NCBI GenBank assembly: GCA_013214025.1 | Contig: JABSRN010000140.1 | Coordinates: 1-64,000 of the forward strand | Source of the DNA: Polyangiaceae bacterium | GTDB lineage: Bacteria; Myxococcota_A; Polyangia; Polyangiales; Polyangiaceae | Reading direction: 5' to 3' | Length of the DNA: 64,000 nt | In this document: in pieces, positions 1 through 64,000 of the stretch | Position numbering within the stretch: position 1 is the stretch's first letter | Layout of the letters: each line of letters begins with the position of its first letter | The notes under the pieces: generated by a model | Told to the model about the DNA's origin: nothing | The model's input: only the letters and a program-made list of their open reading frames with translations | The model's database searches: none | Program-made: the position numbers and the translations under genes

Positions 1-815
1 GCCTCGGTGCAGCCGTTGGTATCGTCGTTGTCGCCGTCGTCGCAGGTCTCGCCGAGTTCTTCTATGCCGTTGCCGCAGAATGGCGCGGTGCAAACGCCGG
101 CCTTGCAGAACTTGGTACCGCTATCGCACAACGTATCGTCAGTTAGCTGGGTTGGTGTCGAACACATCGGCGTGGCCGCGTCGTCGTCACAGGTCGAGAC
201 GCCCTCGCACTCGTCTGCGCGTGTACAGTCGCGGGTTGAGTCCGTAGAGACACAGGTCCAGCTGCAGTCGTTCTCGCAGCCGTCATCGGCGTCACGGTTC
301 GCATCATCACACTCTTCCGGACTCTGGACGGCGCCGTCGCCGCAGGTCGCGAGAATACAGTCTCCGGAGCGGCACACCATGCCGGTCGCGCAGAACAAGC
401 CGTCGTCTGCGGCGGGCCCCGCCTCACAGCGGTTCTCGGCAGTGCAAACCTCTACTCCGTTGCACAGCACGCCGTCGTCGCAGTCCGGATCCGTCTTGCA
501 GGGGAGCGTGCAGTCGTTCATGCAGCTGTCGGTTTCAAAGGGGTTGCCGTCGTCACACTCTTCGGTGCCTTCTGTAACGCCGTCGCCGCACTCCCCTACC
601 TGGCCGCCGTCTCCGCTGTCGCCAGCGCCGCCGGTGCCGACGCCAGAATCTCCGTCGCCGGTGCTCGACGTACCGCCAGCGGCGCTGCCGCCTGTTCCAG
701 CGCTAACGAAGGCGCCGGGGCTACGAGTAGCTTCGCCACAACCGGCGATCAGTGTTCCAGCACAGATCGTGGAGGTTGCGAGAATGGTGAACTGCCTAGA
801 GAAGGATAATTTCAT
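1..815 (-). CDS. Cysteine-rich repeat (DUF4215-type) surface lipoprotein, partial
   Basis: The reading frame starts at the ATG at 815 and runs off the left edge without a stop, giving 271 residues of the N-terminal part. GGAG lies about 9 nt before the ATG. Residues 1-26 form a lipoprotein signal ending in LIAGC (lipid Cys26). A Gly/Ser/Thr-rich linker follows to about residue 74, then repeats of the type CGDG...EECDDGN...C...C (first at about 76-106, later CGDGAVQSPEECDDAN and CGNGIEELGETCDDGD). These are the disulfide-rich repeats common in myxobacterial extracellular proteins (DUF4215, 'Myxococcus cysteine-rich repeat'). I infer an outer-membrane-anchored, calcium- or disulfide-stabilised surface protein. 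Its ligand is unknown, and any C-terminal sorting signal lies outside the window. Confidence 0.85.
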   Translation of the reverse strand, partial: MKLSFSRQFTILATSTICAGTLIAGCGEATRSPGAFVSAGTGGSAAGGTSSTGDGDSGVGTGGAGDSGDGGQVGECGDGVTEGTEECDDGNPFETDSCMNDCTLPCKTDPDCDDGVLCNGVEVCTAENRCEAGPAADDGLFCATGMVCRSGDCILATCGDGAVQSPEECDDANRDADDGCENDCSWTCVSTDSTRDCTRADECEGVSTCDDDAATPMCSTPTQLTDDTLCDSGTKFCKAGVCTAPFCGNGIEELGETCDDGDNDDTNGCTE

Positions 816-1269
816 GGGTAGGTCTCCGCGCAAGAGCGGCTGCGCTCGTTGAAATTGCATCGCTCAATCTCAAATGACCGGCCAACCAACCGAAGCTGTA
901 TTGGCCAGTGAAGGAATAAATTTAGCTATGTACAACTAGCTGCGCGACCCGGGACTGTCGAGGAGTTTGACTCGTCCCCACGCGTCAAACTTCCACGTTT
1001 TGGCAGGAAATGTTCCCGGCTTGCTGCACCATTGGCGGGCGGAGTGGAAACTTCTAGCGTCACGAGGAAGGACCCCACCCGTCTGCGGGGTAGGTATTCA
1101 CCTTCCCGACCTATCCGCTGAGCCCCCTACCACCCAAGCGGGCGCGGCAGTCGCCACGGGGCAGTCATCCCAGTGTCGTTCAGCCACCTTGAATGTTCGA
1201 TTCTCCCGAATACGCGACAATAGGGATATCGCGCAACGCACCAATTGGGGATCAAGCCCTCGGAGACCC
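816..1269. other. Intergenic region, no gene recognised
   Basis: This spacer lies upstream of the cysteine-rich lipoprotein (minus strand) and beyond the 3' end of the HNH-like gene. Short open frames occur on both strands, but none has a recognisable domain, a good ribosome binding site or the G/C third-position bias of the neighbours. The promoter of the lipoprotein gene should lie just right of 815. I could not identify convincing promoter boxes. Confidence 0.5.
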
Positions 1270-1689
1270 TCAGTATGTGAGCGCGTCGCCAACCGTCCAG
1301 CCGCGCTTCAGGCGCGACCAAATTGTCGACTTGTTGATGCCCGTCTCCCGGGACCACTCGGCGATAGTTTGCTTCTTGCCCTGGTAGCGTAGCAAACGGC
1401 TGTCCGTACGGTTGTTCATGCTCTCGCTCAAGGTGACCCAGCCGCAGTTAGCTGGGGTGTAGCCCTTGTTGATGTTGAAGCGCCCCAACCGTTTGCTTTT
1501 GCCCCGGGCGCCCATGTCCGCCATGAATTTGCCGAAGTCATTCCAGCGCGCGCACACCTTGATGCCGCGCTCGCCATAGGCGGCGTACTTCTGGTCATTT
1601 GGGTTGTTGCAGCGCGACCGCATGGCCACCCAAGTCCGATATTCCGGGGAAATATTATCTTTGGTGGCGTGTCCGTGTTTGCTCTTCAT
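1270..1689 (-). CDS. Phage-type HNH/AP2-like DNA-binding protein with C-terminal helix-turn-helix
   Basis: The protein has 139 aa. Residues 14-60 match the start of a family common in phages and prophages (SPEYRTWVAMRSRC, then YGERGIKVCARW). The family core normally reads LDRIDN...YxPxNCRW; here it is changed to LGRFNINKGYTPANCGWV (about 68-85), so the usual Asp is lost. Residues 104-137 (KKQTIAEWSRETGINKSTIW, then RLKRGW) form the helix-turn-helix-like segment often attached to these proteins. I infer a DNA-binding or homing-nuclease relative that may no longer cut. It stands alone in gene-poor sequence with no other phage genes, which fits a stray mobile gene. The ribosome binding site is weak. 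Confidence 0.65.
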   Translation of the reverse strand: MKSKHGHATKDNISPEYRTWVAMRSRCNNPNDQKYAAYGERGIKVCARWNDFGKFMADMGARGKSKRLGRFNINKGYTPANCGWVTLSESMNNRTDSRLLRYQGKKQTIAEWSRETGINKSTIWSRLKRGWTVGDALTY

Positions 1690-2608
1690 GACTGCTTCGC
1701 TCTCTAAGGTTCAGCCGTCCCGACGGAAATCATACGGAAACAAACCGCTGGTCTGTCCTGTGGATCGTGGGGATAGGTGGAGGCGAAGTGTGAGGGGGAC
1801 CCGCACGACGCCAAGCCACAATAGAGGAAACTCGTACCTCGAGGCAACGCGTGGCAGCGAACGCGGGCACAAGATGGATCGAGGACTCCTGTCTGGCATG
1901 AGCGTCCGGCCATGAGCCTGGTAGTTTTGTACAGTCCGAAATTGCCGACCGTACAACTCCCGACGGCATGCTCCTGATTGTCTAATTACCTGGCTTCGAC
2001 CAAACCAATGTCCGGCATTTCGAATACTTGGCATTGGCGATCGAACCGGTGAAATGACCAATGTTAGTCAGGCGCCGTCGGAAACCCACGCACTGCTACT
2101 TCGGCCCAACCGGTCACCAGCACGCTCATAGCGGCGGCAATAAATGTCGATCTCCATCAACTGCCCCCCCCCGAAACTATTTTCATTTTCATTGTTCCGG
2201 CCGGGAGGCCCCGGCTCGCGACGTCCGTATAACTACGGTCAAAACGCCCCCAATTGGCACCCGGCCGATCGATCGTTCAACGGCACTGGCCCTCGCAGGG
2301 GTGTCCCGAGCTAGTGCGATCGAACAAGATCCGGGGAACGATCGGCGGAGCAAAGTCAAAGGAGAGCAGAGTCACCCGCGCCAACCCCATGGCATCAACA
2401 ATCGATGAGAGCTTCGTGAAACGATGCACGTAACGAACCTGTGAACGCGCGAAGCACGCCCCTCCGCTATTGGGTGGCGAAACAAAGCGGCCGGCTCTAG
2501 GAAGGTGGCTTGACGGGCTAGTCCATTTCTACCAGCCTGCGCCGCGCGCCACCCCTGAAGTCGACCAATAACTATCGCGGTTAACCAATAAGGGCGCGCC
2601 CCGAAAAC
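1690..2608. other. Gene-poor 0.9-kb stretch
   Basis: I see no convincing gene here. The open frames on both strands are short, overlap each other in several frames and show no domain. A run of nine C at 2164-2172 next to a T/A-rich tract is the only simple-sequence feature. The right end carries the promoter region for the DUF35/thiolase pair. Together with the isolated HNH-like gene this looks like decayed accessory DNA, but that is inference. Confidence 0.45.
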
Positions 2609-3028
2609 ATGACAGAACAAGCCACTCTGAAACCGATCAAGCCGTTTCTGAAGATCCCCGTCGGAAGCGAACCCTACATCGAAGGCCTCCGTTGCGAGAG
2701 TTGCCAGGCGGTGTTCTTCGAGACGCATCTTGCGTGCCCGAAGTGCACCACCCACGACTCGCTCAAGCCTTCCAAGCTCTCGAACACGGGCAAGCTGCAC
2801 GTGTACTCGATCGTTCATCGATCGATGCCGGGCATCCCCGTCCCCTACGTGTCGGCCATCGTCGATCTCGACGGAGGCGGAACCCTCAAGAGCAATCTCA
2901 TCAACGTCGACCCAGACCCCAAGAAGATCGAATTCGGCATGGCCGTTGAGATCGTCTTTAACGTCGCAGCCCAAAAAGATAAGGAAGGCAATGAGTACCT
3001 CGCCTACCAGTTCCAGCCCCGCAGCTAA
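2609..3028 (+). CDS. Zn-ribbon OB-fold (DUF35) protein, thiolase partner
   Basis: The protein has 139 aa. A rubredoxin-like zinc ribbon is formed by Cys29, Cys32, Cys43 and Cys46 (CESC ... CPKC), followed by an OB-fold half (about 55-135) with the VYSIVHRSMPG and VPYVSAIVDLDGG pattern of DUF35. In known systems DUF35 proteins bind SCP2-type thiolases and aldolases and complete their acyl-CoA channel. The next gene is such a thiolase and overlaps this one by 38 bp, so a two-subunit enzyme is likely. Substrate specificity cannot be read from the sequence. No catalytic residues are expected in this subunit. Confidence 0.88.
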   Translation: MTEQATLKPIKPFLKIPVGSEPYIEGLRCESCQAVFFETHLACPKCTTHDSLKPSKLSNTGKLHVYSIVHRSMPGIPVPYVSAIVDLDGGGTLKSNLINVDPDPKKIEFGMAVEIVFNVAAQKDKEGNEYLAYQFQPRS

Positions 3029-4181
3029 CGGCCCCGACGTTTTCGTCGTCGGCTCCGATCTCATCAAGTTCGGTCGTTTCCCCGACCAGACCCCCGCCAA
3101 ACTCGGTGCAGCCGCCGCCAAGCTCGCCTTAGAAGACGCCGGCATCGGCATCAAAGACATCCAAGCGGTTTATTCCGGCAACGTGATGAACGCCGCCGCC
3201 ATGGTGGGTCAGCAGATCCTCCGTGAGCTCGGCCAGACCGGCGTGCCCGTTAGTAATACGTCCAACGCTTGTGCTACCGGCGCCACCGCCATGCGCGAAG
3301 CCTACACCGCTATCAAAGCCGGCATGTACGACCTTGTATTGGTGGTCGGCTCCGAGCAGCTCGGCAAAGCAGGTCTCATGATGGCCGGCGGCCGCGGCGG
3401 GATCTCCCCCGAAGGTGTGCTCGGTTCCGGTTTGATGCCGGCCGTGTTCGGTGAAGCCGGACAAGAGCACGCTGCCAAGTACGGCACGACCTTAGAGCAG
3501 TTCGCCAAAGTGAGCGTGAAGAACCACGAACACTCCATGAAGAACCCCAAAGCCATGTACCAGAAGGAAACCCCTCTGGAGATGGTGCTCGACTCGGAAA
3601 TGATCGCCTACCCGAACACCAAGCTCATGTGCTCGGTGAACGTGGATGGTGCGGCCGCTGTCGTTCTCGCCTCCCCCAAGAAGGCGCGCGAGCTCGGCAT
3701 GAAACGAGCCGTCAAAGTGAGCGCGTCAATCTTGACGAGCGATCGTTACAGCGAGCGCAACCTCACGATGCCGGACTTCAACACCTGCACCCGGGATGCC
3801 GCCAAGCTCGCCTACGAGACTGCCGGCATCGGTCCCGAAGATCTCGACTTGATCGAGCTTCACGACTGTTTCGCAGTCGCCGAAATCCTTCACTACGAGA
3901 ACCTCGGGCTTTGCAAAGAAGGCGATGCCGGCAGGATGATCGACGAGAAAGAGACGTACTGGGGTGGCAAAATCCCGGTGAACCTTTCCGGCGGTTTGCT
4001 CTCCAAGGGTCACCCCACGGGAGCTACCGGCGTCGCCAACATTGTCGAAATCGTGCAGCACCTCCGCGGTGAGGCCGGTGCCCGACAGTGTGAAGGCGCG
4101 AAGGTCGGCCTCACTCACGTGCTCGGAATCGCGTTCGGTTCGGCCTGTGCGGTACACGTACTCGAGAAGGTCAACGCCTAG
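2991..4181 (+). CDS. SCP2-type thiolase (acetyl-CoA acyltransferase family)
   Basis: The protein has 396 aa. I chose the ATG at 2991 because AAGGAAGG lies about 2 nt upstream and the N-terminus then matches the family (DVFVVGSDLIKFGRF). The frame stays open further upstream, but that part overlaps the DUF35 gene in another frame. The nucleophile is Cys94 in SNACATG, His291 lies in ELHDCF, and the C-terminal loop is GHPTGATG (340-347), so the active site looks complete. The family catalyses thiolytic cleavage or Claisen condensation of acyl-CoA, often on branched or sterol side-chain substrates, usually with a DUF35 partner such as the one encoded just upstream. It is cytoplasmic. The mRNA probably ends at the hairpin starting at 4209. 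Confidence 0.88.
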   Translation: MSTSPTSSSPAANGPDVFVVGSDLIKFGRFPDQTPAKLGAAAAKLALEDAGIGIKDIQAVYSGNVMNAAAMVGQQILRELGQTGVPVSNTSNACATGATAMREAYTAIKAGMYDLVLVVGSEQLGKAGLMMAGGRGGISPEGVLGSGLMPAVFGEAGQEHAAKYGTTLEQFAKVSVKNHEHSMKNPKAMYQKETPLEMVLDSEMIAYPNTKLMCSVNVDGAAAVVLASPKKARELGMKRAVKVSASILTSDRYSERNLTMPDFNTCTRDAAKLAYETAGIGPEDLDLIELHDCFAVAEILHYENLGLCKEGDAGRMIDEKETYWGGKIPVNLSGGLLSKGHPTGATGVANIVEIVQHLRGEAGARQCEGAKVGLTHVLGIAFGSACAVHVLEKVNA

Positions 4182-4208
4182 AGCGCCCCTCTTCGAGAAC
4201 ACAGAAAG

Positions 4209-4242
4209 AACGCTCGCCCTTGACTGGGTGGGCGTTTTTTTT
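4209..4242 (+). terminator. Rho-independent terminator after the thiolase gene
   Basis: An 11-bp stem (4209-4219 with 4226-4236, two G-T wobbles) and a 6-nt loop are followed by an uninterrupted run of eight T (4235-4242). It lies 27 bp after the thiolase stop, as expected for an intrinsic terminator. Confidence 0.85.
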
Positions 4243-4425
4243 GTTCTGACGCCGGCCAAAACATCAGAGGACGCCCCACAAACTGAAGCAGGAACGCGGG
4301 GACCTCAAACGGTGACGCAGCGCTCAAAATGGACTCGAACATACTTATTGTACGGTTGTCAAATAAGGGTCATAACTAGCCCCCAGCCGCGCTAAAATGG
4401 CGGCTAACGCTACTTCTGGAGAACC

Positions 4426-5652
4426 ATGCGAGCCCTCGTATTCGACAACAGCTTTCCTCGTCTCGCCGCGACCAAGATCCTGAGTCAGATCACCCCGCGG
4501 GCCTTCGTGAGTCGCATCGCTCCGATCCAGCTCGTTGACTTGCCGGATCCGACACTGCCAGCGGATGACTGGCTGACCATTCGTACCCAGTGGTGCGGCA
4601 TGTGTGGCAGCGACTACAAACAGGTGTTCCTCAACGGCTCCACGGACAACCCGATGACGGCGTTGGTCACCTTCCCCCAGGTGCTCGGTCACGAAGTCGT
4701 CGGCATCGTGGAATCTGTCGGGCCCGGCTGTAACGAGCGCAAGGTGGGCGACCGCGTCGTGCTGAATCCGTGGCTCAGCTGCGTGACTCGCGGCCTGGCG
4801 CCCTGCGAGTGGTGCCAAAAGGGCGAACTCGCTCAGTGCCTCAACTTTACCGAGGGGCACATCGCCGCCGGCATCCATCACGGCAATAGCTCGGACGCCA
4901 CCGGTGGCTTTGCGCAAATCGTCCCGGCTCACGAGTCCCAAGCTATTCCTATCCCCAACGACATCAGCGACGAACACGCGGTGCTCTCGGATCCCTTCTC
5001 GGTATCGCTACACGCGATATTGCGGGAACCACCGCCGGAGAACGGCACGGTATTGATTTACGGCTGCGGCACCTTGGGGCTCTCCGCCATTGCGACCCTC
5101 AAGGCTCTGTACCCCAGCGTGACTGTGTACGGCGTGGGCCGCTACGAACATCAGAAGCGATTAGCTCTGCAGTTTGGGGCGACGGATGTGTTCGAACACA
5201 AACCCGAATCAGCTGTGGTCGATGCCGTGGCGAAAGCCGTTGGCGCCAAGGCCCAAAAACCCTGGCGTGGATTGCCCATGCTGAACGGCGGCGTTGACGT
5301 GATTTACGACACCGTGTCATCGCCGAAAACGCTGGAAGTCGGCGTTCGCGTGACCAAAGCCCGAGGTGCCATCGTGTGCCTGGGCGTGGAGATCCCCAAA
5401 CGTTTCGAGTGGACACCGCTATATTTCAAGGAACTCCGCCTCGTGGGCAGCAACGCCTTTGCCATCGAAGAATACAACGGCGAGCGCAAACACTCCATCG
5501 AGTGGTACTTCCAATTCATCCGGGAAAAGGGCATCGATATCACGCCGATCATCACCCACCGCTTTTCGTTAGAGGACTACAAAACGGCGTTCATGCACTG
5601 CTTCGCCCAGGGCGAGAACGAAGCCGTCAAGATCCTATTCGAATACCCGTGA
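4426..5652 (+). CDS. Zinc-dependent medium-chain alcohol dehydrogenase
   Basis: The protein has 408 aa. The catalytic zinc site shows Cys57 in CGMCGSD and the GHE motif at 88-90. A structural-zinc-like cysteine set is partly kept (Cys119, Cys127, Cys130, Cys138). The Rossmann nucleotide site is YGCGTLGLSA (about 212-221). GGAG sits 5 nt before the ATG. The family oxidises alcohols or reduces aldehydes with NAD(P)H; the substrate is not predictable here. It stands as a single plus-strand unit, convergent with the MEKHLA gene. Confidence 0.85.
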   Translation: MRALVFDNSFPRLAATKILSQITPRAFVSRIAPIQLVDLPDPTLPADDWLTIRTQWCGMCGSDYKQVFLNGSTDNPMTALVTFPQVLGHEVVGIVESVGPGCNERKVGDRVVLNPWLSCVTRGLAPCEWCQKGELAQCLNFTEGHIAAGIHHGNSSDATGGFAQIVPAHESQAIPIPNDISDEHAVLSDPFSVSLHAILREPPPENGTVLIYGCGTLGLSAIATLKALYPSVTVYGVGRYEHQKRLALQFGATDVFEHKPESAVVDAVAKAVGAKAQKPWRGLPMLNGGVDVIYDTVSSPKTLEVGVRVTKARGAIVCLGVEIPKRFEWTPLYFKELRLVGSNAFAIEEYNGERKHSIEWYFQFIREKGIDITPIITHRFSLEDYKTAFMHCFAQGENEAVKILFEYP

Positions 5653-5680
5653 AGCGGCGACGTCGCTGCCAGAGTGAAGG

Positions 5681-6151
5681 CTAGAGGAAGGTCCACTGCT
5701 GATAGGTGGCGGCCTGGCCAATACGGGTACCGGCTTCGTCGTACACATTCCAGCAGGTGACGTCGTCGATGCGAAAGCGACGACCGCTCGCGCTGATGCG
5801 TACGCCGGAATGCCCCGTCGCAAAACCCTGGGTCTCGACTTCTTGGAGGAAGCAGTCCCGCGCCTCCTGGGCCATGGGCTCGGCGCATTTGTGGGACTCC
5901 ATCGCGACGAAGGCGTCCCAGGGCAGCTCCCATAACTTGAGAGCGAGGGCGTTACCGTAGTTGTAGACCGGCACGTTGGCCGCCGTGTGGGAGAGCACGA
6001 CGTAATCCGCCTCGAATAGGCGCGCCGCGCGCTCGATGAGGGAACCCGGCGCGGTTAACTCGCGACCCAACAATGACTGATAGGAGCGCAAGCTGTGCTC
6101 GGAGAAAGAGAGCACATCCCGCTGTTGCCAAGGGGCCGAGTCAGTGGACAT
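5681..6151 (-). CDS. MEKHLA-domain protein
   Basis: The protein has 156 aa and consists almost entirely of a MEKHLA domain (PAS-like fold). Diagnostic stretches are SYQSLLGRELTAPG, FEADYVVLSHTA, YNYGNALALKLWEL, AEPMAQEARDCFL and GVRISASGRRFRI. Stand-alone MEKHLA proteins are small cytoplasmic proteins of unproven function. The PAS relationship suggests ligand or redox sensing. The gene converges on the alcohol dehydrogenase (28-bp gap) and is divergent from the cytochrome lipoprotein. No strong ribosome binding site precedes the ATG. Confidence 0.82.
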   Translation of the reverse strand: MSTDSAPWQQRDVLSFSEHSLRSYQSLLGRELTAPGSLIERAARLFEADYVVLSHTAANVPVYNYGNALALKLWELPWDAFVAMESHKCAEPMAQEARDCFLQEVETQGFATGHSGVRISASGRRFRIDDVTCWNVYDEAGTRIGQAATYQQWTFL

Positions 6152-6270
6152 GACCGTGGCCTAGCGCGGATCTCGCACCAAGGCACGCCTGCCATGCCCG
6201 GTTTTGGCGAGCTTGATGCGTGCAATTCCCGGAGCGGGGCACTACGGTGCGCGCGCTTTCCAAGGAACTC

Positions 6271-7209
6271 ATGCGAATTCGATGTTTTGCCGCCCTGCTC
6301 TTGTTGTCCTGCTCCCCCTCCGCCCCCGCTGAAGCGCCGCCCCCCGCTACACCCGCGGCAGTCGAGCCCGCAGCCGTAGCGGCCGTAGCGGAGCCGGTAT
6401 TTGTCCCGGTCGATCGCGGCGGACGACTGTTCGACAAGTGGTGGGCGGAGCTGAAACTCGAGTTCGTTCCCGACAACCCAAAAACTCCCGAGGCGGATGG
6501 CAAGGGCGGTCCATTCGACGACGGCACCCTGCCCGACATCGCCGGCAAACCCATCAAGAACCCCGGGCACGACTACCGTTTAAAGAATTTATTCGGCTGG
6601 GATTTGCGTGGCGCCGAAGGCATTTACGGCGCCGGCTACCAAGGCAAGAGCTATGTCGCGACGACGAACCTATTGCGCGAAGACTTCGAGGAAGCCGAGC
6701 TCGTCCACCGCTTGACGCGGGGTTACTTGAACTGGCCCGCCTACGGCAAGGTATTGCCCCCCGAGGCCATTAGCGAGATCGCGGCGTTCGTGATGGCCGT
6801 TCGTGAAGGACGCGCCGCGCGCCCTGACGAGATCTGGAAGCTGTCCGCCGGTACGCCGAAAAATTACGTTCTGAACGACGGCGCCGACGTTGCCGCGGGG
6901 CACGACATCATTGCCAAGCAGTGCTCGGGTTGTCACGGAGAGGACGGCACAGCGAAGGGCCTTGAGGGGGGCAAGTACAGCCTCGGCAGCTTCGGCCGTA
7001 CCCACGCCTACGAACTCTGGTTCAAGCTGCTGGCGGGACAGCCGAAGACGCCCATGCACGGACAACTGCCAAAGAACGCCGACGGCAAGGCCCAGAGCCA
7101 GAGCGCCCTCGATATCATCGCCGCCCTGTGTGACCGCACGCGGTACCCTCAAGGGAAAGCCTCAAAGGACGACGCCCCAACTGGGGATGTTCGCTGCGCA
7201 AAGTACTAG
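6271..7209 (+). CDS. Monohaem c-type cytochrome lipoprotein
   Basis: The protein has 312 aa. I chose the ATG at 6271 because AAGGA precedes it by 5 nt and it directly gives a lipoprotein signal, with lipid Cys14 after LLLLS. A Pro/Ala-rich linker leads to a middle region (about 45-190) of the kind found in cbb3-type or cytochrome-c-like proteins. The haem motif CSGCH is at 218-222 in the C-terminal cytochrome c domain. An exported electron carrier tethered to a membrane is inferred. The redox partner is unknown, and the next gene is a cytoplasmic aldolase. Confidence 0.82.
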   Translation: MRIRCFAALLLLSCSPSAPAEAPPPATPAAVEPAAVAAVAEPVFVPVDRGGRLFDKWWAELKLEFVPDNPKTPEADGKGGPFDDGTLPDIAGKPIKNPGHDYRLKNLFGWDLRGAEGIYGAGYQGKSYVATTNLLREDFEEAELVHRLTRGYLNWPAYGKVLPPEAISEIAAFVMAVREGRAARPDEIWKLSAGTPKNYVLNDGADVAAGHDIIAKQCSGCHGEDGTAKGLEGGKYSLGSFGRTHAYELWFKLLAGQPKTPMHGQLPKNADGKAQSQSALDIIAALCDRTRYPQGKASKDDAPTGDVRCAKY

Positions 7210-7357
7210 AAGAGCTCGTCGCCGCAGCGGCAACCCTGGGGAAAACGCCTCGACTTTGAGGCAAATCGAGGCCGTCGCACGAAGTGACCTTGACCTCATA
7301 TTGTGTCGCGGTACAACCCACTGCGCGCGCTCTGCCCCCTGTGGCACAAGGAATCCC

Positions 7358-8128
7358 ATGGCTGAAAAAGTTCCCGTCACCTCCAAGACCCCGAACGTCG
7401 CTCTCCCGTCGACCAACACCAAGCTGATGCCGGATCTAACGCCGCAGCAGGAGTTCGCACTGCTCGCGCGCATTCTTTACCGTGAGGAGTTCGACGACCA
7501 CTTGAGCGGGCACATCACTTACAAACAACCGGACGGCAACTTGCTGGTCAATCCCTTTGAGCTCACGTGGGACGAGCTCAAGGCCTCGGACGTCTTGTTG
7601 ATGGACGTCGATGGAAAACAGCTGGACGGAAAATGGAGCGTCACTCCCGCCATCAAGCTGCACACCGAATTCCACAAGGTGCGCCACGACGCGATCGTCA
7701 CCATTCACAACCACCCGAAGTGGAGCTCGATCTGGGCGAGCAAACACACCGCCCCGCCCATCTACGACCAAAGCTCCGCGATGTTCGCCGGAGAGGTCGC
7801 CGTGTACAACGAGTTCACAGGCAACGTCGCCGATCCGGATAACGCCACCAAAGCCGTAGCGGGTATCGGAGATGCCAAGGTCGCCCTACTCGCCAACCAC
7901 GGCGTGTTCATCACCGGCGAGAGCATCCGTCAGGCTTACCAGCGCGCCACCACCCTCGAGTGGCGCAGCAAACAAGCCTGGCACATCGACGCCGTCGGTG
8001 GCGGCATCCCCGTCGAGAAGGAAACCGCTGACTTCTTCGGCAAGTTGCTGGATATGGTGTGTTTCCCCGGTCTCTGGGAGGCCATGGTACGCCGGGAGCT
8101 GCGCGCCGATCCAACGGTCCTCGACTGA
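7358..8128 (+). CDS. Class II aldolase/adducin family protein
   Basis: The protein has 256 aa. The ATG at 7358 is preceded by AAGGA, and the first domain residues follow after a short tail. The fold's zinc-binding histidines are visible as HNHP (His117, His119) and ANHGV (His181), with the catalytic acid Glu104 in LHTEFHKVRHD. The family includes fuculose- and rhamnulose-phosphate aldolases and related decarboxylases. This member lacks diagnostic sugar-phosphate context, so the substrate is unknown. It follows the cytochrome gene after 148 bp and may be separately transcribed. Confidence 0.82.
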   Translation: MAEKVPVTSKTPNVALPSTNTKLMPDLTPQQEFALLARILYREEFDDHLSGHITYKQPDGNLLVNPFELTWDELKASDVLLMDVDGKQLDGKWSVTPAIKLHTEFHKVRHDAIVTIHNHPKWSSIWASKHTAPPIYDQSSAMFAGEVAVYNEFTGNVADPDNATKAVAGIGDAKVALLANHGVFITGESIRQAYQRATTLEWRSKQAWHIDAVGGGIPVEKETADFFGKLLDMVCFPGLWEAMVRRELRADPTVLD

Positions 8129-8284
8129 CAGGCCTCGACTGACAGGCCAACCACGCGCTTCGTGATCGCCAGCCTGCTCTTCGTCGGCACAGCTCGTCGG
8201 CGAAGGCGTGGAAATCGCTGGGCGAACAGCTATCGACAAATCAGCGAAACCAAGACGCGCGTGGTGTCGTAAGCTCCTTAGCCT

Positions 8285-8983
8285 ATGGGACGCCATCTCA
8301 CCGCTATCGTTCAACTCCTCCCCGCTGTAGCGCTCGCCAGCGTACTGACTTCCGCAATCAGCGGCTGCGCAGTCGAAGAGCCCCCTCCGCCCAAGTCCGC
8401 TCCTCTCCTCGGTAGCGATGCCGGAAACCAGGGACGACTTCCGGGCGTCGACGCCACTCCCGGAGACAGCGCCCAGAGCTACGCGGCAGATCCCGGCGTC
8501 GGCGAAGATGTTCCCGATCTCCAGCTGCGCGGTTATTTGAATCGAACCGCCGAGACCCTCGCCAACACGACTCCGCTGGTCAATTTCCGTCTATCGGATC
8601 TGAAGGACCAGGGCGCGAACTATGTGCTCGTGCATATCGCGACCGGCTGGTGCACCAGCTGCCAAGCTGCGGCCAAGGATATCGGTCTGGGCGGCACCGA
8701 AGTTGTGCAGAACGGCGGCGCGGTGTTGGAGCTGCTCACGGAAGGTGTTGCCGGGCAGCTGCCGACGGACGCTGAGCTGGACGCGTGGATCACTGCCCAC
8801 GATATTGAGGTGAATACCGCCGCCGCGACGGACGCTCTGGCGGGCGAAGTCTTTCCGTCGCGAGACCGAGCATACATCATCAATCTCGATGATATGAAAG
8901 TGGTCTGGACCGAGGATGGCCTCTACGCCGATCCCACGATCGGCGCTGTTGGCCTGGACACGATGCTGCGATCCTTCCTCTGA
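8285..8983 (+). CDS. Thioredoxin-like lipoprotein
   Basis: The protein has 232 aa. The signal peptide ends in SAISGC (lipid Cys28), followed by a low-complexity linker rich in Pro, Asp and Gly (29-75). The thioredoxin-fold part begins near residue 76. The active-site-like motif GWCTSC (Cys123, Cys126) sits after VLVHIAT, as in TlpA/AhpC-type proteins. I infer an envelope thiol oxidoreductase or redox chaperone. Similar lipoproteins are frequent in myxobacteria. There is no obvious substrate gene beside it; the next gene is on the opposite strand. Confidence 0.8.
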   Translation: MGRHLTAIVQLLPAVALASVLTSAISGCAVEEPPPPKSAPLLGSDAGNQGRLPGVDATPGDSAQSYAADPGVGEDVPDLQLRGYLNRTAETLANTTPLVNFRLSDLKDQGANYVLVHIATGWCTSCQAAAKDIGLGGTEVVQNGGAVLELLTEGVAGQLPTDAELDAWITAHDIEVNTAAATDALAGEVFPSRDRAYIINLDDMKVVWTEDGLYADPTIGAVGLDTMLRSFL

Positions 8984-9037
8984 GCGCCCGTTCCTTTGAG
9001 CGCCGCCACACCGTACCGAGGGCACGGACACTAGCGC

Positions 9038-11146
9038 CTAGGCTCCGGTATCGCTGGGCGAAACACCGGCCGCCAACAACAGCTCGACTACGGACTCCGG
9101 ACGACGCAGGGTACCGAGCTTCAGCGCATCGGACACGGGAGTCCCCATCAGCACCCGCTTGATCGGCACCTCAAGCTTCTTACCGCTGAGGGTCCGCGGA
9201 ATGTCCGCCAGCGCCACAATGCGATCCGGAACGTGTCGAGGAGACAGCCGCACTCGGATCGTGCGGCGAATGATCTCGATCAGTCCGGCTGGCACGCTTG
9301 GCTCGGCAGTGCCCGGTGGGCAGGAGCCGTCCCCCAGCACCACGAACAGCCAAAGTCCACCAGCCTCCCCAACCTCCGCCGTATCCACCACCAGGCTGTC
9401 ACTAATTTCCGGCAGCTCCTCCACCACCCGATAAAATTCACTGGTGCCCATACGCACGCCACCGCGATTGAGGGTGGAGTCACTGCGCCCGGAAATCACG
9501 AGGGTTCCGTCCTCGCCAATTTCGATCCAATCACCGTGGCGCCACACGCCCGGAAAAGTATCGAAGTAGCTGGAGTGATATCGCTCGCCCTCAGGGTCGT
9601 TCCAAAACTTTACTGGCATGGACGGCATGGGAGCCGTCAGAACGAGCTCGGCTGTCTGGGCGCGAACACTCACGGCGTTGTCGTCGAATGCCTCCACCCG
9701 CGCGCCCAGGGAGGCGCAAGCGCTCCTACCGGACGTGACGGGCAACCAGGGGCACGAGCCGACAAAGCCGGTACATACATCTGTGCCGCCACTGAGGCTC
9801 GCCAGGCGCGCGTCCTTCGATACAGCCTCGTACACCCACTCGAAACCTTCCGCAGGCAACGGTGCCCCGGTGGATCCGATGCCTCGCAAGGTCGACAGAT
9901 CGAACGCGCTCAGATCGAGCCCGGCTTTGCGGCAAGCCATGAGATAGGGAGCGCTGGTTCCAAAGTAATGCAGACGCTCCTCGCTCGCCATGCACCAGAG
10001 GGCCGCGAGATCCGGAAACCCGGGGCTGCCGTCGTACAAAACTACCGTGGCACCGAGCAACAGCGCACTCACAGAATAGTTCCACATCATCCAACCGGTA
10101 GTGGAATACCAAAAGAAGCGATCCCGGGCGCGAATGTCTGCGTGCAAGCCGAGCTGTTTTAGATGCTCAAGCAGGATCCCCCCGTGACCGTGCACGATGG
10201 CTTTTGGCAATCCCGTCGTGCCGGATGAAAAGAGTATGTACAAAGGATGGTCGAAGGGCACGCTGGCAAAGCTCAGCGGCTCGGACGCCAGCCCACGACC
10301 CAAAGAGTCGTAGGCTGTGTGAACCGGTGTGCCCGACGTCGCTGTCGGGCGCTCGGTAGACGTCGAATCCGGCTGTGCTCCGCACTCAACGATCTGCTCT
10401 ACGCTGGGGAGGCCCGCCAGTATTGTCTCTAGCTCGCCGCTGCGGTCGTAGGGTTTGCCCGCATGGGTGTAGCCGCTAACGGCAAAAAGAATTTTCGGAG
10501 CGATTTGGGCTAAGCGGTCCACCACGGTGGCGGCACCGAACTCAGGGGGGCAACTTGACCAGATGGCTCCCAGGCTCGCACAGCTAAGGAATCCGACGAT
10601 GGCCTCCGAACTGTTGGGCAGGTACGCTGCGACTCGATCCCCCGACACTACCCCCGCCGCACGTAGGCCCGCCGCCACCCGCCGAACTTCCCGGCGAAGC
10701 TCACCGTAGGTCCAGCTCTTCCGCCGTGAGCTCTCCGTGCGTTCGATAATCGCGACATCGTCGTCGGGAGCGCGTAGTGCGTGTTCGGCATAATTGAGCG
10801 TGCCGCCGGGAAACCATCGGGCACCTGCCACCCCAGCGTCGGGACCCGGTTGATACGGGCGTTCCGCACTCTGGTGAAAATTCACCTCAAAGTAGTCCGC
10901 GATGGACGACCAAAAATCGCCCAGCTCCGTGGTCGACCACTGCCACAAGTCAACGTAGGCCTCGGCGTCGCACGCCGTCCCATCCCCGGCAGGGCGTTGG
11001 TAGCGAGCATTGCGAACGAGGTACGCGACATAGTCCGCCAAGCGTGAATCGGCCGCCTGTTGCGCGCTCGGCCGCCAGAGCACACGCCGCGCGGTGGGGG
11101 CCGCGCCCGGCAAGTGTGCCGTATCTGGTTTCACGGAATCCCCCAT
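9038..11146 (-). CDS. aacS: Acetoacetyl-CoA synthetase
   Basis: The protein has 702 aa, slightly longer than the usual 650-670 residues. This ANL-superfamily enzyme activates acetoacetate to acetoacetyl-CoA with ATP. The P-loop is YILFSSGTTGLPKA (about 304-317), the A5-type motif is GSTGAPLP, and the SLSGGTDVCTGFVG stretch and WRHGDWIEI ... GRSDSTLNRGGVRMGTSE are typical of the AacS subfamily. Near the C-terminus SGKKLEVPIKR carries the adenylation lysine. The ATG directly abuts the stop of the upstream membrane-protein gene, so it is the third gene of a minus-strand operon. Its pairing with an amine oxidase and a polytopic protein is unusual. Confidence 0.93.
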   Translation of the reverse strand: MGDSVKPDTAHLPGAAPTARRVLWRPSAQQAADSRLADYVAYLVRNARYQRPAGDGTACDAEAYVDLWQWSTTELGDFWSSIADYFEVNFHQSAERPYQPGPDAGVAGARWFPGGTLNYAEHALRAPDDDVAIIERTESSRRKSWTYGELRREVRRVAAGLRAAGVVSGDRVAAYLPNSSEAIVGFLSCASLGAIWSSCPPEFGAATVVDRLAQIAPKILFAVSGYTHAGKPYDRSGELETILAGLPSVEQIVECGAQPDSTSTERPTATSGTPVHTAYDSLGRGLASEPLSFASVPFDHPLYILFSSGTTGLPKAIVHGHGGILLEHLKQLGLHADIRARDRFFWYSTTGWMMWNYSVSALLLGATVVLYDGSPGFPDLAALWCMASEERLHYFGTSAPYLMACRKAGLDLSAFDLSTLRGIGSTGAPLPAEGFEWVYEAVSKDARLASLSGGTDVCTGFVGSCPWLPVTSGRSACASLGARVEAFDDNAVSVRAQTAELVLTAPMPSMPVKFWNDPEGERYHSSYFDTFPGVWRHGDWIEIGEDGTLVISGRSDSTLNRGGVRMGTSEFYRVVEELPEISDSLVVDTAEVGEAGGLWLFVVLGDGSCPPGTAEPSVPAGLIEIIRRTIRVRLSPRHVPDRIVALADIPRTLSGKKLEVPIKRVLMGTPVSDALKLGTLRRPESVVELLLAAGVSPSDTGA

Positions 11147-12277
11147 CTACTTGAGGATGCGATCTGCGGTGGCTGGCTGCAAGGACTGGACCCCGAGTGC
11201 ACGCTGTTGGGACGGCACCGCCGCCGTATCTGAGCGCCGCCAAATCATGCCGTCCAACACGTAATGAGTCGCCTGGGGCAACGAGAGCAGCGGCACCACG
11301 AACACCCAGAGCCCCGGATCGATCGCGCCGCCCCCGCCACCGAAGAGCCAGGCGCGGTCCTGCCAAATCAAACGGTTCCACAGAAATTCTTCGATCCCCG
11401 CGAGCAGCAACAGCACTGCCAGAAAGGTCGCCAGGCCGCCGCGAACGATCTGTGCGCCGGCGCCCATCCGCCCATCGCGCTGACTGGCCAGGGCGTACAT
11501 CCACAACAACGCGACGTAGGGCACACCGTGGGCGATCACGTTGGTAACTGAGAAATCGAAGTCGTTGGGGGCCCAGACGATGCCGCCGTACCAAACAAAC
11601 GCTGTTCCGAAGACAACGACTGACTTGCCCAATCGCAGGCCTTCGCCGGCCCGCCACAGCGCGGACTGCCGGGCGACATAGACCAACATGGCAACAACCC
11701 ACGCCGCGCGCGCCCATGGCAACACCGCGTCACAAGCCGGCTGCAGGCTCGCGATAAAATCCCCGTCCAGGAACCAGTGAATATCCATGGCCCCCAGGTG
11801 AGCATGCCAGTGCACGATGGGGTAAAGCGTCGAGCTGTACACCGCTGCGTTGTCTACCCAGCGATCCATGGTCTTGCCGCTGGTTTCGCGGGCGCGATAG
11901 ACGGCCACCCATCCCACCTGCTGTTTTACGAAGTGCAGCACCGCCACGTAGGCGAGCAGTCGCCAAAAGGTCAACGCCCCGTGGGCGTACAGCGCGACGC
12001 CCACCGCGTAGACGGCCAGTGGCACTCCGAAGTAACGCAGGGGTTTGCGCCGCAGCTCATGGGGATCCAGATAAGTACGGAACAAGGTCGCGTAGACGTG
12101 GGCGACATCCACACCCAGAACGAATAGCAGCCAACCCCACACGGGCAATGGCCCCGGGCTGACGCCGGCCAGGTGCGCGGCGAACACCACCGCGAAGGCG
12201 AACACGACGCTGCCGCCGAATACCGACAGATCGAGCTTCGGGCTCCACAGCCAGGGTCCGAACGAGCGAGCGGGCAT
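11147..12277 (-). CDS. Polytopic (about 9-TM) membrane protein, family unknown
   Basis: The protein has 376 aa. I chose the ATG at 12277 because it overlaps the upstream stop as TGATG; a TTG five codons earlier is an alternative. About nine hydrophobic segments can be seen. Histidines cluster near membrane edges: HVYATLF, LHFVKQQVGW, HWHAHLGAMDIHW, AHGVPY and ATHYVLDGMIW. Such patterns occur in membrane-bound di-metal or haem enzymes, but I do not recognise the family and assign no reaction. It lies between the flavin amine oxidase and aacS with no spacing, so it is co-expressed and probably functionally linked to the oxidase. Confidence 0.75.
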   Translation of the reverse strand: MPARSFGPWLWSPKLDLSVFGGSVVFAFAVVFAAHLAGVSPGPLPVWGWLLFVLGVDVAHVYATLFRTYLDPHELRRKPLRYFGVPLAVYAVGVALYAHGALTFWRLLAYVAVLHFVKQQVGWVAVYRARETSGKTMDRWVDNAAVYSSTLYPIVHWHAHLGAMDIHWFLDGDFIASLQPACDAVLPWARAAWVVAMLVYVARQSALWRAGEGLRLGKSVVVFGTAFVWYGGIVWAPNDFDFSVTNVIAHGVPYVALLWMYALASQRDGRMGAGAQIVRGGLATFLAVLLLLAGIEEFLWNRLIWQDRAWLFGGGGGAIDPGLWVFVVPLLSLPQATHYVLDGMIWRRSDTAAVPSQQRALGVQSLQPATADRILK

Positions 12278-13941
12278 CAGCTGTCGATCCAACTGTCGAA
12301 CTGTTGCCCGCGGGAACGCTGGATGCCCTCGGCGGCTCGTACGCCGTGATATTGCGCTTCTTCGAACAAACCGACCCCCGAGAGATCGCTATGGGCGAAG
12401 TGCACGCGCCCGTGAGGCTTTTGCACTTGCTGACGAACGGCGGCCAGCCCCGGAACCGGACGCACCATGCCGTGGCCCCAGCGCCAAACGTCAAGACGCT
12501 GGGTCAGAGCCCGCAGATCCGGGTGAGCCCGCGATAGATCGGTCAGCACCGATTCGGCGAAGTCTTCGTGTTTCATCGCCAACAAACGCCGCCGTCCCTC
12601 GGCAGGCTCGGTCTGACAAAACGGATGATAGTACGTAAAGATCGTCTCGCCTCGGTCTCGCAGCGCCTGATGCGTCGCCACCACGTACCCCAAGGCGTCG
12701 CTGTCGTAGATCACGTTGTCCCAGGCGAGCGGGTAAGCACCAGCTTCGGGGCGTTGCTTCAGGTGGAGGTTGGCAACCATCCAAGGGCTATAACTAAAGA
12801 GCTTGTTGTGTTTCGGTGCCTGGCGGCGCCACGGTCGTAAGATGCGGGTCGCGATGAAGCGCGGCACGGCCAACACCACATGATCCGCCCGCAAGGTGTA
12901 GCTGCCCCCGTGAGGCTCCGTGACCAGGAGATCCACGTATTGCTCACTGGGCACCACCTCGCGGACGACACAGCTACGACGAAGCCGTTTGCCCGCCACG
13001 CCCGCCATATGTCGGGTGAGACGGCCGTTACCCTCCGGCCAGGCGATAAACGGTGCGGACTCCTGCTCGGGCTCTCGGACTCGGGAACAGAAATAGAACA
13101 TCAGCGCCCACGCGCTGGTCTGAGCGAGGGTGGTGCCAAAATCGTCGCGGCAAGCGTAGCCGAGGTACCAAAGCAACCGGGCTGACGAGAGTCCGTGTTG
13201 TTCACACCACTGGGCCGCCGTCAGTTTGTCCAGAGCGAGCACTTCTGTGTCGTCCGAGGCATAAGCGATAGGAATGGTAAATGCCGGCCGCCCCCGCGCA
13301 TCACGCCACTTGACCCAACCCGTGACCAACGCTTCGAAGCGGGCCCGCTGTTTGAGATCGCCAGCACTGGCACCCCTGCTCGGGTAAAGACCCGCCTGCC
13401 AAGCGCCGTCGATAAAGAGCCGCTCCTCGGGTTCGCGCACCAGCAGCTGTTCGTGGGCCACCGGCTGCTGCCCTGGCCGTTCTGGCTCGAGGGCAGAGAT
13501 CTCCCGGAGCAACAACGTCAGGGCCCGGTTATGACGACCCGGCACCGGCACGTAGTGCGCCCCCCAGGGATAAGGCACGACGCCATCACTTCCGTAAGCG
13601 GCCGTTCCCCCGGCCTGAGACTCGAGCTCGAGCAACTCAAAGTCGGCGGATCCCAAGTGCTGCAACCGCCAGGCGCAGGACAAGCCGGCGACCCCGCTCC
13701 CCACAATGACTGTGCGCACCCGGCGCCGAACGGGTGGCAACGCCGACGGAGGCGACTGGCGCAGTGTGTGGCCCAAAGGAGCATTGCCGCCCCGAATCGC
13801 TCCCGACACCTTCGGGCTGGAAATACGGTCGCAAGCCGAAGCCAGGGGGGCGCCAATCAGGAGGCCGAGCGCGTCGCGTCGCGAGAGAGAATTATCCGCC
13901 AAAGCTCCGGGTCCGTGCTGGTAGGAGCCGCACCCTAACAC
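12277..13941 (-). CDS. Exported FAD-dependent amine oxidase-like protein
   Basis: The protein has 554 aa if the GTG at 13941 is used. A TTG at 13902 would remove 13 residues and places the twin-arginine signal at the N-terminus, so the start is uncertain. The signal reads SRRDALGLLIGAPLASAC, with arginines 21-22 and a possible lipid Cys37. The dinucleotide site is VIVGSGVAGLSCAWRL (about 78-93), followed by ELLELESQAGG. The family (amine oxidase/protoporphyrinogen oxidase/desaturase-like) uses FAD to oxidise amines or desaturate substrates. A Tat signal means it is folded with FAD in the cytoplasm and then exported. It heads the operon with the polytopic protein and aacS. Confidence 0.8.
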   Translation of the reverse strand: MLGCGSYQHGPGALADNSLSRRDALGLLIGAPLASACDRISSPKVSGAIRGGNAPLGHTLRQSPPSALPPVRRRVRTVIVGSGVAGLSCAWRLQHLGSADFELLELESQAGGTAAYGSDGVVPYPWGAHYVPVPGRHNRALTLLLREISALEPERPGQQPVAHEQLLVREPEERLFIDGAWQAGLYPSRGASAGDLKQRARFEALVTGWVKWRDARGRPAFTIPIAYASDDTEVLALDKLTAAQWCEQHGLSSARLLWYLGYACRDDFGTTLAQTSAWALMFYFCSRVREPEQESAPFIAWPEGNGRLTRHMAGVAGKRLRRSCVVREVVPSEQYVDLLVTEPHGGSYTLRADHVVLAVPRFIATRILRPWRRQAPKHNKLFSYSPWMVANLHLKQRPEAGAYPLAWDNVIYDSDALGYVVATHQALRDRGETIFTYYHPFCQTEPAEGRRRLLAMKHEDFAESVLTDLSRAHPDLRALTQRLDVWRWGHGMVRPVPGLAAVRQQVQKPHGRVHFAHSDLSGVGLFEEAQYHGVRAAEGIQRSRGQQFDSWIDS

Positions 13942-14005
13942 CCCGCTACCGGGCCCGGTGCGTCGATTGTAGTGTCCGCCCGCCAGTTCGTGTTACACAG
14001 GATAC

Positions 14006-14227
14006 GTGATTGATATGGAGCCGTTCCTGCAAACAATGGTCACTACCCTCGCGTACTGCGTGCTGGGGATCATCATGTTCGGCATCAGCTTTCTGGTGAT
14101 CAACACCATTACGCCGTTCTCGATTCGAAAAGAAATCGAGGAGGACCAGAACACCGCTCTCGCGATCCTCATCGGCTCAGTCATTCTCGGACTGAGCATG
14201 ATCATCGCCGCCGCCATCGGTGGCTAA
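14006..14227 (+). CDS. DUF350 small membrane protein
   Basis: The protein has 73 aa and two transmembrane segments (about 9-33 and 49-71), joined by ITPFSIRKEIEEDQNTA, the hallmark of DUF350. The GTG at 14006 is preceded by AGGA; an ATG three codons later is an alternative. DUF350 genes commonly lie next to membrane spermidine-synthase-like genes, as here: the next gene overlaps by 8 bp. The function is unknown. A membrane subunit or channel-like partner of that enzyme is inferred. It is transcribed divergently from the amine oxidase operon (64-bp gap). Confidence 0.85.
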   Translation: MIDMEPFLQTMVTTLAYCVLGIIMFGISFLVINTITPFSIRKEIEEDQNTALAILIGSVILGLSMIIAAAIGG

Positions 14228-15839
14228 ACTCCCGCCAACCGACGGCACACCCGAGCTAAAGCCCGGTGGCGCCCCCATCGCTTATTCCCAAGCGGACAGT
14301 TGGACCGGCGAGTTACGCCAGCCCTCGGCCAATCTGCTGCTCGGCATCGTGTTCGTCATCGCCACCGCAGGACTGATTTACGAACTCGTCATGGCGGCAG
14401 TCGCTAGCTACGTGCTGGGTGATTCCGTCCGTCAATTTAGCCTGGTTATCGGAACCTACTTGTCTGCGTTGGGCATGGGCGCCTACGCCTCCCGATTTAT
14501 AGGTCGCGATCTCGAAGTAAAGTTCATCGATGTAGAGCTCAGCGCTGCCCTGATCGGCGGCTTCAGCGCCCCCGCGCTCTTTCTTGCGTACAGCTACACG
14601 CCGAGCTTCAGCCTTTACTTGTTTGGCACCGTCATCCTCGTAGGTACCCTCGTCGGACTGGAGCTGCCGCTGCTCGTGCGGATCCTGGAGCGGCAGTTCG
14701 AACTGAAAGAGCTGATCGCCAGAACCCTGAGCGTCGACTACCTCGGCGCTCTGATCGGATCCCTCACCTTTTCGCTCTTCTTGTTCCCCCAATTGGGGCT
14801 GGTGCAATCGAGCCTCGTGTGCGGGTTGCTCAATGCCGCCGTTGCGCTCGCCTCGACCTGGGTGCTCAATGGCGATCCGAAAGCCATGGTTCGCGCGCGA
14901 TTGCGTTCCGTCGTGGTGATCGCGCTACTGGCAACCGGCATCGGTTTCGGCGGCCGCTTCTCCGAACTCTCGGAGGCACCGCTCTACAACGGTGAGGTAC
15001 TCGTCGCCAAACAGTCCGCCTACCAGCGCATCGTCGTCACCGAAACAGCCGGGCACATCTCGCTTTTCTTAAACGGCAAGCTCCAGTTCGCTGGCGTTGA
15101 CGAGAGCATTTATCATGAGGCTCTCGTGCACCCCGCCATGGCCAGCACGGCTGTCCCCAAGCGTATACTCATCGGCGGCGGCGGCGACGGACTCGCGGTG
15201 CGCGAACTGCTGCGCTGGCCCGAGGTAGAAAGCATCACCCTGGTGGATCTCGATCCCGCCATGACCGATCTCGCCCAAAATTTTGGACCGCTTCAGCAAC
15301 TGAACGAAGCCGCTCTCAGCGACCCCCGGGTGACGGTACAAAATGCAGACGCCTTCATATTCTTGGCGGAATATAAAGGCGCTCCATTCGATGTGATGAT
15401 CTTCGATTTTCCGGATCCGAGCAGTTACGGTCTGGGGAAGCTCTACAGCATGAGTTTCTACCGCCGTGCCGCCAAACACCTCGCACCAAATGGCAGCCTC
15501 GCGGTTCAATCGAGCTCCCCTTATTATGCCCCCAAGGCTTTTTGGTGCGTCGTCAAAACGCTAGAGGACAGCGGATTCAACGCTCGGCCCTACCACGCCT
15601 TTGTGCCCTCCTTCGGCGAATGGGGATACGTGCTCGCCAAGCCGAATTCCTTTCGTCCATTCCGTTCGCTGGACTCGGCTCCCGGTCGTAAAGATCTGAC
15701 GGACGAAAAACTCGCGCTGCTGTTCTCGTTTCCGGAGGATATGAAGCCAAGAGTGACCCGCGCCAACCGCCTGAACAACCAGGTGCTGGTCTCTTACTAC
15801 GAAAGCGAGTGGGGCCTGCCGCCCGTCACGACCTATTGA
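14220..15839 (+). CDS. Membrane-embedded spermidine-synthase-like aminopropyltransferase
   Basis: The protein has 539 aa with a GTG start overlapping DUF350 by 8 bp. Residues 35-245 contain about seven transmembrane segments. The C-terminal half is a spermidine synthase fold: decarboxylated-SAM site ILIGGGGDGLAVREL (316-330), acidic LVDLDP (341-346), NADAF (376-380) and the catalytic DFPDPSSYGLGKLYS loop (396-410). The soluble family transfers aminopropyl groups to polyamines. Versions with an N-terminal membrane domain paired with DUF350 are known only from genomics, and their acceptor is unproven. Key Asp residues are present, so it should be active. The enzyme domain would face the cytoplasm, where decarboxylated SAM is found. 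Confidence 0.88.
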   Translation: MAKLPPTDGTPELKPGGAPIAYSQADSWTGELRQPSANLLLGIVFVIATAGLIYELVMAAVASYVLGDSVRQFSLVIGTYLSALGMGAYASRFIGRDLEVKFIDVELSAALIGGFSAPALFLAYSYTPSFSLYLFGTVILVGTLVGLELPLLVRILERQFELKELIARTLSVDYLGALIGSLTFSLFLFPQLGLVQSSLVCGLLNAAVALASTWVLNGDPKAMVRARLRSVVVIALLATGIGFGGRFSELSEAPLYNGEVLVAKQSAYQRIVVTETAGHISLFLNGKLQFAGVDESIYHEALVHPAMASTAVPKRILIGGGGDGLAVRELLRWPEVESITLVDLDPAMTDLAQNFGPLQQLNEAALSDPRVTVQNADAFIFLAEYKGAPFDVMIFDFPDPSSYGLGKLYSMSFYRRAAKHLAPNGSLAVQSSSPYYAPKAFWCVVKTLEDSGFNARPYHAFVPSFGEWGYVLAKPNSFRPFRSLDSAPGRKDLTDEKLALLFSFPEDMKPRVTRANRLNNQVLVSYYESEWGLPPVTTY

Positions 15840-16039
15840 GGAGCGAGTCTCCCCCGTGTTGACGCCGGCCCCTACCCACCTAAGGCGCGCCCCTGGAGCC
15901 TCGGGCCCTCGTGTTGAGCTGCCGGTGGGTCCTTTGAGATTGTGGCCGGTCCCTCCCCCTCGGAGCATGCGCTTCGAATCATCTTCCCGGATTGGCCAGC
16001 GACCCTTGGCGTCCGCTGGGGGTGTGGTAGTGAACCCGC
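15840..16039. other. Intergenic, about 200 bp
   Basis: No gene is recognised. The interval should hold the end of the DUF350/aminopropyltransferase transcript and the promoter of the M16 pair, but I see no clear hairpin with a T run. Confidence 0.4.
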
Positions 16040-17557
16040 ATGATATCGCCTGTCGTAACGCGAACCCACCGCAGCCTTCGGTCTCGTCCCACCTGGTTGA
16101 GCACCGTCTCACTGATCGGTCTCGGCCTAGTGCAGGCCTGCACTCCGCCGGCGCCTGCCACCGCCCCTCAAGCCGAGCCAGCCCCTGTCGTCGTGCCGAG
16201 TGCCCCCGAAGCCCCGCCCACGCCCATGCTAGCGCCCCCGAGCACGACCCCGGGAGCCCTGACTCTATCCGTCTACCGAAGCACCCTGTCGAACGGGCTG
16301 CGTGTTGTGCTCAACCCCGACCACAGCGTGCCAACCGTCGCCGTCTGCGTCACCTACGACGTTGGATCTCGCAACGAGCAAAAGGGACGAAGCGGTTTCG
16401 CTCACCTCTTCGAACACATGATGTTCCAGGGGTCCGACAATGTGCCGAAGGGCGGACATTTTCAGCTCATCACCGCCCGCGGCGGCAATATGAACGGCAC
16501 CACGTCCAGCGATCGAACCAATTATTACGAGACCCTGCCCGCCAACGAGCTGGAGCTCGGGATTTGGCTGGAAGCCGACCGAATGAAGTCCCTCGCGGTG
16601 ACTCAGAAAAATTTCGAAAACCAGCGCGCGGTCGTCCAAGAGGAATACCGCATGCGTATGTCGAACCGCGCCTACGCCCTCGGCATGAGGAAGATGGACG
16701 AACTCGTGTTCCAGGGATACTGGCCCTACGAACACGACACCATCGGAGCCATGGCAGATCTCGATGGCGCTCAACTGGAATGGATTCAGGCCTTCCACCA
16801 GAGCTATTACGCGCCCAACAACGCGGTGGTCAGCATCTCAGGCGATTTTCAACCTGAGGAGGCTATCGCCCTCGTGCAGAAGCACTTTGGGGATGCGAAA
16901 AATGCCCCCATCCGCGAATACAAGCCGCCGGCATCCGTGCCCTCCCAGCCTGCCGAGCGACACGCCAAGCTAGACGACGTCAACGCCAAGACCATCGGCC
17001 TGTTTTACGCCTGGAATATTCCCCAAAGCCGCACCGACGAGCACTACGCCCTGGAGCTTGCCGCGCTCATCTTGGGCGACGGAGAAACCTCCGTACTCGA
17101 GCAGCAGCTCATTCGGGATCTAGATCTCGCCCAGAGCGTCTGGGTCTGGACGAACGATCACCGGGGCCCCGACTTGTTCGGCTTTCGAGTGGTGCTGAGC
17201 AAAACCGCCAGCCAAAAGGCAGTTCGCAAGGTGCTCGATGAGGCCCTGCAACAACTCGCCACAGACGGCCCGACGAAGGCCCAAATGGACAAGGTGCTGA
17301 CCCGCCTCAAGTCCCATTTTATATTCGGGCTCGAGTCCAATATGTCCCGCGCCAAGCAGCTCGCCAACTACGAGTTGTATTGGGGCAACGCCAGTTTGCT
17401 CAACGAAGAGCTACCGATGTTTCTCAAGGTAACGCCCGAAGCGGTTCGCGACAGCGTCGCCAAATACCTGATCCCCACCAGGCGCTCGGTAGTGGAAGTA
17501 CACCCTGCAGCGCCCGTAGCCCCTGCCCCCCCGACCCCCTTGAAGGGAACCCACTGA
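16040..17557 (+). CDS. M16 family zinc metallopeptidase lipoprotein, catalytic subunit
   Basis: The protein has 505 aa. A lipoprotein signal ends at LVQAC (lipid Cys34), with a Pro/Ala linker to about residue 72. The inverted zinc motif HLFEH (His122, Glu125, His126) is intact, and the third ligand is a Glu in VVQEEYRM (about 201-202). The two-lobed M16 fold continues to the C-terminus with the FYAWNIPQSRTDEHY region. M16 enzymes degrade peptides in a clam-shell chamber and bacterial forms often act as catalytic/inactive pairs. The next gene is the inactive partner and starts inside this gene's stop (TGATG). An envelope location is inferred from the signal. Confidence 0.92.
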   Translation: MISPVVTRTHRSLRSRPTWLSTVSLIGLGLVQACTPPAPATAPQAEPAPVVVPSAPEAPPTPMLAPPSTTPGALTLSVYRSTLSNGLRVVLNPDHSVPTVAVCVTYDVGSRNEQKGRSGFAHLFEHMMFQGSDNVPKGGHFQLITARGGNMNGTTSSDRTNYYETLPANELELGIWLEADRMKSLAVTQKNFENQRAVVQEEYRMRMSNRAYALGMRKMDELVFQGYWPYEHDTIGAMADLDGAQLEWIQAFHQSYYAPNNAVVSISGDFQPEEAIALVQKHFGDAKNAPIREYKPPASVPSQPAERHAKLDDVNAKTIGLFYAWNIPQSRTDEHYALELAALILGDGETSVLEQQLIRDLDLAQSVWVWTNDHRGPDLFGFRVVLSKTASQKAVRKVLDEALQQLATDGPTKAQMDKVLTRLKSHFIFGLESNMSRAKQLANYELYWGNASLLNEELPMFLKVTPEAVRDSVAKYLIPTRRSVVEVHPAAPVAPAPPTPLKGTH

Positions 17558-19182
17558 TGAACAGCCTTCGCCCCTCCCTCAGCCTCGGATTTCTCGCACT
17601 GGCAACCCTCCTCAGCTTGCCCATGCTGGCGTGCAGTGCGCCTGCCAAAACACCCGCAGCACAGCCTGCCCCGACCTCTGGAGCGCCGGTTGTGCCGGTC
17701 GCCCTCGCCTACGGCGCCCCGGACACCGACGACGGCACAGCCCCACCAGAAAACCGCGTTCTGCCCCCGAAATCGGGCATCCCGCCGTCGTTTTCCTTCC
17801 CGGCTATTTCCCACTTCGAGCTCAAGAACGGGCTCAAGGTTCGAGTGGTGCAGCGACCCACCCTGCCGATCGCTGACGTCAAACTAGTGTTCCTGAGCGG
17901 AAGCGCGACGGATGGGGGCAAACCCGGCGTCGCTACCCTGGCGGGGGAATTCCTCAAAGCAGGCGGCACCGGCGCCTGGACCAGCCGCCAGCTACTCGAT
18001 CGCGTGGAGTCGCTCGGCTCGGATCTGCGAATTGTCACGAGTCGAGATGCCAGCAGCATTTCCATGAGCGTTACGAAAGATAACGTCGAGACCTCGCTGG
18101 ATCTCATCAGCCAGGTAGCCCGCAGACCAAAATTTTCCGGTTCCGAGTACCGAAAGCTCAAGAAACGCGAAATGGATCGCGTTGCCAGTTCCGCCAAGGG
18201 CGACGCGCGCTGGGCCGCGAACATGGTGTTCTTCCGCGAACTGTTCCGCACGGCCGACGGCAAACACCCCTACGCCAGCTACGACGCAACGACCAAACAA
18301 CTGGAGCAGGTCATGCTCTACAACGCGAAAAGCTGGTACCAAACGCACCTCACCCCGAAAAACGCGTTCCTGGTGGTGACCGGAGACGTCACGCCCGAAA
18401 TCGTGCAGCAAGCGGCGGAAAAGTACTTCGGTGGCTGGAAGGGCGAGGCCCCCAAGCCCCTCCGCTACGCCGAAGTCACGACTCCTTCTGCCATCAGCAT
18501 CTTCCTCGTGGACCGCCCCAAGAGCGCCCAGAGCCAAATCCAAGTGGGGACCTTCGGACCACCGCGTAGCAGCGCAGACTGGCCGGCGCTCAAAGCAGCC
18601 AACCAGGTGCTCGGCGGCGGCGTGGCCGGCAGATTGTTCATGGACGTCCGAGAAAAGCGGTCCTTGGCCTATAGCACCTACTCCTACGTCAGCGGATTCG
18701 CTCACGGTCCCTCCCTCATCAGCCTGAGTGCGGGCACCCAGACAGCAAAAACGGGACTCACACTGAAAGCTCTGTTGGAACACCTCAACAAGATGGGCAG
18801 CGCGCCGCTGGATCCGGAAGAATTGAGCACCGCAACTCGCTACCTCTCGGATGCCTTCTTGCTGCGTCTAGAAACGACAAGAGCCGTCTCCAGCATGACC
18901 GCCAGCCTCGGCATCCTGGGGCTGGGAGACAAGTACTACGACGAGTACCGGGCCGCTGTGACCGCACTCGACGAAGCCACAGTGCAAAGCACGGCCAAGA
19001 AGTACTACGTCGGAGGTCACGCCATCGTAGTGGTCGCAGGAGACGCGGACCGTCTGCAAGGCCCACTCAGCCACTTCGGCCGTGTAACCGTAATCGATCC
19101 CGACAAAGAGTTTTCTGTCGTCAAGACGGTACCGCACAACCCGAAGGCCACCATCGAGCTGAAACGAATCGAAGGCACCTGA
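17557..19182 (+). CDS. M16 family peptidase-like lipoprotein, non-catalytic partner
   Basis: The protein has 541 aa. The ATG at 17557 overlaps the upstream stop, and a lipoprotein signal ends in PMLAC (lipid Cys26). The M16 fold is clear, but the HxxEH zinc motif is missing: the equivalent helix reads LAGEFLKAGG. The substrate-binding Arg/Tyr region of the C-lobe is kept (VREKRSLAYSTYSYVSGF). In characterised bacterial heterodimers one subunit supplies zinc and the other the R/Y pair; this gene and its upstream neighbour fit that pattern. No other role is suggested by the context. Confidence 0.92.
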   Translation: MNSLRPSLSLGFLALATLLSLPMLACSAPAKTPAAQPAPTSGAPVVPVALAYGAPDTDDGTAPPENRVLPPKSGIPPSFSFPAISHFELKNGLKVRVVQRPTLPIADVKLVFLSGSATDGGKPGVATLAGEFLKAGGTGAWTSRQLLDRVESLGSDLRIVTSRDASSISMSVTKDNVETSLDLISQVARRPKFSGSEYRKLKKREMDRVASSAKGDARWAANMVFFRELFRTADGKHPYASYDATTKQLEQVMLYNAKSWYQTHLTPKNAFLVVTGDVTPEIVQQAAEKYFGGWKGEAPKPLRYAEVTTPSAISIFLVDRPKSAQSQIQVGTFGPPRSSADWPALKAANQVLGGGVAGRLFMDVREKRSLAYSTYSYVSGFAHGPSLISLSAGTQTAKTGLTLKALLEHLNKMGSAPLDPEELSTATRYLSDAFLLRLETTRAVSSMTASLGILGLGDKYYDEYRAAVTALDEATVQSTAKKYYVGGHAIVVVAGDADRLQGPLSHFGRVTVIDPDKEFSVVKTVPHNPKATIELKRIEGT

Positions 19183-19247
19183 TCGCTCGATTCTGGCCAT
19201 CCCGGAGTCAGCCCGACCGTTCTCCGTAGAGACTTACCGCCCCGGAG

Positions 19248-20201
19248 TCATCGCGTGTGTCCCCCGTACACTCGCCGAACTTCGACGTAGGTTTGCACAT
19301 GGGCTTGCACCGTGAGCCCGATGGGACGGGTGTAGCCCCCGCCCAGAGAGAGGGCGATAGGCAACTGGCGTCCGGCACAAGCCTCAAGCACCCGGGCGTC
19401 CCGGCGGCGCAATCCCTCCAGACTAACGTCTAGGCGTCCGAGGCTATCGTCCTTGAGCGGATCCACCCCGGCCTGATAGAGGACAATCTCGGGGCTCTGG
19501 GAAAGCGTTGCGTCCAGAGCCTGTTGGACCGCGCGCAGATACTCTTCGTCACCGGTCCCATCGGGAAGCGGGATATCCAGACTCGACGCTACCTTGCGGA
19601 ACGGGAAGTTCTTGTCGGCATGCACGCTACACACGAACACATCGTCTCGGTCGCCGAAGATATCCGCGTTGCCGTTGCCCTGATGTACGTCCAAATCCAA
19701 GATCGCGACGCGACGGACGGCCCCCTCGTGCAGCAGACGCTCGGCAGTCACCGCCAGATCGTTGAACAGACAGAAACCCTCGCCAAAATCTCGCCCCGCA
19801 TGATGGGTTCCCCCGGCAAGGTTCCCGCTCACGCCGTCCCGCAGCGCCGCCCGGGACGCCGCGAGAGATCCCCCCACGCTGGCCAACGAGCGTCGAATGA
19901 GTTGTGGCCCTGGCGGCAGTCCGATTCGACGCGCAGCTCTGGCGTCCAAGGCACCGTTCAGTACGGCGTCGACGTATTCCGTACTGTGCGCCAACACGAG
20001 ATCGTCACGGCGCACTAACGGCGCTTCGAACAGCTCCTCAGGAGGGAGAATGTTCAACGCCATCAGGGATTCACGCAGCAGTCGATACTTCTCAATTGGG
20101 AAGCGGTGCGCCGCCGGCAAATCGATGTGGTGATGATCGCAGTAGAAGATTTGCAACGGGAGTGGCCCTCTCGCGAGTCTCGCGCACGCGCACAGCAACA
20201 T
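19248..20201 (-). CDS. Histone deacetylase / acetylpolyamine amidohydrolase family enzyme
   Basis: The protein has 317 aa. I chose the ATG at 20201 because GGGAAGAG lies about 4 nt upstream and the family start (IFYCDHHHIDLPAAHRFP) follows soon after; the frame is open further upstream. The catalytic His pair is in GGTHHAGRDFG (133-134). The zinc ligands include Asp171 and His173 in LDLDVHQGNG. QAGVDPLKDDSLGR and LSLGGGY are typical. These Zn hydrolases remove acyl groups from proteins, polyamines or acetoin-linked targets. Single-domain bacterial members cannot be told apart by motif alone. The nearby aminopropyltransferase and amine oxidase make an acetylpolyamine substrate possible. Confidence 0.9.
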   Translation of the reverse strand: MLLCACARLARGPLPLQIFYCDHHHIDLPAAHRFPIEKYRLLRESLMALNILPPEELFEAPLVRRDDLVLAHSTEYVDAVLNGALDARAARRIGLPPGPQLIRRSLASVGGSLAASRAALRDGVSGNLAGGTHHAGRDFGEGFCLFNDLAVTAERLLHEGAVRRVAILDLDVHQGNGNADIFGDRDDVFVCSVHADKNFPFRKVASSLDIPLPDGTGDEEYLRAVQQALDATLSQSPEIVLYQAGVDPLKDDSLGRLDVSLEGLRRRDARVLEACAGRQLPIALSLGGGYTRPIGLTVQAHVQTYVEVRRVYGGHTR

Positions 20202-20710
20202 AAACTCTTCCCGTCGCTGCTCGCCATGCCCGCGGCGGGCAGCATTTCCCCTTCCTAAGAATTCGGAAGCCAACTGAACCCAACCCGCCCTTGTGGCGCG
20301 CTCAGCCCTGAGCTGCTGGCCGGTTTGGTGTCCTGGCGCATGTAGTTCTCGGCCCGCGTCGTTTTTGTGAGGAATTAACCTACATTTAACGACAGTTTGT
20401 GCGCCGATCAGCCCACAAAAAACTACCGGCAAATCTCCCGGGCTATGAACAAGCTGTGGATATGCTGCGAATGATCCTGGGGATTTGCTTGGGGTAACTT
20501 GTGTTCAGCATTAGGGATCGGGATGGAAGCCGTGGATGTTCCATAACAAGCTAATCCCCACCCCCCTGGCTGGCGACCTACTGGGCAGCACCCTGGCTAC
20601 CTCCCCCAGATGTTGTGGTTTTTTGTTGCTGTACCACTACAGATTGGGTACACCGTGAGTCTGCTTCTGATTCGAAACCTGACCAGCCAGGCAGTGAATC
20701 GCTGAACAGG

Positions 20711-20744
20711 CTGAATATCTTAACCTGCTGAATATCTTAACCTG
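20711..20744. repeat. 17-bp direct tandem repeat, two copies
   Basis: The unit CTGAATATCTTAACCTG occurs twice without interruption, at 20711-20727 and 20728-20744. It lies in the intergenic region upstream of nrdJ. Confidence 0.9.
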
Positions 20745-20879
20745 CAAGACCGCTCAGTAGTTTTTCCCCAGATCGGCTCATATCCACCCATCTGGAACCA
20801 CTGATTCAGCCCGCCAACTGGCCTCTTCAACCGAACTTTATCCAACCGGATTTGGCAATCAGATATTCAATATCAGCAG

Positions 20880-20924
20880 AATTTCAATCAGAAGAATTTC
20901 AATCAGAAGAATTTCAATCAGAAG
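20880..20924. repeat. 15-bp direct tandem repeat, three copies
   Basis: The unit AATTTCAATCAGAAG occurs three times perfectly in a row, followed by a partial fourth copy (AATTT). The A+T-rich block ends about 70 bp before the hairpin-rich leader of nrdJ. Iterated protein binding sites (iterons) or slippage are both possible. Confidence 0.92.
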
Positions 20925-20996
20925 AATTTTCAAAGCCGCGGACTTCAAATAGGTCACACACTTGATGGTTTTCACCCACTCCCATCCAACGCCCAA

Positions 20997-21299
20997 TAGG
21001 CAGCCCCGGGTGCTGCCGTCACCCTGGTCAAGCATGACCGAGGGCGGGAGTTGTCAGGGCGGGAGTCCCCATCAGGCGGCAGACCGGGGTTCCCGCTTAA
21101 CCGATGGAGGACTAGCGGCGAGCTAAGTCGTTAGCATTAATTTTTCGGCATCGACCACGGTGCCGTGGATGTCAGTTGGAACGCTGACTCGGTGTCAGGG
21201 CACCGGGGTGTTCCAAAGGGCGAGGGGCTAGGAACGGGCTGCAAGCCCGACGGTACCGTTGCGCGTACCGGTTGGTGTATCAGAAAGGGACAACTAGGG
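20997..21299 (+). promoter_or_regulatory. Hairpin-rich 5' leader of nrdJ, candidate regulatory RNA
   Basis: Successive stems can be drawn by eye: 20999-21004 with 21012-21017; 21026-21030 with 21035-21039 (GGTCA/TGACC); 21059-21064 with 21091-21096, enclosing 21067-21070 with 21086-21089; 21176-21182 with 21210-21216, enclosing 21184-21188 with 21194-21198; 21235-21240 with 21244-21249; and 21251-21256 with 21265-21270. The last ends 30 nt before the nrdJ ATG. I could not match the cobalamin riboswitch core. A separate 'nrdJ RNA motif' has been described upstream of class II reductases, and this could be a relative. Whether this DNA is transcribed is not shown. Confidence 0.5.
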
Positions 21300-24200
21300 A
21301 TGGCACAGTCGACAATCGTGGGTCAGGACAAAGCAAGGCGCGAGATGGGGGAAGAGGAGCTCGAAGCAAAAGAAAGCCAGACTGGTAGTCAGTCTTCGGC
21401 AGCACCGGAATCGAGCCCGACCGCCGCACGGCGGCGCGGCAACCGAGCCGCAGGGCTCTCTTTCGAGCGGCTATACACCAACGCTGGAGAGTCCCCGTAC
21501 GACGAGATCGTATGGGAACGCCGCACAAGCGTCATCACCAACCCCGACGGCTCTGTCGTCTTCAAGATGGACGGCGCAGAGGTACCGAGTGGTTGGTCTC
21601 AGCTCGCAACCGACATTGTCGTCTCCAAGTACTTCCGCAAGGCCGGCATTCACGGTGACAAGAACGTAGGCGAACAGAGCGTCAAGCAGGTCGTTCACCG
21701 TGTGGCTCATACCATCCGCGAAGCTGGCGAAAAACTTGGCGGCTACTTCTCCACCGAGCGCGACGCGCAGACCTTCGAGGACGAGCTTTGTTACCTCCTG
21801 GTCAATCAGTACGGCGCCTTCAACTCGCCGGTATGGTTCAACTGCGGGCTTTTCCACGAGTACGGCATCGAAGGTTCAGGCGGCAACTGGGCCTGGAACG
21901 CCGAAACCGACGCCATGGAAGAAGTAGCGAACGCGTACTCTCGTCCCCAGTGCAGTGCTTGTTTCATTCAGCGCGCGACCGACGACTTGATGGGCATCTA
22001 CGAGCTCGTCAAGAACGAAGCTCGTCTCTTTAAGTACGGCTCCGGCACGGGCTCGAACTTCAGCACCATCCGTGGTCGCCAGGAAATGCTGTCTGGCGGC
22101 GGAACTTCCAGTGGGCTCATGAGCTTCCTGGAGGTATTTGACCGCGCGGCGGGTGCCACCAAGAGCGGCGGTACCACTCGACGCGCAGCCAAGATGGTCT
22201 GCCTCGACATGGACCACCCCGAAATCGAAGACTTCATCACCTGGAAGGTGCGGGAAGAAGCGAAAGCCCGAGCCCTCATCGCCGCTGGTTACGACAGCGA
22301 CTTCAACGGCGAGGCCTACAAGACGGTCAGCGGACAGAACTCGAACAACTCGATCCGTGTCACGGACGACTTCATGAAATCCGCCCTAAGCGGAGGCACG
22401 TGGAACACCATCGCGCGAACCACCGGTGAAGTGGTCGACACTCTGGAAGCCGATGGCCTGTGGAACAAGGTAGCCGAAGCCGCTTGGGGCTGCGCTGACC
22501 CCGGCGTCCAGTACGACAGCACGATCAACAAGTGGCACACCTGCCCGAATACGGATCGCATCAACGCGTCCAACCCGTGTTCTGAGTACATGTTCCTCGA
22601 CAACTCAGCGTGCAACCTGTCGTCACTGAACCTCACCAAATTCCTCGGCGAAGACGGCGAGTTCGATCTCGACGGCTACCAGCACGCCATCGACGTGTTC
22701 TTTGTCGCCCAAGAGATCCTAGTGGACCTCTCCTCCTACCCGACCGAGGAAATCGCGAAGAACAGCCACGACTACCGCCCCCTCGGACTCGGCTACGCCA
22801 ACCTTGGCACCATGCTGATGCTTCAGGGCATTCCCTACGACTCAGACAAGGGTCGCGCCATTGCTGGCGCCCTCACTGCCATCCTGTGCGGGCACGCCTA
22901 TCGCGCTAGCGCCAAAATGGCCGAGCAAAAGGGCGCCTTCGAGGGTTACGCCAAGAACCGCGAGCCGATGCTCAACGTCATGCGTATGCACCAGGAAGCG
23001 GCCTACTCGATCAACCGCGACTTGTGCCCAGAGTCCCTATGGCGCGCTGCCGTACAGGACTGGAATGACGTCGTCGACTTGGGCGAAAAACACGGCTACC
23101 GCAATGCGCAAGCCACCGTGCTCGCACCCACTGGCACCATCGGCCTGCTGATGGACTGCGACACCACCGGTATCGAGCCAGACTTCGCTCTCGTGAAGTT
23201 CAAGAAGCTTGCGGGTGGCGGCTACTTCAAGATCGTCAACCAGTCCGTGCCCGAGGCTCTCCGACGGCTCGGCTACTCCGAGGCCAACGTCCAAGAGATC
23301 GTCGCCTTCGTTTCCGGCACCAACACGCTGCTGGGCGCCCCGCACGTCAATCGCGCGACCCTCTCTCAGAAGGGTTTTACGGACGAAGATCTGTCCAAGG
23401 TGGAAGAAGCCCTACCCGGCGTCTTCGACCTGACTCTGGCATTCGCGCCGTGGATACTCGGGGTGGAAACCTTCCAGCGCCTCGGCATCGACGCCGACGC
23501 CATGGGGGAACCGGGATTCAGCCTGCTGGGTCATCTGGGTTTCACCGAAACCCAGATCAGCGAAGCCAACGATGAAATTATCGGTCGCATGACCATCGAA
23601 GGGGCCCCTCATCTTCGCGACGAGGACTACCCGGTCTTCGATTGTGCAAATCGCTGCGGCAAGACCGGCAAGCGTTTTCTCGCCCCGATGGCTCACATCA
23701 ATATGATGGGCGCCGCTCAACCGTTCCTCTCGGGCGCGATAAGCAAGACTGTCAACCTGCCCAACGATGCCACCGTCGACGAAGTCCGACAGATCTATGA
23801 GGACGGCTGGAAACTGGGACTCAAAGCTGTCGCGCTCTACCGAGACGGCTGCAAGGCGTCCCAGCCCCTGTCGACATCTAGCGCCGATGACGAAGAGGTC
23901 GAAGAGCAGGTCACCGGTGAGGCCATCGCAGCAGCACTCAGCTTGCACCCTGAGGCCGAGCGCATCCGCTTGCCCAAGAAGCGTCATGGCTTCACCCAGG
24001 AAGCACGCGTCGGCGGGCACAAAGTATTCCTGCGCACGGGTGAGTATGACGATGGAACTCTCGGTGAGATCTTTATCGATATGCACAAGGAGGGCGCCAC
24101 CTTCCGGTCGCTCATCAACTGCTTCGCCATGGCGGTATCCGTCGGCCTGCAGTACGGCGTCCCGCTAGAGGACTACGTCGAACAATTCACCTTCACCCGC

Positions 24201-24587
24201 TTCGAGCCCCACGGGCCCGTCGCCGGACACCCGAATATTAAGTTCGCGACCTCCATTGTGGACTACATCTTCCGGGTCTTGGGTGTGGAGTACCTCCAGC
24301 GCTACGATTTCGCCCAGGTGAAACCCGAGGAGCCGACGATCGAAGATCCGACGGCAACTTCATTCGCCGCCGCCACCGCTCGCCCAGCCCTCGAAAGCAG
24401 CCCGGCAGCAACTCCTGCTCCGAGCCCGGCGGCAGGCTCCGTCAACGCAGAGCACGGCGCGTTGGGCGCCCAGCTGGAAGAAATGATGGGGGACGCGCCG
24501 GTTTGTGACGGCTGCGGACACATCACCGTTCGCAATGGCGCTTGCTACAAATGCCTCAATTGCGGCAACTCAATGGGCTGTAGTTAG
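21300..24587 (+). CDS. nrdJ: Vitamin B12-dependent (class II) ribonucleotide reductase
   Basis: The protein has 1095 aa and makes dNTPs from ribonucleotides using adenosylcobalamin, without oxygen. I chose the ATG at 21300; an in-frame GTG at 21165 is open but would translate the structured leader. The active-site region has the first redox Cys in QCSACFIQ (about 217-220), [12 protein letters not shown], the NPCSEY motif with thiyl-radical Cys (about 425), and [20 protein letters not shown]. The C-terminus is the long form of the family, with a TSCPD-type region and a cysteine-rich tail (CDGCGHI ... [14 protein letters not shown]) that likely re-reduces the active site. No class I genes are seen nearby, so this may be the main reductase. 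Confidence 0.95.
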
Positions 24588-24620
24588 CCCTTCGGTATAC
24601 GTCTCGGAACAGGGACTGAA

Positions 24621-24652
24621 CACCGGGCCGAACCGCAAGGTTCGGCCCGGTG
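24621..24652 (+). terminator. Strong hairpin terminator after nrdJ
   Basis: A perfect 14-bp inverted repeat (24621-24634 with 24639-24652) with a GCAA tetraloop lies 33 bp after the nrdJ stop. The T run after it is short (CCGTTTGT), so termination may be partly factor-dependent. Confidence 0.75.
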
Positions 24653-24826
24653 CCGTTTGTGCGGACTGCTTGAGGGCCGCGCATATCTAACTGATGGTGT
24701 CGCCGCGTCGTCAGCACAACGACTTCCACAGCCAATGTGCAATTATCGGCAGGTTCTAGTAAAACAGTCACGAGTCTGACCCGCACTGAGCGGGCAGCCG
24801 CAGCGATCGCTGCACGGAGGGATCCC

Positions 24827-25258
24827 ATGAAACTGGCAAAACTATCCACGACCAAGAGCTCCACCTTCCCCGCTGCGCTGATCGCCCTCGGCGTACCCGC
24901 CTTGTTGATGCTGAGCGCCGGCTGCAAGAAGGACGAGCCTCCGCCGCCCCTGCCGGTGGCCAAAGCCGCAGTGACAGCTGCCGCCCCCCTCGAACTGGAG
25001 ATCGAAGACGCCGGCGAGGACGAAGAGGATGAGCCGAAGGCAAAAGGCCCTTGGAAGAAGAAGGCGAGCGGGCTGACCGTTTGCTGCGCCGCTCTTCAAC
25101 AGAATGCGGCATCCGCCCCTCCCCCGACCAACGGCTACATGCTGCAGGCCGCGGCCATGTGTCAGCAAGCCGCCAGCGCGGGCAAATCTGCCGGCAGCGT
25201 AATGAGTCTTCTATCGGGTGTGCTCAAGGGCGCAAAACTCCCCAGCGCCTGCCAGTAG
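24827..25258 (+). CDS. Small lipoprotein, function unknown
   Basis: The protein has 143 aa. The ATG at 24827 has an excellent GGAGGG ribosome binding site 5 nt upstream. The signal peptide ends in MLSAGC, giving lipid Cys33. An acidic, low-complexity stretch (IEDAGEDEEDEP) follows, then a conserved-looking C-terminal part with LTVCCAALQQNAASAP and four cysteines (two adjacent, plus MCQQA and SACQ). Small lipoproteins of this design are seen in myxobacterial genomes, but I know no function. It ends just before a bidirectional terminator. Confidence 0.8.
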   Translation: MKLAKLSTTKSSTFPAALIALGVPALLMLSAGCKKDEPPPPLPVAKAAVTAAAPLELEIEDAGEDEEDEPKAKGPWKKKASGLTVCCAALQQNAASAPPPTNGYMLQAAAMCQQAASAGKSAGSVMSLLSGVLKGAKLPSACQ

Positions 25259-25306
25259 GCAAAACGGTAAACGCGCCTCCAGCGCGAGCGCCAACGGGCG
25301 AAAAAC

Positions 25307-25334
25307 AGAAGCCGCTCCCCCTGGAGCGGCTTCT
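25307..25334. terminator. Bidirectional hairpin terminator between convergent genes
   Basis: A perfect 12-bp stem (25307-25318 with 25323-25334) has a 4-nt loop. On the minus strand the stem is followed by a run of five T (complement of AAAAA at 25301-25305), serving thiL. On the plus strand T-rich sequence follows (TTCCGTTTGT), serving the lipoprotein gene. Confidence 0.8.
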
Positions 25335-25386
25335 TCCGTTTGTCTCAGCCCGCCCGCTAGCAGTCCGCCAACGAACGACCGAGCCG

Positions 25387-26385
25387 CTATTGGTCGGCGT
25401 CCGGCGGTAACATGTGATCGTAGCCACGGTTGAGAGGCTCCGCCTTGCCGCCAATCGTCTGCAACACCCCTCCCCAGCCCGCCTCAAAGCGTCCGATGAC
25501 ACGTGCTGCCCGGGGTCGCTTGCGGGCGGGGCCCGCCGCTAATAGCGCGTAGTCTTCGCCGCCATAGAGGGCAAGTTGAACCGCATTGGCATCCAGCGCA
25601 GCCGCAGCCCGGACCAGATCAGGGCGGAGTGCGGCTCGCAAGCGATGCTCTTCGATCACCACTCGAATGCCTGCGACCTTCGCTAGCTCCGTCGCGTTGG
25701 TGGCCAGGCCATCGGAGACGTCGATCATACAACTGGCGGAGCGGCTGAGGCGTTGGCCTTCGGCGATCAACGCCCGGGGCTCCCTCCAGGCCTTGATACA
25801 GGTCGCCACACCTCGGTCCTCACGTTTGATGCGCGCAAAGCGGCTGGGCCGGGAGCCTCTTCCCAGGGCCCGACAGCCCGCCCCAGCGAGGCCGACATCC
25901 CCGACCAACCACAACTCTTCGCCCACCGCAGCGCCCTGCCGCAGAATAGCCGTGCCTACCGTGCCCAACACGGTAGTCGTGATGCTGAGCTCGCGACCCC
26001 GAGAGATGTTGCCTCCCGCGACCGGGCAAGCCAAAGCTCGGGCGGCCCGCTGCTGCCCTTTGGCGATCTTTGAGACCTCTTTGCTCCCGTAGGCCGAGGG
26101 CAAAATCAAACTGGAAAGCGCCGCAAGGGGTTTCGCCCCCATGGCCGCCAAATCGCTCACTGCTGCCTGGAAGGCCCGGGCGCCTAAATCGCCCAAGTTC
26201 AGCCAATCGAGTTCGAAATGAACGTGCTCTACCGCGGTGTCCACACTCCAGACGAGTCCAGATTTCTGCCGCCGAAGCACGGCGGCGTCATCGCCGATAC
26301 CAACGCTTAGCTGTTTCCAGTTACCGTCGAACTCACCGGCCAGCATCTTCACCAGCGCGGGCTCATCTTGGTCGTGGGTCGGCAT
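25387..26385 (-). CDS. thiL: Thiamine-monophosphate kinase
   Basis: The protein has 332 aa, the usual length. It phosphorylates thiamine monophosphate to thiamine diphosphate. The N-terminal GIGDDAAVL motif (about 29-37), WSVDTAVEHVHF, the SDLAAMGAKPLAAL helix, the PVAGGNISRG loop and MIDVSDGLATN are all diagnostic of ThiL in the PurM/SelD-like fold. LYGGEDYALL is in the C-terminal domain. It is cytoplasmic. The gene is the last of a minus-strand run downstream of the histidine kinase, with a 56-bp gap, and may be a separate unit. Confidence 0.95.
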   Translation of the reverse strand: MPTHDQDEPALVKMLAGEFDGNWKQLSVGIGDDAAVLRRQKSGLVWSVDTAVEHVHFELDWLNLGDLGARAFQAAVSDLAAMGAKPLAALSSLILPSAYGSKEVSKIAKGQQRAARALACPVAGGNISRGRELSITTTVLGTVGTAILRQGAAVGEELWLVGDVGLAGAGCRALGRGSRPSRFARIKREDRGVATCIKAWREPRALIAEGQRLSRSASCMIDVSDGLATNATELAKVAGIRVVIEEHRLRAALRPDLVRAAAALDANAVQLALYGGEDYALLAAGPARKRPRAARVIGRFEAGWGGVLQTIGGKAEPLNRGYDHMLPPDADQ

Positions 26386-26441
26386 TTCGATAGGTTCTAT
26401 CCGCGGGGTTACTATCTAGCGCCCCAGCCGGATGCAAGCTC

Positions 26442-27854
26442 TCAGTCGACCACTGTCGCCGCTTTGCGAGGAATGGTTACGACAATCACGGCTCCTTCGG
26501 GCTGATTGTCTTCAACCTTAACGGTGCCGCCATGCCCATCCACCAAGCGTTTGACAATGGACAGACCGAGGCCTGTTCCCTGTGCCTCCCGCGTAGAACT
26601 GGAATCGATCTGATAGAAGGCGTCGAAGATCTTCGTCTTCTCTGCATCCGGAATGCCAATGCCGCTGTCGGCGACGCGCATTTCGACAGCGGCGGTCATC
26701 GTAGCGAACAAGACGTGGCCGCCGTCACCATCGCTATCCATCTCGGTAGCTTTGGCCGAAACGACTACGACGCCGTTGGCGGGAGTAAACTTGATCGCGT
26801 TCTCCGTTAGATTCACCAACACCTGGCGTAACCGCGGGCCGTCCGCAGACAAGCTCGGTAAGTCGTCGCCAACCTCCTGCTTGAGCCGGACGTTTTTCTT
26901 GATTGCCGTCGGCGTGAGCGTGGCCACGACGTCTTTGATGACACCACCAATATTCACCTCCAGCCTTCTCATTTGAAGAGTCCCGCTTTCGAGCTTGGAG
27001 AGATCGAGCAAGCTGCTGATCAATTCGAGCAACTGCTCGCCTTTTTCGTGAATCGTACGAACAAACTCCGTCTGCTCATCCGTCATATCGCCGGCAATGC
27101 CTTCGGACAGCATCTCGCTGTATCCGATGATCGATGTCAGCGGCGTGCGCAGCTCGTGGGAAACGGTCGCCAAAAAATTGCTCTTGAGACGGTCCAGCTC
27201 CTTGAGCCGATCATATGCCTCTTGCAGCTTGTCGTTCTTGTCCTGAAGCTCTCGAAAGCTTTCTCGGACGCTCGCCAGGTGCATATTGCTGGTGAGCAAC
27301 GCCTTGTGACCGCTGAAGAGAATGAGATCGAGCGTGGATTTCAGATGCCGCGCAATCTGCGACACCGTCTCGGGCCGTGCCCGAGACATCTTGCTCAGCA
27401 GCTCCTTGGCCTTGCCGTCATCCCCCTCTGGAATGACGGTTTGCAAGGCGTCGGGCAGTACTTTCAGCGACGCCGCTAGAAACGGGCCGAGCACCATTCG
27501 CCCGAGACGCCGGCCGTCGTAGCTAATCGCCACCACGTGATACTGAGCGCCGGTAAAGCAGCTAACGCCCGCCTCCCCGTCGGCACCTGGATCGGCGGAT
27601 TTTACCGCTGCGACCGTCTCGTTTAAGGCCGTCCGACCCGCGGAGAACTCCGCTAGGTACGCGTGCAAGCCCGGCTGGGGCGCCGCGTCGCCGAGCAATT
27701 GGCCCGACTCCGAAAAGATGCGCAACGGCACCCGGAACAAGTCGTAGAACCCCATCGCCATCTCACTGAGTGCGGTCGAATCGACCAACTCTTGCAGCGT
27801 GAGCGAATCGCCCAGCGTTAGCTCGTCCAGGGTACGGGGTTCGCCGGTGGTCAC
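26442..27854 (-). CDS. Sensor histidine kinase with N-terminal PocR-like sensory domain
   Basis: The protein has 470 aa with a GTG start at 27854 that overlaps the GTPase stop (GTGA). Residues about 20-185 resemble a PocR ligand-binding module (CFTGAQYHVVAISYDGRRLG then RMVLGPFL). A coiled-coil linker spans about 192-226, then HisKA with phospho-acceptor His233 in SHELRTPLTS. The HATPase part has the N box (NLTENAIKF), G1 (VADSGIGIP) and G2 (GTGLGLSIV). There are no transmembrane segments, so it senses a cytoplasmic cue. No response regulator lies nearby, which is common for orphan kinases. Co-translation with an MglA-like GTPase suggests a joint pathway. Confidence 0.87.
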   Translation of the reverse strand: MTTGEPRTLDELTLGDSLTLQELVDSTALSEMAMGFYDLFRVPLRIFSESGQLLGDAAPQPGLHAYLAEFSAGRTALNETVAAVKSADPGADGEAGVSCFTGAQYHVVAISYDGRRLGRMVLGPFLAASLKVLPDALQTVIPEGDDGKAKELLSKMSRARPETVSQIARHLKSTLDLILFSGHKALLTSNMHLASVRESFRELQDKNDKLQEAYDRLKELDRLKSNFLATVSHELRTPLTSIIGYSEMLSEGIAGDMTDEQTEFVRTIHEKGEQLLELISSLLDLSKLESGTLQMRRLEVNIGGVIKDVVATLTPTAIKKNVRLKQEVGDDLPSLSADGPRLRQVLVNLTENAIKFTPANGVVVVSAKATEMDSDGDGGHVLFATMTAAVEMRVADSGIGIPDAEKTKIFDAFYQIDSSSTREAQGTGLGLSIVKRLVDGHGGTVKVEDNQPEGAVIVVTIPRKAATVVD

Positions 27855-28582
27855 TTGCTCACCCCGGGGTTCAGCACTTTTTGCTTTCCACCGACCGCGG
27901 CATCAAAAATATTGTCCATGCTGCGATCGCCCATACCGAGCTGGCTGGCGACTTCTTGCATGAACTCATTGGATTCAAGGCCAAATTTATCGGCGAGGCG
28001 ATGCTGACTGTCGAGGGCGTCCCAGGTGAGCTTGAGCAAACCCATGAAGCTCTCTACGACTCCGTCACCCCAAGTCGCCACCGCTAGATAGACGGGCTCC
28101 TTGCCTTGGGACGCCAGCTTACCGAGCTCTTCGTCGGTGCGCACATCTTGCATGTCCCGCTTGTTGAACTGAATGATGAGTGGCATCTGCGAAAGCGAAA
28201 ACCCATTGGCCTTTAGGTTCTCGCGGAGGTCCAAGAACGCCTCGGCGTTGTGTTGGGTCTCGGCGTTTTGGGAATCGGCAATAAACGCGACTCCGTCAGC
28301 TCCTTGAACGACCAACCGCCGGGTGGCGCCATGGATGACCTGGCCCGGAACGGTGAAGACTTTGAGACGCACCGAGAGGTCGCCCTTACCCTTGAAAGTA
28401 AGAGGCAGCAGATCGAAAAACAACGTCCGATCGTCCTTCGTTTCCAGCGTCATCAATCGCCCGGACGATCCAGGATCTGCGGCTGCGTGGAGCGCTTGAA
28501 GATTGGTGGTCTTCCCGCTGAGCGCCGGCCCGTAGTAAACGAGCTTGATGGTGAGCTCCCGGGCGGTAAAATCGAGTTGCAT
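27851..28582 (-). CDS. MglA-like small Ras-superfamily GTPase
   Basis: The protein has 243 aa. The ATG at 28582 has GGAGG 6 nt upstream. The P-loop is YGPALSGKTTNLQ (about 18-30), followed by the MglA signature region DDRTLFFDLLPL, the G3 motif VPGQVIHGATRRLVVQGADG (PGQ in place of DxxG, as in MglA) and the NKRD base-recognition motif. A C-terminal extension of about 50 residues beyond the G domain is not in MglA itself. MglA controls motility polarity in Myxococcus; family members work with roadblock-type regulators, none of which is visible here. The overlapping kinase gene makes a two-protein signalling unit likely. Confidence 0.9.
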   Translation of the reverse strand: MQLDFTARELTIKLVYYGPALSGKTTNLQALHAAADPGSSGRLMTLETKDDRTLFFDLLPLTFKGKGDLSVRLKVFTVPGQVIHGATRRLVVQGADGVAFIADSQNAETQHNAEAFLDLRENLKANGFSLSQMPLIIQFNKRDMQDVRTDEELGKLASQGKEPVYLAVATWGDGVVESFMGLLKLTWDALDSQHRLADKFGLESNEFMQEVASQLGMGDRSMDNIFDAAVGGKQKVLNPGVSK

Positions 28583-28923
28583 TACAGACCTCCACCGTCG
28601 AGGGACAGTTGCGAGCGCATGCTGGGACAAGGGAGGGTCATGAGTGTCACGATTGGAGTGGTCACGGGTCGATGCATGTTAGCCTATGGGAGGCGGTTGC
28701 CAATTGGTCAGAAGATGTTCGGAGAGCTTTCAACGCTGATTCCTACCGGGAGCAATAGGGGCACTTATCGATACTGCCGGTCGTCCCCGGAGCAGCAGGC
28801 GGCCGATTTCGCCTCCCGCCGGCCACCGCATCGTCGTCCGAGCGCCGTCTGCGGGGCGGAGCGACTGAAGCCAGCCGGGGTTTCGTGCGATATCGGGCAC
28901 ATTCCTGGCCTGAGGGCCGATCT
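28583..28923. other. Divergent intergenic region
   Basis: This 341-bp spacer separates the divergent GTPase gene and the exported hypothetical gene. It should contain both promoters. I see no repeat, hairpin or small gene I can support. Confidence 0.4.
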
Positions 28924-29913
28924 GTGAGTCGCACGCTGCTGCTCGTTTGGCTGGGCGCAAGCCCTGTCACCCCCAATCAGAACGCGGCTCTCAACAGCTG
29001 GGCTCAGGCTCGCCTCGTTGGGCTCGAAACCGTCGAATCTAGTGGGCCCCCGAGCCGCACCGACAGCACAGCGATGATTGGGGCGGCCGCCCAGATCGAA
29101 TCTGCCATCGATGAAGCCTCCACTCTGCTGGGTGCCGGTGATCCGAGCCGAACTCAACAGAGTCTCCAGCGCGCCCGAGCGATGATCAACGCCCACCCCG
29201 AACTCCCTCAGAGCGGCTGGCTTCTCGCGGAGGTGAACCGCCTGGCCCGACAAGCCCCCGACGCGGCGGCCCCATCAACCAATGGCGTGTCAACCGACGG
29301 CGTAACAACCGACGGCGCCCGCAACGTACCGTTGGTGTCCGCAGATCCTGCAGCCATCGCTGCCCAACTTCGATCGACCGATGTCTTGTACTTGGATGGC
29401 GAGGTTTTCGACGCAGCTCGCCTCGTCGAACCCGGCCGCCATCACATGCAACGGGTCCGACCCGGCGCGACAGGGTGGACCGGCTGGGTACAAGTGCACA
29501 GCAATGGCTCGCTAGCGACGCCGATGTTCTCGGCCCCCTGCTCCAGCGATGACTTTTCCAGTGTGTCCGTGCAAGGGACTCTCCTCTCGTCCGCGGGAGT
29601 CGCCTGTCCCAACTGGGTCGCCGCCATTCCCAACGAAAGCGGCAGCGGGACCTACGTCGCCCGGTGCCGCCAAGATAGTTGCACGGTGTTCGCGCTCTGG
29701 CACGCTCGCGATGGCCAAGGCTACGCCAACCCCGCACAACCCCAGACGGAACCGGCTCCCCTTCTCGGCTGGTTGGGCTGGTGCCTCGTCGGCGTCGGGG
29801 CAGGCTTGGCGACAGGATTCGCCCTCTGGAGCACTGACGTTTTTGACGAAGAGCCGACTCCAGCTCCGGAGCGCCGCTTCAGCGGGCCCCAACGCGCTGC
29901 CCTTCGATTTTGA
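28924..29913 (+). CDS. Exported hypothetical protein with C-terminal TM anchor
   Basis: The protein has 329 aa from the GTG at 28924 (GAGGG about 7 nt upstream), which gives a short hydrophobic signal (SRTLLLVWLGASPVTP). An earlier in-frame GTG at 28885 is possible. The helical part (about 45-110: AAQIESAIDEASTLLGAG, then SRTQQSLQRARAMI) looks like a TPR-like repeat. A beta-rich middle part contains paired cysteines (APCSSDDF, VACPNW, RCRQDSC). A single transmembrane segment lies near residues 277-300 (LGWCLVGVGAGLATGFALW). I do not recognise the family. It converges on argH. Confidence 0.7.
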   Translation: MSRTLLLVWLGASPVTPNQNAALNSWAQARLVGLETVESSGPPSRTDSTAMIGAAAQIESAIDEASTLLGAGDPSRTQQSLQRARAMINAHPELPQSGWLLAEVNRLARQAPDAAAPSTNGVSTDGVTTDGARNVPLVSADPAAIAAQLRSTDVLYLDGEVFDAARLVEPGRHHMQRVRPGATGWTGWVQVHSNGSLATPMFSAPCSSDDFSSVSVQGTLLSSAGVACPNWVAAIPNESGSGTYVARCRQDSCTVFALWHARDGQGYANPAQPQTEPAPLLGWLGWCLVGVGAGLATGFALWSTDVFDEEPTPAPERRFSGPQRAALRF

Positions 29914-29945
29914 ACCCCGATTGAGCGCTAACAGATCCGCACAGC

Positions 29946-31355
29946 CTACGAGTTCGTTCCACCCGCCGGTTCGCTCAGTTTCGCCCAGCGGGAATTGGCG
30001 TCATCAATGGCGGCACTGACCCGAGCCTTCGCCGGGCCACCTATCCCGCTTCGGCGTTCCACCGCCGCTGCCGGATCCAATGCGGTCAGTACCGCGTCGT
30101 CATCTAGCAAGGGATGCGCCGCGCTCAACACGCTGCGGTCGAGAGCCGAAAGCTCGACCCCCTTTTCTTCCGCCTGTCGCACCAGATCGCCAACGACGTG
30201 ATGGGCCTCCCGAAAAGGCAGTCCGCGACTCGCGAGAAAATCCGCAAGGTCTGTCGCACACAGATGGCCGGTCTCGAGTGCCCCCGCCAAGCGGGCCCGG
30301 TCGAAACTCGCCGTTTGAATGGCACCCGTCAGAGCCCGCAGACTCAGGAGAGCTGACTCGAAGGCGTCAAAAATGGGCCGCTTGTCCTCCTGCAGCTCCC
30401 GACCGTAACCAAAACACAGGCTCTTCTCCAACGTGAGTAGGGCCGTCACGGATCCGATCAATCTTGCGGCCTTGCCCCGCACCAGTTCCGCCACATCTGG
30501 GTTTTTCTTTTGCGGCATCATGGACGAACTGGTCGAAAACGCGTCGCTCAGGTGCATGAAACCGAACTCCTGGGTGCACCAGATGACGATCTCTTCGCCG
30601 ATGCGGGACAGATGAACCCCGAGAATGGCGAGCGTGCTCGACAATTCCATGAGGAAATCCCGACTGGCCGTGGCGTCCAAGGAGTTACGCATGGGCCGCA
30701 TAAAACCTAGCTCACTCGCGGTCCACTCCCTATCGAGCGGGAAACCCGTACCGGCAACCGCACCACAGCCTAGGGGCGACTCATTGGTGCGGGCGCGGGC
30801 GTCTTGCAGTCGCTCGGCGTCGCGCCACAAGATCTCCTGCCACGCCATCAAATGGTGAGCTAAGCGACTGGGTTGCCCTCGCTGCAAATGGGTATAGGCC
30901 GGCATTAAAGTATCGATCTCTGCTGTGGCCTGGGCGGTGATGGCTTGAGCCAAACTGACGATCGCGGCCAGGGTTTCATCCGCCTTGGCGAGCGTCCACA
31001 AACGGAGATCCGTGGCCACCTGATCGTTGCGGGAACGACCGGTGTGCAACATGCCGCCAACAGCGCCCACGATCTCAACCAGCCGCGCCTCGATGTTCAT
31101 GTGAACGTCCTCTTTGACAGGATCCCACACCATCTGACCGTTCTCGATCTCGGAAGCGACCTGTTCCAAGCCCTTCACAATCGCCGCGGAATCCTCCGCG
31201 CTGATCACCTTCGCCCGAGACAACCCGCGTGCGTGCACTATCGAAGCGCGAATATCCTCGCGCCAGAGCACCCAGTCGATTTCTACACTAGTGTTCAGCG
31301 CCTGCATGGCTGCCGGAATTTCGTCGGGTAGGCGTCCGCCTCTGGCTACACTCAT
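29946..31355 (-). CDS. argH: Argininosuccinate lyase
   Basis: The protein has 469 aa, the usual length. It releases arginine and fumarate from argininosuccinate. The fumarase/aspartase superfamily signature SSSMMPQKKNPDVAELVRGK is complete, with the catalytic Ser in its flexible loop. HTGRSRNDQVATDLRLW and TPAYTHLQ-type (MPAYTHLQRGQPSR) segments are also typical. N-terminal residues SVARGGRLPDEI are slightly shortened relative to many ArgH. The enzyme is a cytoplasmic tetramer. No other arg genes are adjacent; thrB lies upstream on the same strand. Confidence 0.95.
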   Translation of the reverse strand: MSVARGGRLPDEIPAAMQALNTSVEIDWVLWREDIRASIVHARGLSRAKVISAEDSAAIVKGLEQVASEIENGQMVWDPVKEDVHMNIEARLVEIVGAVGGMLHTGRSRNDQVATDLRLWTLAKADETLAAIVSLAQAITAQATAEIDTLMPAYTHLQRGQPSRLAHHLMAWQEILWRDAERLQDARARTNESPLGCGAVAGTGFPLDREWTASELGFMRPMRNSLDATASRDFLMELSSTLAILGVHLSRIGEEIVIWCTQEFGFMHLSDAFSTSSSMMPQKKNPDVAELVRGKAARLIGSVTALLTLEKSLCFGYGRELQEDKRPIFDAFESALLSLRALTGAIQTASFDRARLAGALETGHLCATDLADFLASRGLPFREAHHVVGDLVRQAEEKGVELSALDRSVLSAAHPLLDDDAVLTALDPAAAVERRSGIGGPAKARVSAAIDDANSRWAKLSEPAGGTNS

Positions 31356-31457
31356 GACCCGCTTCTAGCAGATTCCGCGCGGGATCCGCCTCCCAGTGAG
31401 GCGACTAGGCGTATATCCTCGGCGTCGCGCTGGTGCTGGGGGTTCTTAGGGTGGGTC

Positions 31458-32414
31458 CTATCCGCGAAGCTGCGCCATCACCGGGTCGAGAACGCCAGCC
31501 TCCAGGCTCTTCAAGCGACCGAAGAAGCGCCGGTAATCGCGCCCCGGCATCTGACCGGGGGCTACCCGGAGGGAGAAATCCGTAATTCGAGTGGTCGCGA
31601 ATCGAAGGGCCGCCCGCGCCCCCTCCCCAGCCAAGGCCGACCACTCCGCACCGTTCAGCGGGCGGGCGGCGTGGTAGCCACCGAGCAGTGCCGTCACTAG
31701 ATCGACATCAAAATCATCCGCGTAACACCACGCCATGACGCAGACCATCAGGTCAAACACGAAAACGCCGTCGGACGCTGCCTCAAAATCGATGAGCGCG
31801 GCGATGTTCTCGCCTTGCCACAACACGTTGTCGCGAAACAGATCGCCATGAATCAGGCCGCGCGGCAGCTCGGCAGGAGAGGGACCATACTCTGCCAACT
31901 TATCGCGAATGAAGCGGACCGCATCGTCAAAACGCCCGGTCTCCGCGATGCTCTGAAGCCGCGCCTCCAAAGCTTCCGGTCTGAAACGACTCGGCGGAAT
32001 ACTCGGCAGACTCGCCCCCGCCAGGTGCACCTGAGCCAACGCCGCCCCCAGCGTAGCCGCAGCCTTCGTGCTGACGCCTTTTTGACAAAGAACTTCGCCC
32101 TCTACCCAGGGATAGATGCTGACAGGTTTTCCGGCGTGCTCCGCCAAACGCTCTCCATCCGTCCGGGTCAGCGGTATCGTGGTGGGCACTCCCGCCGCTG
32201 CAATTCGATGAAGAATTTCAAGTTCGGCTAACGCCCCTGCCCGGTCTTGCTCTTCGTAAATGCGCGCGAAGACAGCGGTCCCGTCGGCCAAATCGAAGCG
32301 AAAGTTCGAGTTTACGCTGCCCGCTTCGATGGCGAACACGGAGCGCACATCCAGACCGAACAATTTACCGATTCGGACACCGTCGGCGTCAGGGAGCGGG
32401 GTGAGCAATGCCAT
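31458..32414 (-). CDS. thrB: Homoserine kinase, APH-fold (ThrB2 type)
   Basis: The protein has 318 aa. It belongs to the aminoglycoside-phosphotransferase-fold homoserine kinases that make O-phosphohomoserine for threonine synthesis, distinct from the GHMP-type ThrB. Signatures are AGSVNSNFRFDL near the N-terminus, YPWVEGEVL, the catalytic loop LIHGDLFRDNVLW and ALIDFEAASDGVFVFDLMV with the metal-binding Asp. The family start (ALLTPLPDADGVRIGKLFGL) agrees with the ATG at 32414. The gene is divergent from hflX (97 bp between start codons). Confidence 0.92.
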   Translation of the reverse strand: MALLTPLPDADGVRIGKLFGLDVRSVFAIEAGSVNSNFRFDLADGTAVFARIYEEQDRAGALAELEILHRIAAAGVPTTIPLTRTDGERLAEHAGKPVSIYPWVEGEVLCQKGVSTKAAATLGAALAQVHLAGASLPSIPPSRFRPEALEARLQSIAETGRFDDAVRFIRDKLAEYGPSPAELPRGLIHGDLFRDNVLWQGENIAALIDFEAASDGVFVFDLMVCVMAWCYADDFDVDLVTALLGGYHAARPLNGAEWSALAGEGARAALRFATTRITDFSLRVAPGQMPGRDYRRFFGRLKSLEAGVLDPVMAQLRG

Positions 32415-32511
32415 AGCGTTCAGCGACGTATCAGAGCCCAGCCCACTCTGCTACATGCATCAGCCCGACCGCTCGCTGGGGCTCAGGTTGAATGCTCCGA
32501 ACCAACGCCAG

Positions 32512-34212
32512 ATGACACAGATTTACGGAAATACAGCAGGTCTGAGCAACAAGGGGCGCCGTGCCCTCGAGCGACTCTATCGACGCAGAGTGCCCCTCGC
32601 GCAGATTTCCTCGCCGGAACTGGTTCGCTCCCTCGCGGAAGCCACACGGGAAACCAAACGCCAAGTGGGTGTTCTCGTTCACCGCTCCGGTGGAGTGGAA
32701 TCGGTCATCGTGGGTACCGCCACTGGACTGATGCTGCCGGATGTCGGGCGCCTGCGAGCAGCTCAGGGTCGCTTCCGCGCCATCCGGCTCATCCACACCC
32801 ATCTGTACGGTGAAGGGCTCTCCAAAGACGATCTAGTCGACCTGACACGCCTCCGGCTCGACCTCGTGCAAGCCGTATTGCTCACCGAGGACGGGGATCC
32901 CAAGAGCCTGACTTGGGCTTACAACCTCCCCAAAAAAGGCGATGGCAAACCCGCCTACGAAATCGTTCCTCCTCAACCCTACGGGCGCCCGACTCCAGAC
33001 TTCGGCGAACTCATCGCATCCCTCGAAGCGGAGTTCGCCCAAATTGCCCAGCTTCGCGTGGTCGCAGCAGACCGGGCCATACTTGTTCACATCGGTGACA
33101 AACGGAAAGCCGGCGGAAACGCCCGAGCCCGAGCGAGCCTCGCCGAGCTCGAAAGCCTGGCCAAGACTGCCGGCGTCGACGTGGCGAGCCAGACGGTCCA
33201 ACTGCGCGAACGCATCGATCCGAAATATGTGATGGGCAAAGGCAAGCTCGAGTCGGTCGTGATGGAAGCCATCGATCTCGACGCCGAGATTTTGATATTC
33301 GATCGGGAGCTGTCCCCCGCGCAATCCAGCGCCATCGCCTCGAAGACGGACTTGCGAGTGATCGATCGCACCCAACTGATCTTGGATATTTTCGCAGCCC
33401 GCGCGGAGAGCCGTGACGGCAAGCTGCAGGTCGAACTCGCCCAACTCAAGTATCGAATCCCCCGGCTGGGCCTAAAGGACGACGCGCTGAGCCGATTGAC
33501 CGGTGGCATCGGCGGCCGTGGCCCCGGCGAGACAAAACTGGAAATCGGGCGACGACGGGCGGACGAACGCGTGGCCCGACTGGAGCGCGAGCTACGCCAA
33601 CTGAGCAAACACCGCGCTGAACGCCGCCGCCGCCGGAGCGACAGCGGTACGCCCATCGTCGCCATTGTTGGCTACACCAACGCGGGTAAGAGCACGCTGC
33701 TCAACACATTGACAGGCTCGGACGTCATCGCCGAAAACAAGCTGTTCGCGACTCTCGACACCCGTGCTCGCCAGCTGCGGCTGCCTACCGGCACCAACGT
33801 CGTGCTCACGGATACCGTGGGCTTTATTCGGAATATGCCGAAAGATCTCTTCGCCGCCTTCAAAGCCACCTTCGAAGAGACCGCTGACGCCGACCTACTG
33901 CTGGAAATAGTCGACGCGTCGAACCCGGAGTTCGAACAACACGAAACGGTGACGAGCGAACTACTCAAGCAGCTTGGCCTCGATCACATCCGCACGCTCC
34001 GTGTGTTCAACAAAGCCGATCGAGTCGACGAGACCTCGGACGCACTGATGACCGCCGAGACGCACCTGATTATTTCAGCCCACGACAACAAGAGCCTGGA
34101 CGGACTGCGGGCCCACATCTCGTGGGCCCTAGCCCAGGAAAAAACCGAGCGGGAAAGCGCCGAGCTAGAGGCGGAACGTCTCGCGGAGCTGCCCCCGGAT
34201 GTCGAACCCTAA
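32512..34212 (+). CDS. hflX: GTPase HflX (ribosome-splitting GTPase)
   Basis: The protein has 566 aa. I chose the ATG at 32512 because the product then starts with the family-typical IYGNTAGLSNKGRRALERLY; the frame is open upstream, and no candidate start has a good ribosome binding site. Domains: HflX N-terminal region (to about 350), a coiled coil with SRLTGGIGGRGPGETKLEI, then the Era-like G domain with P-loop VGYTNAGKST, LDTRAR, DTVGFIRNMP and NKAD. The N-terminal part is longer than E. coli HflX, as in many deltaproteobacteria (TGS-less 'long HflX'). HflX binds the 50S subunit and splits stalled ribosomes under stress. Confidence 0.93.
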   Translation: MTQIYGNTAGLSNKGRRALERLYRRRVPLAQISSPELVRSLAEATRETKRQVGVLVHRSGGVESVIVGTATGLMLPDVGRLRAAQGRFRAIRLIHTHLYGEGLSKDDLVDLTRLRLDLVQAVLLTEDGDPKSLTWAYNLPKKGDGKPAYEIVPPQPYGRPTPDFGELIASLEAEFAQIAQLRVVAADRAILVHIGDKRKAGGNARARASLAELESLAKTAGVDVASQTVQLRERIDPKYVMGKGKLESVVMEAIDLDAEILIFDRELSPAQSSAIASKTDLRVIDRTQLILDIFAARAESRDGKLQVELAQLKYRIPRLGLKDDALSRLTGGIGGRGPGETKLEIGRRRADERVARLERELRQLSKHRAERRRRRSDSGTPIVAIVGYTNAGKSTLLNTLTGSDVIAENKLFATLDTRARQLRLPTGTNVVLTDTVGFIRNMPKDLFAAFKATFEETADADLLLEIVDASNPEFEQHETVTSELLKQLGLDHIRTLRVFNKADRVDETSDALMTAETHLIISAHDNKSLDGLRAHISWALAQEKTERESAELEAERLAELPPDVEP

Positions 34213-34250
34213 TCAGCGCTAGTGCGGAATTCAGAAACACGGAAGGGCTT

Positions 34251-34291
34251 TCGAGAGAACGGCTCACTTGGGGTGAGAGCAGTTCTCTCGA
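34251..34291. terminator. Long inverted repeat after hflX
   Basis: A 10-bp perfect arm pair (34251-34260 with 34282-34291) encloses a 5-bp pair (34263-34267 with 34273-34277). It lies 38 bp after the hflX stop. There is no T run, so termination is only inferred; it could also serve the convergent small gene. Confidence 0.45.
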
Positions 34292-34358
34292 CGAGATAGG
34301 GACAAATCTGTTTCCTCCGCAGGATCCTATGGTCGCGATTCCCTTGGTGAATCGCGCA

Positions 34359-34817
34359 CTAACGAATCGCCTTCGGAACCCCGCGCAGGGCCCCCCGAAC
34401 CGCCGCTTGCAGTGCGAGCGATTGGGCGCTTTTCACCTCGCCAGGAGCGTCTTCGGCGCGCCCCCTACCCCTCAACATGGCGAATAGGTCGCCCCCACCA
34501 GCGCGTCTCAGGGTGGCGGACACCACCGCCGTGCTCGTAGCCTTGGTGGAGCTATCCTGGCTATACATTTTCACCAGCTTGGCTGACAGGATGTAGCGCT
34601 CGCGAGAGCTCGCCTTGCCACGGTCAATTTTTCTCAGCTCCTTCTGCAAAGTTCGCCGGAGCTCGCGCATATGCCGCTGCTGATTCGCACCCTTCACGGA
34701 AACTTCGCCCAAACGAACACGAGCCGCCGACCGAGAGGCCGCCCCGGACGTCACGCACAGACTCGCCAACACAATGGCAATGAGCCAGGTCTTGAACCAC
34801 GGTGAACCAGTACGCAT
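34359..34817 (-). CDS. Small exported protein, function unknown
   Basis: The protein has 152 aa. A clear signal peptide (residues 1-27, hydrophobic core TWLIAIVLASLCVTSGA, cleavage near SGAAS) is followed by a basic, helical domain. The region VRLGEVSVKGANQQRHMREL looks like the start of a small alpha/beta fold seen in myxobacterial exported proteins, and RRTLQKELRKI is strongly basic. GAGGAG lies about 7 nt before the ATG. I do not recognise the family; no cysteines suggest lipidation. It is transcribed on the same strand as the Tudor-like lipoprotein downstream of nadB, but 208 bp separate them. Confidence 0.7.
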   Translation of the reverse strand: MRTGSPWFKTWLIAIVLASLCVTSGAASRSAARVRLGEVSVKGANQQRHMRELRRTLQKELRKIDRGKASSRERYILSAKLVKMYSQDSSTKATSTAVVSATLRRAGGGDLFAMLRGRGRAEDAPGEVKSAQSLALQAAVRGALRGVPKAIR

Positions 34818-35025
34818 GCACGCTCCTCAGACGTCACGGTCGGGCTCAAGCCGCGGGCAGCCCTTGCGCGATGTCGTCCCCTAGCTAGCGAGCTGGGGGC
34901 GCGAGGGACAACTTCACGCGCAAGATCGGTAGGTAGGTGTAGGTCCACCGCGGAGCTTCGCTAAGCCATGGCCGCCGCTTCACCCGCGGCGCCATGGGAC
35001 CGAGCGGATCGACCGACCCGTGCTC

Positions 35026-35568
35026 TCAGCGACCTTGAATGCGCTCCAGGGGGACCACTTCGTCCCAGGCCGATTCATGGCCGTTGTAGTGGATCTTGTA
35101 CTTATCAGGAGCGACCACTTCGACAATGGTCGCCGAGTAGGTGGAGCCTCGCCACTTGACCTTCACCTTGTGGCCGACCTTAAAAGTACTCACTGCAGAT
35201 TTCGCCTGGGCACTGGCCGCGGGCGTCAGTCCCATCGCACGAGCCACGCGCTTCGGTGGTGGCGGCGCGGGTACCGTCCCCTCGGCTCGGCCCTTAATCT
35301 GTTCCGCGTCCACAATGCGGTCCCAACGGGTGTCGTAGCCATCCATATGAACCTTGAAGCGGCCGCGGGTTCGCAGCTCAAGGATGTACGCGGGGTAATC
35401 CTTATCCTCCCACTCAACCATAACGCGCTCTCCCACGCGGTACGGGTCGCGACACCCCACGAAAACGCAGAACACCAACAGAGCTAGAAATCGCGACCTG
35501 CCGGCGGCCGGAAATCGGCGGAGCTCTTTGCCCCCGCCAACCGCGGGCAAGGCGCGAAATAGAGTCAC
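35026..35568 (-). CDS. Lipoprotein with two Tudor/Agenet-like domains
   Basis: The protein has 180 aa. The GTG at 35568 overlaps the patatin stop (GTGA) and has GGGAG 5 nt upstream, fixing the start. A signal peptide ends in VFVGC, a lipobox. Two similar SH3-like barrels follow: YRVGERVMVEWEDKDYPAYI with YDTRWDRIV, and FKVGHKVKVKWRGSTYSATI with HESAWDEVV, joined by a Pro/Ala/Lys linker. The pattern (VxVxWxxxxYxAxI ... Y ... HYNGHxxxWDE) is that of Tudor/Agenet and chromo-like barrels. Such folds normally bind methylated peptides; a lipoprotein version acts outside the cytoplasm, and its ligand is unknown. It is the last gene of the nadB operon. Confidence 0.82.
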   Translation of the reverse strand: MTLFRALPAVGGGKELRRFPAAGRSRFLALLVFCVFVGCRDPYRVGERVMVEWEDKDYPAYILELRTRGRFKVHMDGYDTRWDRIVDAEQIKGRAEGTVPAPPPPKRVARAMGLTPAASAQAKSAVSTFKVGHKVKVKWRGSTYSATIVEVVAPDKYKIHYNGHESAWDEVVPLERIQGR

Positions 35569-36680
35569 TCTGCTCCCGCCGTCGCTTCCGCAGTCGAATC
35601 CGCCGACGCCGCAGCGAGACTCCAGCCCGCCAGCTCGATGGCGGGTCCGTTCTCCGCTCCCCACCCCGCAATGCGGCCCTTGGTCGAACGGTACGCGTGC
35701 TCCAAAATTTCGCGACGCGCAGCGAACTGCATAGGAGGGTGCAAGAACAAACTCGTGTCCGCCGGACCGGGCTCCAGCACCAAGATCTCCACTTTGCCTT
35801 CAGCGCGATGTCGACGAATGGATTCGCTGAGCAAGGCGTGAGCACCGATTCGGTTCGCCTGACTCGCCACCCAGAAAAACCCCTTGTCCCGGACGCTGGA
35901 GCGTTGACCGTGACCTGTGGGAACGCTCTCTACGCGCATTGGCACCAGGGGGTTCACGACGATGACCAGCTGTGCGCCCTCAGCCACCGCCACATCGACA
36001 TGGGTGCATTGGGCGGGCCCTGGATCAATGTAGTGACGACCCTTGACCTGAACTGGAGAAAAGAACGGTGCGAGCGCCATGGAGGCGACACAAGCGCGGG
36101 TGACCGTCACGTCGTCTTGCCCCGGTGAACCAAAAAGCACCTGCTCTCCCGAATCCAAATCGTGGGCCATGATCCGAAGCGCCCGGGGCATGGCTTCGAA
36201 TCGATTGGGCACGGTCCGGCGCTGAAAAAAATCCCCGAGGAATTCTTCGTATCTGTGAAGCGAGAATAGCCCCGCCGGAGCAGAGTCGATGAAGCGATCC
36301 AGCTCGAGCCAAAGTGTGGCGGGCGTGGGCGCCTTCGACAACAAGCTCCGCGTGCCGTGGGCGAAGGCGTACAGAGCTGTGGTCACCATGCGGCGCCATT
36401 CCTTTCGGTCACTGCGCAGTACATCCCGTCGGTCGAGCGGAAAGTAGTCGTCAGCGGGATCAAGAATCGCGCGATAGATACGATTAATCGGGCGCCCGCC
36501 TGCGAGCATGGCCGCAACGGTCGCTCCGGTGGACGTGCCAACGTACAGATCAAAGTCGTTGGTGTCCAAGCCCCCGATGCCATCCTGCAGGGCCGCCAAA
36601 GCGCCGATCTGATACATGGCGCCGGTGCTGCCCCCACCCGGCAAACACAACGCGACTCTCGGCTTCTTGTTCTCAATCAT
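35565..36680 (-). CDS. Patatin-like phospholipase
   Basis: The protein has 371 aa. The ATG at 36680 starts 16 bp after the CPBP stop and gives the family start KKPRVALCLPGGGSTGAMYQ. The oxyanion loop is GGGSTG, the nucleophile elbow GTSTG (VGTSTGATVAAMLAGG). The catalytic Asp is probably the one in YIDPGPAQ, where most patatins have DGG or DGA. The family hydrolyses acyl esters of phospholipids or lysophospholipids. No signal peptide is present, so it acts at the inner face of the membrane or in the cytosol. It is translationally tied to the Tudor-like lipoprotein gene and lies behind a membrane protease gene. Confidence 0.88.
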   Translation of the reverse strand: MIENKKPRVALCLPGGGSTGAMYQIGALAALQDGIGGLDTNDFDLYVGTSTGATVAAMLAGGRPINRIYRAILDPADDYFPLDRRDVLRSDRKEWRRMVTTALYAFAHGTRSLLSKAPTPATLWLELDRFIDSAPAGLFSLHRYEEFLGDFFQRRTVPNRFEAMPRALRIMAHDLDSGEQVLFGSPGQDDVTVTRACVASMALAPFFSPVQVKGRHYIDPGPAQCTHVDVAVAEGAQLVIVVNPLVPMRVESVPTGHGQRSSVRDKGFFWVASQANRIGAHALLSESIRRHRAEGKVEILVLEPGPADTSLFLHPPMQFAARREILEHAYRSTKGRIAGWGAENGPAIELAGWSLAAASADSTAEATAGAE

Positions 36681-36696
36681 TGGTCTCGGCGCTTCA

Positions 36697-37515
36697 TCAT
36701 CGGTCTTGTGCCCTCGCGGCTTTGGCCCCAGCACTGCCGGTGCCAAAGTAGAATAGGCCATACACCAAGGCGAGGCTTCCAAGCCAGCCCAAGGCGATAG
36801 ACTGGCTACCGAAGTCGACCGAATCGAGGGTCGACTCATGGCCCACCACCATCGAAACCACCGTCGTCAGGTTAAAGCCGGCATGCAGGACCAAGGGTGG
36901 ATACAGCGAACCGCTGACCGTTCTAGCCAGCCCCAATGCCAGAGCCACGATGAGCAAGGGGCTCACATGCGCCAGAGAGCGCATATCCGACATATTCCAA
37001 TGGGCGAGCACGAAGCAGCCGGCCGTAGCCAGGGTGGCTAGTAGCGGTGACTGAGCACGCCGGAGGGCACCGTAGATGGCACCTCGATAAAATAATTCCT
37101 CAACCACGGGGCCGGCGACGCCAACCACCAGCGCTACCGCCAACGCCCGCAGCGGGCTCGCCACGCTGAGCAGCTTCTCGCGATGTTGCGTCTCCGCGTC
37201 GCTCAGCGGGAGCCAGCCATTGATCAGTTCGGCAATATGACTCGCCGGGATCTGTATGAACAAGCCTAAGGTAAAAGCGAGACCGATGAGTTGCCAAGGG
37301 GTGCGACGAAAACCAACGGCTTGGCTGATCGAGCGGTCGGGAGCGTAGGCTCGTAGCGCCAAATACGTGGCCAACACCAACACCAGAGCCAAACAGCCCC
37401 CGCTATTGACGATGTCGGTGACCGCCCCGGGACGAATGATTTCGCTGAGCAACAAACACAGCTGCAATCCGACGGTGGTGCTCAGCGTCCAGACGATGGC
37501 AGAAAAAGGAGTCAC
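36697..37515 (-). CDS. CPBP-family intramembrane metalloprotease (CAAX protease-like)
   Basis: The protein has 272 aa with a GTG start that overlaps the nadB stop (GTGA). About seven or eight transmembrane segments are visible. The motifs of CPBP/Abi proteases are present: EELFYRG (two Glu and Arg) in motif 1, and HWNMS in motif 3, which supply metal and catalytic residues. The eukaryotic relative (Rce1) cleaves prenylated CAAX proteins. Bacterial members process or protect against peptides, and targets are usually unknown. Its place in an operon with a patatin suggests membrane maintenance. Confidence 0.87.
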   Translation of the reverse strand: MTPFSAIVWTLSTTVGLQLCLLLSEIIRPGAVTDIVNSGGCLALVLVLATYLALRAYAPDRSISQAVGFRRTPWQLIGLAFTLGLFIQIPASHIAELINGWLPLSDAETQHREKLLSVASPLRALAVALVVGVAGPVVEELFYRGAIYGALRRAQSPLLATLATAGCFVLAHWNMSDMRSLAHVSPLLIVALALGLARTVSGSLYPPLVLHAGFNLTTVVSMVVGHESTLDSVDFGSQSIALGWLGSLALVYGLFYFGTGSAGAKAARAQDR

Positions 37516-39134
37516 GTCTCCCGCGACGCGCTCGCGCGGCCTTGGGGAGGGATCCCACGCTTGACCACAGTATCGAGGGCGGGCCCGGGACCGAGGTCCG
37601 GGTAATCGAGGGTGTAGTGAAGGCCGCGGCTTTCACGACGGTGGGTCGCGCAGGCCACGATCAACTGCGCGACCGTAGCGATGTTCCGCAACTCCAACAA
37701 ATCACGAGTCACCAGGTGCTGCCAGTAGTAATCGCGAATTTCCTCTTCCAACAGGGAGATACGCCGCCAAGCACGCTTCAGTCGGCCGTTGCTTCGAACG
37801 ATGCCGACGTAGTTCCACATCAAGCGACGCAGCTCGTCCCAGTTGTGCGAAACCACCACCGCCTCGTCACTGGCCGCCGCCCTGCCAATTCGCCAGTCCG
37901 GCACCTGGGGTCTGGGACTGTCCCGAAGCCCTTTGATTTCAGTCTCCAGTCGGTCGGCGGCGCGGCGGGAAAATACCAGGCACTCCAACAGAGAGTTGGA
38001 GGCGAGACGGTTGGCTCCGTGAAATCCGGTAAACGCTGTCTCCCCCATGACCCACAGCCCGGGAATCGAAGTGCGACCACCTAGATCGGAGCTCACGCCC
38101 CCACACATATAATGAGCTGCGGGCACAACCGGCACCGCCTCGCGGGTCAGATCGTAACCGTAACGCCGGCACTCTTCGACTAAGGCCGGGAAGCGCTCGT
38201 GCACGAAATCGCTCTCTCTGTGAGAGATATCGAGCAGCACATGTTCGGAACCCGTGCGCTTCATCTCAAAGTCGATGGCGCGGGCGACTACATCACGCGG
38301 CGCGAGATCGCCCATTTCGTGGTGGTTGAGCATGAACGGCTCGCCGTCGGGCAGGCGAAGCTTGGCCCCTTCGCCTCGGAGGGCTTCGCTCAATAGAAAA
38401 CTCTTGGCTGTGGGATGAAAGAGGCAGGTCGGGTGGAATTGATAGAACTCCATGTTCCCGACTTCCGCGCCCGCTCGGTAGGCCATCGCAACGCCGTCGC
38501 CCGTCGCGACGTCCGGGTTCGATGTGTAGAGGTACACTTTGCCAGCGCCGCCGGTGGCGAGCATGGTGGCGCGCGCCAGATAGGTATCGATGCGGCCATT
38601 GCGCTCGTCCAACACGTAAGCGCCGACGCAGCGGTCGGGCTCGCCGAACTTGCTCACGGTGATGAGATCCACCCCCATGTGCCACTCGAGCATCTGAATA
38701 TTCGGCGACTCTTTGACTGCCGCGAGTAGTGCCCGCTGGATCTCCCGGCCGGTGATATCGCCAGCGTGGGCGACCCGGCGTTGCTGGTGCCCGCCTTCCC
38801 GGCCGAGATCGAGTTTTCCGTCCTCCCCCTCGGAAAACTGGGCTCCCAAGGACTGGAGCCACTCGACGGCACCCGGACCTTCGCTCACACACATGCGAAC
38901 GACGATCTCGTGGCAGAGATCGGCCCCGGCGCTGTGGGTGTCTTTTTCGTGTTCGTCGAAGGAATCCGCAGGATCGAGCACTGCGGCCACCCCGCCCTGA
39001 GCCCAGCTGGAGGCGGCATCGTAACGGGTCCGCTTGGTCACGACGGTCACCTGCCCGTGCTGGGCGGCGCGAAGCGCGAAGCTCAGGCCCGCAACCCCAC
39101 TGCCGATAACCAGGTAGTCCGTCTCGTGAGCCAT
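37512..39134 (-). CDS. nadB: L-aspartate oxidase
   Basis: The protein has 540 aa. It oxidises L-aspartate to iminoaspartate for NAD synthesis. I chose the ATG at 39134 because the FAD-binding motif VIGSGVAGLSFAL follows at residues 9-21, as in other NadB; an ATG at 39152 is an alternative. SSWAQGGVAAVLD, GGVSSDLGGRTSIPGLWVMG and FHGANRLASNSLLECL are diagnostic of the succinate dehydrogenase/NadB family. The C-terminal helical part is complete. It heads an operon with the CPBP protease, patatin and Tudor-like lipoprotein genes, which have no known link to NAD synthesis. nadA and nadC are not in the window. It is divergent from etfBA. Confidence 0.94.
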   Translation of the reverse strand: MAHETDYLVIGSGVAGLSFALRAAQHGQVTVVTKRTRYDAASSWAQGGVAAVLDPADSFDEHEKDTHSAGADLCHEIVVRMCVSEGPGAVEWLQSLGAQFSEGEDGKLDLGREGGHQQRRVAHAGDITGREIQRALLAAVKESPNIQMLEWHMGVDLITVSKFGEPDRCVGAYVLDERNGRIDTYLARATMLATGGAGKVYLYTSNPDVATGDGVAMAYRAGAEVGNMEFYQFHPTCLFHPTAKSFLLSEALRGEGAKLRLPDGEPFMLNHHEMGDLAPRDVVARAIDFEMKRTGSEHVLLDISHRESDFVHERFPALVEECRRYGYDLTREAVPVVPAAHYMCGGVSSDLGGRTSIPGLWVMGETAFTGFHGANRLASNSLLECLVFSRRAADRLETEIKGLRDSPRPQVPDWRIGRAAASDEAVVVSHNWDELRRLMWNYVGIVRSNGRLKRAWRRISLLEEEIRDYYWQHLVTRDLLELRNIATVAQLIVACATHRRESRGLHYTLDYPDLGPGPALDTVVKRGIPPQGRASASRET

Positions 39135-39527
39135 CTGTGAGACAGCTACCATGGGCCGTAGCCGTCGACCCCTCCCAAGCCGCACTGTCCGACCGACTGT
39201 CCGCACGAAACCAATTCTCCCGACTAAACGAGGTCCCGTTCCGGTACGTTCTACTGAGACGAGTCGTCGGGATCTGTTCAGTGGCCAGCCGCGTCCATGC
39301 AGCCGAACTCCGCAGGTCTATCCCGGCAGCGCGGAAAGCCGTCTGTTTCTGCAGGTTTTTCGGGGATTTTGGTAGGTCCGGCATTGACGGGCCAGGCAAA
39401 AGGATCTAATTCCAGCGCCGGTTTGGCGACGCTGTCGTCGATCACTGTTCTTTGCGTCGTCTGCTCGACGCTCCCTGCGAACCCGGGCTTTCGGGATCGC
39501 TCCACCACTCCCCTAGGAGGTCATCGC
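39135..39527. other. Divergent promoter region between nadB and etfB
   Basis: A 393-bp intergenic region separates nadB and etfB. Short plus-strand open frames run into etfB but have no domain content. It should contain promoters for both operons; I cannot name boxes with confidence. Confidence 0.4.
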
Positions 39528-40349
39528 GTGAAAATCCTCGTCGCGCTCAAGCGGGTCGCCGACCCCGATAACGCCAACAAGGTAAAGGTCTCTCCCGAGA
39601 AGATCGATACCACCGGACTCGAATGGAAGATCAATCCCTTCGACGAGTACGCTCTAGAAGCGGCTCTCCGCCTCACCGAAGACGGCAAGAAGCCGAAAAA
39701 GCGTGAAGGCGAAGTCGTAGTGATGACCCTCGGTCCTAAAGAGGTCGAGACCACTCTGCGGTCTGCCCTTGCCACCGGCGCCGACCGCGCCATCCGCATC
39801 GACTGCACTGACGATGAGCTAGACGGCCGCCTGGTCGCCAACGCGCTCAAGACGGTCATCGCCGAAGAGAAGCCGGATTACGTGATCTTCGGCAAACAGG
39901 CCGTCGACGGTGACAACAATGGCGTCGGCCAAATGGTCGCCGAACTGCTGGACTGGCCCATGGCGACCTTCGCCGCGACCATCCAAGAAGAGGACGGCTC
40001 CCTGCTGGTCTCTCGAGAAGTCGACGGCGGCATGTGCACCCTGCGCGTCAAGACCCCCGCGGTCGTGACAGTCGACCTTCGTATTGTAGCCCCCGAGAGC
40101 GTCTACTCGAAGCTCACAGACAAGGCTCACAAGTACAGCGACGGCGTTCGTTTCGCCGCTCTGCCCGCCATCATGAAGGCCAAGAAGAAGCCCATTGATG
40201 TGAAGGCCCTCGCCGACACAGCTGGCGGCGTCACTATTGGATCGAACTACGCAAACTTCGAGGCTCCCGCGGCACGTGCCGCGGGCGTCAAGGTCGAGGA
40301 TGTCGCCGCACTGGTCGACAAACTCGCCAACGAAGCGAAAGCCATCTGA
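39528..40349 (+). CDS. etfB: Electron transfer flavoprotein beta subunit
   Basis: The protein has 273 aa. The start is GTG at 39528, fixed by an excellent AGGAGG 7 nt upstream. The family start is MKILVALKRVADPDNANKVK; INPFDEYALEAALRL and FGKQAVDGDNNGVGQMVAELL mark the AMP-binding region. EtfB forms a heterodimer with EtfA and takes electrons from acyl-CoA and related dehydrogenases. The 12-bp gap to etfA shows co-transcription. Together with the thiolase and AacS elsewhere in the window it fits fatty-acid or amino-acid oxidation. Confidence 0.95.
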   Translation: MKILVALKRVADPDNANKVKVSPEKIDTTGLEWKINPFDEYALEAALRLTEDGKKPKKREGEVVVMTLGPKEVETTLRSALATGADRAIRIDCTDDELDGRLVANALKTVIAEEKPDYVIFGKQAVDGDNNGVGQMVAELLDWPMATFAATIQEEDGSLLVSREVDGGMCTLRVKTPAVVTVDLRIVAPESVYSKLTDKAHKYSDGVRFAALPAIMKAKKKPIDVKALADTAGGVTIGSNYANFEAPAARAAGVKVEDVAALVDKLANEAKAI

Positions 40350-40361
40350 GGAATTAAGAAT

Positions 40362-41342
40362 ATGGCAGACGTACTTGTTGTTGCAGAATTGGCCGACGGC
40401 CAAATCCGCAAAACCACACTCTCCGCAATCACCATGGCCAAGGCAGCAGCTGCTGTTCTCGGCGGTGGATTCGACATTCTCGTCATCGGTGGCCCCGGTG
40501 CCAAAGCCGCGGCCGCAGGCGCCACAGCCTTTGGCGCAGGCAAAGTGCTCGTAGCAGAAGACGCTGGTCTCACAGATTACGTAGCCGAGCGATACGCTCC
40601 GACGGTCGCCGATGTTGGCAAGGGCTACGGCCTGATCTGCGCCACGGCGTCCAGCTACGGCAAGGACCTGATCCCCCGCGTGGCTGGTCGTCTAGAGGCT
40701 GCTTTCGCTGGTGACTGTGCCGGCGTCAGCGACGCTGGTGGGAAGATTGCTTACAAGCGACCGATGTTCGCTGGTAACGCCTTCGGTACCTGCACGCTGA
40801 ACACCGCAATTCAAACCGCAACCGCTCGTCAGAGTGAGTTCGAGCCCGCAGCCGAAAGCGGTGGAGCCTCCCCCATCAGCGATGTGACAGCGACCGCCCC
40901 CAGTGGCGCCGCCGAACGTGTTGAATTCGTATCCCTGGAGCAGGTCAAGAGCGAGCGCCCCGAGCTCGGCGAGGCCAGCACTGTCGTTTCCGGCGGTCGT
41001 GCTCTCAAGGAGGAGTTCTTCAAGGTCCTCGAGCCTCTCGTCGACGTGCTCGGCTCCGCTCTCGGCGCATCCCGCGCCGCTTGCGACGCCGGTTACGCCC
41101 CGGGCGATTACCAAGTCGGGCAGACCGGCAAGATCGTCGCCCCGGACCTGTACTTCGCCATCGGTATCTCTGGAGCCATCCAGCACGTCGCCGGCATGAA
41201 GAGTTCCAAGACCATCGTGGCCATCAACAAGGATCCTGACGCCCCGATCTTCCAGATCGCGGACTACGGCCTTGTGGCTGACTTGTTCCAGGCTGTGCCG
41301 GAACTGGTCGAAGCACTGAAGGCCAAGAAGGCCGCCGGCTGA
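40362..41342 (+). CDS. etfA: Electron transfer flavoprotein alpha subunit
   Basis: The protein has 326 aa. GAGGA precedes the ATG. The N-terminal domain starts [14 protein letters not shown]. The FAD domain contains [29 protein letters not shown], the [16 protein letters not shown] loop and [20 protein letters not shown], all typical of EtfA. It carries electrons from flavin dehydrogenases to an ETF:quinone oxidoreductase, which is not in the window. A hairpin follows the stop. Confidence 0.96.
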
Positions 41343-41353
41343 TCAATCGAGAA

Positions 41354-41387
41354 GTCAGGCGAAGTCGGTCTGTCCGACTTCGCTTGA
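41354..41387 (+). terminator. Hairpin after etfA
   Basis: A near-perfect 14-bp stem (41354-41368 paired with 41374-41387, with a perfect GCGAAGTCGG/CCGACTTCGC core and one unpaired or wobble position) has a 5-nt loop. It lies 11 bp after the etfA stop and before the tRNA gene. There is no T run, so it may act with Rho or stabilise the mRNA end. Confidence 0.55.
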
Positions 41388-41433
41388 CAGATCGAACGCA
41401 GGAGATCACTCTCCCGCAGCCCGCGAGGGCAAT

Positions 41434-41507
41434 CGGGGCGTAGCGCAGTTTGGTAGCGCGCACGGTTCGGGTCCGTGAGGTCGGAAGTTCAAATCTTCTC
41501 GCCCCGA
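41434..41507 (+). tRNA. tRNA-Pro(CGG)
   Basis: The 74-nt sequence folds as a cloverleaf: acceptor CGGGGCG/CGCCCCG, D stem GCGC/GCGC, anticodon stem CACGG/CCGTG with loop TTCGGGT (anticodon CGG), T stem GGAAG/CTTCT with loop TTCAAAT, discriminator A. It closely matches the bacterial proline tRNA consensus. The 3' CCA is not encoded (ACA follows). An integrase gene lies 65 bp downstream, so the tRNA end may have served as an attachment site. Confidence 0.95.
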
Positions 41508-41572
41508 CAAATCCCGACAGAAAGCTTTAGGATTCCGAGACATTCGGGATTCGGGCTTGCTGTGGTTTCCCG

Positions 41573-42397
41573 CTAGTTGACCGAAAGGAGAACAATCGCT
41601 CCCTGGAGGTCGGCCCCAGTGGCATGCACGTAGCGTTGCGTGGTGTTCAAGCCACTATGCCCTGCAAGCACCCGCACGGCCTCCACACTGGCTCCCGCTT
41701 GCACGAGCTGCGAGCAGAAGAAGTGGCGGAGCGAGTGGAAGCTCCGCGCCCCAAGGCCATTGCGACTCTGCATTTTCTTCAAGCGCATGAGGACCAGTTG
41801 CCGTGACGGCGTGGTCCCGGCCTTGGACACGATCACCCGAGCTGCCGGGAGCTTGTCCTTGAGTGCCGGTGCAACGATGCCAACAAGGCGTGGCGCCATC
41901 GGCACTACGCGGTCGTGACCCGACTTAGGCGTCACCAGTTCACTCTCGGACATGGCGCGACGGATATGGATGAGCTGTTTCTTCAGATCCACATCCCGAA
42001 CCTCCGACGCCCTTACCTCGCCCTGCCGAAGCCCAGCGAAGGCCGCGAGGGCAATCGATACATGCAGCCAGCCTTTGCTAGCGTCGAGCATGGCCTCCAC
42101 CTCGTCTCGCGACGGGGCGTCGGGCAACTTGCGCCCTGGCGACGGCGGTTTCGGCAGTATGGGCAGGTCATCAAGCTCCCCAACCTCAACCGCAGCACGA
42201 AGAATGCTCCGAACCAAGTTGACGGCTCCCCGCGGCTGAACGCCGCGCTTGGCGAACGACGCTATCGATGCCCGCAAGGTGCGAGCATCGATAGCGTCGA
42301 GTCGCTTGGAGCCGAGCTGTGCGAGAAGTTCTTGCCGAAGCAGTGCCTCGTACCGCTTGCGGGTCGCAGGGCGGTAGCGTGGCATGTAGAGCGGCAC
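41573..42397 (-). CDS. Tyrosine-type site-specific integrase, N-terminally truncated
   Basis: At least 274 aa are visible from the GTG at 42397. The catalytic set is complete: Arg124 (GLRQGEVR), Lys158, His221 and Arg224 (HSLRH), His247 (AGHSGLNTTQRY) and nucleophile Tyr256. The core-binding domain starts immediately (MPRYRPATRKRYEALLRQEL). Full-length integrases of this family are longer; the frame upstream continues for 17 codons of likely N-terminal sequence (APTAASFADDTF) and then hits TGA at 42449-42451, so the arm-binding domain seems lost. It integrates or excises mobile elements, probably at the adjacent tRNA-Pro. It may be inactive because of the truncation. Confidence 0.82.
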   Translation of the reverse strand: MPLYMPRYRPATRKRYEALLRQELLAQLGSKRLDAIDARTLRASIASFAKRGVQPRGAVNLVRSILRAAVEVGELDDLPILPKPPSPGRKLPDAPSRDEVEAMLDASKGWLHVSIALAAFAGLRQGEVRASEVRDVDLKKQLIHIRRAMSESELVTPKSGHDRVVPMAPRLVGIVAPALKDKLPAARVIVSKAGTTPSRQLVLMRLKKMQSRNGLGARSFHSLRHFFCSQLVQAGASVEAVRVLAGHSGLNTTQRYVHATGADLQGAIVLLSVN

Positions 42398-42729
42398 GAA
42401 CGTGTCGTCGGCAAACGACGCCGCAGTTGGAGCCGCCTTGCGTACGGTTCAGGTCACGGACTCCTGCGAAGGCACGCTGATCGAGATCACCCGCGGGGTA
42501 AAGCCGTGACCTAGAGCCACCTAGCCACGCTGCTTTTCCTCGCCGTTGGGGCGCACCTCCTGGGATGCCAGTCCGTCGTGCCTACGCAAGTCCGACGGGG
42601 ATCGCCAAGTCTTAGCCATGGCCAGTACGGCTGCGACAGCTAACCGCCGACCTCAGATCCATTGCCCTTGTTCCACTCCCGATCCCGGGCAATACTCTCG
42701 GGTTCTAGACGTTCTGTGCGAGGGAATTC
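42398..42729. other. Spacer with the decayed 5' part of the integrase gene
   Basis: The left 51 bp still encode integrase-like residues on the minus strand. The rest shows no gene on either strand. The ribosome binding site (GAGGG) of the beta-helix gene lies at its right end. Confidence 0.45.
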
Positions 42730-45396
42730 ATGACGAACTTTCGGTTGCATCAGTCAATACTCTGCGCGCTTGCATTAGCAGGGGTTCTTGCCGGCAGTGC
42801 TTGCGACAGTAATGACCGCACACGCAGGGCCAGCGAAGACGATGGTGGCCCCCGTTACGCGGCTGGCATTCCCTCGCCCGACGCCTCTCCGGACAGCGCA
42901 CAGCCGGATGCGAGTGTGTCGGTCGTGAACGCCGCAATGGAAGCTCAGTTGGAAGCCGCGACCTCGGACGCTGTGGTGGATGCTGTGCCGGACGTCGCAC
43001 CTGCGCCCGCACCCACCGTCGTGCCGGTCTACCCGACAAACGGCGCCGGCTGGAACGCCTACGTGGTGTCCGACGGCACGAGCGACTTCGACGCGTCGGA
43101 CACTGCCTGCACCGGCGACGAGCCAGGCCAAGCATGTTCTGGTTGTCTGCACGGCGGCGAATTACGCACAGCAGAGTTCCTCAATCTCGCTAGCTGCAAC
43201 GGACTGACGGTGAGCGATACGCTCACCGCCTTTGCCTGGGTGTGCGACGACTCCTCTGGAACGGTGGTCGTCTCTTCCACAGCTCTGCTACCGAACAAAA
43301 AGTTGTCCGATCTGCTCGACATCGGGGGCGCGAGTTTTCTACCCAACGCGGTCGCCCTTCAGGACATCGGCGATGTGGTGGCACAGTCGATGACCACCGT
43401 GTGGTGGCCGACTGCGGTTGTCGCCATGACCGGCACCATGAACGCCACTGCCGATAGCATCGTACTGGTGCAAGCAGATCTCGTCGGCAACGTCGCCATG
43501 AACGCCACTTCCCGTGTTGCCATCGTGATTGCACCAGGAGCGACCCTGACAGGAACTGGCGCTGGTGGGGCCGTTGTCTCTGGGACTAACGCCAACTTCC
43601 TGTCCGTCGAAGGCGCTGTTCTGGCGACCGGCAAAACGTCCGGTGTCAGCTTCTACCGGGTAAAATGCCCAGTCATGACGGATCTGACGGCCACCGACGC
43701 ACTCACCGAAGGGATCCGTTGCGGCGAATGCCACCAGGGACGTTTTACGAATCTACAAGCGACAGGAGGCAATGGGAACGGCATCGAGCTGCATTCCACA
43801 CTGATCGACAAGTCCGCCGGTCACGTCGCGACCGGCCTCACCGCAACAAACAATGCGGGGACCGGCATCCTGATCGATTACTCGACAGCTATCGATGTAT
43901 CCGACGTGCTCGTCGACGGCAATGTGGGCACAGGTTTGGTCTTGAACTTCTCCGACGGCGCGCAGCTGCAAAACGTCACGGCGACCAACAATGGGCCCTT
44001 CGGCGTCGCGATGAGCTTCGATACAGATGCCTCCATCTTTAATATCACCGCGGCGGGGAACGCAAACGGTGTGCGGTTCGAGGACACAATTCGCGGCACC
44101 GTCGGAAACATCGAGGCGACGGGCAATGGGGATCTGGGCATTCAAATCATCTTGCAAGGCGCCAGTGCCGAGCGCTTGGACAACATATTTCAGCGATTGA
44201 CCGCCGTCGACAATGGTGGTTCGGGCATCACGTTCGCCGGGGACTTTGTCACGCACAACATCCTGCTTGACTGGGTCGCGACCAACAACGGGCGGCGCGG
44301 CGTGGAGATCACGAACCTTGACCACGCCGTCGTCATGGGGCTGATCACGAACAACAACCGCGACGAAGGAGCGTTTATCTCTGGCTGCCGGAACGTCACC
44401 CTGGCTAATTTCACCTCGACGCACAATGCAGAAGGCATGGAGATCCGCGACTGCGAAGGCGGCACCTTCTTCAACATGACCGCTGCCCAGAACGTGCAGA
44501 ACGGCATCACCATGATTAATTCGAGCTTCACCGCCGCGGAAAACTTGGCGACCTACGCCAACGGCGGTGACGGAATCGGGGTTTCTTCTCAGGGCTCCAG
44601 CAACACGGCGCACAATCTGCTTTCTACTGAGAACGGAGGCTTCGGTATCAGGCTTGGTAGTGGCACGGTGGTTTACAGCGGAGCTCTCGAGTTGGGCAGC
44701 AACAATGCCAATGGCATCCAGTGCAGCGTGGCCATCAACGCGTTTGGCTTGGACGACGGCGGCAGCGTCTGTGCCATCCAGGGAGCATCCACCGCTGCTC
44801 TCAGCTTGAACTCGTCAGCCGTGGGGGAAGTGTTTGGCCCGCTGACGATCGACGATGCCGAGAACCCAAGCGATACCAACGGCGCGGCGCCCTACGCAAA
44901 CATCGGAGACTGGACGAACTTTGAGACGCCAACAACGCTGTGGGGCAGAGACGGCACGAGTGTTACCGACGACACCAGTCGCGGACCTTGCGTGATTGGC
45001 GGAACTTGTCGGACTTGGGAGTGGGGTATACCCCTCGCGAGCACGTTCCTGCGCAATGCAACGCCGGCTCCGCCGAGCGGCGACGACACTGTTACGCAAA
45101 CTTGGTATGATTCGACGCCCGCCACGAGCCAGGCCGACTGCGACGATCTCAAGATCGGTTCCGTGTACGATTCCGGCGGAGGCAACTGCAAGACCACCTA
45201 CTTGCGCGCTGCTGTGGAAATCCCTCTAGACGGCATCGGCAATGAAGACGGCCTCTGCGATTCCGACGAACACTGTTTGTACTCACCGAATATTGGTGCC
45301 TACCAGGGGCACGAAAGCTTAGTTCAGGGCGAGCCCTTCGAAGGCGGCGCTATCACCGGCGTTTCACTCTGGCGGCACCCGGCCAACGGTTACTGA
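42730..45396 (+). CDS. Parallel beta-helix repeat lipoprotein
   Basis: The protein has 888 aa with GAGGG about 6 nt before the ATG. The signal peptide ends in VLAGSAC (a lipobox), followed by an Asp/Ala/Pro-rich linker to about residue 105. Residues about 225-680 consist of short turns with Asn/Gly ladders (ATNNAGTGILIDYS, ATNNGPFGVAMSFD, ATNNGRRGVEITNLD, TNNNRDEGAFISGC), the signature of right-handed parallel beta-helices. A cysteine-containing C-terminal region follows (ADCDDLKIGSVY, GNCKTTY, EDGLCDSDEHC). Such proteins bind or cut polysaccharides or act as adhesins; no polyuronate-lyase catalytic site was recognised. It lies next to the integrase and may be island cargo. Confidence 0.85.
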   Translation: MTNFRLHQSILCALALAGVLAGSACDSNDRTRRASEDDGGPRYAAGIPSPDASPDSAQPDASVSVVNAAMEAQLEAATSDAVVDAVPDVAPAPAPTVVPVYPTNGAGWNAYVVSDGTSDFDASDTACTGDEPGQACSGCLHGGELRTAEFLNLASCNGLTVSDTLTAFAWVCDDSSGTVVVSSTALLPNKKLSDLLDIGGASFLPNAVALQDIGDVVAQSMTTVWWPTAVVAMTGTMNATADSIVLVQADLVGNVAMNATSRVAIVIAPGATLTGTGAGGAVVSGTNANFLSVEGAVLATGKTSGVSFYRVKCPVMTDLTATDALTEGIRCGECHQGRFTNLQATGGNGNGIELHSTLIDKSAGHVATGLTATNNAGTGILIDYSTAIDVSDVLVDGNVGTGLVLNFSDGAQLQNVTATNNGPFGVAMSFDTDASIFNITAAGNANGVRFEDTIRGTVGNIEATGNGDLGIQIILQGASAERLDNIFQRLTAVDNGGSGITFAGDFVTHNILLDWVATNNGRRGVEITNLDHAVVMGLITNNNRDEGAFISGCRNVTLANFTSTHNAEGMEIRDCEGGTFFNMTAAQNVQNGITMINSSFTAAENLATYANGGDGIGVSSQGSSNTAHNLLSTENGGFGIRLGSGTVVYSGALELGSNNANGIQCSVAINAFGLDDGGSVCAIQGASTAALSLNSSAVGEVFGPLTIDDAENPSDTNGAAPYANIGDWTNFETPTTLWGRDGTSVTDDTSRGPCVIGGTCRTWEWGIPLASTFLRNATPAPPSGDDTVTQTWYDSTPATSQADCDDLKIGSVYDSGGGNCKTTYLRAAVEIPLDGIGNEDGLCDSDEHCLYSPNIGAYQGHESLVQGEPFEGGAITGVSLWRHPANGY

Positions 45397-45858
45397 CCGA
45401 GGACAGGAATTCCAAAGCCCTGTCGCCTGCCCGTGACAGACGGCTACGCTCTGCCGTTCCGCCCCCGACCGTTCACTATCCCGCGGTCACCGCGGATTCG
45501 AGTCGCTGGGAAGACGTGAGAGGAGCGTTTGCCCCTGGGGGCCCCGGGGTGGCTGTTGAGTGGGCTAATGAAGCTCCCGTGGGACGAGCGGTAGCTCCTC
45601 GCCCTGAATGCGTTGGAGCCGGCCAACGATGAGGTCGAATCGGGCCATGAAGAGGCATGGCAAGACGAGATGCCCGTAGGCGTGAGTCTGTAAAGAACGG
45701 CGAAACCAAGCTGTACACGTGGGAAGAAGTCAAAGCTGCGGCGATGGCTCCCGTGACAGACGAGTAGTCCGTTGACGTATCCGATGCGCTTCGTGGAGGA
45801 GGCGTAAGCAGAGATTGTCCACGAACGGCGATAGTACCTGAGGCGAGCGGGTGAGCGA
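45397..45858. other. Non-coding spacer left of the IS remnant
   Basis: There are no supported genes. The long minus-strand open frame across the interval has no domain and is rich in Ser/Arg, as expected for an antisense frame in GC-rich DNA. The sequence looks like degraded mobile-element flank. Confidence 0.4.
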
Positions 45859-45911
45859 GTGTATCCCGTCAGCTGAATTCGGACAGAAACAGGGTCTGAT
45901 CTAAGAGACAA
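45859..45911 (+). repeat. 53-bp IS-end repeat, copy A
   Basis: It begins GTGTATCCCGTCAGCTGAAT and ends at AGACAA. Copy B at 59525-59577 is in the same orientation with three mismatches. It contains the likely terminal inverted repeat of the IS3-like element, since the transposase gene starts just inside it. Confidence 0.9.
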
Positions 45912-45946
45912 GCCGGAGGGTGAAGAGCTCTCCTCAGGAGTCTCAA

Positions 45947-46240
45947 ATGCCACGAAAGAATCAGTCGGGCGAAGCCGCGGTCAACGAAATCACACGCAGA
46001 ACATGCCGGAAGTTCTCAGCCGAAGAGAAAGTCCGCATTGTGCTTGAAGGATTGCGAGGCGAGCAAGGCATAGCCGCGCTCTGTCGCGGTGAAGGGATAG
46101 CCCCCAATCGCTACTGCCGTTGGAGCAAGGATTCCCTTGAGGCCGGCAAGAAGCGGCTGTCGGGAGACACAGTCCGCGAGGCCAAATCGAGCGAGGTGAA
46201 GGGCCTACGCAAACGGGCATTCCGAAAGTTACGCAAGTGA
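45947..46240 (+). pseudogene. IS3-family transposase OrfA, truncated
   Basis: The remaining frame encodes 97 aa from the ATG at 45947 (AGGAG 7 nt upstream). The helix-turn-helix of IS3/IS911-type OrfA is clear: CRKFSAEEKVRIVLEGLRGE, IAALCRGEGIAPNRY and WSKDSLEAGKKRLSGD. After SSEVKGLRKRA the match is lost and the frame ends in RKLRK, where OrfA should continue with its leucine zipper and frameshift into OrfB. Hence it is inactive. Confidence 0.8.
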
Positions 46241-46445
46241 CAACACAATCATCCCGCGTCGCGCTTCACACGCAGCTCGCAACGAGCACTCGGCTCTCGC
46301 GGCACGTCATCTGTAGTGCGAGTATGACTCGTCGCACTCGCACTCAAATTCTTGGCTCGCTGCCTCTACCCCCGGAAGCTAGCTGCTCGATTTGCGTAGG
46401 TGTCACGATTTGCGTAGGTGTCACGATTCGCGGTAGCTTGAAAAC

Positions 46446-48497
46446 ATGAGGCGGATGCGTGGAGAACTGGCTGACCAATTCTGGCGGTGGCTCGTTGCCG
46501 GAGTCATTGGCGGTACGTTAGCGGCTAGTATCGAGTATTCGCTGATTGCGCTGACCGTCCCTCTTTTGACTTCCGATCTACTGGGGGCCACCCAGCTCCT
46601 GATGACGCTGTTCGCACTCTATGGTAGTTTCGGAGTGCTGTTGGCCCCGCTCGGCATTGGCTTGGAGCGGTTCATCGGATCTCGTGGCTTCCCACCGGCC
46701 TGGGTGATGTGGACAGTCGCTGGGATGGGACCGTTTAGCGGGGCCGTCGTAATCGCCGCGGTCGAGCTTGTGGGGGCGCCTGTATCGACGGAGTTTCCCG
46801 GCCGTGTCGCCTTGTTGCGGAACCTGGTGATCGTCGCTGCCATTTGTGTCTGCGCTGTGCTTTCCGCGGGCTTGGGTTATCTGCTCAAGAAACATCTGGC
46901 CTCCGCTCGCATACTCTCGTCCCAGCGTGCCGTGGCAACCGGTTTGGTCGGGATGGCGGCGTTCCTCGGATTCTTTTGCGTGCTTGCAGCGTTGGCGCCG
47001 GTGCACTTGCTGGGCGAGATCACTGCCACAACCGTGGCAGCTCTGGCTCTCTCAGTGCTTGCCGCCAGATGGTGGACAGCGGGCCTCGTTCGCCGTACCG
47101 GGCAGCGGTGTGCGGTAGCTTTCACGTTTGTTGCGCTAGTGAGCGTGACGGTGTCGGCACATGACCACCACGCGCGGTTCCTGCTGCACCACCACTGCCC
47201 GGGCGCAGCCCGACTCGCCGGTATTGCGCGGAACCTCGTTGATCTGGACGGCGACAAAACCATCGCCCTCTGGCTCGGCGGCACGGACTGCGCGGAGGGC
47301 GATGCGACCGTCGGCGGCATCACCCGCGAAATCCCCGGGGACGGCGTCGATCAAGATTGTCGTGGTGGGGATGCCCCTAGGCCGATGCCAACTCCGCCCG
47401 CGACACTCTGGAAGGGATGCAGCAGTCAGTCGAGGAATGTAATTCTGATTACGATTGATGCGCTTCGGGCAGAAGCTCTGAACCCCAAAACGATGCCCAA
47501 TGCTTCAGCCCTGGCTAGTGAATCTCAGCTATTCACACGGGCCTATTCGCCGGCGACACACACGCGGCTCTCTCTCGCATCGTTGTTTGGTGGCATCGTG
47601 CCGTCGGACCTAGGAAGCGAGAACATGTTGGTTGCGCCCGACATGAACATCGGAAAGCACGTCGCCTTACGGTTCCAGGGCGCCGGGTATCAAACCTTTG
47701 CTTTGAACCCTTTTTTCCAGAACCATGAATCACGCGGGCTTTTTCGGGGCTTCGACCATGTCAATCGGGACCTGCACGATTTGCGTGCCAACTCGCCCAA
47801 GTTCACGATCAGTTCTGGGGGCATGACAACAGCGGGCATCGCTCACATTCAAAAGCTGAGAGCTGAACGCTTCTTCGCGTGGATTCACTACCCCGACCTT
47901 CATGCTCCCTATGGGGCGTTGTTTGGGGATCCGGACAAATCACCGACAGAGCAATATTTCGATGATGTGAGATATACGGACATGCATCTCGGTAGGCTTC
48001 TACAGTACCTGCAATCCAGTCGGCTCTTTGCCGACACGGTGATCGCCGTGAGTTCGGATCATGGCGAAGATTTGGGTGAGTACGGAACAGAGGGACACGG
48101 GCCTCACCTCTACGAGACCAGCGTCCACGTCCCATTGGTTGTCTATGTACCGGGGTGTCCACCCCGCGTTCGTCACGAACCGGTTAGCCTGAGCCGGTTG
48201 GGTGCTACGTTGGAAGTACTGTCGGGTCAAAGCCCCCATGGCTTGACGCTTTTGCCGGGGCACACTGACCTTGTTCCCGTAGTAGCCGAGGTTGTGCAGT
48301 TTCTTGATTATATGAAGCGCGCTGTTATCGGAGCCCGCTTCAAGTTGATCGTGGACGTTCGGAACGGCGGTCGAGTCCTGTTCGATCTCCAGAACGACCC
48401 GGGCGAACGCAATAACGTGTACCGGAGCCATCCGCGAGAGGCCGAAAGGCTCGAAGCCATGTATCAGCGCTGGCTCGATAATCCAGGTCAGCGCTGA
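46446..48497 (+). CDS. Membrane sulfatase/alkaline phosphatase-superfamily protein with MopE-type motif
   Basis: The protein has 683 aa. Five or six transmembrane segments (about 14-240) are followed by a MopE-type metal-binding repeat (266-309: LVDLDGDKTIALWLGGTDCA, then EIPGDGVDQDC) and a sulfatase domain (about 330-655). Metal-site residues include Asp338 in LITIDALRA and SSDHGEDLG. The nucleophile region reads AYSPATHTRLSLASLFGG: there is no C-x-P-x-R formylglycine motif, so a Thr or Ser nucleophile, as in phosphotransferase members, is likely. It may transfer or remove phosphate or sulfate groups on surface glycans. It precedes the pseudaminic acid genes by 155 bp. Confidence 0.83.
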   Translation: MRRMRGELADQFWRWLVAGVIGGTLAASIEYSLIALTVPLLTSDLLGATQLLMTLFALYGSFGVLLAPLGIGLERFIGSRGFPPAWVMWTVAGMGPFSGAVVIAAVELVGAPVSTEFPGRVALLRNLVIVAAICVCAVLSAGLGYLLKKHLASARILSSQRAVATGLVGMAAFLGFFCVLAALAPVHLLGEITATTVAALALSVLAARWWTAGLVRRTGQRCAVAFTFVALVSVTVSAHDHHARFLLHHHCPGAARLAGIARNLVDLDGDKTIALWLGGTDCAEGDATVGGITREIPGDGVDQDCRGGDAPRPMPTPPATLWKGCSSQSRNVILITIDALRAEALNPKTMPNASALASESQLFTRAYSPATHTRLSLASLFGGIVPSDLGSENMLVAPDMNIGKHVALRFQGAGYQTFALNPFFQNHESRGLFRGFDHVNRDLHDLRANSPKFTISSGGMTTAGIAHIQKLRAERFFAWIHYPDLHAPYGALFGDPDKSPTEQYFDDVRYTDMHLGRLLQYLQSSRLFADTVIAVSSDHGEDLGEYGTEGHGPHLYETSVHVPLVVYVPGCPPRVRHEPVSLSRLGATLEVLSGQSPHGLTLLPGHTDLVPVVAEVVQFLDYMKRAVIGARFKLIVDVRNGGRVLFDLQNDPGERNNVYRSHPREAERLEAMYQRWLDNPGQR

Positions 48498-48652
48498 CCG
48501 CCCTAGGAACTCGGCGTCGGGGAGTGCCCCGACTGCCATCCCCCAGTTTTTCTCGATTTCGCTCCGATGAGGGCCTATCAGCACGATATTCAGCCCCCCC
48601 GGGCGACGGCCCGATGTCGCCTTGCCCGACGATTCCCGCTAGGGTCCCCCGA

Positions 48653-49834
48653 GTGACTGATCCAGGCGAGGGCACCCAGCCATTTATTCCCTACGGCCGA
48701 CAAGACGTCGACGAAGAAGACATCGCTGCCGTAGTGGCGGTCCTACGTTCGGACTTCCTCACCACCGGTCCGGCCGTCAGCGGATTCGAAGCCGCCCTGG
48801 CGAAACGGGTCGGGGCCAAGTACGCAGTCGCCGTCAGCAGCGGTACCTTCGCACTGCACGCGGCCTACTTTGCCGCCGGAGTGGGCCCGGGCGACGAGGT
48901 CTTGGTACCGGCCATGACCTTTGTGGCCACCGCCAACGCCGCTCGTTATCTCGACGCCAATCCCCGTTTCGTCGACGTCGACGCCAGCACGGGATTAATG
49001 ACCACCAGCTCTCTGGAGGCTGTCTCGAGCGACAAGCTGAAGGTAGTGGCGCCGGTGCATCTCAACGGCATGCCCGTGGATATGCAACAGATCGCGGCCT
49101 GGGCACGACCGCGGGGAATCAAGATCGTTGAAGACGCAGCCCACGCCCTAGGTGCCGACTATCAGGGGCAACCCGTCGGCAGCTGCGAACACAGCGACAT
49201 GGCGATTTTTTCCTTTCACCCGGTCAAGCACATCACCACCGGCGAGGGCGGAGCTATCGTCACCAACGACGAGAAGCTGTTTCGGCAACTCCAACTGTTC
49301 CGCAATCACGGCATGACTCGGGAAGACAGCGAGCTACTCTCTGAATCTCCAGGGCCGTGGTACTACGAACAGCAACTGCTCGGCCACAACGGGCGGCTCA
49401 GCGACATTCAGGCTGCCCTGGGTATCACCCAACTGGCGAAGCTCGACGGCTACGTTGCCCAACGTCGGGCGCTCGCGGCACACTATGATCAGGCCCTAGT
49501 ATCCTTGGCTGCGGTCACTCCCGTCCCGGGTAACAGCTCTGCCGCCAGCAGTGCCTATCATCTATACGCACTGCAGATCGACTTCGCAGGCTGCGGCGTG
49601 TCCCGCAAAACCGTGATGGGCCGACTCCGCGACCGCGGTATCGGCAGCCAGGTGCACTACATTCCGGTGCCCCAACAACCTTACTACCAACGCTTGGGAC
49701 AGCAGCCTGAGGACTATCCTGGAGCGCAGCAGTACTACGCCGGAGCCTTGTCCTTGCCGCTGTTCCCCCGAATGACTGAGGCCAACGTGGGTCGCGTGAC
49801 CGACGCCCTTCGCTCGGCTTTGGGCGACTGCTAA
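48653..49834 (+). CDS. pseC: UDP-4-amino-4,6-dideoxy-N-acetyl-altrosamine transaminase
   Basis: The protein has 393 aa from the GTG at 48653 (AGGG 8 nt upstream). It is a DegT/DnrJ/EryC1-type PLP aminotransferase. It starts with FIPYGRQDVDEEDIAAVVAV; VAVSSGTFALHAAYFAAG, the KIVEDAAHALGADYQG motif with phosphate-binding residues, and SFHPVKHITTGEGGAIVTN with the PLP lysine (in HPVKHI) are intact. The C-terminal GSQVHYIPVPQQPYY is characteristic of PseC. It aminates the PseB product in pseudaminic acid synthesis. It opens the cluster; the next gene begins 20 bp later. Confidence 0.9.
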   Translation: MTDPGEGTQPFIPYGRQDVDEEDIAAVVAVLRSDFLTTGPAVSGFEAALAKRVGAKYAVAVSSGTFALHAAYFAAGVGPGDEVLVPAMTFVATANAARYLDANPRFVDVDASTGLMTTSSLEAVSSDKLKVVAPVHLNGMPVDMQQIAAWARPRGIKIVEDAAHALGADYQGQPVGSCEHSDMAIFSFHPVKHITTGEGGAIVTNDEKLFRQLQLFRNHGMTREDSELLSESPGPWYYEQQLLGHNGRLSDIQAALGITQLAKLDGYVAQRRALAAHYDQALVSLAAVTPVPGNSSAASSAYHLYALQIDFAGCGVSRKTVMGRLRDRGIGSQVHYIPVPQQPYYQRLGQQPEDYPGAQQYYAGALSLPLFPRMTEANVGRVTDALRSALGDC

Positions 49835-49854
49835 AATCCCTACTCAGAGTCATC

Positions 49855-51693
49855 GTGAGCCCCCCAGCTGTTGTCGTTATCATCCAGGCCCGTATGGGGT
49901 CTTCCCGGCTGCCCAACAAGGTGTTGCTTCCGCTGGGGACCCACTCCGTGCTGGCCCATGTCGTGCGGCGACTCAAACAAGTAGGCAGCATCCACTCCCT
50001 AGTCATCGCCACCACCGAAGCGAGCGCGGACGACGCCATTGTCACGGCCGCCCAAGAACTAAACGTCGGCGTATTCCGCGGCTCGGAAAACGACGTGCTC
50101 AGCCGCTACTACGAGGCCGCCAAACTGTCGACCGCCGAGGTCATCGTCCGGATCACCGCCGATTGCCCAATGATCGACCCTATGGAAGTCGACCGAGTCA
50201 TCACGGCCTTCCTGGAGCGACTCGGCACCCCAGACGAAATCGACTACGCAAGCAATCAAGCCGGGACCGACCGCCGCATCCCCCACGGACAAGATGTGGA
50301 GGTGTTCAGCATGAACGCCCTCACGGTCGCCCAACAAAAAGCCACCGACCCGGGGGACCGCGAACACGTTACGCCATATTTGTATCGTACTCCCGGACGC
50401 TTTCGCACACGGCTTAGTCATTATGCCGGCGCGGACTTGTCCCACCTTCGACTCACCCTGGACACCCCGGCCGACTTGCAGCAGCTTCAGGCAGTAGTGC
50501 TAGCCTGCGGGGATGATGCCAGCCTAGAACAGATCGCCAGCTACCTGGAAGCTCACCCAGAGGTGGTAGCACTCAATGCTCATACCCAGCAGAAGGGCCT
50601 CCTGAGCGATAGCGATCAACGCCGCCAACGCATAGCCGGCCGGCTGTTGCTCGGGCGTGCCGACGCTAACTCAGAGATCGGCTTCGGCCATGTGAGCCGC
50701 CTGGGTGCCCTGTTGACGGCCTGGGTCGAACACGGCGGTCGCGCCATGCTGCTAACCGGAGAGCTGCGCGGAGCGGTTCGGCAGCGGCTCGTGGACGCCG
50801 GCGTCCGCATCGAATCCATAGACGAACGAGATAGCCACGCCGATATCCAACGTAGCTTAGTGGTCGCCAAAGAAAGCCAGGCTGCGGCGATCGCGGTGGA
50901 CAGCTATCAATACGACCGCTTCCAGCTTGAGCGGCTGCGCGAACTCTTTCCCACTCTGTCCATGGACGATCTTGCCGAACAAGGCGTCAGCACCGATTTG
51001 GTCGTCAACCAGAACCTCAATTTTCCGGCGGATCGATACGGCGATGTGAAGCCAACGCGGCGGCTCTTGGTCGGTGCCCCCTACGTGCTGCTCCGACCGG
51101 AGATTCGTGCAGCCTTGGCCAACGCGACCACAAGCGGAACCGACGATCCCGACCCGTCCCCCCGACTGCTACTGAGTTTCGGCGGCTCCGACCCTCTTGG
51201 GCTGACCCTCCCCATAGTGGAGCGTTTGCTCCCCCAGCTGGGCACCGCCAAACTAATCGTAATGCTCGGCCCCGGGGTCTCCGCACGAACGAAGGCCGAG
51301 CTAGCGAAACAGCAACATCCCGCGCTCAGCCTGCACGAGGATGTGACGAATATAGTGCCCCTACTACGATCGGCAACCCTGGCGCTGGTGGCGGCTGGCT
51401 CCACAGCGTGGGAGTTGTGCGCTCTAGCCGTTCCGGCGATGTTGGTAACGGTCGCGAAGAACCAGCTAGACGTTGCCTCTGCGCTCTCCGACACAGGCGC
51501 GGCGGTGCACCGGCACTGGAGCGGCAGCGAAAGCGCCGACGAGATATCTGCGAGTGTTCTGGAGCTACTAGCCGACGGCCCTCAGCTCCAACAGCTCGCG
51601 CAGCGCGCCCAGAAGCTGATTGACGGCCGCGGTGTGTTCCGAGTGATTGACGCACTGCTAGAGGTGATCGACCATCGGCAGGCAAAGCCATGA
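49855..51693 (+). CDS. PseF-PseG fusion: SpsF-like cytidylyltransferase plus UDP-sugar hydrolase
   Basis: The protein has 612 aa with a GTG start. The N-terminal half (about 5-240) is an SpsF/PseF-type cytidylyltransferase: VVIIQARMGSSRLPNKVLLP nucleotide-binding start, VIRITADCP-like VIVRITADCPMIDP and GQDVEVFS. The C-terminal half (about 262-600) is PseG: GRADANSEIGFGHVSRLGAL with the family His, MDDLAEQGVSTDLVVNQN, LLSFGGSDPLG and LALVAAGSTAWELCALAVP. PseG removes UDP from the 2,4-diacetamido sugar, and PseF makes CMP-pseudaminate. These are the fourth and last steps, so the fused domains are not consecutive. The gene overlaps pseI by 4 bp. Confidence 0.9.
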   Translation: MSPPAVVVIIQARMGSSRLPNKVLLPLGTHSVLAHVVRRLKQVGSIHSLVIATTEASADDAIVTAAQELNVGVFRGSENDVLSRYYEAAKLSTAEVIVRITADCPMIDPMEVDRVITAFLERLGTPDEIDYASNQAGTDRRIPHGQDVEVFSMNALTVAQQKATDPGDREHVTPYLYRTPGRFRTRLSHYAGADLSHLRLTLDTPADLQQLQAVVLACGDDASLEQIASYLEAHPEVVALNAHTQQKGLLSDSDQRRQRIAGRLLLGRADANSEIGFGHVSRLGALLTAWVEHGGRAMLLTGELRGAVRQRLVDAGVRIESIDERDSHADIQRSLVVAKESQAAAIAVDSYQYDRFQLERLRELFPTLSMDDLAEQGVSTDLVVNQNLNFPADRYGDVKPTRRLLVGAPYVLLRPEIRAALANATTSGTDDPDPSPRLLLSFGGSDPLGLTLPIVERLLPQLGTAKLIVMLGPGVSARTKAELAKQQHPALSLHEDVTNIVPLLRSATLALVAAGSTAWELCALAVPAMLVTVAKNQLDVASALSDTGAAVHRHWSGSESADEISASVLELLADGPQLQQLAQRAQKLIDGRGVFRVIDALLEVIDHRQAKP

Positions 51694-52748
51694 CCACACC
51701 AATCAGCATATTTGGCAAGACCGTCGGAAACGGCTCCCCGTGTTACATCATCGCGGAAGCCGGCAGCAATCACAACGGCGACCTCAACACAGCTCTGCGC
51801 TTGATTGACGCCGCGGCCGACGCAAAAGCAGATGCCGTCAAATTCCAGACCTTCGAAGCCAATCGGCTCTATCCAAAATCTGCCGGCAAGAGCGACTACC
51901 TCAAAGACGAAACTCCGATCTTTGACATCATCCAATCGATGGAAATGCCAACGGAGTGGCTACCGTGTCTGCGAGATCACGCCCACGACCGCGGTCTCGC
52001 CTTCATCTCCAGTCCCTTCCACGAAGAAGCCGTGGCCCTACTGGACCAGTTTGTTGATGCGTTCAAGATCGCCTCCTATGAACTCACCCATGATCCGCTC
52101 CTGCGAGAGGTAGCCGCCCGGGACAAACCTCTGGTCCTCTCCACCGGGGCATCCACGCTGGATGAGGTCAAGCGCGCTGTGGACGTGCTGCGGGATGCCG
52201 GACGCAAACAGCTGGTTCTGCTGCAATGCACGGCGTCCTATCCGACTCCTCCCGAGGCCGCCAATGTAAGCGCCCTGATCACCCTGCGGGAAGCTACAGG
52301 CATGCCGACGGGCTTGTCCGATCACACGCGGGACCCGGTCGTAGCTCCGGCGGCGGCGGTTGCCCTCGGCGCTTGCGTCATTGAAAAGCATTTCACACTT
52401 TCCAATCGCTTACCTGGGCCAGACCACGCCTTCGCCATCGAGCCGAACGAACTTGTCCGACTCGTCAAACGCGTGCGCGCCACGGAAGCCGTGCTGGGTG
52501 ACGGAAAAAAACAGGTACAGGCCGTCGAAGGAGAGCTCCGAGACTTCGCCCGACGCAGTCTCATCACCACTCGCGACATCCAGGCAGGACAGCCATTTTC
52601 CCGGGGCAACGTAGACGTACTACGCCGAGGCAAGCTAGCCGAAGGACTGGCCCCCTCCGAGCTGGAACGAGTGCTGGGCTCCCGCGCCGCACGAGACTTG
52701 CCTGCGGAGACGTCGCTTAAAGAGGCGGATCTCGCGCTCGGCGAGTAA
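51690..52748 (+). CDS. pseI: Pseudaminic acid synthase
   Basis: The protein has 352 aa, starting in an ATGA overlap with the fusion gene. It is a NeuB-family TIM barrel with a C-terminal SAF (antifreeze-like) domain at about 290-350. Signatures: IIAEAGSNHNGDLNTALRLI, AVKFQTFEANRLYP, ASYELTHDPLLRE, STGASTLDEV, LQCTASYPTP, GLSDHTRDPVVAPAA and CVIEKHFTLSNRLPGPDHAF. It condenses phosphoenolpyruvate with the 6-deoxy-altrose derivative. The PGPDHAF ending separates the PseI group from sialic acid synthases, in line with the context. Confidence 0.92.
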   Translation: MTTPISIFGKTVGNGSPCYIIAEAGSNHNGDLNTALRLIDAAADAKADAVKFQTFEANRLYPKSAGKSDYLKDETPIFDIIQSMEMPTEWLPCLRDHAHDRGLAFISSPFHEEAVALLDQFVDAFKIASYELTHDPLLREVAARDKPLVLSTGASTLDEVKRAVDVLRDAGRKQLVLLQCTASYPTPPEAANVSALITLREATGMPTGLSDHTRDPVVAPAAAVALGACVIEKHFTLSNRLPGPDHAFAIEPNELVRLVKRVRATEAVLGDGKKQVQAVEGELRDFARRSLITTRDIQAGQPFSRGNVDVLRRGKLAEGLAPSELERVLGSRAARDLPAETSLKEADLALGE

Positions 52749-52754
52749 GCCACC

Positions 52755-53258
52755 ATGCCCGAGCCGCAATTGCGCCCCGCCGAAGAGCATGACTGCGATG
52801 CAGTCTTCGACTGGGCGAACGATCCCGACACCCGAGCCGCATCGTTTCTGCGCGCCGACATCGTCAAGTCCGATCACATCAAGTGGTTCAAGGCCACCCT
52901 TGCGGGTAAGCTGCGACAGCTATTCATTATCCTATCGGCCGGGCAAAGGGCCGGAGTGGTGCGCTTCGACTGGCTCGCCGATGCCGATGCCCCCGCCGGC
53001 GCCGGGCGATGCGCGGAAGTCGGCATCAACCTGGCCCCCAGCCACCGCGGTCGCCGCCTGTCGACCCCGGCGCTTCATGCCGCCACAGTTGTCGCCCGGG
53101 ATTCCGGCGTCGGCCTGCTGATTGCACACATTCGCCCAGATAATCTGAGCAGCGTGAGAGCCTTTGAAAGCGCCGATTACCGCTTGGTAGACACCGTAGA
53201 AATCAAGGGCTCGCACGCCCTGCGTTACGAGTTGAGACTCGCCGAAATTAGCGTATAG
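52755..53258 (+). CDS. pseH: GNAT acetyltransferase, PseH type
   Basis: The protein has 167 aa, 6 bp after pseI. It is a GNAT fold: LRPAEEHDCDAVFDWANDPD at the start is the PseH/WecD-like pattern. The acetyl-CoA loop is INLAPSHRGRRLSTPAL (about 92-108), and HIRPDNLSSVRAFESADYRL is the C-terminal motif. In the pathway PseH N-acetylates the 4-amino sugar made by PseC. Its place between pseI and the transferase gene supports this role. Confidence 0.86.
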   Translation: MPEPQLRPAEEHDCDAVFDWANDPDTRAASFLRADIVKSDHIKWFKATLAGKLRQLFIILSAGQRAGVVRFDWLADADAPAGAGRCAEVGINLAPSHRGRRLSTPALHAATVVARDSGVGLLIAHIRPDNLSSVRAFESADYRLVDTVEIKGSHALRYELRLAEISV

Positions 53259-53279
53259 AGCTTGCAGACGAATCCAGCG

Positions 53280-54590
53280 ATGAGCCAGCCCCACCCAGCG
53301 AACCGTCCCGGCCCGTCTGTACGCCTCGCCTGGGAGCATACTCACCGAGAAGCCCTGCCCGCGTTGATCCTGCTGCACAAAGCGCGGCAACGCCAGATGT
53401 CAGGGCAAATGGAGCACCTGAGCGCCTTGGGGCAAAGCCCCGTCGGTCGCGAAGTCGTGTTCCTGCCGTTTTTCTACGATGACGACGTTCGAAACCGCTA
53501 CCTCGGACAAGCAGACTACCAAAACTGTTGGCTGGTCAACATGGCCTGGGAGCAAATGCATTTCGCCTGTGGACGCGGCTACCTGTTGCCGGACGGTGAG
53601 TTCGCCCGCGAAACCGTATTGCACTGCGCTTGGGGCGAACGATTTGAAGAACTGCTGATTGACCACGGCATCCCCAAAGAGCGCATTCGCATCACGGGGC
53701 ACCCACGTTTCGATATCTACAAGCACACTCAGCTACTACAGAGCCGCACGGAACTCGCAGAACCGTATGGCCTGGACCCAGACAAGGACTGGGTCCTGGT
53801 CCCCTACAACTTCAACATGGCGTACATCTCCGCAGAGTTACGCCAAAGTTTGCAAGCGCGAGGCTATAATCTTAGCGATGAGTTCATCGCGGGCTTCGCC
53901 AAAGCACGCGATGCGTTTACCGAGATGGTGCGCAATCTCGCCGACGAGTTCCCGCAGACTCAGTTCATTTTGCGGGTGCACCCTGCAGGCTATGAGGCTG
54001 AATCCATCTACCAAGGCGAAAGCCGGACCCGCGAAAATTTGTTCGTTATCGCGGACTACGATATCGCCAACTGGGTCCGTCAGGCAGCGTTGACCATTGT
54101 GTGGAATAGCACCACATCGATGGAGTGCATTGTCGCCGGCAAACCCGTAGTGGCCTACGAGCCCTTCCCTTTCTCAGAAGTCTTCGACTTCGACGTCAAC
54201 CGCATCATTCCCAATCTCACGAAGGTATCTGACATCGCCGACGTGCTGCGTTCCCTACCGGCTCCAGGCTTGAGCTACGACATGGATCGTTTCCAATGTT
54301 GGTACCGGCATCAGGACGGAAAGACCGCCGACCGCCTGCTAGATATCGTCGACGAGGCTCGTCTGGATCCCGAACGCTACGCCGTGACCCGCCCTATTGT
54401 GGAGGACCCGCGGCTCCGCGCAGGCAACCGACTGTATTCTTCTGTATCAAAATGGCCGTGGGGAAAAACCCTGCTCCGCACGGGTTTCGGCGTTGACCGC
54501 CCCCCCCGTCATGCGCCACCGCCCACAGCACCGCTGGAGCGCGCGGTCACCGAATTGTCGGCACGACCATTGCTGGACTATCTACGCTAG
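53280..54590 (+). CDS. Surface-carbohydrate biosynthesis protein, GT-B fold transferase candidate
   Basis: The protein has 436 aa from the ATG at 53280; a TTG six codons earlier is possible. It resembles 'surface carbohydrate biosynthesis' proteins with a CDP-glycerol-transferase-like GT-B fold. HCAWGERFEELLIDHGIP and ITGHPRFDIYK mark the linker region, and the C-terminal lobe has LFVIADYDIANWVRQAALTI and IVWNSTTSMECIVAGKPVVA, the donor-site pattern. It is the best candidate for transferring CMP-pseudaminate or another unit onto the glycan, but this is inferred from context. There is no signal or membrane segment. Confidence 0.72.
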   Translation: MSQPHPANRPGPSVRLAWEHTHREALPALILLHKARQRQMSGQMEHLSALGQSPVGREVVFLPFFYDDDVRNRYLGQADYQNCWLVNMAWEQMHFACGRGYLLPDGEFARETVLHCAWGERFEELLIDHGIPKERIRITGHPRFDIYKHTQLLQSRTELAEPYGLDPDKDWVLVPYNFNMAYISAELRQSLQARGYNLSDEFIAGFAKARDAFTEMVRNLADEFPQTQFILRVHPAGYEAESIYQGESRTRENLFVIADYDIANWVRQAALTIVWNSTTSMECIVAGKPVVAYEPFPFSEVFDFDVNRIIPNLTKVSDIADVLRSLPAPGLSYDMDRFQCWYRHQDGKTADRLLDIVDEARLDPERYAVTRPIVEDPRLRAGNRLYSSVSKWPWGKTLLRTGFGVDRPPRHAPPPTAPLERAVTELSARPLLDYLR

Positions 54591-54613
54591 GCCCAACTAG
54601 CCCGAATCCCGAC

Positions 54614-56026
54614 ATGACCAGCGACGCCCAGCCGAACAGTGATGCCCCCTCTACGGGCCGCGCCGCTCGCCTGAGCAATTGGGTGCGCAAGAAGGATCCG
54701 TCCTTCTTCGCGTACTTCCTCGCCAAGGTAATCCCCGCCGTCCTCTCCTTCATCACGGTCACGTACACCATCCGGTTCATCTCCCATGCGGATTACGGGG
54801 AGTGGGGCTTCCTCGGCGTGGTCTCCGGCATGTTGGTGCCGGTCGTGTCCCTATCGCTCCCCCAAGCGATGATGCGAATGTACTTCGACAAGAAGGACGA
54901 GCGAGTCGAAACCCACGCCTCTCTCGTAACCACGACCTTTCTGGTGAACACCGCCGGCATGCTCGTGGTGTTTGTGATCGCCTGCCTGCTCTACTTCGCC
55001 GAATCCCAAGCCGCGTTGGGGCTGCTTTACTTCGGTGGGATTACGACTGGAAAAATTGGATTCAGCTTTTTCAACTACCTCAGCCGAGTGCGCAACGACT
55101 ACGGACTCTACCTGTTCAACCGCGTGGTGGAGAGCCTCCTCTACACCGCCTTTGTCGCGACGTTCGTTTCTTACGTCGCAGACGCCGACCGAAGCACAGA
55201 GGTTCTCGGCCACAGTCGTCTACATTGGCTGGCTTACGCAAGCATCGGTACGGTCTGGTTGATCAACGCAGTGAACGCGCTGTACTACTCCCGCCAGGGG
55301 CTACTCAGCATCAAAGCAAAATTGCTCAGTAAGGTTGAGCTTCGAGAGATGCTGGCGTTTTCGACGCCACTGATCGGAACATTCTTCATCGGGTGGCTGC
55401 TGGCATCCTCCGATGTTTGGGTTCTACGCCGAGTGGGTAGCCTTACGGCGACAGCAGACTACTTGTTTGCTGTAAAAATCGCGGGCGGCGTAGCACTGGT
55501 CACCGAATCGTCGCTACTGGACTGGCCTCGATTTTACTACGGCCACATGCGAGACAACCACGCGGACCGAGATGAGCAAATCGCGCGCCGCGTTCGAAGC
55601 TTCCTCTACATGCACATTGGCGCCATTCTACTGGTCCGCTTCATCGCAGCCTTCGCCTACGATGTGCTCGGTGCCGAGCAGTTCGTCGCGGGGCTGGAGT
55701 ACCTGCGATACCTAGTGCTTGGCAATTTTTTCTTCCTGTTGGGCAATCTGATGGCCGCCGGTATCGGCTACGCCAAACGTACCCATCTGACCTTGGTCAC
55801 CTTCCTGGTGCCGGGAGCAATGAATCTGGGACTCAATTTCCTGTTGATTCCCCGCTGGGGTGCACACGCCGCCGCATTGACGACCCTCGCTGCCTACTTG
55901 CTCTACGCGATTCTTTCCTTCTTCATGGGGCGACCGTTTTACCGATTTCAAGGCGGCTCTCGGCTGATCGCGGTTATTGCAGTAGCCCTCGGAGCTGCGC
56001 TACTGCCGCTCGGCCTCGGAGCATGA
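54614..56026 (+). CDS. Polysaccharide flippase (Wzx/MATE-like)
   Basis: The protein has 470 aa with 12 to 14 hydrophobic segments after a 35-residue polar tail. FITVTYTIRFISHADYGEWG and LLASSDVWVLRRVGSLTATA are characteristic of PST-family (MOP superfamily) exporters, as is the SRVRNDYGLYLFNRVVESLL stretch. It should move lipid-linked glycan units across the inner membrane. It is encoded between pseH/transferase and pseB in one orientation, consistent with export of a pseudaminate-containing oligosaccharide. No polymerase (Wzy) was recognised. Confidence 0.88.
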   Translation: MTSDAQPNSDAPSTGRAARLSNWVRKKDPSFFAYFLAKVIPAVLSFITVTYTIRFISHADYGEWGFLGVVSGMLVPVVSLSLPQAMMRMYFDKKDERVETHASLVTTTFLVNTAGMLVVFVIACLLYFAESQAALGLLYFGGITTGKIGFSFFNYLSRVRNDYGLYLFNRVVESLLYTAFVATFVSYVADADRSTEVLGHSRLHWLAYASIGTVWLINAVNALYYSRQGLLSIKAKLLSKVELREMLAFSTPLIGTFFIGWLLASSDVWVLRRVGSLTATADYLFAVKIAGGVALVTESSLLDWPRFYYGHMRDNHADRDEQIARRVRSFLYMHIGAILLVRFIAAFAYDVLGAEQFVAGLEYLRYLVLGNFFFLLGNLMAAGIGYAKRTHLTLVTFLVPGAMNLGLNFLLIPRWGAHAAALTTLAAYLLYAILSFFMGRPFYRFQGGSRLIAVIAVALGAALLPLGLGA

Positions 56027-56263
56027 TCACCAAGACCAACCAGGGCGGCGGCGCGGACGGGTGCCGACCGATCTGATTTCGACCACGATGCCGCCAGACT
56101 GCCGCTGAGCGCCGCATCCTACGACTCCAGCCCGGGGCAGCAGCCCACGGCGCAGTCTCCTTGCCACAGCTGGGAATTTCGCTTGCCGCGCCCATGGGGG
56201 CGAATTACAGCCAGCCAAGATAGCTCGACGCTGATTCTAGCGTCACTCGAAAGGCCCCCAGCC

Positions 56264-57298
56264 ATGACCGCCCAGGACGATTCCCAGCTTTTCGCTCCGC
56301 TGCTGTCGGTGCCCCCGGATCTCAAAGGAGCCGTGATCCTCGTCACCGGTGGAACAGGGTCGTTTGGACACGCCTTCGTCCGGCGCCTGCTCAAGGACTT
56401 TTCCCCGGGCCGGGTGATCGTCTTCTCCAGAGACGAGCAAAAGCACTACGCCATGCAATCCCAGATATCGGATCCTCGTCTCCGCTGCTTCGTGGGGGAC
56501 ATCCGCGACAAGGATCGCCTCAAGCGCGCATTGGCGGGCGTGGACATCGTGGTGCACGCGGCGGCCATGAAACATGTACCGATCGCAGAGTACAACCCAA
56601 TCGAGGCGATCCGGACCAACATCGACGGCGCATCGAACCTGCTGGAAGCTGCGCTTGACCGAAACGTCAGCCAACTGGTCGCGCTGAGTACCGACAAAGC
56701 AGCTAGCCCGGTCAACCTCTACGGCGCGACCAAGCTCTGCATGGAAAAGCTCTTCGTCGCCGCCAACTCGTACTCGGGCTCCTCCGGCACTCGCTTCAAT
56801 CTCGTGCGCTACGGCAACGTGGTCGGCAGCGCCGGCAGCGTTGTTCCGCTGTTTCGAAAGCAGCGCCGCGAAGGCCTGCTGACTATCACCGAACCCGACA
56901 TGACGCGCTTTTGGATCGGCATGAACCGAGCGGTGGATCTGGTGTTGCTTGCGCTCAAAGAGGGCCGGGCCGGTGAACTATTCATCCCCAAGATCTCGGC
57001 TTGCACCGCCGCTGTGCTAGCCGAAGCTATCGCCCCCGGCGTGCCAACCAAGATGATTGGGATCCGGCCTGGCGAAAAGATGCACGAAGCCATGATCACG
57101 ATGGACGAAGCCCGCTACGTCGTAGAGTACGAACGACACTTCGTAATCGAGCCTAACTTTCCCTGGTGGGGTCAGGAACGGCGCACTGACGGTAACAGCG
57201 TCCCCGATGACTTCGCCTTCAGTAGCGATCGCGCGCACCAGCTGAATGTTGAGCAGACACGGAAGTTGCTCGTCGAACTCGGCATGATGGACGACTGA
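56264..57298 (+). CDS. pseB: UDP-N-acetylglucosamine 4,6-dehydratase (inverting)
   Basis: The protein has 344 aa. The ATG at 56264 gives the family N-terminus; AAGG lies about 9 nt upstream. This short-chain dehydrogenase/reductase has NAD site VTGGTGSFGHAFVRR (about 25-39). SRDEQKHYAMQSQ, VVHAAAMKHVPIAEYNP with the catalytic Lys, SLSTDKA-like ALSTDKAASPVNLYGATK and RYGNVVGSAGSVVPLFRKQ are PseB/FlaA1 hallmarks. It performs the first step of pseudaminic acid synthesis. Although first in the pathway, it is last in the cluster, behind the flippase with 237 bp between. Confidence 0.93.
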   Translation: MTAQDDSQLFAPLLSVPPDLKGAVILVTGGTGSFGHAFVRRLLKDFSPGRVIVFSRDEQKHYAMQSQISDPRLRCFVGDIRDKDRLKRALAGVDIVVHAAAMKHVPIAEYNPIEAIRTNIDGASNLLEAALDRNVSQLVALSTDKAASPVNLYGATKLCMEKLFVAANSYSGSSGTRFNLVRYGNVVGSAGSVVPLFRKQRREGLLTITEPDMTRFWIGMNRAVDLVLLALKEGRAGELFIPKISACTAAVLAEAIAPGVPTKMIGIRPGEKMHEAMITMDEARYVVEYERHFVIEPNFPWWGQERRTDGNSVPDDFAFSSDRAHQLNVEQTRKLLVELGMMDD

Positions 57299-57346
57299 GC
57301 GCACCGCGAACGACTCGGAGGATTGCAGCTGCCCCGGCCGTCGGAT

Positions 57347-58891
57347 ATGTTCGTTCGCATGAGTTGGCTTGCCTCAACTATCCGCAGAAAAGGAACGCTT
57401 TTCCTCGTTCTCGCCGTGGCTATCGCCAGTTTCGTGAGCCACATGGATCTCGTCAGCGCCAGCGCGCCCTATTCAGGCCACATCGACGAACCTTATCTCA
57501 CCACTCGTGCCCACGACATCATAAGAACTGGAGAGCTCAATCCGCAATTTTTCCGCTACGGTTCCCTTCCCATCTATCTGGCTGCCGCCGGTGAGGCGCT
57601 AGGCATCATCCAGGCAAACAAACTCGAACGGGTCACCGTCAGCGATTTACACTGGACCCCGTACTACTCCCACGCGGTTGTGGGTACCATGATGCGCACG
57701 CCCTTTGTGCTCGCTGGATGTGCGTGCCTCGTGTTGGTGGGCCTGATCGCACGAAGGCTATACGGCTCCCGCCTAGCGATGGTCACGGCGACCCTATCGG
57801 CAACATCCTTGCCACTGTTGCATTTTCATACGTGGGCCTACGCGAACGTCGACATACTGGTTACCTTTTTCTGCCTACTCACCAGCTGCTACGTTCTATG
57901 GACGTCATCGCAACAGACCTATCAAGCAAAAAGCTTCATCCCCGGTGTGCTCTGCGGGCTTGCCATCTCCTGCAAGTACACTGCAGGAGTGATGCTTCTA
58001 ATCCCCCTGCTGTCAATTTTCTTGTACGGGAGACGTTCCAGGCTGAGATTGGCCGCAGCGCTCCTAGTGTCATCGGCCCTCAGCTTTTTCGTGGTGATGC
58101 CATACGCGCTCCTGGATCTGGCCCATTTTCTCGACGACGTCGGCGCCGAAGTCTTTCACTACAACGTAAGCGGACACGGTAGATTCACCGCAGTTCCCGG
58201 ACTCCCTCATCTCAAACTGTACTTGACGGCTCTGCGTACCCAATTAGGCGACGTGGGCCTAGGACTCGCAGCGGTTGGCTTCGTTGCAGCTTTCAAACGG
58301 AACCCCAAATTGGCTGCGGTCGCCTTCATCGGTCCACTGAGCTTACTCGCCTACATTTGCACACTCAAAGTGAATTTCCTCAGGAACATCTTGGTGGTGT
58401 TCCCCTTCGCCACCATCGCCTTGGGGGGCGCCTACACGGCAAGCCAACAAATCGCATCCTTGCTCAGGTCCCGAATTCCGACTCCGTACCTTCAGAACTA
58501 TCTGGCGCCGCTTGTGATCGGTGCCTTGATGCTGACACACACATCGATGATGCCGTGGTATCGCTTCCACGTCCGCTCAAAGCCAGACACCAGAATCGTT
58601 CTTGAGGACCATCTCCTCCACAATTTCGCGAAGGGCAGCCAACTGTGGATTCCGGAAGGAGCTCATATTTCTGTGGAGCGCTTGGCAAAACACTTCAACG
58701 TCAAGCGACTCAATAGAAACAACGTCCCCAAGTCGCTATCGGGCGGACTCTGGCTTCGACCGAAATTTGCCAACGATAAACAAGCCGAACCGTTCATGCA
58801 TTTACCCTGCAAGGTGTCCTTCGCAGTCGAAGGCAATGCTCTTCGCAAAGAGATAAGCCGCAATCCCGGTGTCGCCGTCTGCTCGTTGTAG
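57347..58891 (+). CDS. GT39-like membrane glycosyltransferase
   Basis: The protein has 514 aa from the ATG at 57347; an in-frame TTG at 57323 and an ATG at 57359 are alternatives. It is a polytopic GT-C enzyme (about 10 segments). The first periplasmic loop has the acidic motif GHIDEPYLTTRAHDI with RTGELNPQFFRYGSLPIYLA, typical of dolichyl/undecaprenyl-phosphate-sugar transferases of the PMT/ArnT group. A soluble C-terminal tail (about 430-514) follows. It would transfer a sugar from a lipid carrier to a periplasmic acceptor. It is 48 bp after pseB and likely part of the glycan cluster. Confidence 0.82.
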   Translation: MFVRMSWLASTIRRKGTLFLVLAVAIASFVSHMDLVSASAPYSGHIDEPYLTTRAHDIIRTGELNPQFFRYGSLPIYLAAAGEALGIIQANKLERVTVSDLHWTPYYSHAVVGTMMRTPFVLAGCACLVLVGLIARRLYGSRLAMVTATLSATSLPLLHFHTWAYANVDILVTFFCLLTSCYVLWTSSQQTYQAKSFIPGVLCGLAISCKYTAGVMLLIPLLSIFLYGRRSRLRLAAALLVSSALSFFVVMPYALLDLAHFLDDVGAEVFHYNVSGHGRFTAVPGLPHLKLYLTALRTQLGDVGLGLAAVGFVAAFKRNPKLAAVAFIGPLSLLAYICTLKVNFLRNILVVFPFATIALGGAYTASQQIASLLRSRIPTPYLQNYLAPLVIGALMLTHTSMMPWYRFHVRSKPDTRIVLEDHLLHNFAKGSQLWIPEGAHISVERLAKHFNVKRLNRNNVPKSLSGGLWLRPKFANDKQAEPFMHLPCKVSFAVEGNALRKEISRNPGVAVCSL

Positions 58892-59524
58892 AGCGAAAAA
58901 CCATCACCTCGATACCAAGGCTCTGGGCAAACACGCTCACCACTTGTAACCTTACTGTTCTTCGCCCCCGGGCCCACTCCCACCGCGGCGATACTATAAG
59001 CGGGTATCGTCGCAATAATCGCAAGTAGAGTTCCTGTGCTGGGCACCAGCACCTAACGCAACCACCGGCTCATCGCCGGAATCATGGGTTGCCAGTCCTC
59101 TTGCGGGCTACGCGAGCCATGCCATTGACCTTCCCGTTGTACTCTCCGTACTTTTCCAATCAAAGAGCGCTTCCTAGCGCCGAGTAGCCGGATTGTGCGG
59201 GCACGGGCAACACCAACGGTGTCAGACTCGCCACTCGCGGCGGTAATCCGCTTCGGCCGCCGCGGGACGCTGATCGCGGCGCATCATCGATAGGGCTGCA
59301 TGCCCACGCAGCGCTATCGATGATGCCGATGTAAAGGCAACGCTCATCGGGAAAACCGCGAACTTTATCCGATGGCCTAGGTCAGCGGGTCTGGGCAAGC
59401 CCAAGCACCCATTCGTAATTTCAGTGCTGGGCACCCCGTCTCTTTTAGGAGCGCTCAAGCGTCAGCTCGCCGCTCGAAAAGTGTTAGCGCACTCTCCCTA
59501 TCGGAATACCACGTCGCTCCGCTG
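58892..59524. other. Intergenic stretch with inverted repeats
   Basis: There are no supported genes. A 7-bp hairpin at 59036-59052 and a long inverted repeat at 59281-59326 are visible. The block sits between the glycan cluster and the second IS-end copy and looks like decayed mobile DNA. Confidence 0.45.
59281..59326. repeat. Long inverted repeat (hairpin) in intergenic DNA
   Basis: Perfect 13-bp arms (59281-59293 and 59314-59326) surround a second 5-bp arm pair (59295-59299 with 59308-59312), giving a stem of about 19 positions with one mismatch and an 8-nt loop. It is far from any gene end, so a mobile-element end or REP-like palindrome is more likely than a terminator. Confidence 0.8.
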
Positions 59525-59577
59525 GTGTATCCCGGCAGCTGAATTCGGACAGAAACAGGGTTTGAGCTAAGAGACAA
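59525..59577 (+). repeat. 53-bp IS-end repeat, copy B
   Basis: It is 50 of 53 bases identical, in the same orientation, to the end of the IS3-like remnant at 45859-45911. Sequence to its right does not continue as transposase, so only the IS end is left here. Confidence 0.9.
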
Positions 59578-59961
59578 ATCGGGTCGAGCTCATTGTCGAT
59601 GGCACGCTGGGACTGATGCGCGCGACCGAGCAGATGTACGCTCAATCCAATTTTCAGCGCTGTCGCAGCATTCTTGATAAAGAACACTTTATCGCCATCA
59701 CACCGGCCAGCCGCCAGCGGCCGAACAATCACATCCTCGGGCGTCTGGAGCTCGGGCTCCTGAACGTCCCACCACTAAAGTGTGCGATTCCAACGTAGGT
59801 CAGTTGCTTCATGTCCCCAACCTAGGGCGCGAAAACGTGTCCCTGTCAGACTATGGTCAGCGTCCCGTCAGCATAGCCAAACAACGCGAGGGAAAACATT
59901 CCTACGCGAAGCGTCGGCGGCCGAAATGGAGATGTCCACGGGCGGCCCGTGGCGAAGCAGC
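59578..59961. other. Intergenic region right of IS-end copy B
   Basis: A short plus-strand open frame (59616-59798) shows no domain and no ribosome binding site. I see no gene. It borders the 3' end of the transporter gene. Confidence 0.4.
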
Positions 59962-62526
59962 TCAAGCTTCATTCAGGCCACCACCGAATGGCGCCGCGCC
60001 TGCCGACGCTTCACCAGGTTCCGTCACTGGCGAAGCACTGTCACTCGCTGATATCCCCGAGCGAAAGAAAGCCCGGAGAACCGCTGGTGTGTAGATCAGG
60101 TCGACAAGCAGTGCAAATATCACCGTGACAGCGACCAATGTTCCGAAGTCGCCAACGTTGCTCATAGATGCCGTTTGGAAGACGCCAAAACCAAAAATCA
60201 AAATGATACTGGTCGTCACCATAGCGCGACCGCTGTGCTGAAAGGCGAGCCGAATGGCGGCGTCCCTGCCCAGTTCCTTCGTATTATGCGCTCGAAACTG
60301 GTGCAGGAAATGGATCGTGTCGTCCACCGCGATTCCTAGCGCGACGCTCGCCACGAGCAAGGTACCCATATTCAGCGGGATGCCGACCGCGCCCATCAAG
60401 CCCAAGGTCATGACCACCGGCAGCAGGTTCGGAACCATCGCGAGCAAACCTAGGCGCAGCTCACCCAGCAACAGAACCATCAGCAGGGTGATGCAAACGA
60501 TGGCAATGGCCAGACTGCGAAGCAAATCCCACAGCAGGGCGTGGAGGATAACCGAGCCTGTGTACATCCCCCCTCCGGGTCGAACTCGAGCGAGGCCCCC
60601 GACATGTTGTTCGATGCCAGCTGCCACGTGATCCAGCAGCGGTTGATAACCCATAGCCCCCCGCCACCGGACACGGAACGTCATCAGAGACGACCGGGCA
60701 TCTACAGTCATCAGGCGCTTCAGCTGGCTCGGCGATGAACTCTCAAACAACGTGAAGAGGTCGTGGACCCCGCGCGAATCGTCCGGAATCCGGTAATCAG
60801 ACTCGGCGCCACCATGTAACGCCCGGTGGGTTTCCCGGATCGGATCCAAGACACTTGTCGCGTTCGTCACAAAAGGCTCGGAGCTGCCCTCTTCTTTGAA
60901 ATCGAGCACATGTTGCTCGAGCTTCTCAAGAGCGAGAAGGAGATTTCTGTCCTTCAGCGTTTTTCCTTCGGGCGCATCGATCAACAACGTCAGTACGCGA
61001 GCGCCGCCCATAGATCGGTCTTGGTCCAAGATCGCCTTGACCACTGCGGTGCCGGGCGGAAAGTTCTTGATGCCGTCTTGAGTAGGCCGAATATCCTTGG
61101 CACACCAGATCGAGGCCAACCCGATCAGCCCACCGACAACGAGGGTAATGTTGCGCCTGACGAGCGTATTGGACAGCGAGTCACACACGGCCAGGCCCTT
61201 ATCGAGAAGGTCGCGCCCTCTGGCTTTGGGTCGTGCACCAAGCAAGCTCTTTTGATTGAAGCTGAGCACCACAGGAAGGAACACCAGCGAATGCACCATC
61301 GTGGCAAACACTCCAAAGGCGCCCGCCACGCCCAGCTCCACAACTGCATCCAGCGATGCGAATGAAAAAGAGAGCAAACCCAAGGCGGTGGTCAGAGTCG
61401 TGAACATGACCGGTTTGCCCGTAGTGGCGATGGCATGCACGATGGCCTCGTGGTTCGGAACTCCGTCACGACGTGCGTCTCGGTAACTGGATTGAACGTG
61501 AACCGAGTCCCCCAGACCGACACAAAACAAGAACGCGGGAAGGATATTGCTGACAAGCGTCATCTGGGTGTCGGTGACGGCCATGAACCCAAAGGTCCAC
61601 ACCACGCCCTGGACCACGACCAGCAGGGGTCCCACAACGCCCCATGGGTGACGAAACAGCGCAACGAGCATCAACAGCATCATCAGCGCCGATGCGCGAC
61701 CGAGCACACCTAGGTCCCGCATCGTGCCTCGCATGAAGAACGCCCGCATGGCCGAGTGCCCAGCGACTTGTATGTCAAAGTCATCGCTCTGATATTTGTC
61801 AGTGATCTTGACTAGCTCGTCGTACACGAAGCCCAGTTGCTTATCGTGCATGGACTCGAGGCTGACGAGCAGTATCGAGTGTGTCCCCTCGGCGTTCACC
61901 ACCTGACCCAGCAGAGTGCGGTCCTGGCGGACGCGCTTTTTCAGCTCTGACAAGTCGCCAATCGTCGGCCACTGATCAAAGAGGCCTTCTACGACGAGAC
62001 CACCATCTCGCCAGAGGGTTTGCCGCACGTTGAGGAGAGAGGTGATTCGCTGCACGATGCTGCCTCGGCTCTCGTCACCCCAGCCCTCAGCATCGTCAAG
62101 CTCCTCAAAGCTATCGGCTCCGTCGCCCCCCACGGCCCCTAGGGGCCGCGGGGGATCCGCTGTAGCGTGAGCGTTGTCGGCCCCCCCAGTGAGCTCCATG
62201 TCGAGTCGCCCGAGCTCGTCTTGAAGCGACCGCAGTCGCTCCAAGTAGGGCAAGGAATAGACGTCGCCTTTGACCAACACGAGGAACAGCGAATCGTCGC
62301 CAAAACGATCCCGGATCTCGTCCAGGGTTCGCACAGCATCCGAGTCATCGGAAATCGTCGCGGCAACGCCGGTATCGATGCGCAGTCGGGTTGCCGTGGC
62401 GTGTCCAAAAAACGCCGTCAGCACGAAGGTGAGAATCAACATCGGGAAGCGGAAACGCAAAACGAACCGGGCGCACCGCTCGAAAAATGGACTGTGGGAA
62501 CTCGCCGGATTGGGTTGTCGAATCAT
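59962..62526 (-). CDS. RND superfamily (MMPL/SSD-type) transporter
   Basis: The protein has 854 aa and two homologous halves, each with one N-terminal membrane segment, a large external loop and five grouped segments. The membrane blocks contain RND/MMPL motifs: LPAFLFCVGLGDSVHVQSSY in the first half and LVASVALGIAVDDTIHFLHQ in the second, with the central acidic residues of the proton path (GLGDS; VDDT). The first loop holds an acidic low-complexity insert (DSFEELDDAEGWGDES). Such proteins export lipids, hopanoids or siderophore-like molecules using the proton gradient. The substrate is unknown. It is monocistronic here, and no membrane-fusion protein gene is adjacent. Confidence 0.9.
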   Translation of the reverse strand: MIRQPNPASSHSPFFERCARFVLRFRFPMLILTFVLTAFFGHATATRLRIDTGVAATISDDSDAVRTLDEIRDRFGDDSLFLVLVKGDVYSLPYLERLRSLQDELGRLDMELTGGADNAHATADPPRPLGAVGGDGADSFEELDDAEGWGDESRGSIVQRITSLLNVRQTLWRDGGLVVEGLFDQWPTIGDLSELKKRVRQDRTLLGQVVNAEGTHSILLVSLESMHDKQLGFVYDELVKITDKYQSDDFDIQVAGHSAMRAFFMRGTMRDLGVLGRASALMMLLMLVALFRHPWGVVGPLLVVVQGVVWTFGFMAVTDTQMTLVSNILPAFLFCVGLGDSVHVQSSYRDARRDGVPNHEAIVHAIATTGKPVMFTTLTTALGLLSFSFASLDAVVELGVAGAFGVFATMVHSLVFLPVVLSFNQKSLLGARPKARGRDLLDKGLAVCDSLSNTLVRRNITLVVGGLIGLASIWCAKDIRPTQDGIKNFPPGTAVVKAILDQDRSMGGARVLTLLIDAPEGKTLKDRNLLLALEKLEQHVLDFKEEGSSEPFVTNATSVLDPIRETHRALHGGAESDYRIPDDSRGVHDLFTLFESSSPSQLKRLMTVDARSSLMTFRVRWRGAMGYQPLLDHVAAGIEQHVGGLARVRPGGGMYTGSVILHALLWDLLRSLAIAIVCITLLMVLLLGELRLGLLAMVPNLLPVVMTLGLMGAVGIPLNMGTLLVASVALGIAVDDTIHFLHQFRAHNTKELGRDAAIRLAFQHSGRAMVTTSIILIFGFGVFQTASMSNVGDFGTLVAVTVIFALLVDLIYTPAVLRAFFRSGISASDSASPVTEPGEASAGAAPFGGGLNEA

Positions 62527-62614
62527 GATTAGCTACGCAAAATCTCCACAACCCGCGGTTCGGATGTGCGCTTGATTTTCAGTCCGATATAGCATTTGTC
62601 CCCCCCTCCTTCGA

Positions 62615-63025
62615 TCACAAACTCAGGCTGCCGGACGGCATGCCACCCGCGAGGATGACTTCGGCTTGGGCTGCGGCAAACGGGCGGTCGAAGAGCTTGC
62701 CGTCCTGTTGACGCGAACGAAAAAAATCTACGACGAAGCTCATTCGATCCGAAAACTCCCCCGAACTATTGGCAGCGCTATCCTACAAACTGTCCTCAGA
62801 GCGATCGAGCTCCCCCAAAATATTTTTCAGTGGTTCGTAGTCCACAGTTTCGAGGTCATCCGGAAAGCTGCGCCCGCAGTCGAGCGGGGGCACATCACAG
62901 CCGAGGTAGTGGGACACGTTGGGGAGCTCCAGTGTCATCAACGAGCGCGTGAAAATCACGTTCCACTGTTCTTCGATCTGGTCCATCACCGGACGCAACC
63001 ACCTCTCCGCCAATCGCCATGCCAC
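62615..63025 (-). pseudogene. Interrupted reading frame, family not recognised
   Basis: One minus-strand frame runs from 63025 to 62615 with a single internal TAG at 62783-62785. The first part (about 80 aa: ERWLRPVMDQIEEQWNVIF and LELPNVSHYLGCDVPPLDCG) and the second (SFVVDFFRSRQQDGKLFD) both look like real protein, but I do not recognise them. The frame overlaps the amidohydrolase remnant in another phase, where the latter loses similarity, suggesting a recombination join. It is probably a decayed gene. Confidence 0.4.
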
Positions 63026-63738
63026 CCAACTTCACTCGAACGTTTTCGCACTCCGCCAGCTGCGTCATGTCACCTGACCAGATCGGAGATATCTCGTCGC
63101 GACGGTCCGCGTAGGGCCCTACTCCCAACGGAGTCGCCAGATGATTGACCACCATTGTGGTCTCGGGCACAGCGCGCGCTAAATCCCGAAGGCCTAGGAT
63201 CTGCGTATGGTAGTTGGCGGCGTCAAAGACCAAACCTTGCGCCCCAAGGCACTTCACCCCAGCCCGATAGCCCGCATCGCCAGACTCCTTGGCATGCCCA
63301 ATGCCGGCCATCTGGTGCACGCCATCGCCCTCGCCCCAGCACGCGTTGTCCCGCACACCACGAAACAACGTGCTCGCCGCCATGTGAGCCTCAAGCAACG
63401 GCTGCCCCGGCTCTCCCAACGCCAGGTTCGCCTTGCCGACGATGCCCGCGATGCGAGCGACGCCCGCGGGCGCATCTCGGGCTTGGATGGCCAAGCGATG
63501 AACCCACTCGGTCTCGCCCGCCGCCACCAGCTCCGGCAGACCGGTCCCGCGGTAGTGTTCACCACATTCCATAAAGACGGTCTGCCCGACATTGTGCCCG
63601 CTGGTGTCACGCCACAAATCGGCGAGCGAGTAGGGCGAGATCGCCGTGCTTAGCTCGAAAATGTGATGGTGAGCATCAACGATCTCCCGCCCCGGTTCGA
63701 TTACTTCTTCGGTAACGCTAGCGATCCATTCGTCTCAA
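62895..63738 (-). pseudogene. Amidohydrolase (TIM-barrel metal hydrolase) remnant
   Basis: The frame reads EVIEPGREIVDAHHHIFE near 63690, the metal-binding HHH start of amidohydrolase-2 proteins. It then continues through DTSGHNVGQTVFMECGEHYR, ARIAGIVGKANLALGEPG, GLVFDAANYHTQI, TTMVVNHLATPLGVGPYADR and VRVKLGGMA. No start codon is present upstream: the frame meets ATGAGAATTTGA. The C-terminal third of the family (MFESNFPVDK region) is replaced by unrelated sequence after KLGGMA. Both ends are therefore damaged. A TTG at 63617 could start a shorter product lacking the HHH motif. Confidence 0.72.
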
Positions 63739-64000
63739 ATTCTCATGACCCTCTCCTGCAACCCACGGGCTGTGTGAGCAGAGCTTCCATAACGAGCGTC
63801 CTCAGGTCAATTCTGCGTCCCACCTGAGGACGAGTGGGCGTCCCCAAGCAGGAAAAAAGTCTGGCCGAAACTGCGGCGCCACGCATTCGGGCGTTACGGC
63901 CTGCACTGCGAGCGAGCGAAGCCCAAGGCGCCGCTGTTCCTCGAAAAGATCGAGTTTTCTACCCGGGCGCAGGCCGTCGGTTCGACGGAACGCAGTGCAT
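63739..64000. other. Right edge, no gene recognised
   Basis: The last 260 bp contain short open frames only. A plus-strand frame near the end (RRHAFGRYGLHCERAKPKAP) looks protein-like, but is too short to identify and runs off the window. Confidence 0.35.

Follow-up and report, generated by a model that had tools for sequence, protein, structure and literature searches.

A recurrent gene module joins a membrane-fused aminopropyltransferase and DUF350 to a predicted exported flavoprotein and a ten-helix membrane protein in three bacterial phyla

The genes for a DUF350 protein, a membrane-fused SpeE protein, a flavoprotein with an amine-oxidase fold (AO) and a polytopic membrane protein (TM9) form one genetic module, and an AdoMet decarboxylase and a DUF4178 protein are parts of a fuller operon. 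The membrane SpeE fusion class is thus tied, in three phyla, to a flavoprotein predicted to be exported and lipid-anchored and to TM9, a family matched in no library that we searched. The usual view of decarboxylated AdoMet is that it serves only polyamine synthesis, yet we know of no aminopropyl acceptor for the widespread class of membrane SpeE fusions. We propose, as a possible rather than a probable reading, that the genes encode a membrane-associated aminopropylation module with a redox step on the outer face.

In the window, i.e. the whole 64,000-nt stretch of DNA that was analysed, every gene named in the original prediction was recovered from the list of ORFs with their translations and by profile scans (Table 1). 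The window copy of the module is split and divergent: DUF350–SpeE, the genes of which share an eight-base overlap, faces away from AO–TM9, and the minus-strand order away from the divergent centre is AO, TM9 and aacS. The distance of 64 bp first given for the two divergent operons holds if DUF350 starts at the GTG at 14006, but becomes 73 bp with the ATG at 14015. The HDAC-fold gene was rightly placed nearby, although it lies 3.4 kb past the SpeE stop instead of the 4.4 kb first given, with two M16 peptidase genes between it and SpeE. The window arrangement is a local rearrangement, the outline of which is common to a few members of the same family (loci L034, L035 and L037).

Table 1. Features of the module and its neighbours in the 64,000-nt window
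Feature	Position	Strand	Evidence
aacS	9038-11146	-	ORF list, translations
TM9, ten-helix membrane protein, conserved His/Asp/Glu/Gln	11147-12292	-	ORF list, model, alignment
AO, Tat-exported lipid-anchored flavoprotein (predicted), amine-oxidase fold	12277-13941	-	PF01593, signal motifs
Divergent intergenic region, 73 bp, between two transcription units	13942-14014	.	Sequence reading
DUF350 protein, 70 aa, one two-helix unit	14015-14227	+	PF03994
SpeE, N-terminal membrane domain and C-terminal SpeE domain	14220-15839	+	NF002956, PF01564
HDAC-fold gene	19248-20432	-	PF00850

A search for TM9 across 284 Myxococcota genomes gave matches in 47 (44 of them clear), and the DNA around these matches was compared by mapping the window proteins onto the loci. 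DUF350, SpeE, AO and TM9 were found in that order on one strand in about 25 Myxococcota genomes from many families, and the genes in these collinear loci often touch or overlap. When named genomes were scanned with the TM9 alignment, at least 528 relatives were confirmed, the best 80 of which were kept; these 80 came from Myxococcota/Deltaproteobacteria, Acidobacteriota and Planctomycetota, together with one record labelled Comamonas. The operon reads DUF4178-DUF350-speE-AO-TM9 in Acidobacteriota and Planctomycetota, and the usual collinear form among the relatives in the three phyla is speD–DUF4178–DUF350–speE–AO–TM9, with the DUF4178 protein upstream of DUF350 identified by Pfam and a small membrane-type protein sometimes present in the upstream extension. 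An AdoMet decarboxylase-like gene, recognised from its sequence and in tblastn searches started from these loci, was detected in 31 of the 80 named loci (the best 80 of at least 528), mostly just before DUF4178. The encoded proteins have an ESH motif where read, and the AdoMet decarboxylase copy in an annotated Novosphingobium operon is named speD.

These recurrent neighbourhoods in three phyla bear out the prediction that DUF350, the membrane SpeE, the exported flavoprotein and the polytopic protein make up one functional module. That the two operons lie together only by chance had been named beforehand as its refutation, and this is contradicted by the same recurrence. The aacS, M16 and HDAC genes of the same stretch are not conserved neighbours, as would be expected of genes placed side by side without a functional link. 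For the four core genes, however, such an explanation is refuted by the recurrence across three phyla and by the retention of AO where TM9 is unlinked, and we regard it as hardly credible. In the window genome, which is 97% complete, DUF4178, weak AdoMet decarboxylase homologues and a second, degenerate SpeE were all found on other contigs, so that in this lineage the ancestral operon appears to have been scattered.

Profile analysis showed that SpeE matches NCBIfam NF002956 (PRK03612, membrane polyamine aminopropyltransferase) at 606.1 bits against a cut-off of 472, and that the match is full-length (residues 29-531, profile positions 11-518 of 522). It also matches PF01564 in Pfam and aligns to solved aminopropyltransferases (7xif, 6bq2). 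SpeE carries the aminopropyltransferase signature of GGGDG plus D-x-x-D-P, and GGGDG (320-324), D294, E295, D396, D399 and P400 are invariant in 24/24 homologues. The catalytic Asp residues were therefore correctly predicted to be intact (D396 and D399), and SpeE is probably an active aminopropyltransferase, given the conservation of GGGDG, D294, E295, D396 and D399 in all 24. No free-standing SpeE stood out in the window genome: its PF01564 matches are clearly led by the window SpeE, and the others over the cut-off lay in frames of 251-880 aa, which we count in favour of membrane-associated aminopropylation.

The intact catalytic residues fit an explanation by soluble polyamine turnover, the original prediction in its simplest form. 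SpeE would here form spermidine or a related compound, which would be exported by the membrane proteins and then oxidised by AO in the periplasm. The nearest solved folds of AO, which include putrescine oxidase, MAO (monoamine oxidase) and spermidine dehydrogenase, fit such turnover as well. Li et al. 2019, cited in PMC11237479, reportedly found, however, that such membrane SpeE fusions do not replace spermidine synthase. That study reportedly describes clusters of an AdoMet decarboxylase, a membrane-SpeE fusion and DUF350, with the same SpeE type, the same link to DUF350 and no known acceptor; neither the flavoprotein nor TM9 is known to be part of that description. Features of AO and TM9 presented below also stand against soluble turnover, which we consider unlikely.

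The DUF350 protein scored 54.8 bits against PF03994 (gathering cut-off 26) and covers profile positions 3-65 of 133, i.e. a single unit instead of the complete domain. The single-unit length of 70 aa is the same in relatives, in which DUF350 directly precedes speE and the motif PFSxRKEIEEDQN is conserved. Literature that names DUF350 together with an aminopropyltransferase or spermidine synthase is sparse, as is literature on DUF4178.

AO matched the flavin amine oxidase family PF01593 at 70.5 bits (gathering cut-off 19.8). Twin arginines (R21 and R22) and a lipobox cysteine (C37) are invariant in 29/29 relatives, and the residue before the lipobox Cys is A, G or S. The twin Arg in all 29 upholds the Tat export signal claimed originally, and Cys37 in addition makes AO a predicted lipoprotein; on the strength of these two signals, AO is predicted to lie on the outer side of a membrane. 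Among solved structures, the AlphaFold model (pLDDT 88) comes closest to putrescine oxidase (Z 28.6), MAO (28) and phytoene desaturase (27.0), and amine oxidases head both structure rankings. Putrescine oxidase and the monoamine oxidases (PDB 2yg3, 8p84 and 1gos) are the best overall fold match, with Z of 26 to 29, but are only 14 to 19% identical to AO, which differs from them in having no conserved Lys. The spermidine dehydrogenase SpdH of Pseudomonas aeruginosa (PDB 7d9f-7d9j) shares the flavin amine-oxidase fold, and its N-terminal stretch aligns with the AO profile; however, identity is about 15% and the TM-score 0.59, and it is AO that is a predicted lipoprotein tied to SpeE.

The 29-member AO alignment contained no Lys-majority column that could correspond to the active-site Lys of the MAO/polyamine-oxidase type, and the strand at 384-394 (YxPWxVANLHL) carries no Lys. 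This argues against soluble polyamine turnover. Furthermore, no NCBIfam functional family matched AO above its cut-off. Thus 'amine oxidase' is a fold label only, since AO has neither a conserved Lys nor a functional family above cut-off; of the predicted FAD amine oxidase, the fold stands (PF01593, and Z 28.6 to putrescine oxidase) and amine oxidation is no more than a candidate function. A firm grouping of AO with an unrelated function such as carotenoid desaturase had been named beforehand as a second refutation, for which the carotenoid desaturase family CrtI (TIGR02734) gave 17.1 bits, below its cut-off of 238.1, and phytoene desaturase gave a Z close to the best. The commonest NCBIfam match of the relatives, in 29/29 members, was the hydroxysqualene dehydroxylase HpnE (TIGR03467), far below cut-off (39.3 bits for AO against 283.1), and the best PDB sequence match was protoporphyrinogen oxidase.

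These matches raise the alternative that AO is an isoprenoid or lipid dehydrogenase, dehydroxylase or desaturase of the HpnE/protoporphyrinogen oxidase-like kind, in which case the module would produce a modified membrane lipid and TM9 would be another enzyme that modifies lipids. The closeness of phytoene desaturase to the best structural match and the absence of a conserved Lys agree with it, whereas the family scores, which fall far short of their cut-offs, and the lead of amine oxidases in both structure rankings do not. We judge a lipid enzyme of this kind to be rather unlikely. Since the profile, structure and conserved-residue tests on AO disagree, we assign it no substrate.

TM9 had been described as a His-rich protein with nine transmembrane segments. 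Its polytopic nature and conserved histidines were confirmed, but the AlphaFold model (pLDDT 91) has ten long helices. Searches with 44 members gave no match above chance in Pfam or NCBIfam (isolated weak hits only), a search of the PDB by sequence gave no match, and Foldseek, for which the compared part of the model was effectively residues 49-373, gave none at E 0.001 or better. TM9 is therefore unlike known transporters by PDB sequence and Foldseek, which is a further point against soluble polyamine turnover. Structure comparison over those same residues (49-373) reached a Z of 8.0 with helical bundles and about 6 with rhodopsins, a likeness that we take for a common helix arrangement. The absent matches do not prove a new fold.

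In the 44-member alignment D62, H65, H120, Q124, E301, H343 and D347 are invariant, H163 and H255 are kept in 43/44, and D178 and E301/E302 are nearly or fully invariant. The model and alignment together place the conserved polar residues mostly inside helices. This pattern of histidines and acidic residues suggests a candidate metal or haem site, and the positive residues in loops suggest that both ends of TM9 are cytoplasmic.

The association of TM9 with AO is closer than gene order indicates. AO was present in 43 of the 44 clear TM9 carriers among the 284 Myxococcota genomes, and in the AO-less exception (G042) TM9 lies at a contig end. Fisher's test on this co-occurrence gave p of about 2e-47, a descriptive value only, as related genomes are not independent. 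In 20 genomes TM9 stands apart from the rest of the module; AO was found at another site in 19 of these, for the most part next to SpeE. About 9 Mb separate TM9 (~13.59 Mb) from SpeE-AO (~4.27 Mb) in Sorangium cellulosum So ce26, the genome of which is complete. Thus neighbourhood linkage alone understates the AO–TM9 association, because AO is retained where TM9 is unlinked. Novosphingobium has AO and SpeE together without TM9, and AO-SpeE pairs in Burkholderia and Gemmatirosa probably also lack it, since a plasmid search found TM9 on no plasmid. It follows that not every AO requires TM9 as its electron acceptor.

The core of the window module is clearly related to, and matches, operons described by Ravi et al. 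2024 (PMC11237479), in which DUF4178 and DUF350 occur with a fusion of 7TM and SpeE domains; related operons there contain an AdoMet decarboxylase, DUF350, 7TM-SpeE and a polyamine oxidase, the last probably an AO-type flavoprotein judging from the published passages. DUF350 and the membrane-fused SpeE are shared with the window module, and DUF4178 and the AdoMet decarboxylase with its relatives. As for the DUF4178-DUF350-SpeE class traits, DUF350 and SpeE are adjacent in the window, and DUF4178 is in the operon in many relatives and elsewhere in the window genome. Three differences were noted relative to the published passages: the present module adds TM9, which they do not name; the window copy is in two divergent units without adjacent DUF4178 or AdoMet decarboxylase; and the PspA/CesT-Tir dyad, which defines one published group only, is absent from the recurrent neighbour clusters here. 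We found no description of TM9 and its coupling to AO in the literature, and TM9 could be present, unnamed, in the supplementary tables of PMC11237479. The core is published, whereas TM9 and its coupling to AO appear to be new.

For the related operons, the passages of PMC11237479 propose monitoring of membrane state or polyamine level that feeds a PspA/band-7-like system, and also raise aminopropylation of other substrates. Applied to the present module, envelope-stress sensing of this type would make catalysis secondary. The DUF4178-DUF350-SpeE core is the same as in that paper, as far as its passages show, and the first gene of the Novosphingobium operon is of the SPFH/band-7 type. However, neither PspA nor band-7 was among the recurrent conserved neighbours of TM9-bearing loci in the neighbour clusters, and the strictly kept catalytic residues would be needless in a pure sensor. 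We consider sensing as the main role distinctly unlikely.

Returning to membrane-associated aminopropylation, we suggest that the AdoMet decarboxylase would supply the aminopropyl donor, and that the membrane-anchored SpeE, paired with DUF350, would transfer the aminopropyl group from decarboxylated AdoMet to an acceptor in or at the membrane. These donor and transfer steps are the best supported, resting on families and conserved residues, and decarboxylated AdoMet is very probably the donor used by SpeE. The acceptor is likely to be something other than putrescine, a view that leans on published work. Our preferred guess is a lipid or lipid-linked amine instead of free putrescine, because the transferase and the oxidoreductase are both membrane-bound; a limited literature search surfaced no report of a lipid aminopropyltransferase. 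AO would then act on the periplasmic side on the aminopropylated product or a related lipid, the chances that it uses the SpeE product being about even. TM9 may be the membrane partner of AO. We tentatively assign it a role in electron transfer from AO to the quinone pool, by way of a metal or haem site that its conserved histidines would form. That TM9 is instead a second metal-dependent enzyme acting on the same substrate appears doubtful. Both the AO and the TM9 steps we infer from co-occurrence and localisation signals. Three findings count against this reading: AO has no conserved active-site Lys, AO–SpeE pairs occur without TM9, and the AdoMet decarboxylase homologues of the window genome are weak and lie on another contig. 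A more extended version, in which the aminopropylated lipid is flipped across the inner membrane to be oxidised at its outer face, and TM9 founds a new class of metal- or haem-binding polytopic enzymes working with lipid-anchored flavoproteins, seems improbable to us. The strict AO–TM9 coupling offers a clear genetic handle on the acceptor question, and this question is testable since the module genes occur in the cultured genera Myxococcus, Corallococcus, Pyxidicoccus, Archangium, Sorangium and Polyangium.

The remaining genes of the stretch lie outside the module. The HDAC-fold gene matches PF00850 strongly (188.6 bits), but among the loci compared no HDAC homologue was found near any other module, so that its inclusion as an HDAC/acetylpolyamine-hydrolase-fold member was not upheld and the neighbourhoods lend no support to a link with polyamine deacetylation. 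Nor could aacS be retained as a module part, as it is not a conserved neighbour; only one further genome of the family (L036) has a close aacS, at 53% identity, next to TM9. The M16 peptidase pair was considered as a module part and rejected on the same ground; a few Polyangiaceae-type genomes (L040/L131 and L151) have such a pair close to TM9.

In Polyangium, Sorangium and their relatives (loci L151, L085, L086, L133 and L084), a DUF350 gene immediately precedes the gene for the ten-helix membrane protein TM9. This adjacency is kept although the membrane spermidine-synthase-like aminopropyltransferase (SpeE) and the exported amine-oxidase-fold flavoprotein (AO) are encoded elsewhere in these genomes, and thus DUF350 may pair with TM9 in addition to SpeE.

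Two genomes of one family (G233 and G155) carry as their module SpeE the membrane half alone (~240 residues), with a full-length SpeE on a different contig, which suggests that the SpeE membrane domain has a role of its own. In the window genome (G000), GGGDG and one of the catalytic Asp residues have been lost from the second SpeE-like protein, which is likely a pseudoenzyme. The same genome encodes two weak AdoMet decarboxylase homologues oriented towards one another, the ESH cleavage motif being retained in one and absent from its partner; the two are reminiscent of an active/inactive enzyme pair.

Features in the window genome and in related loci
Feature	Locus	Position	Strand
Weak AdoMet decarboxylase homologue 1	L168 (G000:C62)	866-1246	+
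Weak AdoMet decarboxylase homologue 2	L168 (G000:C62)	about 1300-1690	-
DUF4178 gene, then second SpeE-like membrane protein	L169 (G000:C121)	2666-5790	-
Module SpeE, membrane half only	L047 (G233)	5416-6138	
Module SpeE, membrane half only	L053 (G155)	10478-11197	
Predicted lipoprotein after TM9	L126	1915-2520	

At L126 the next gene after TM9 encodes a predicted lipoprotein (~200 residues) that is conserved, and beyond it comes a PDZ-like protein on the opposite strand; the arrangement has equivalents in about 20 Acidobacteriota loci among the matches listed (the best 80 of at least 528 TM9 relatives). In Myxococcaceae (L098, L104, L123, L142, L156 and others), TM9 adjoins a trehalose-6-phosphate-synthase-like gene, so named from reading its sequence, and SpeE–AO often lies at another genomic site. 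L157, whose record bears the label Comamonas sp. KCTC 72670, has the same TM9 neighbourhood as Myxococcaceae; this record probably carries the wrong name.
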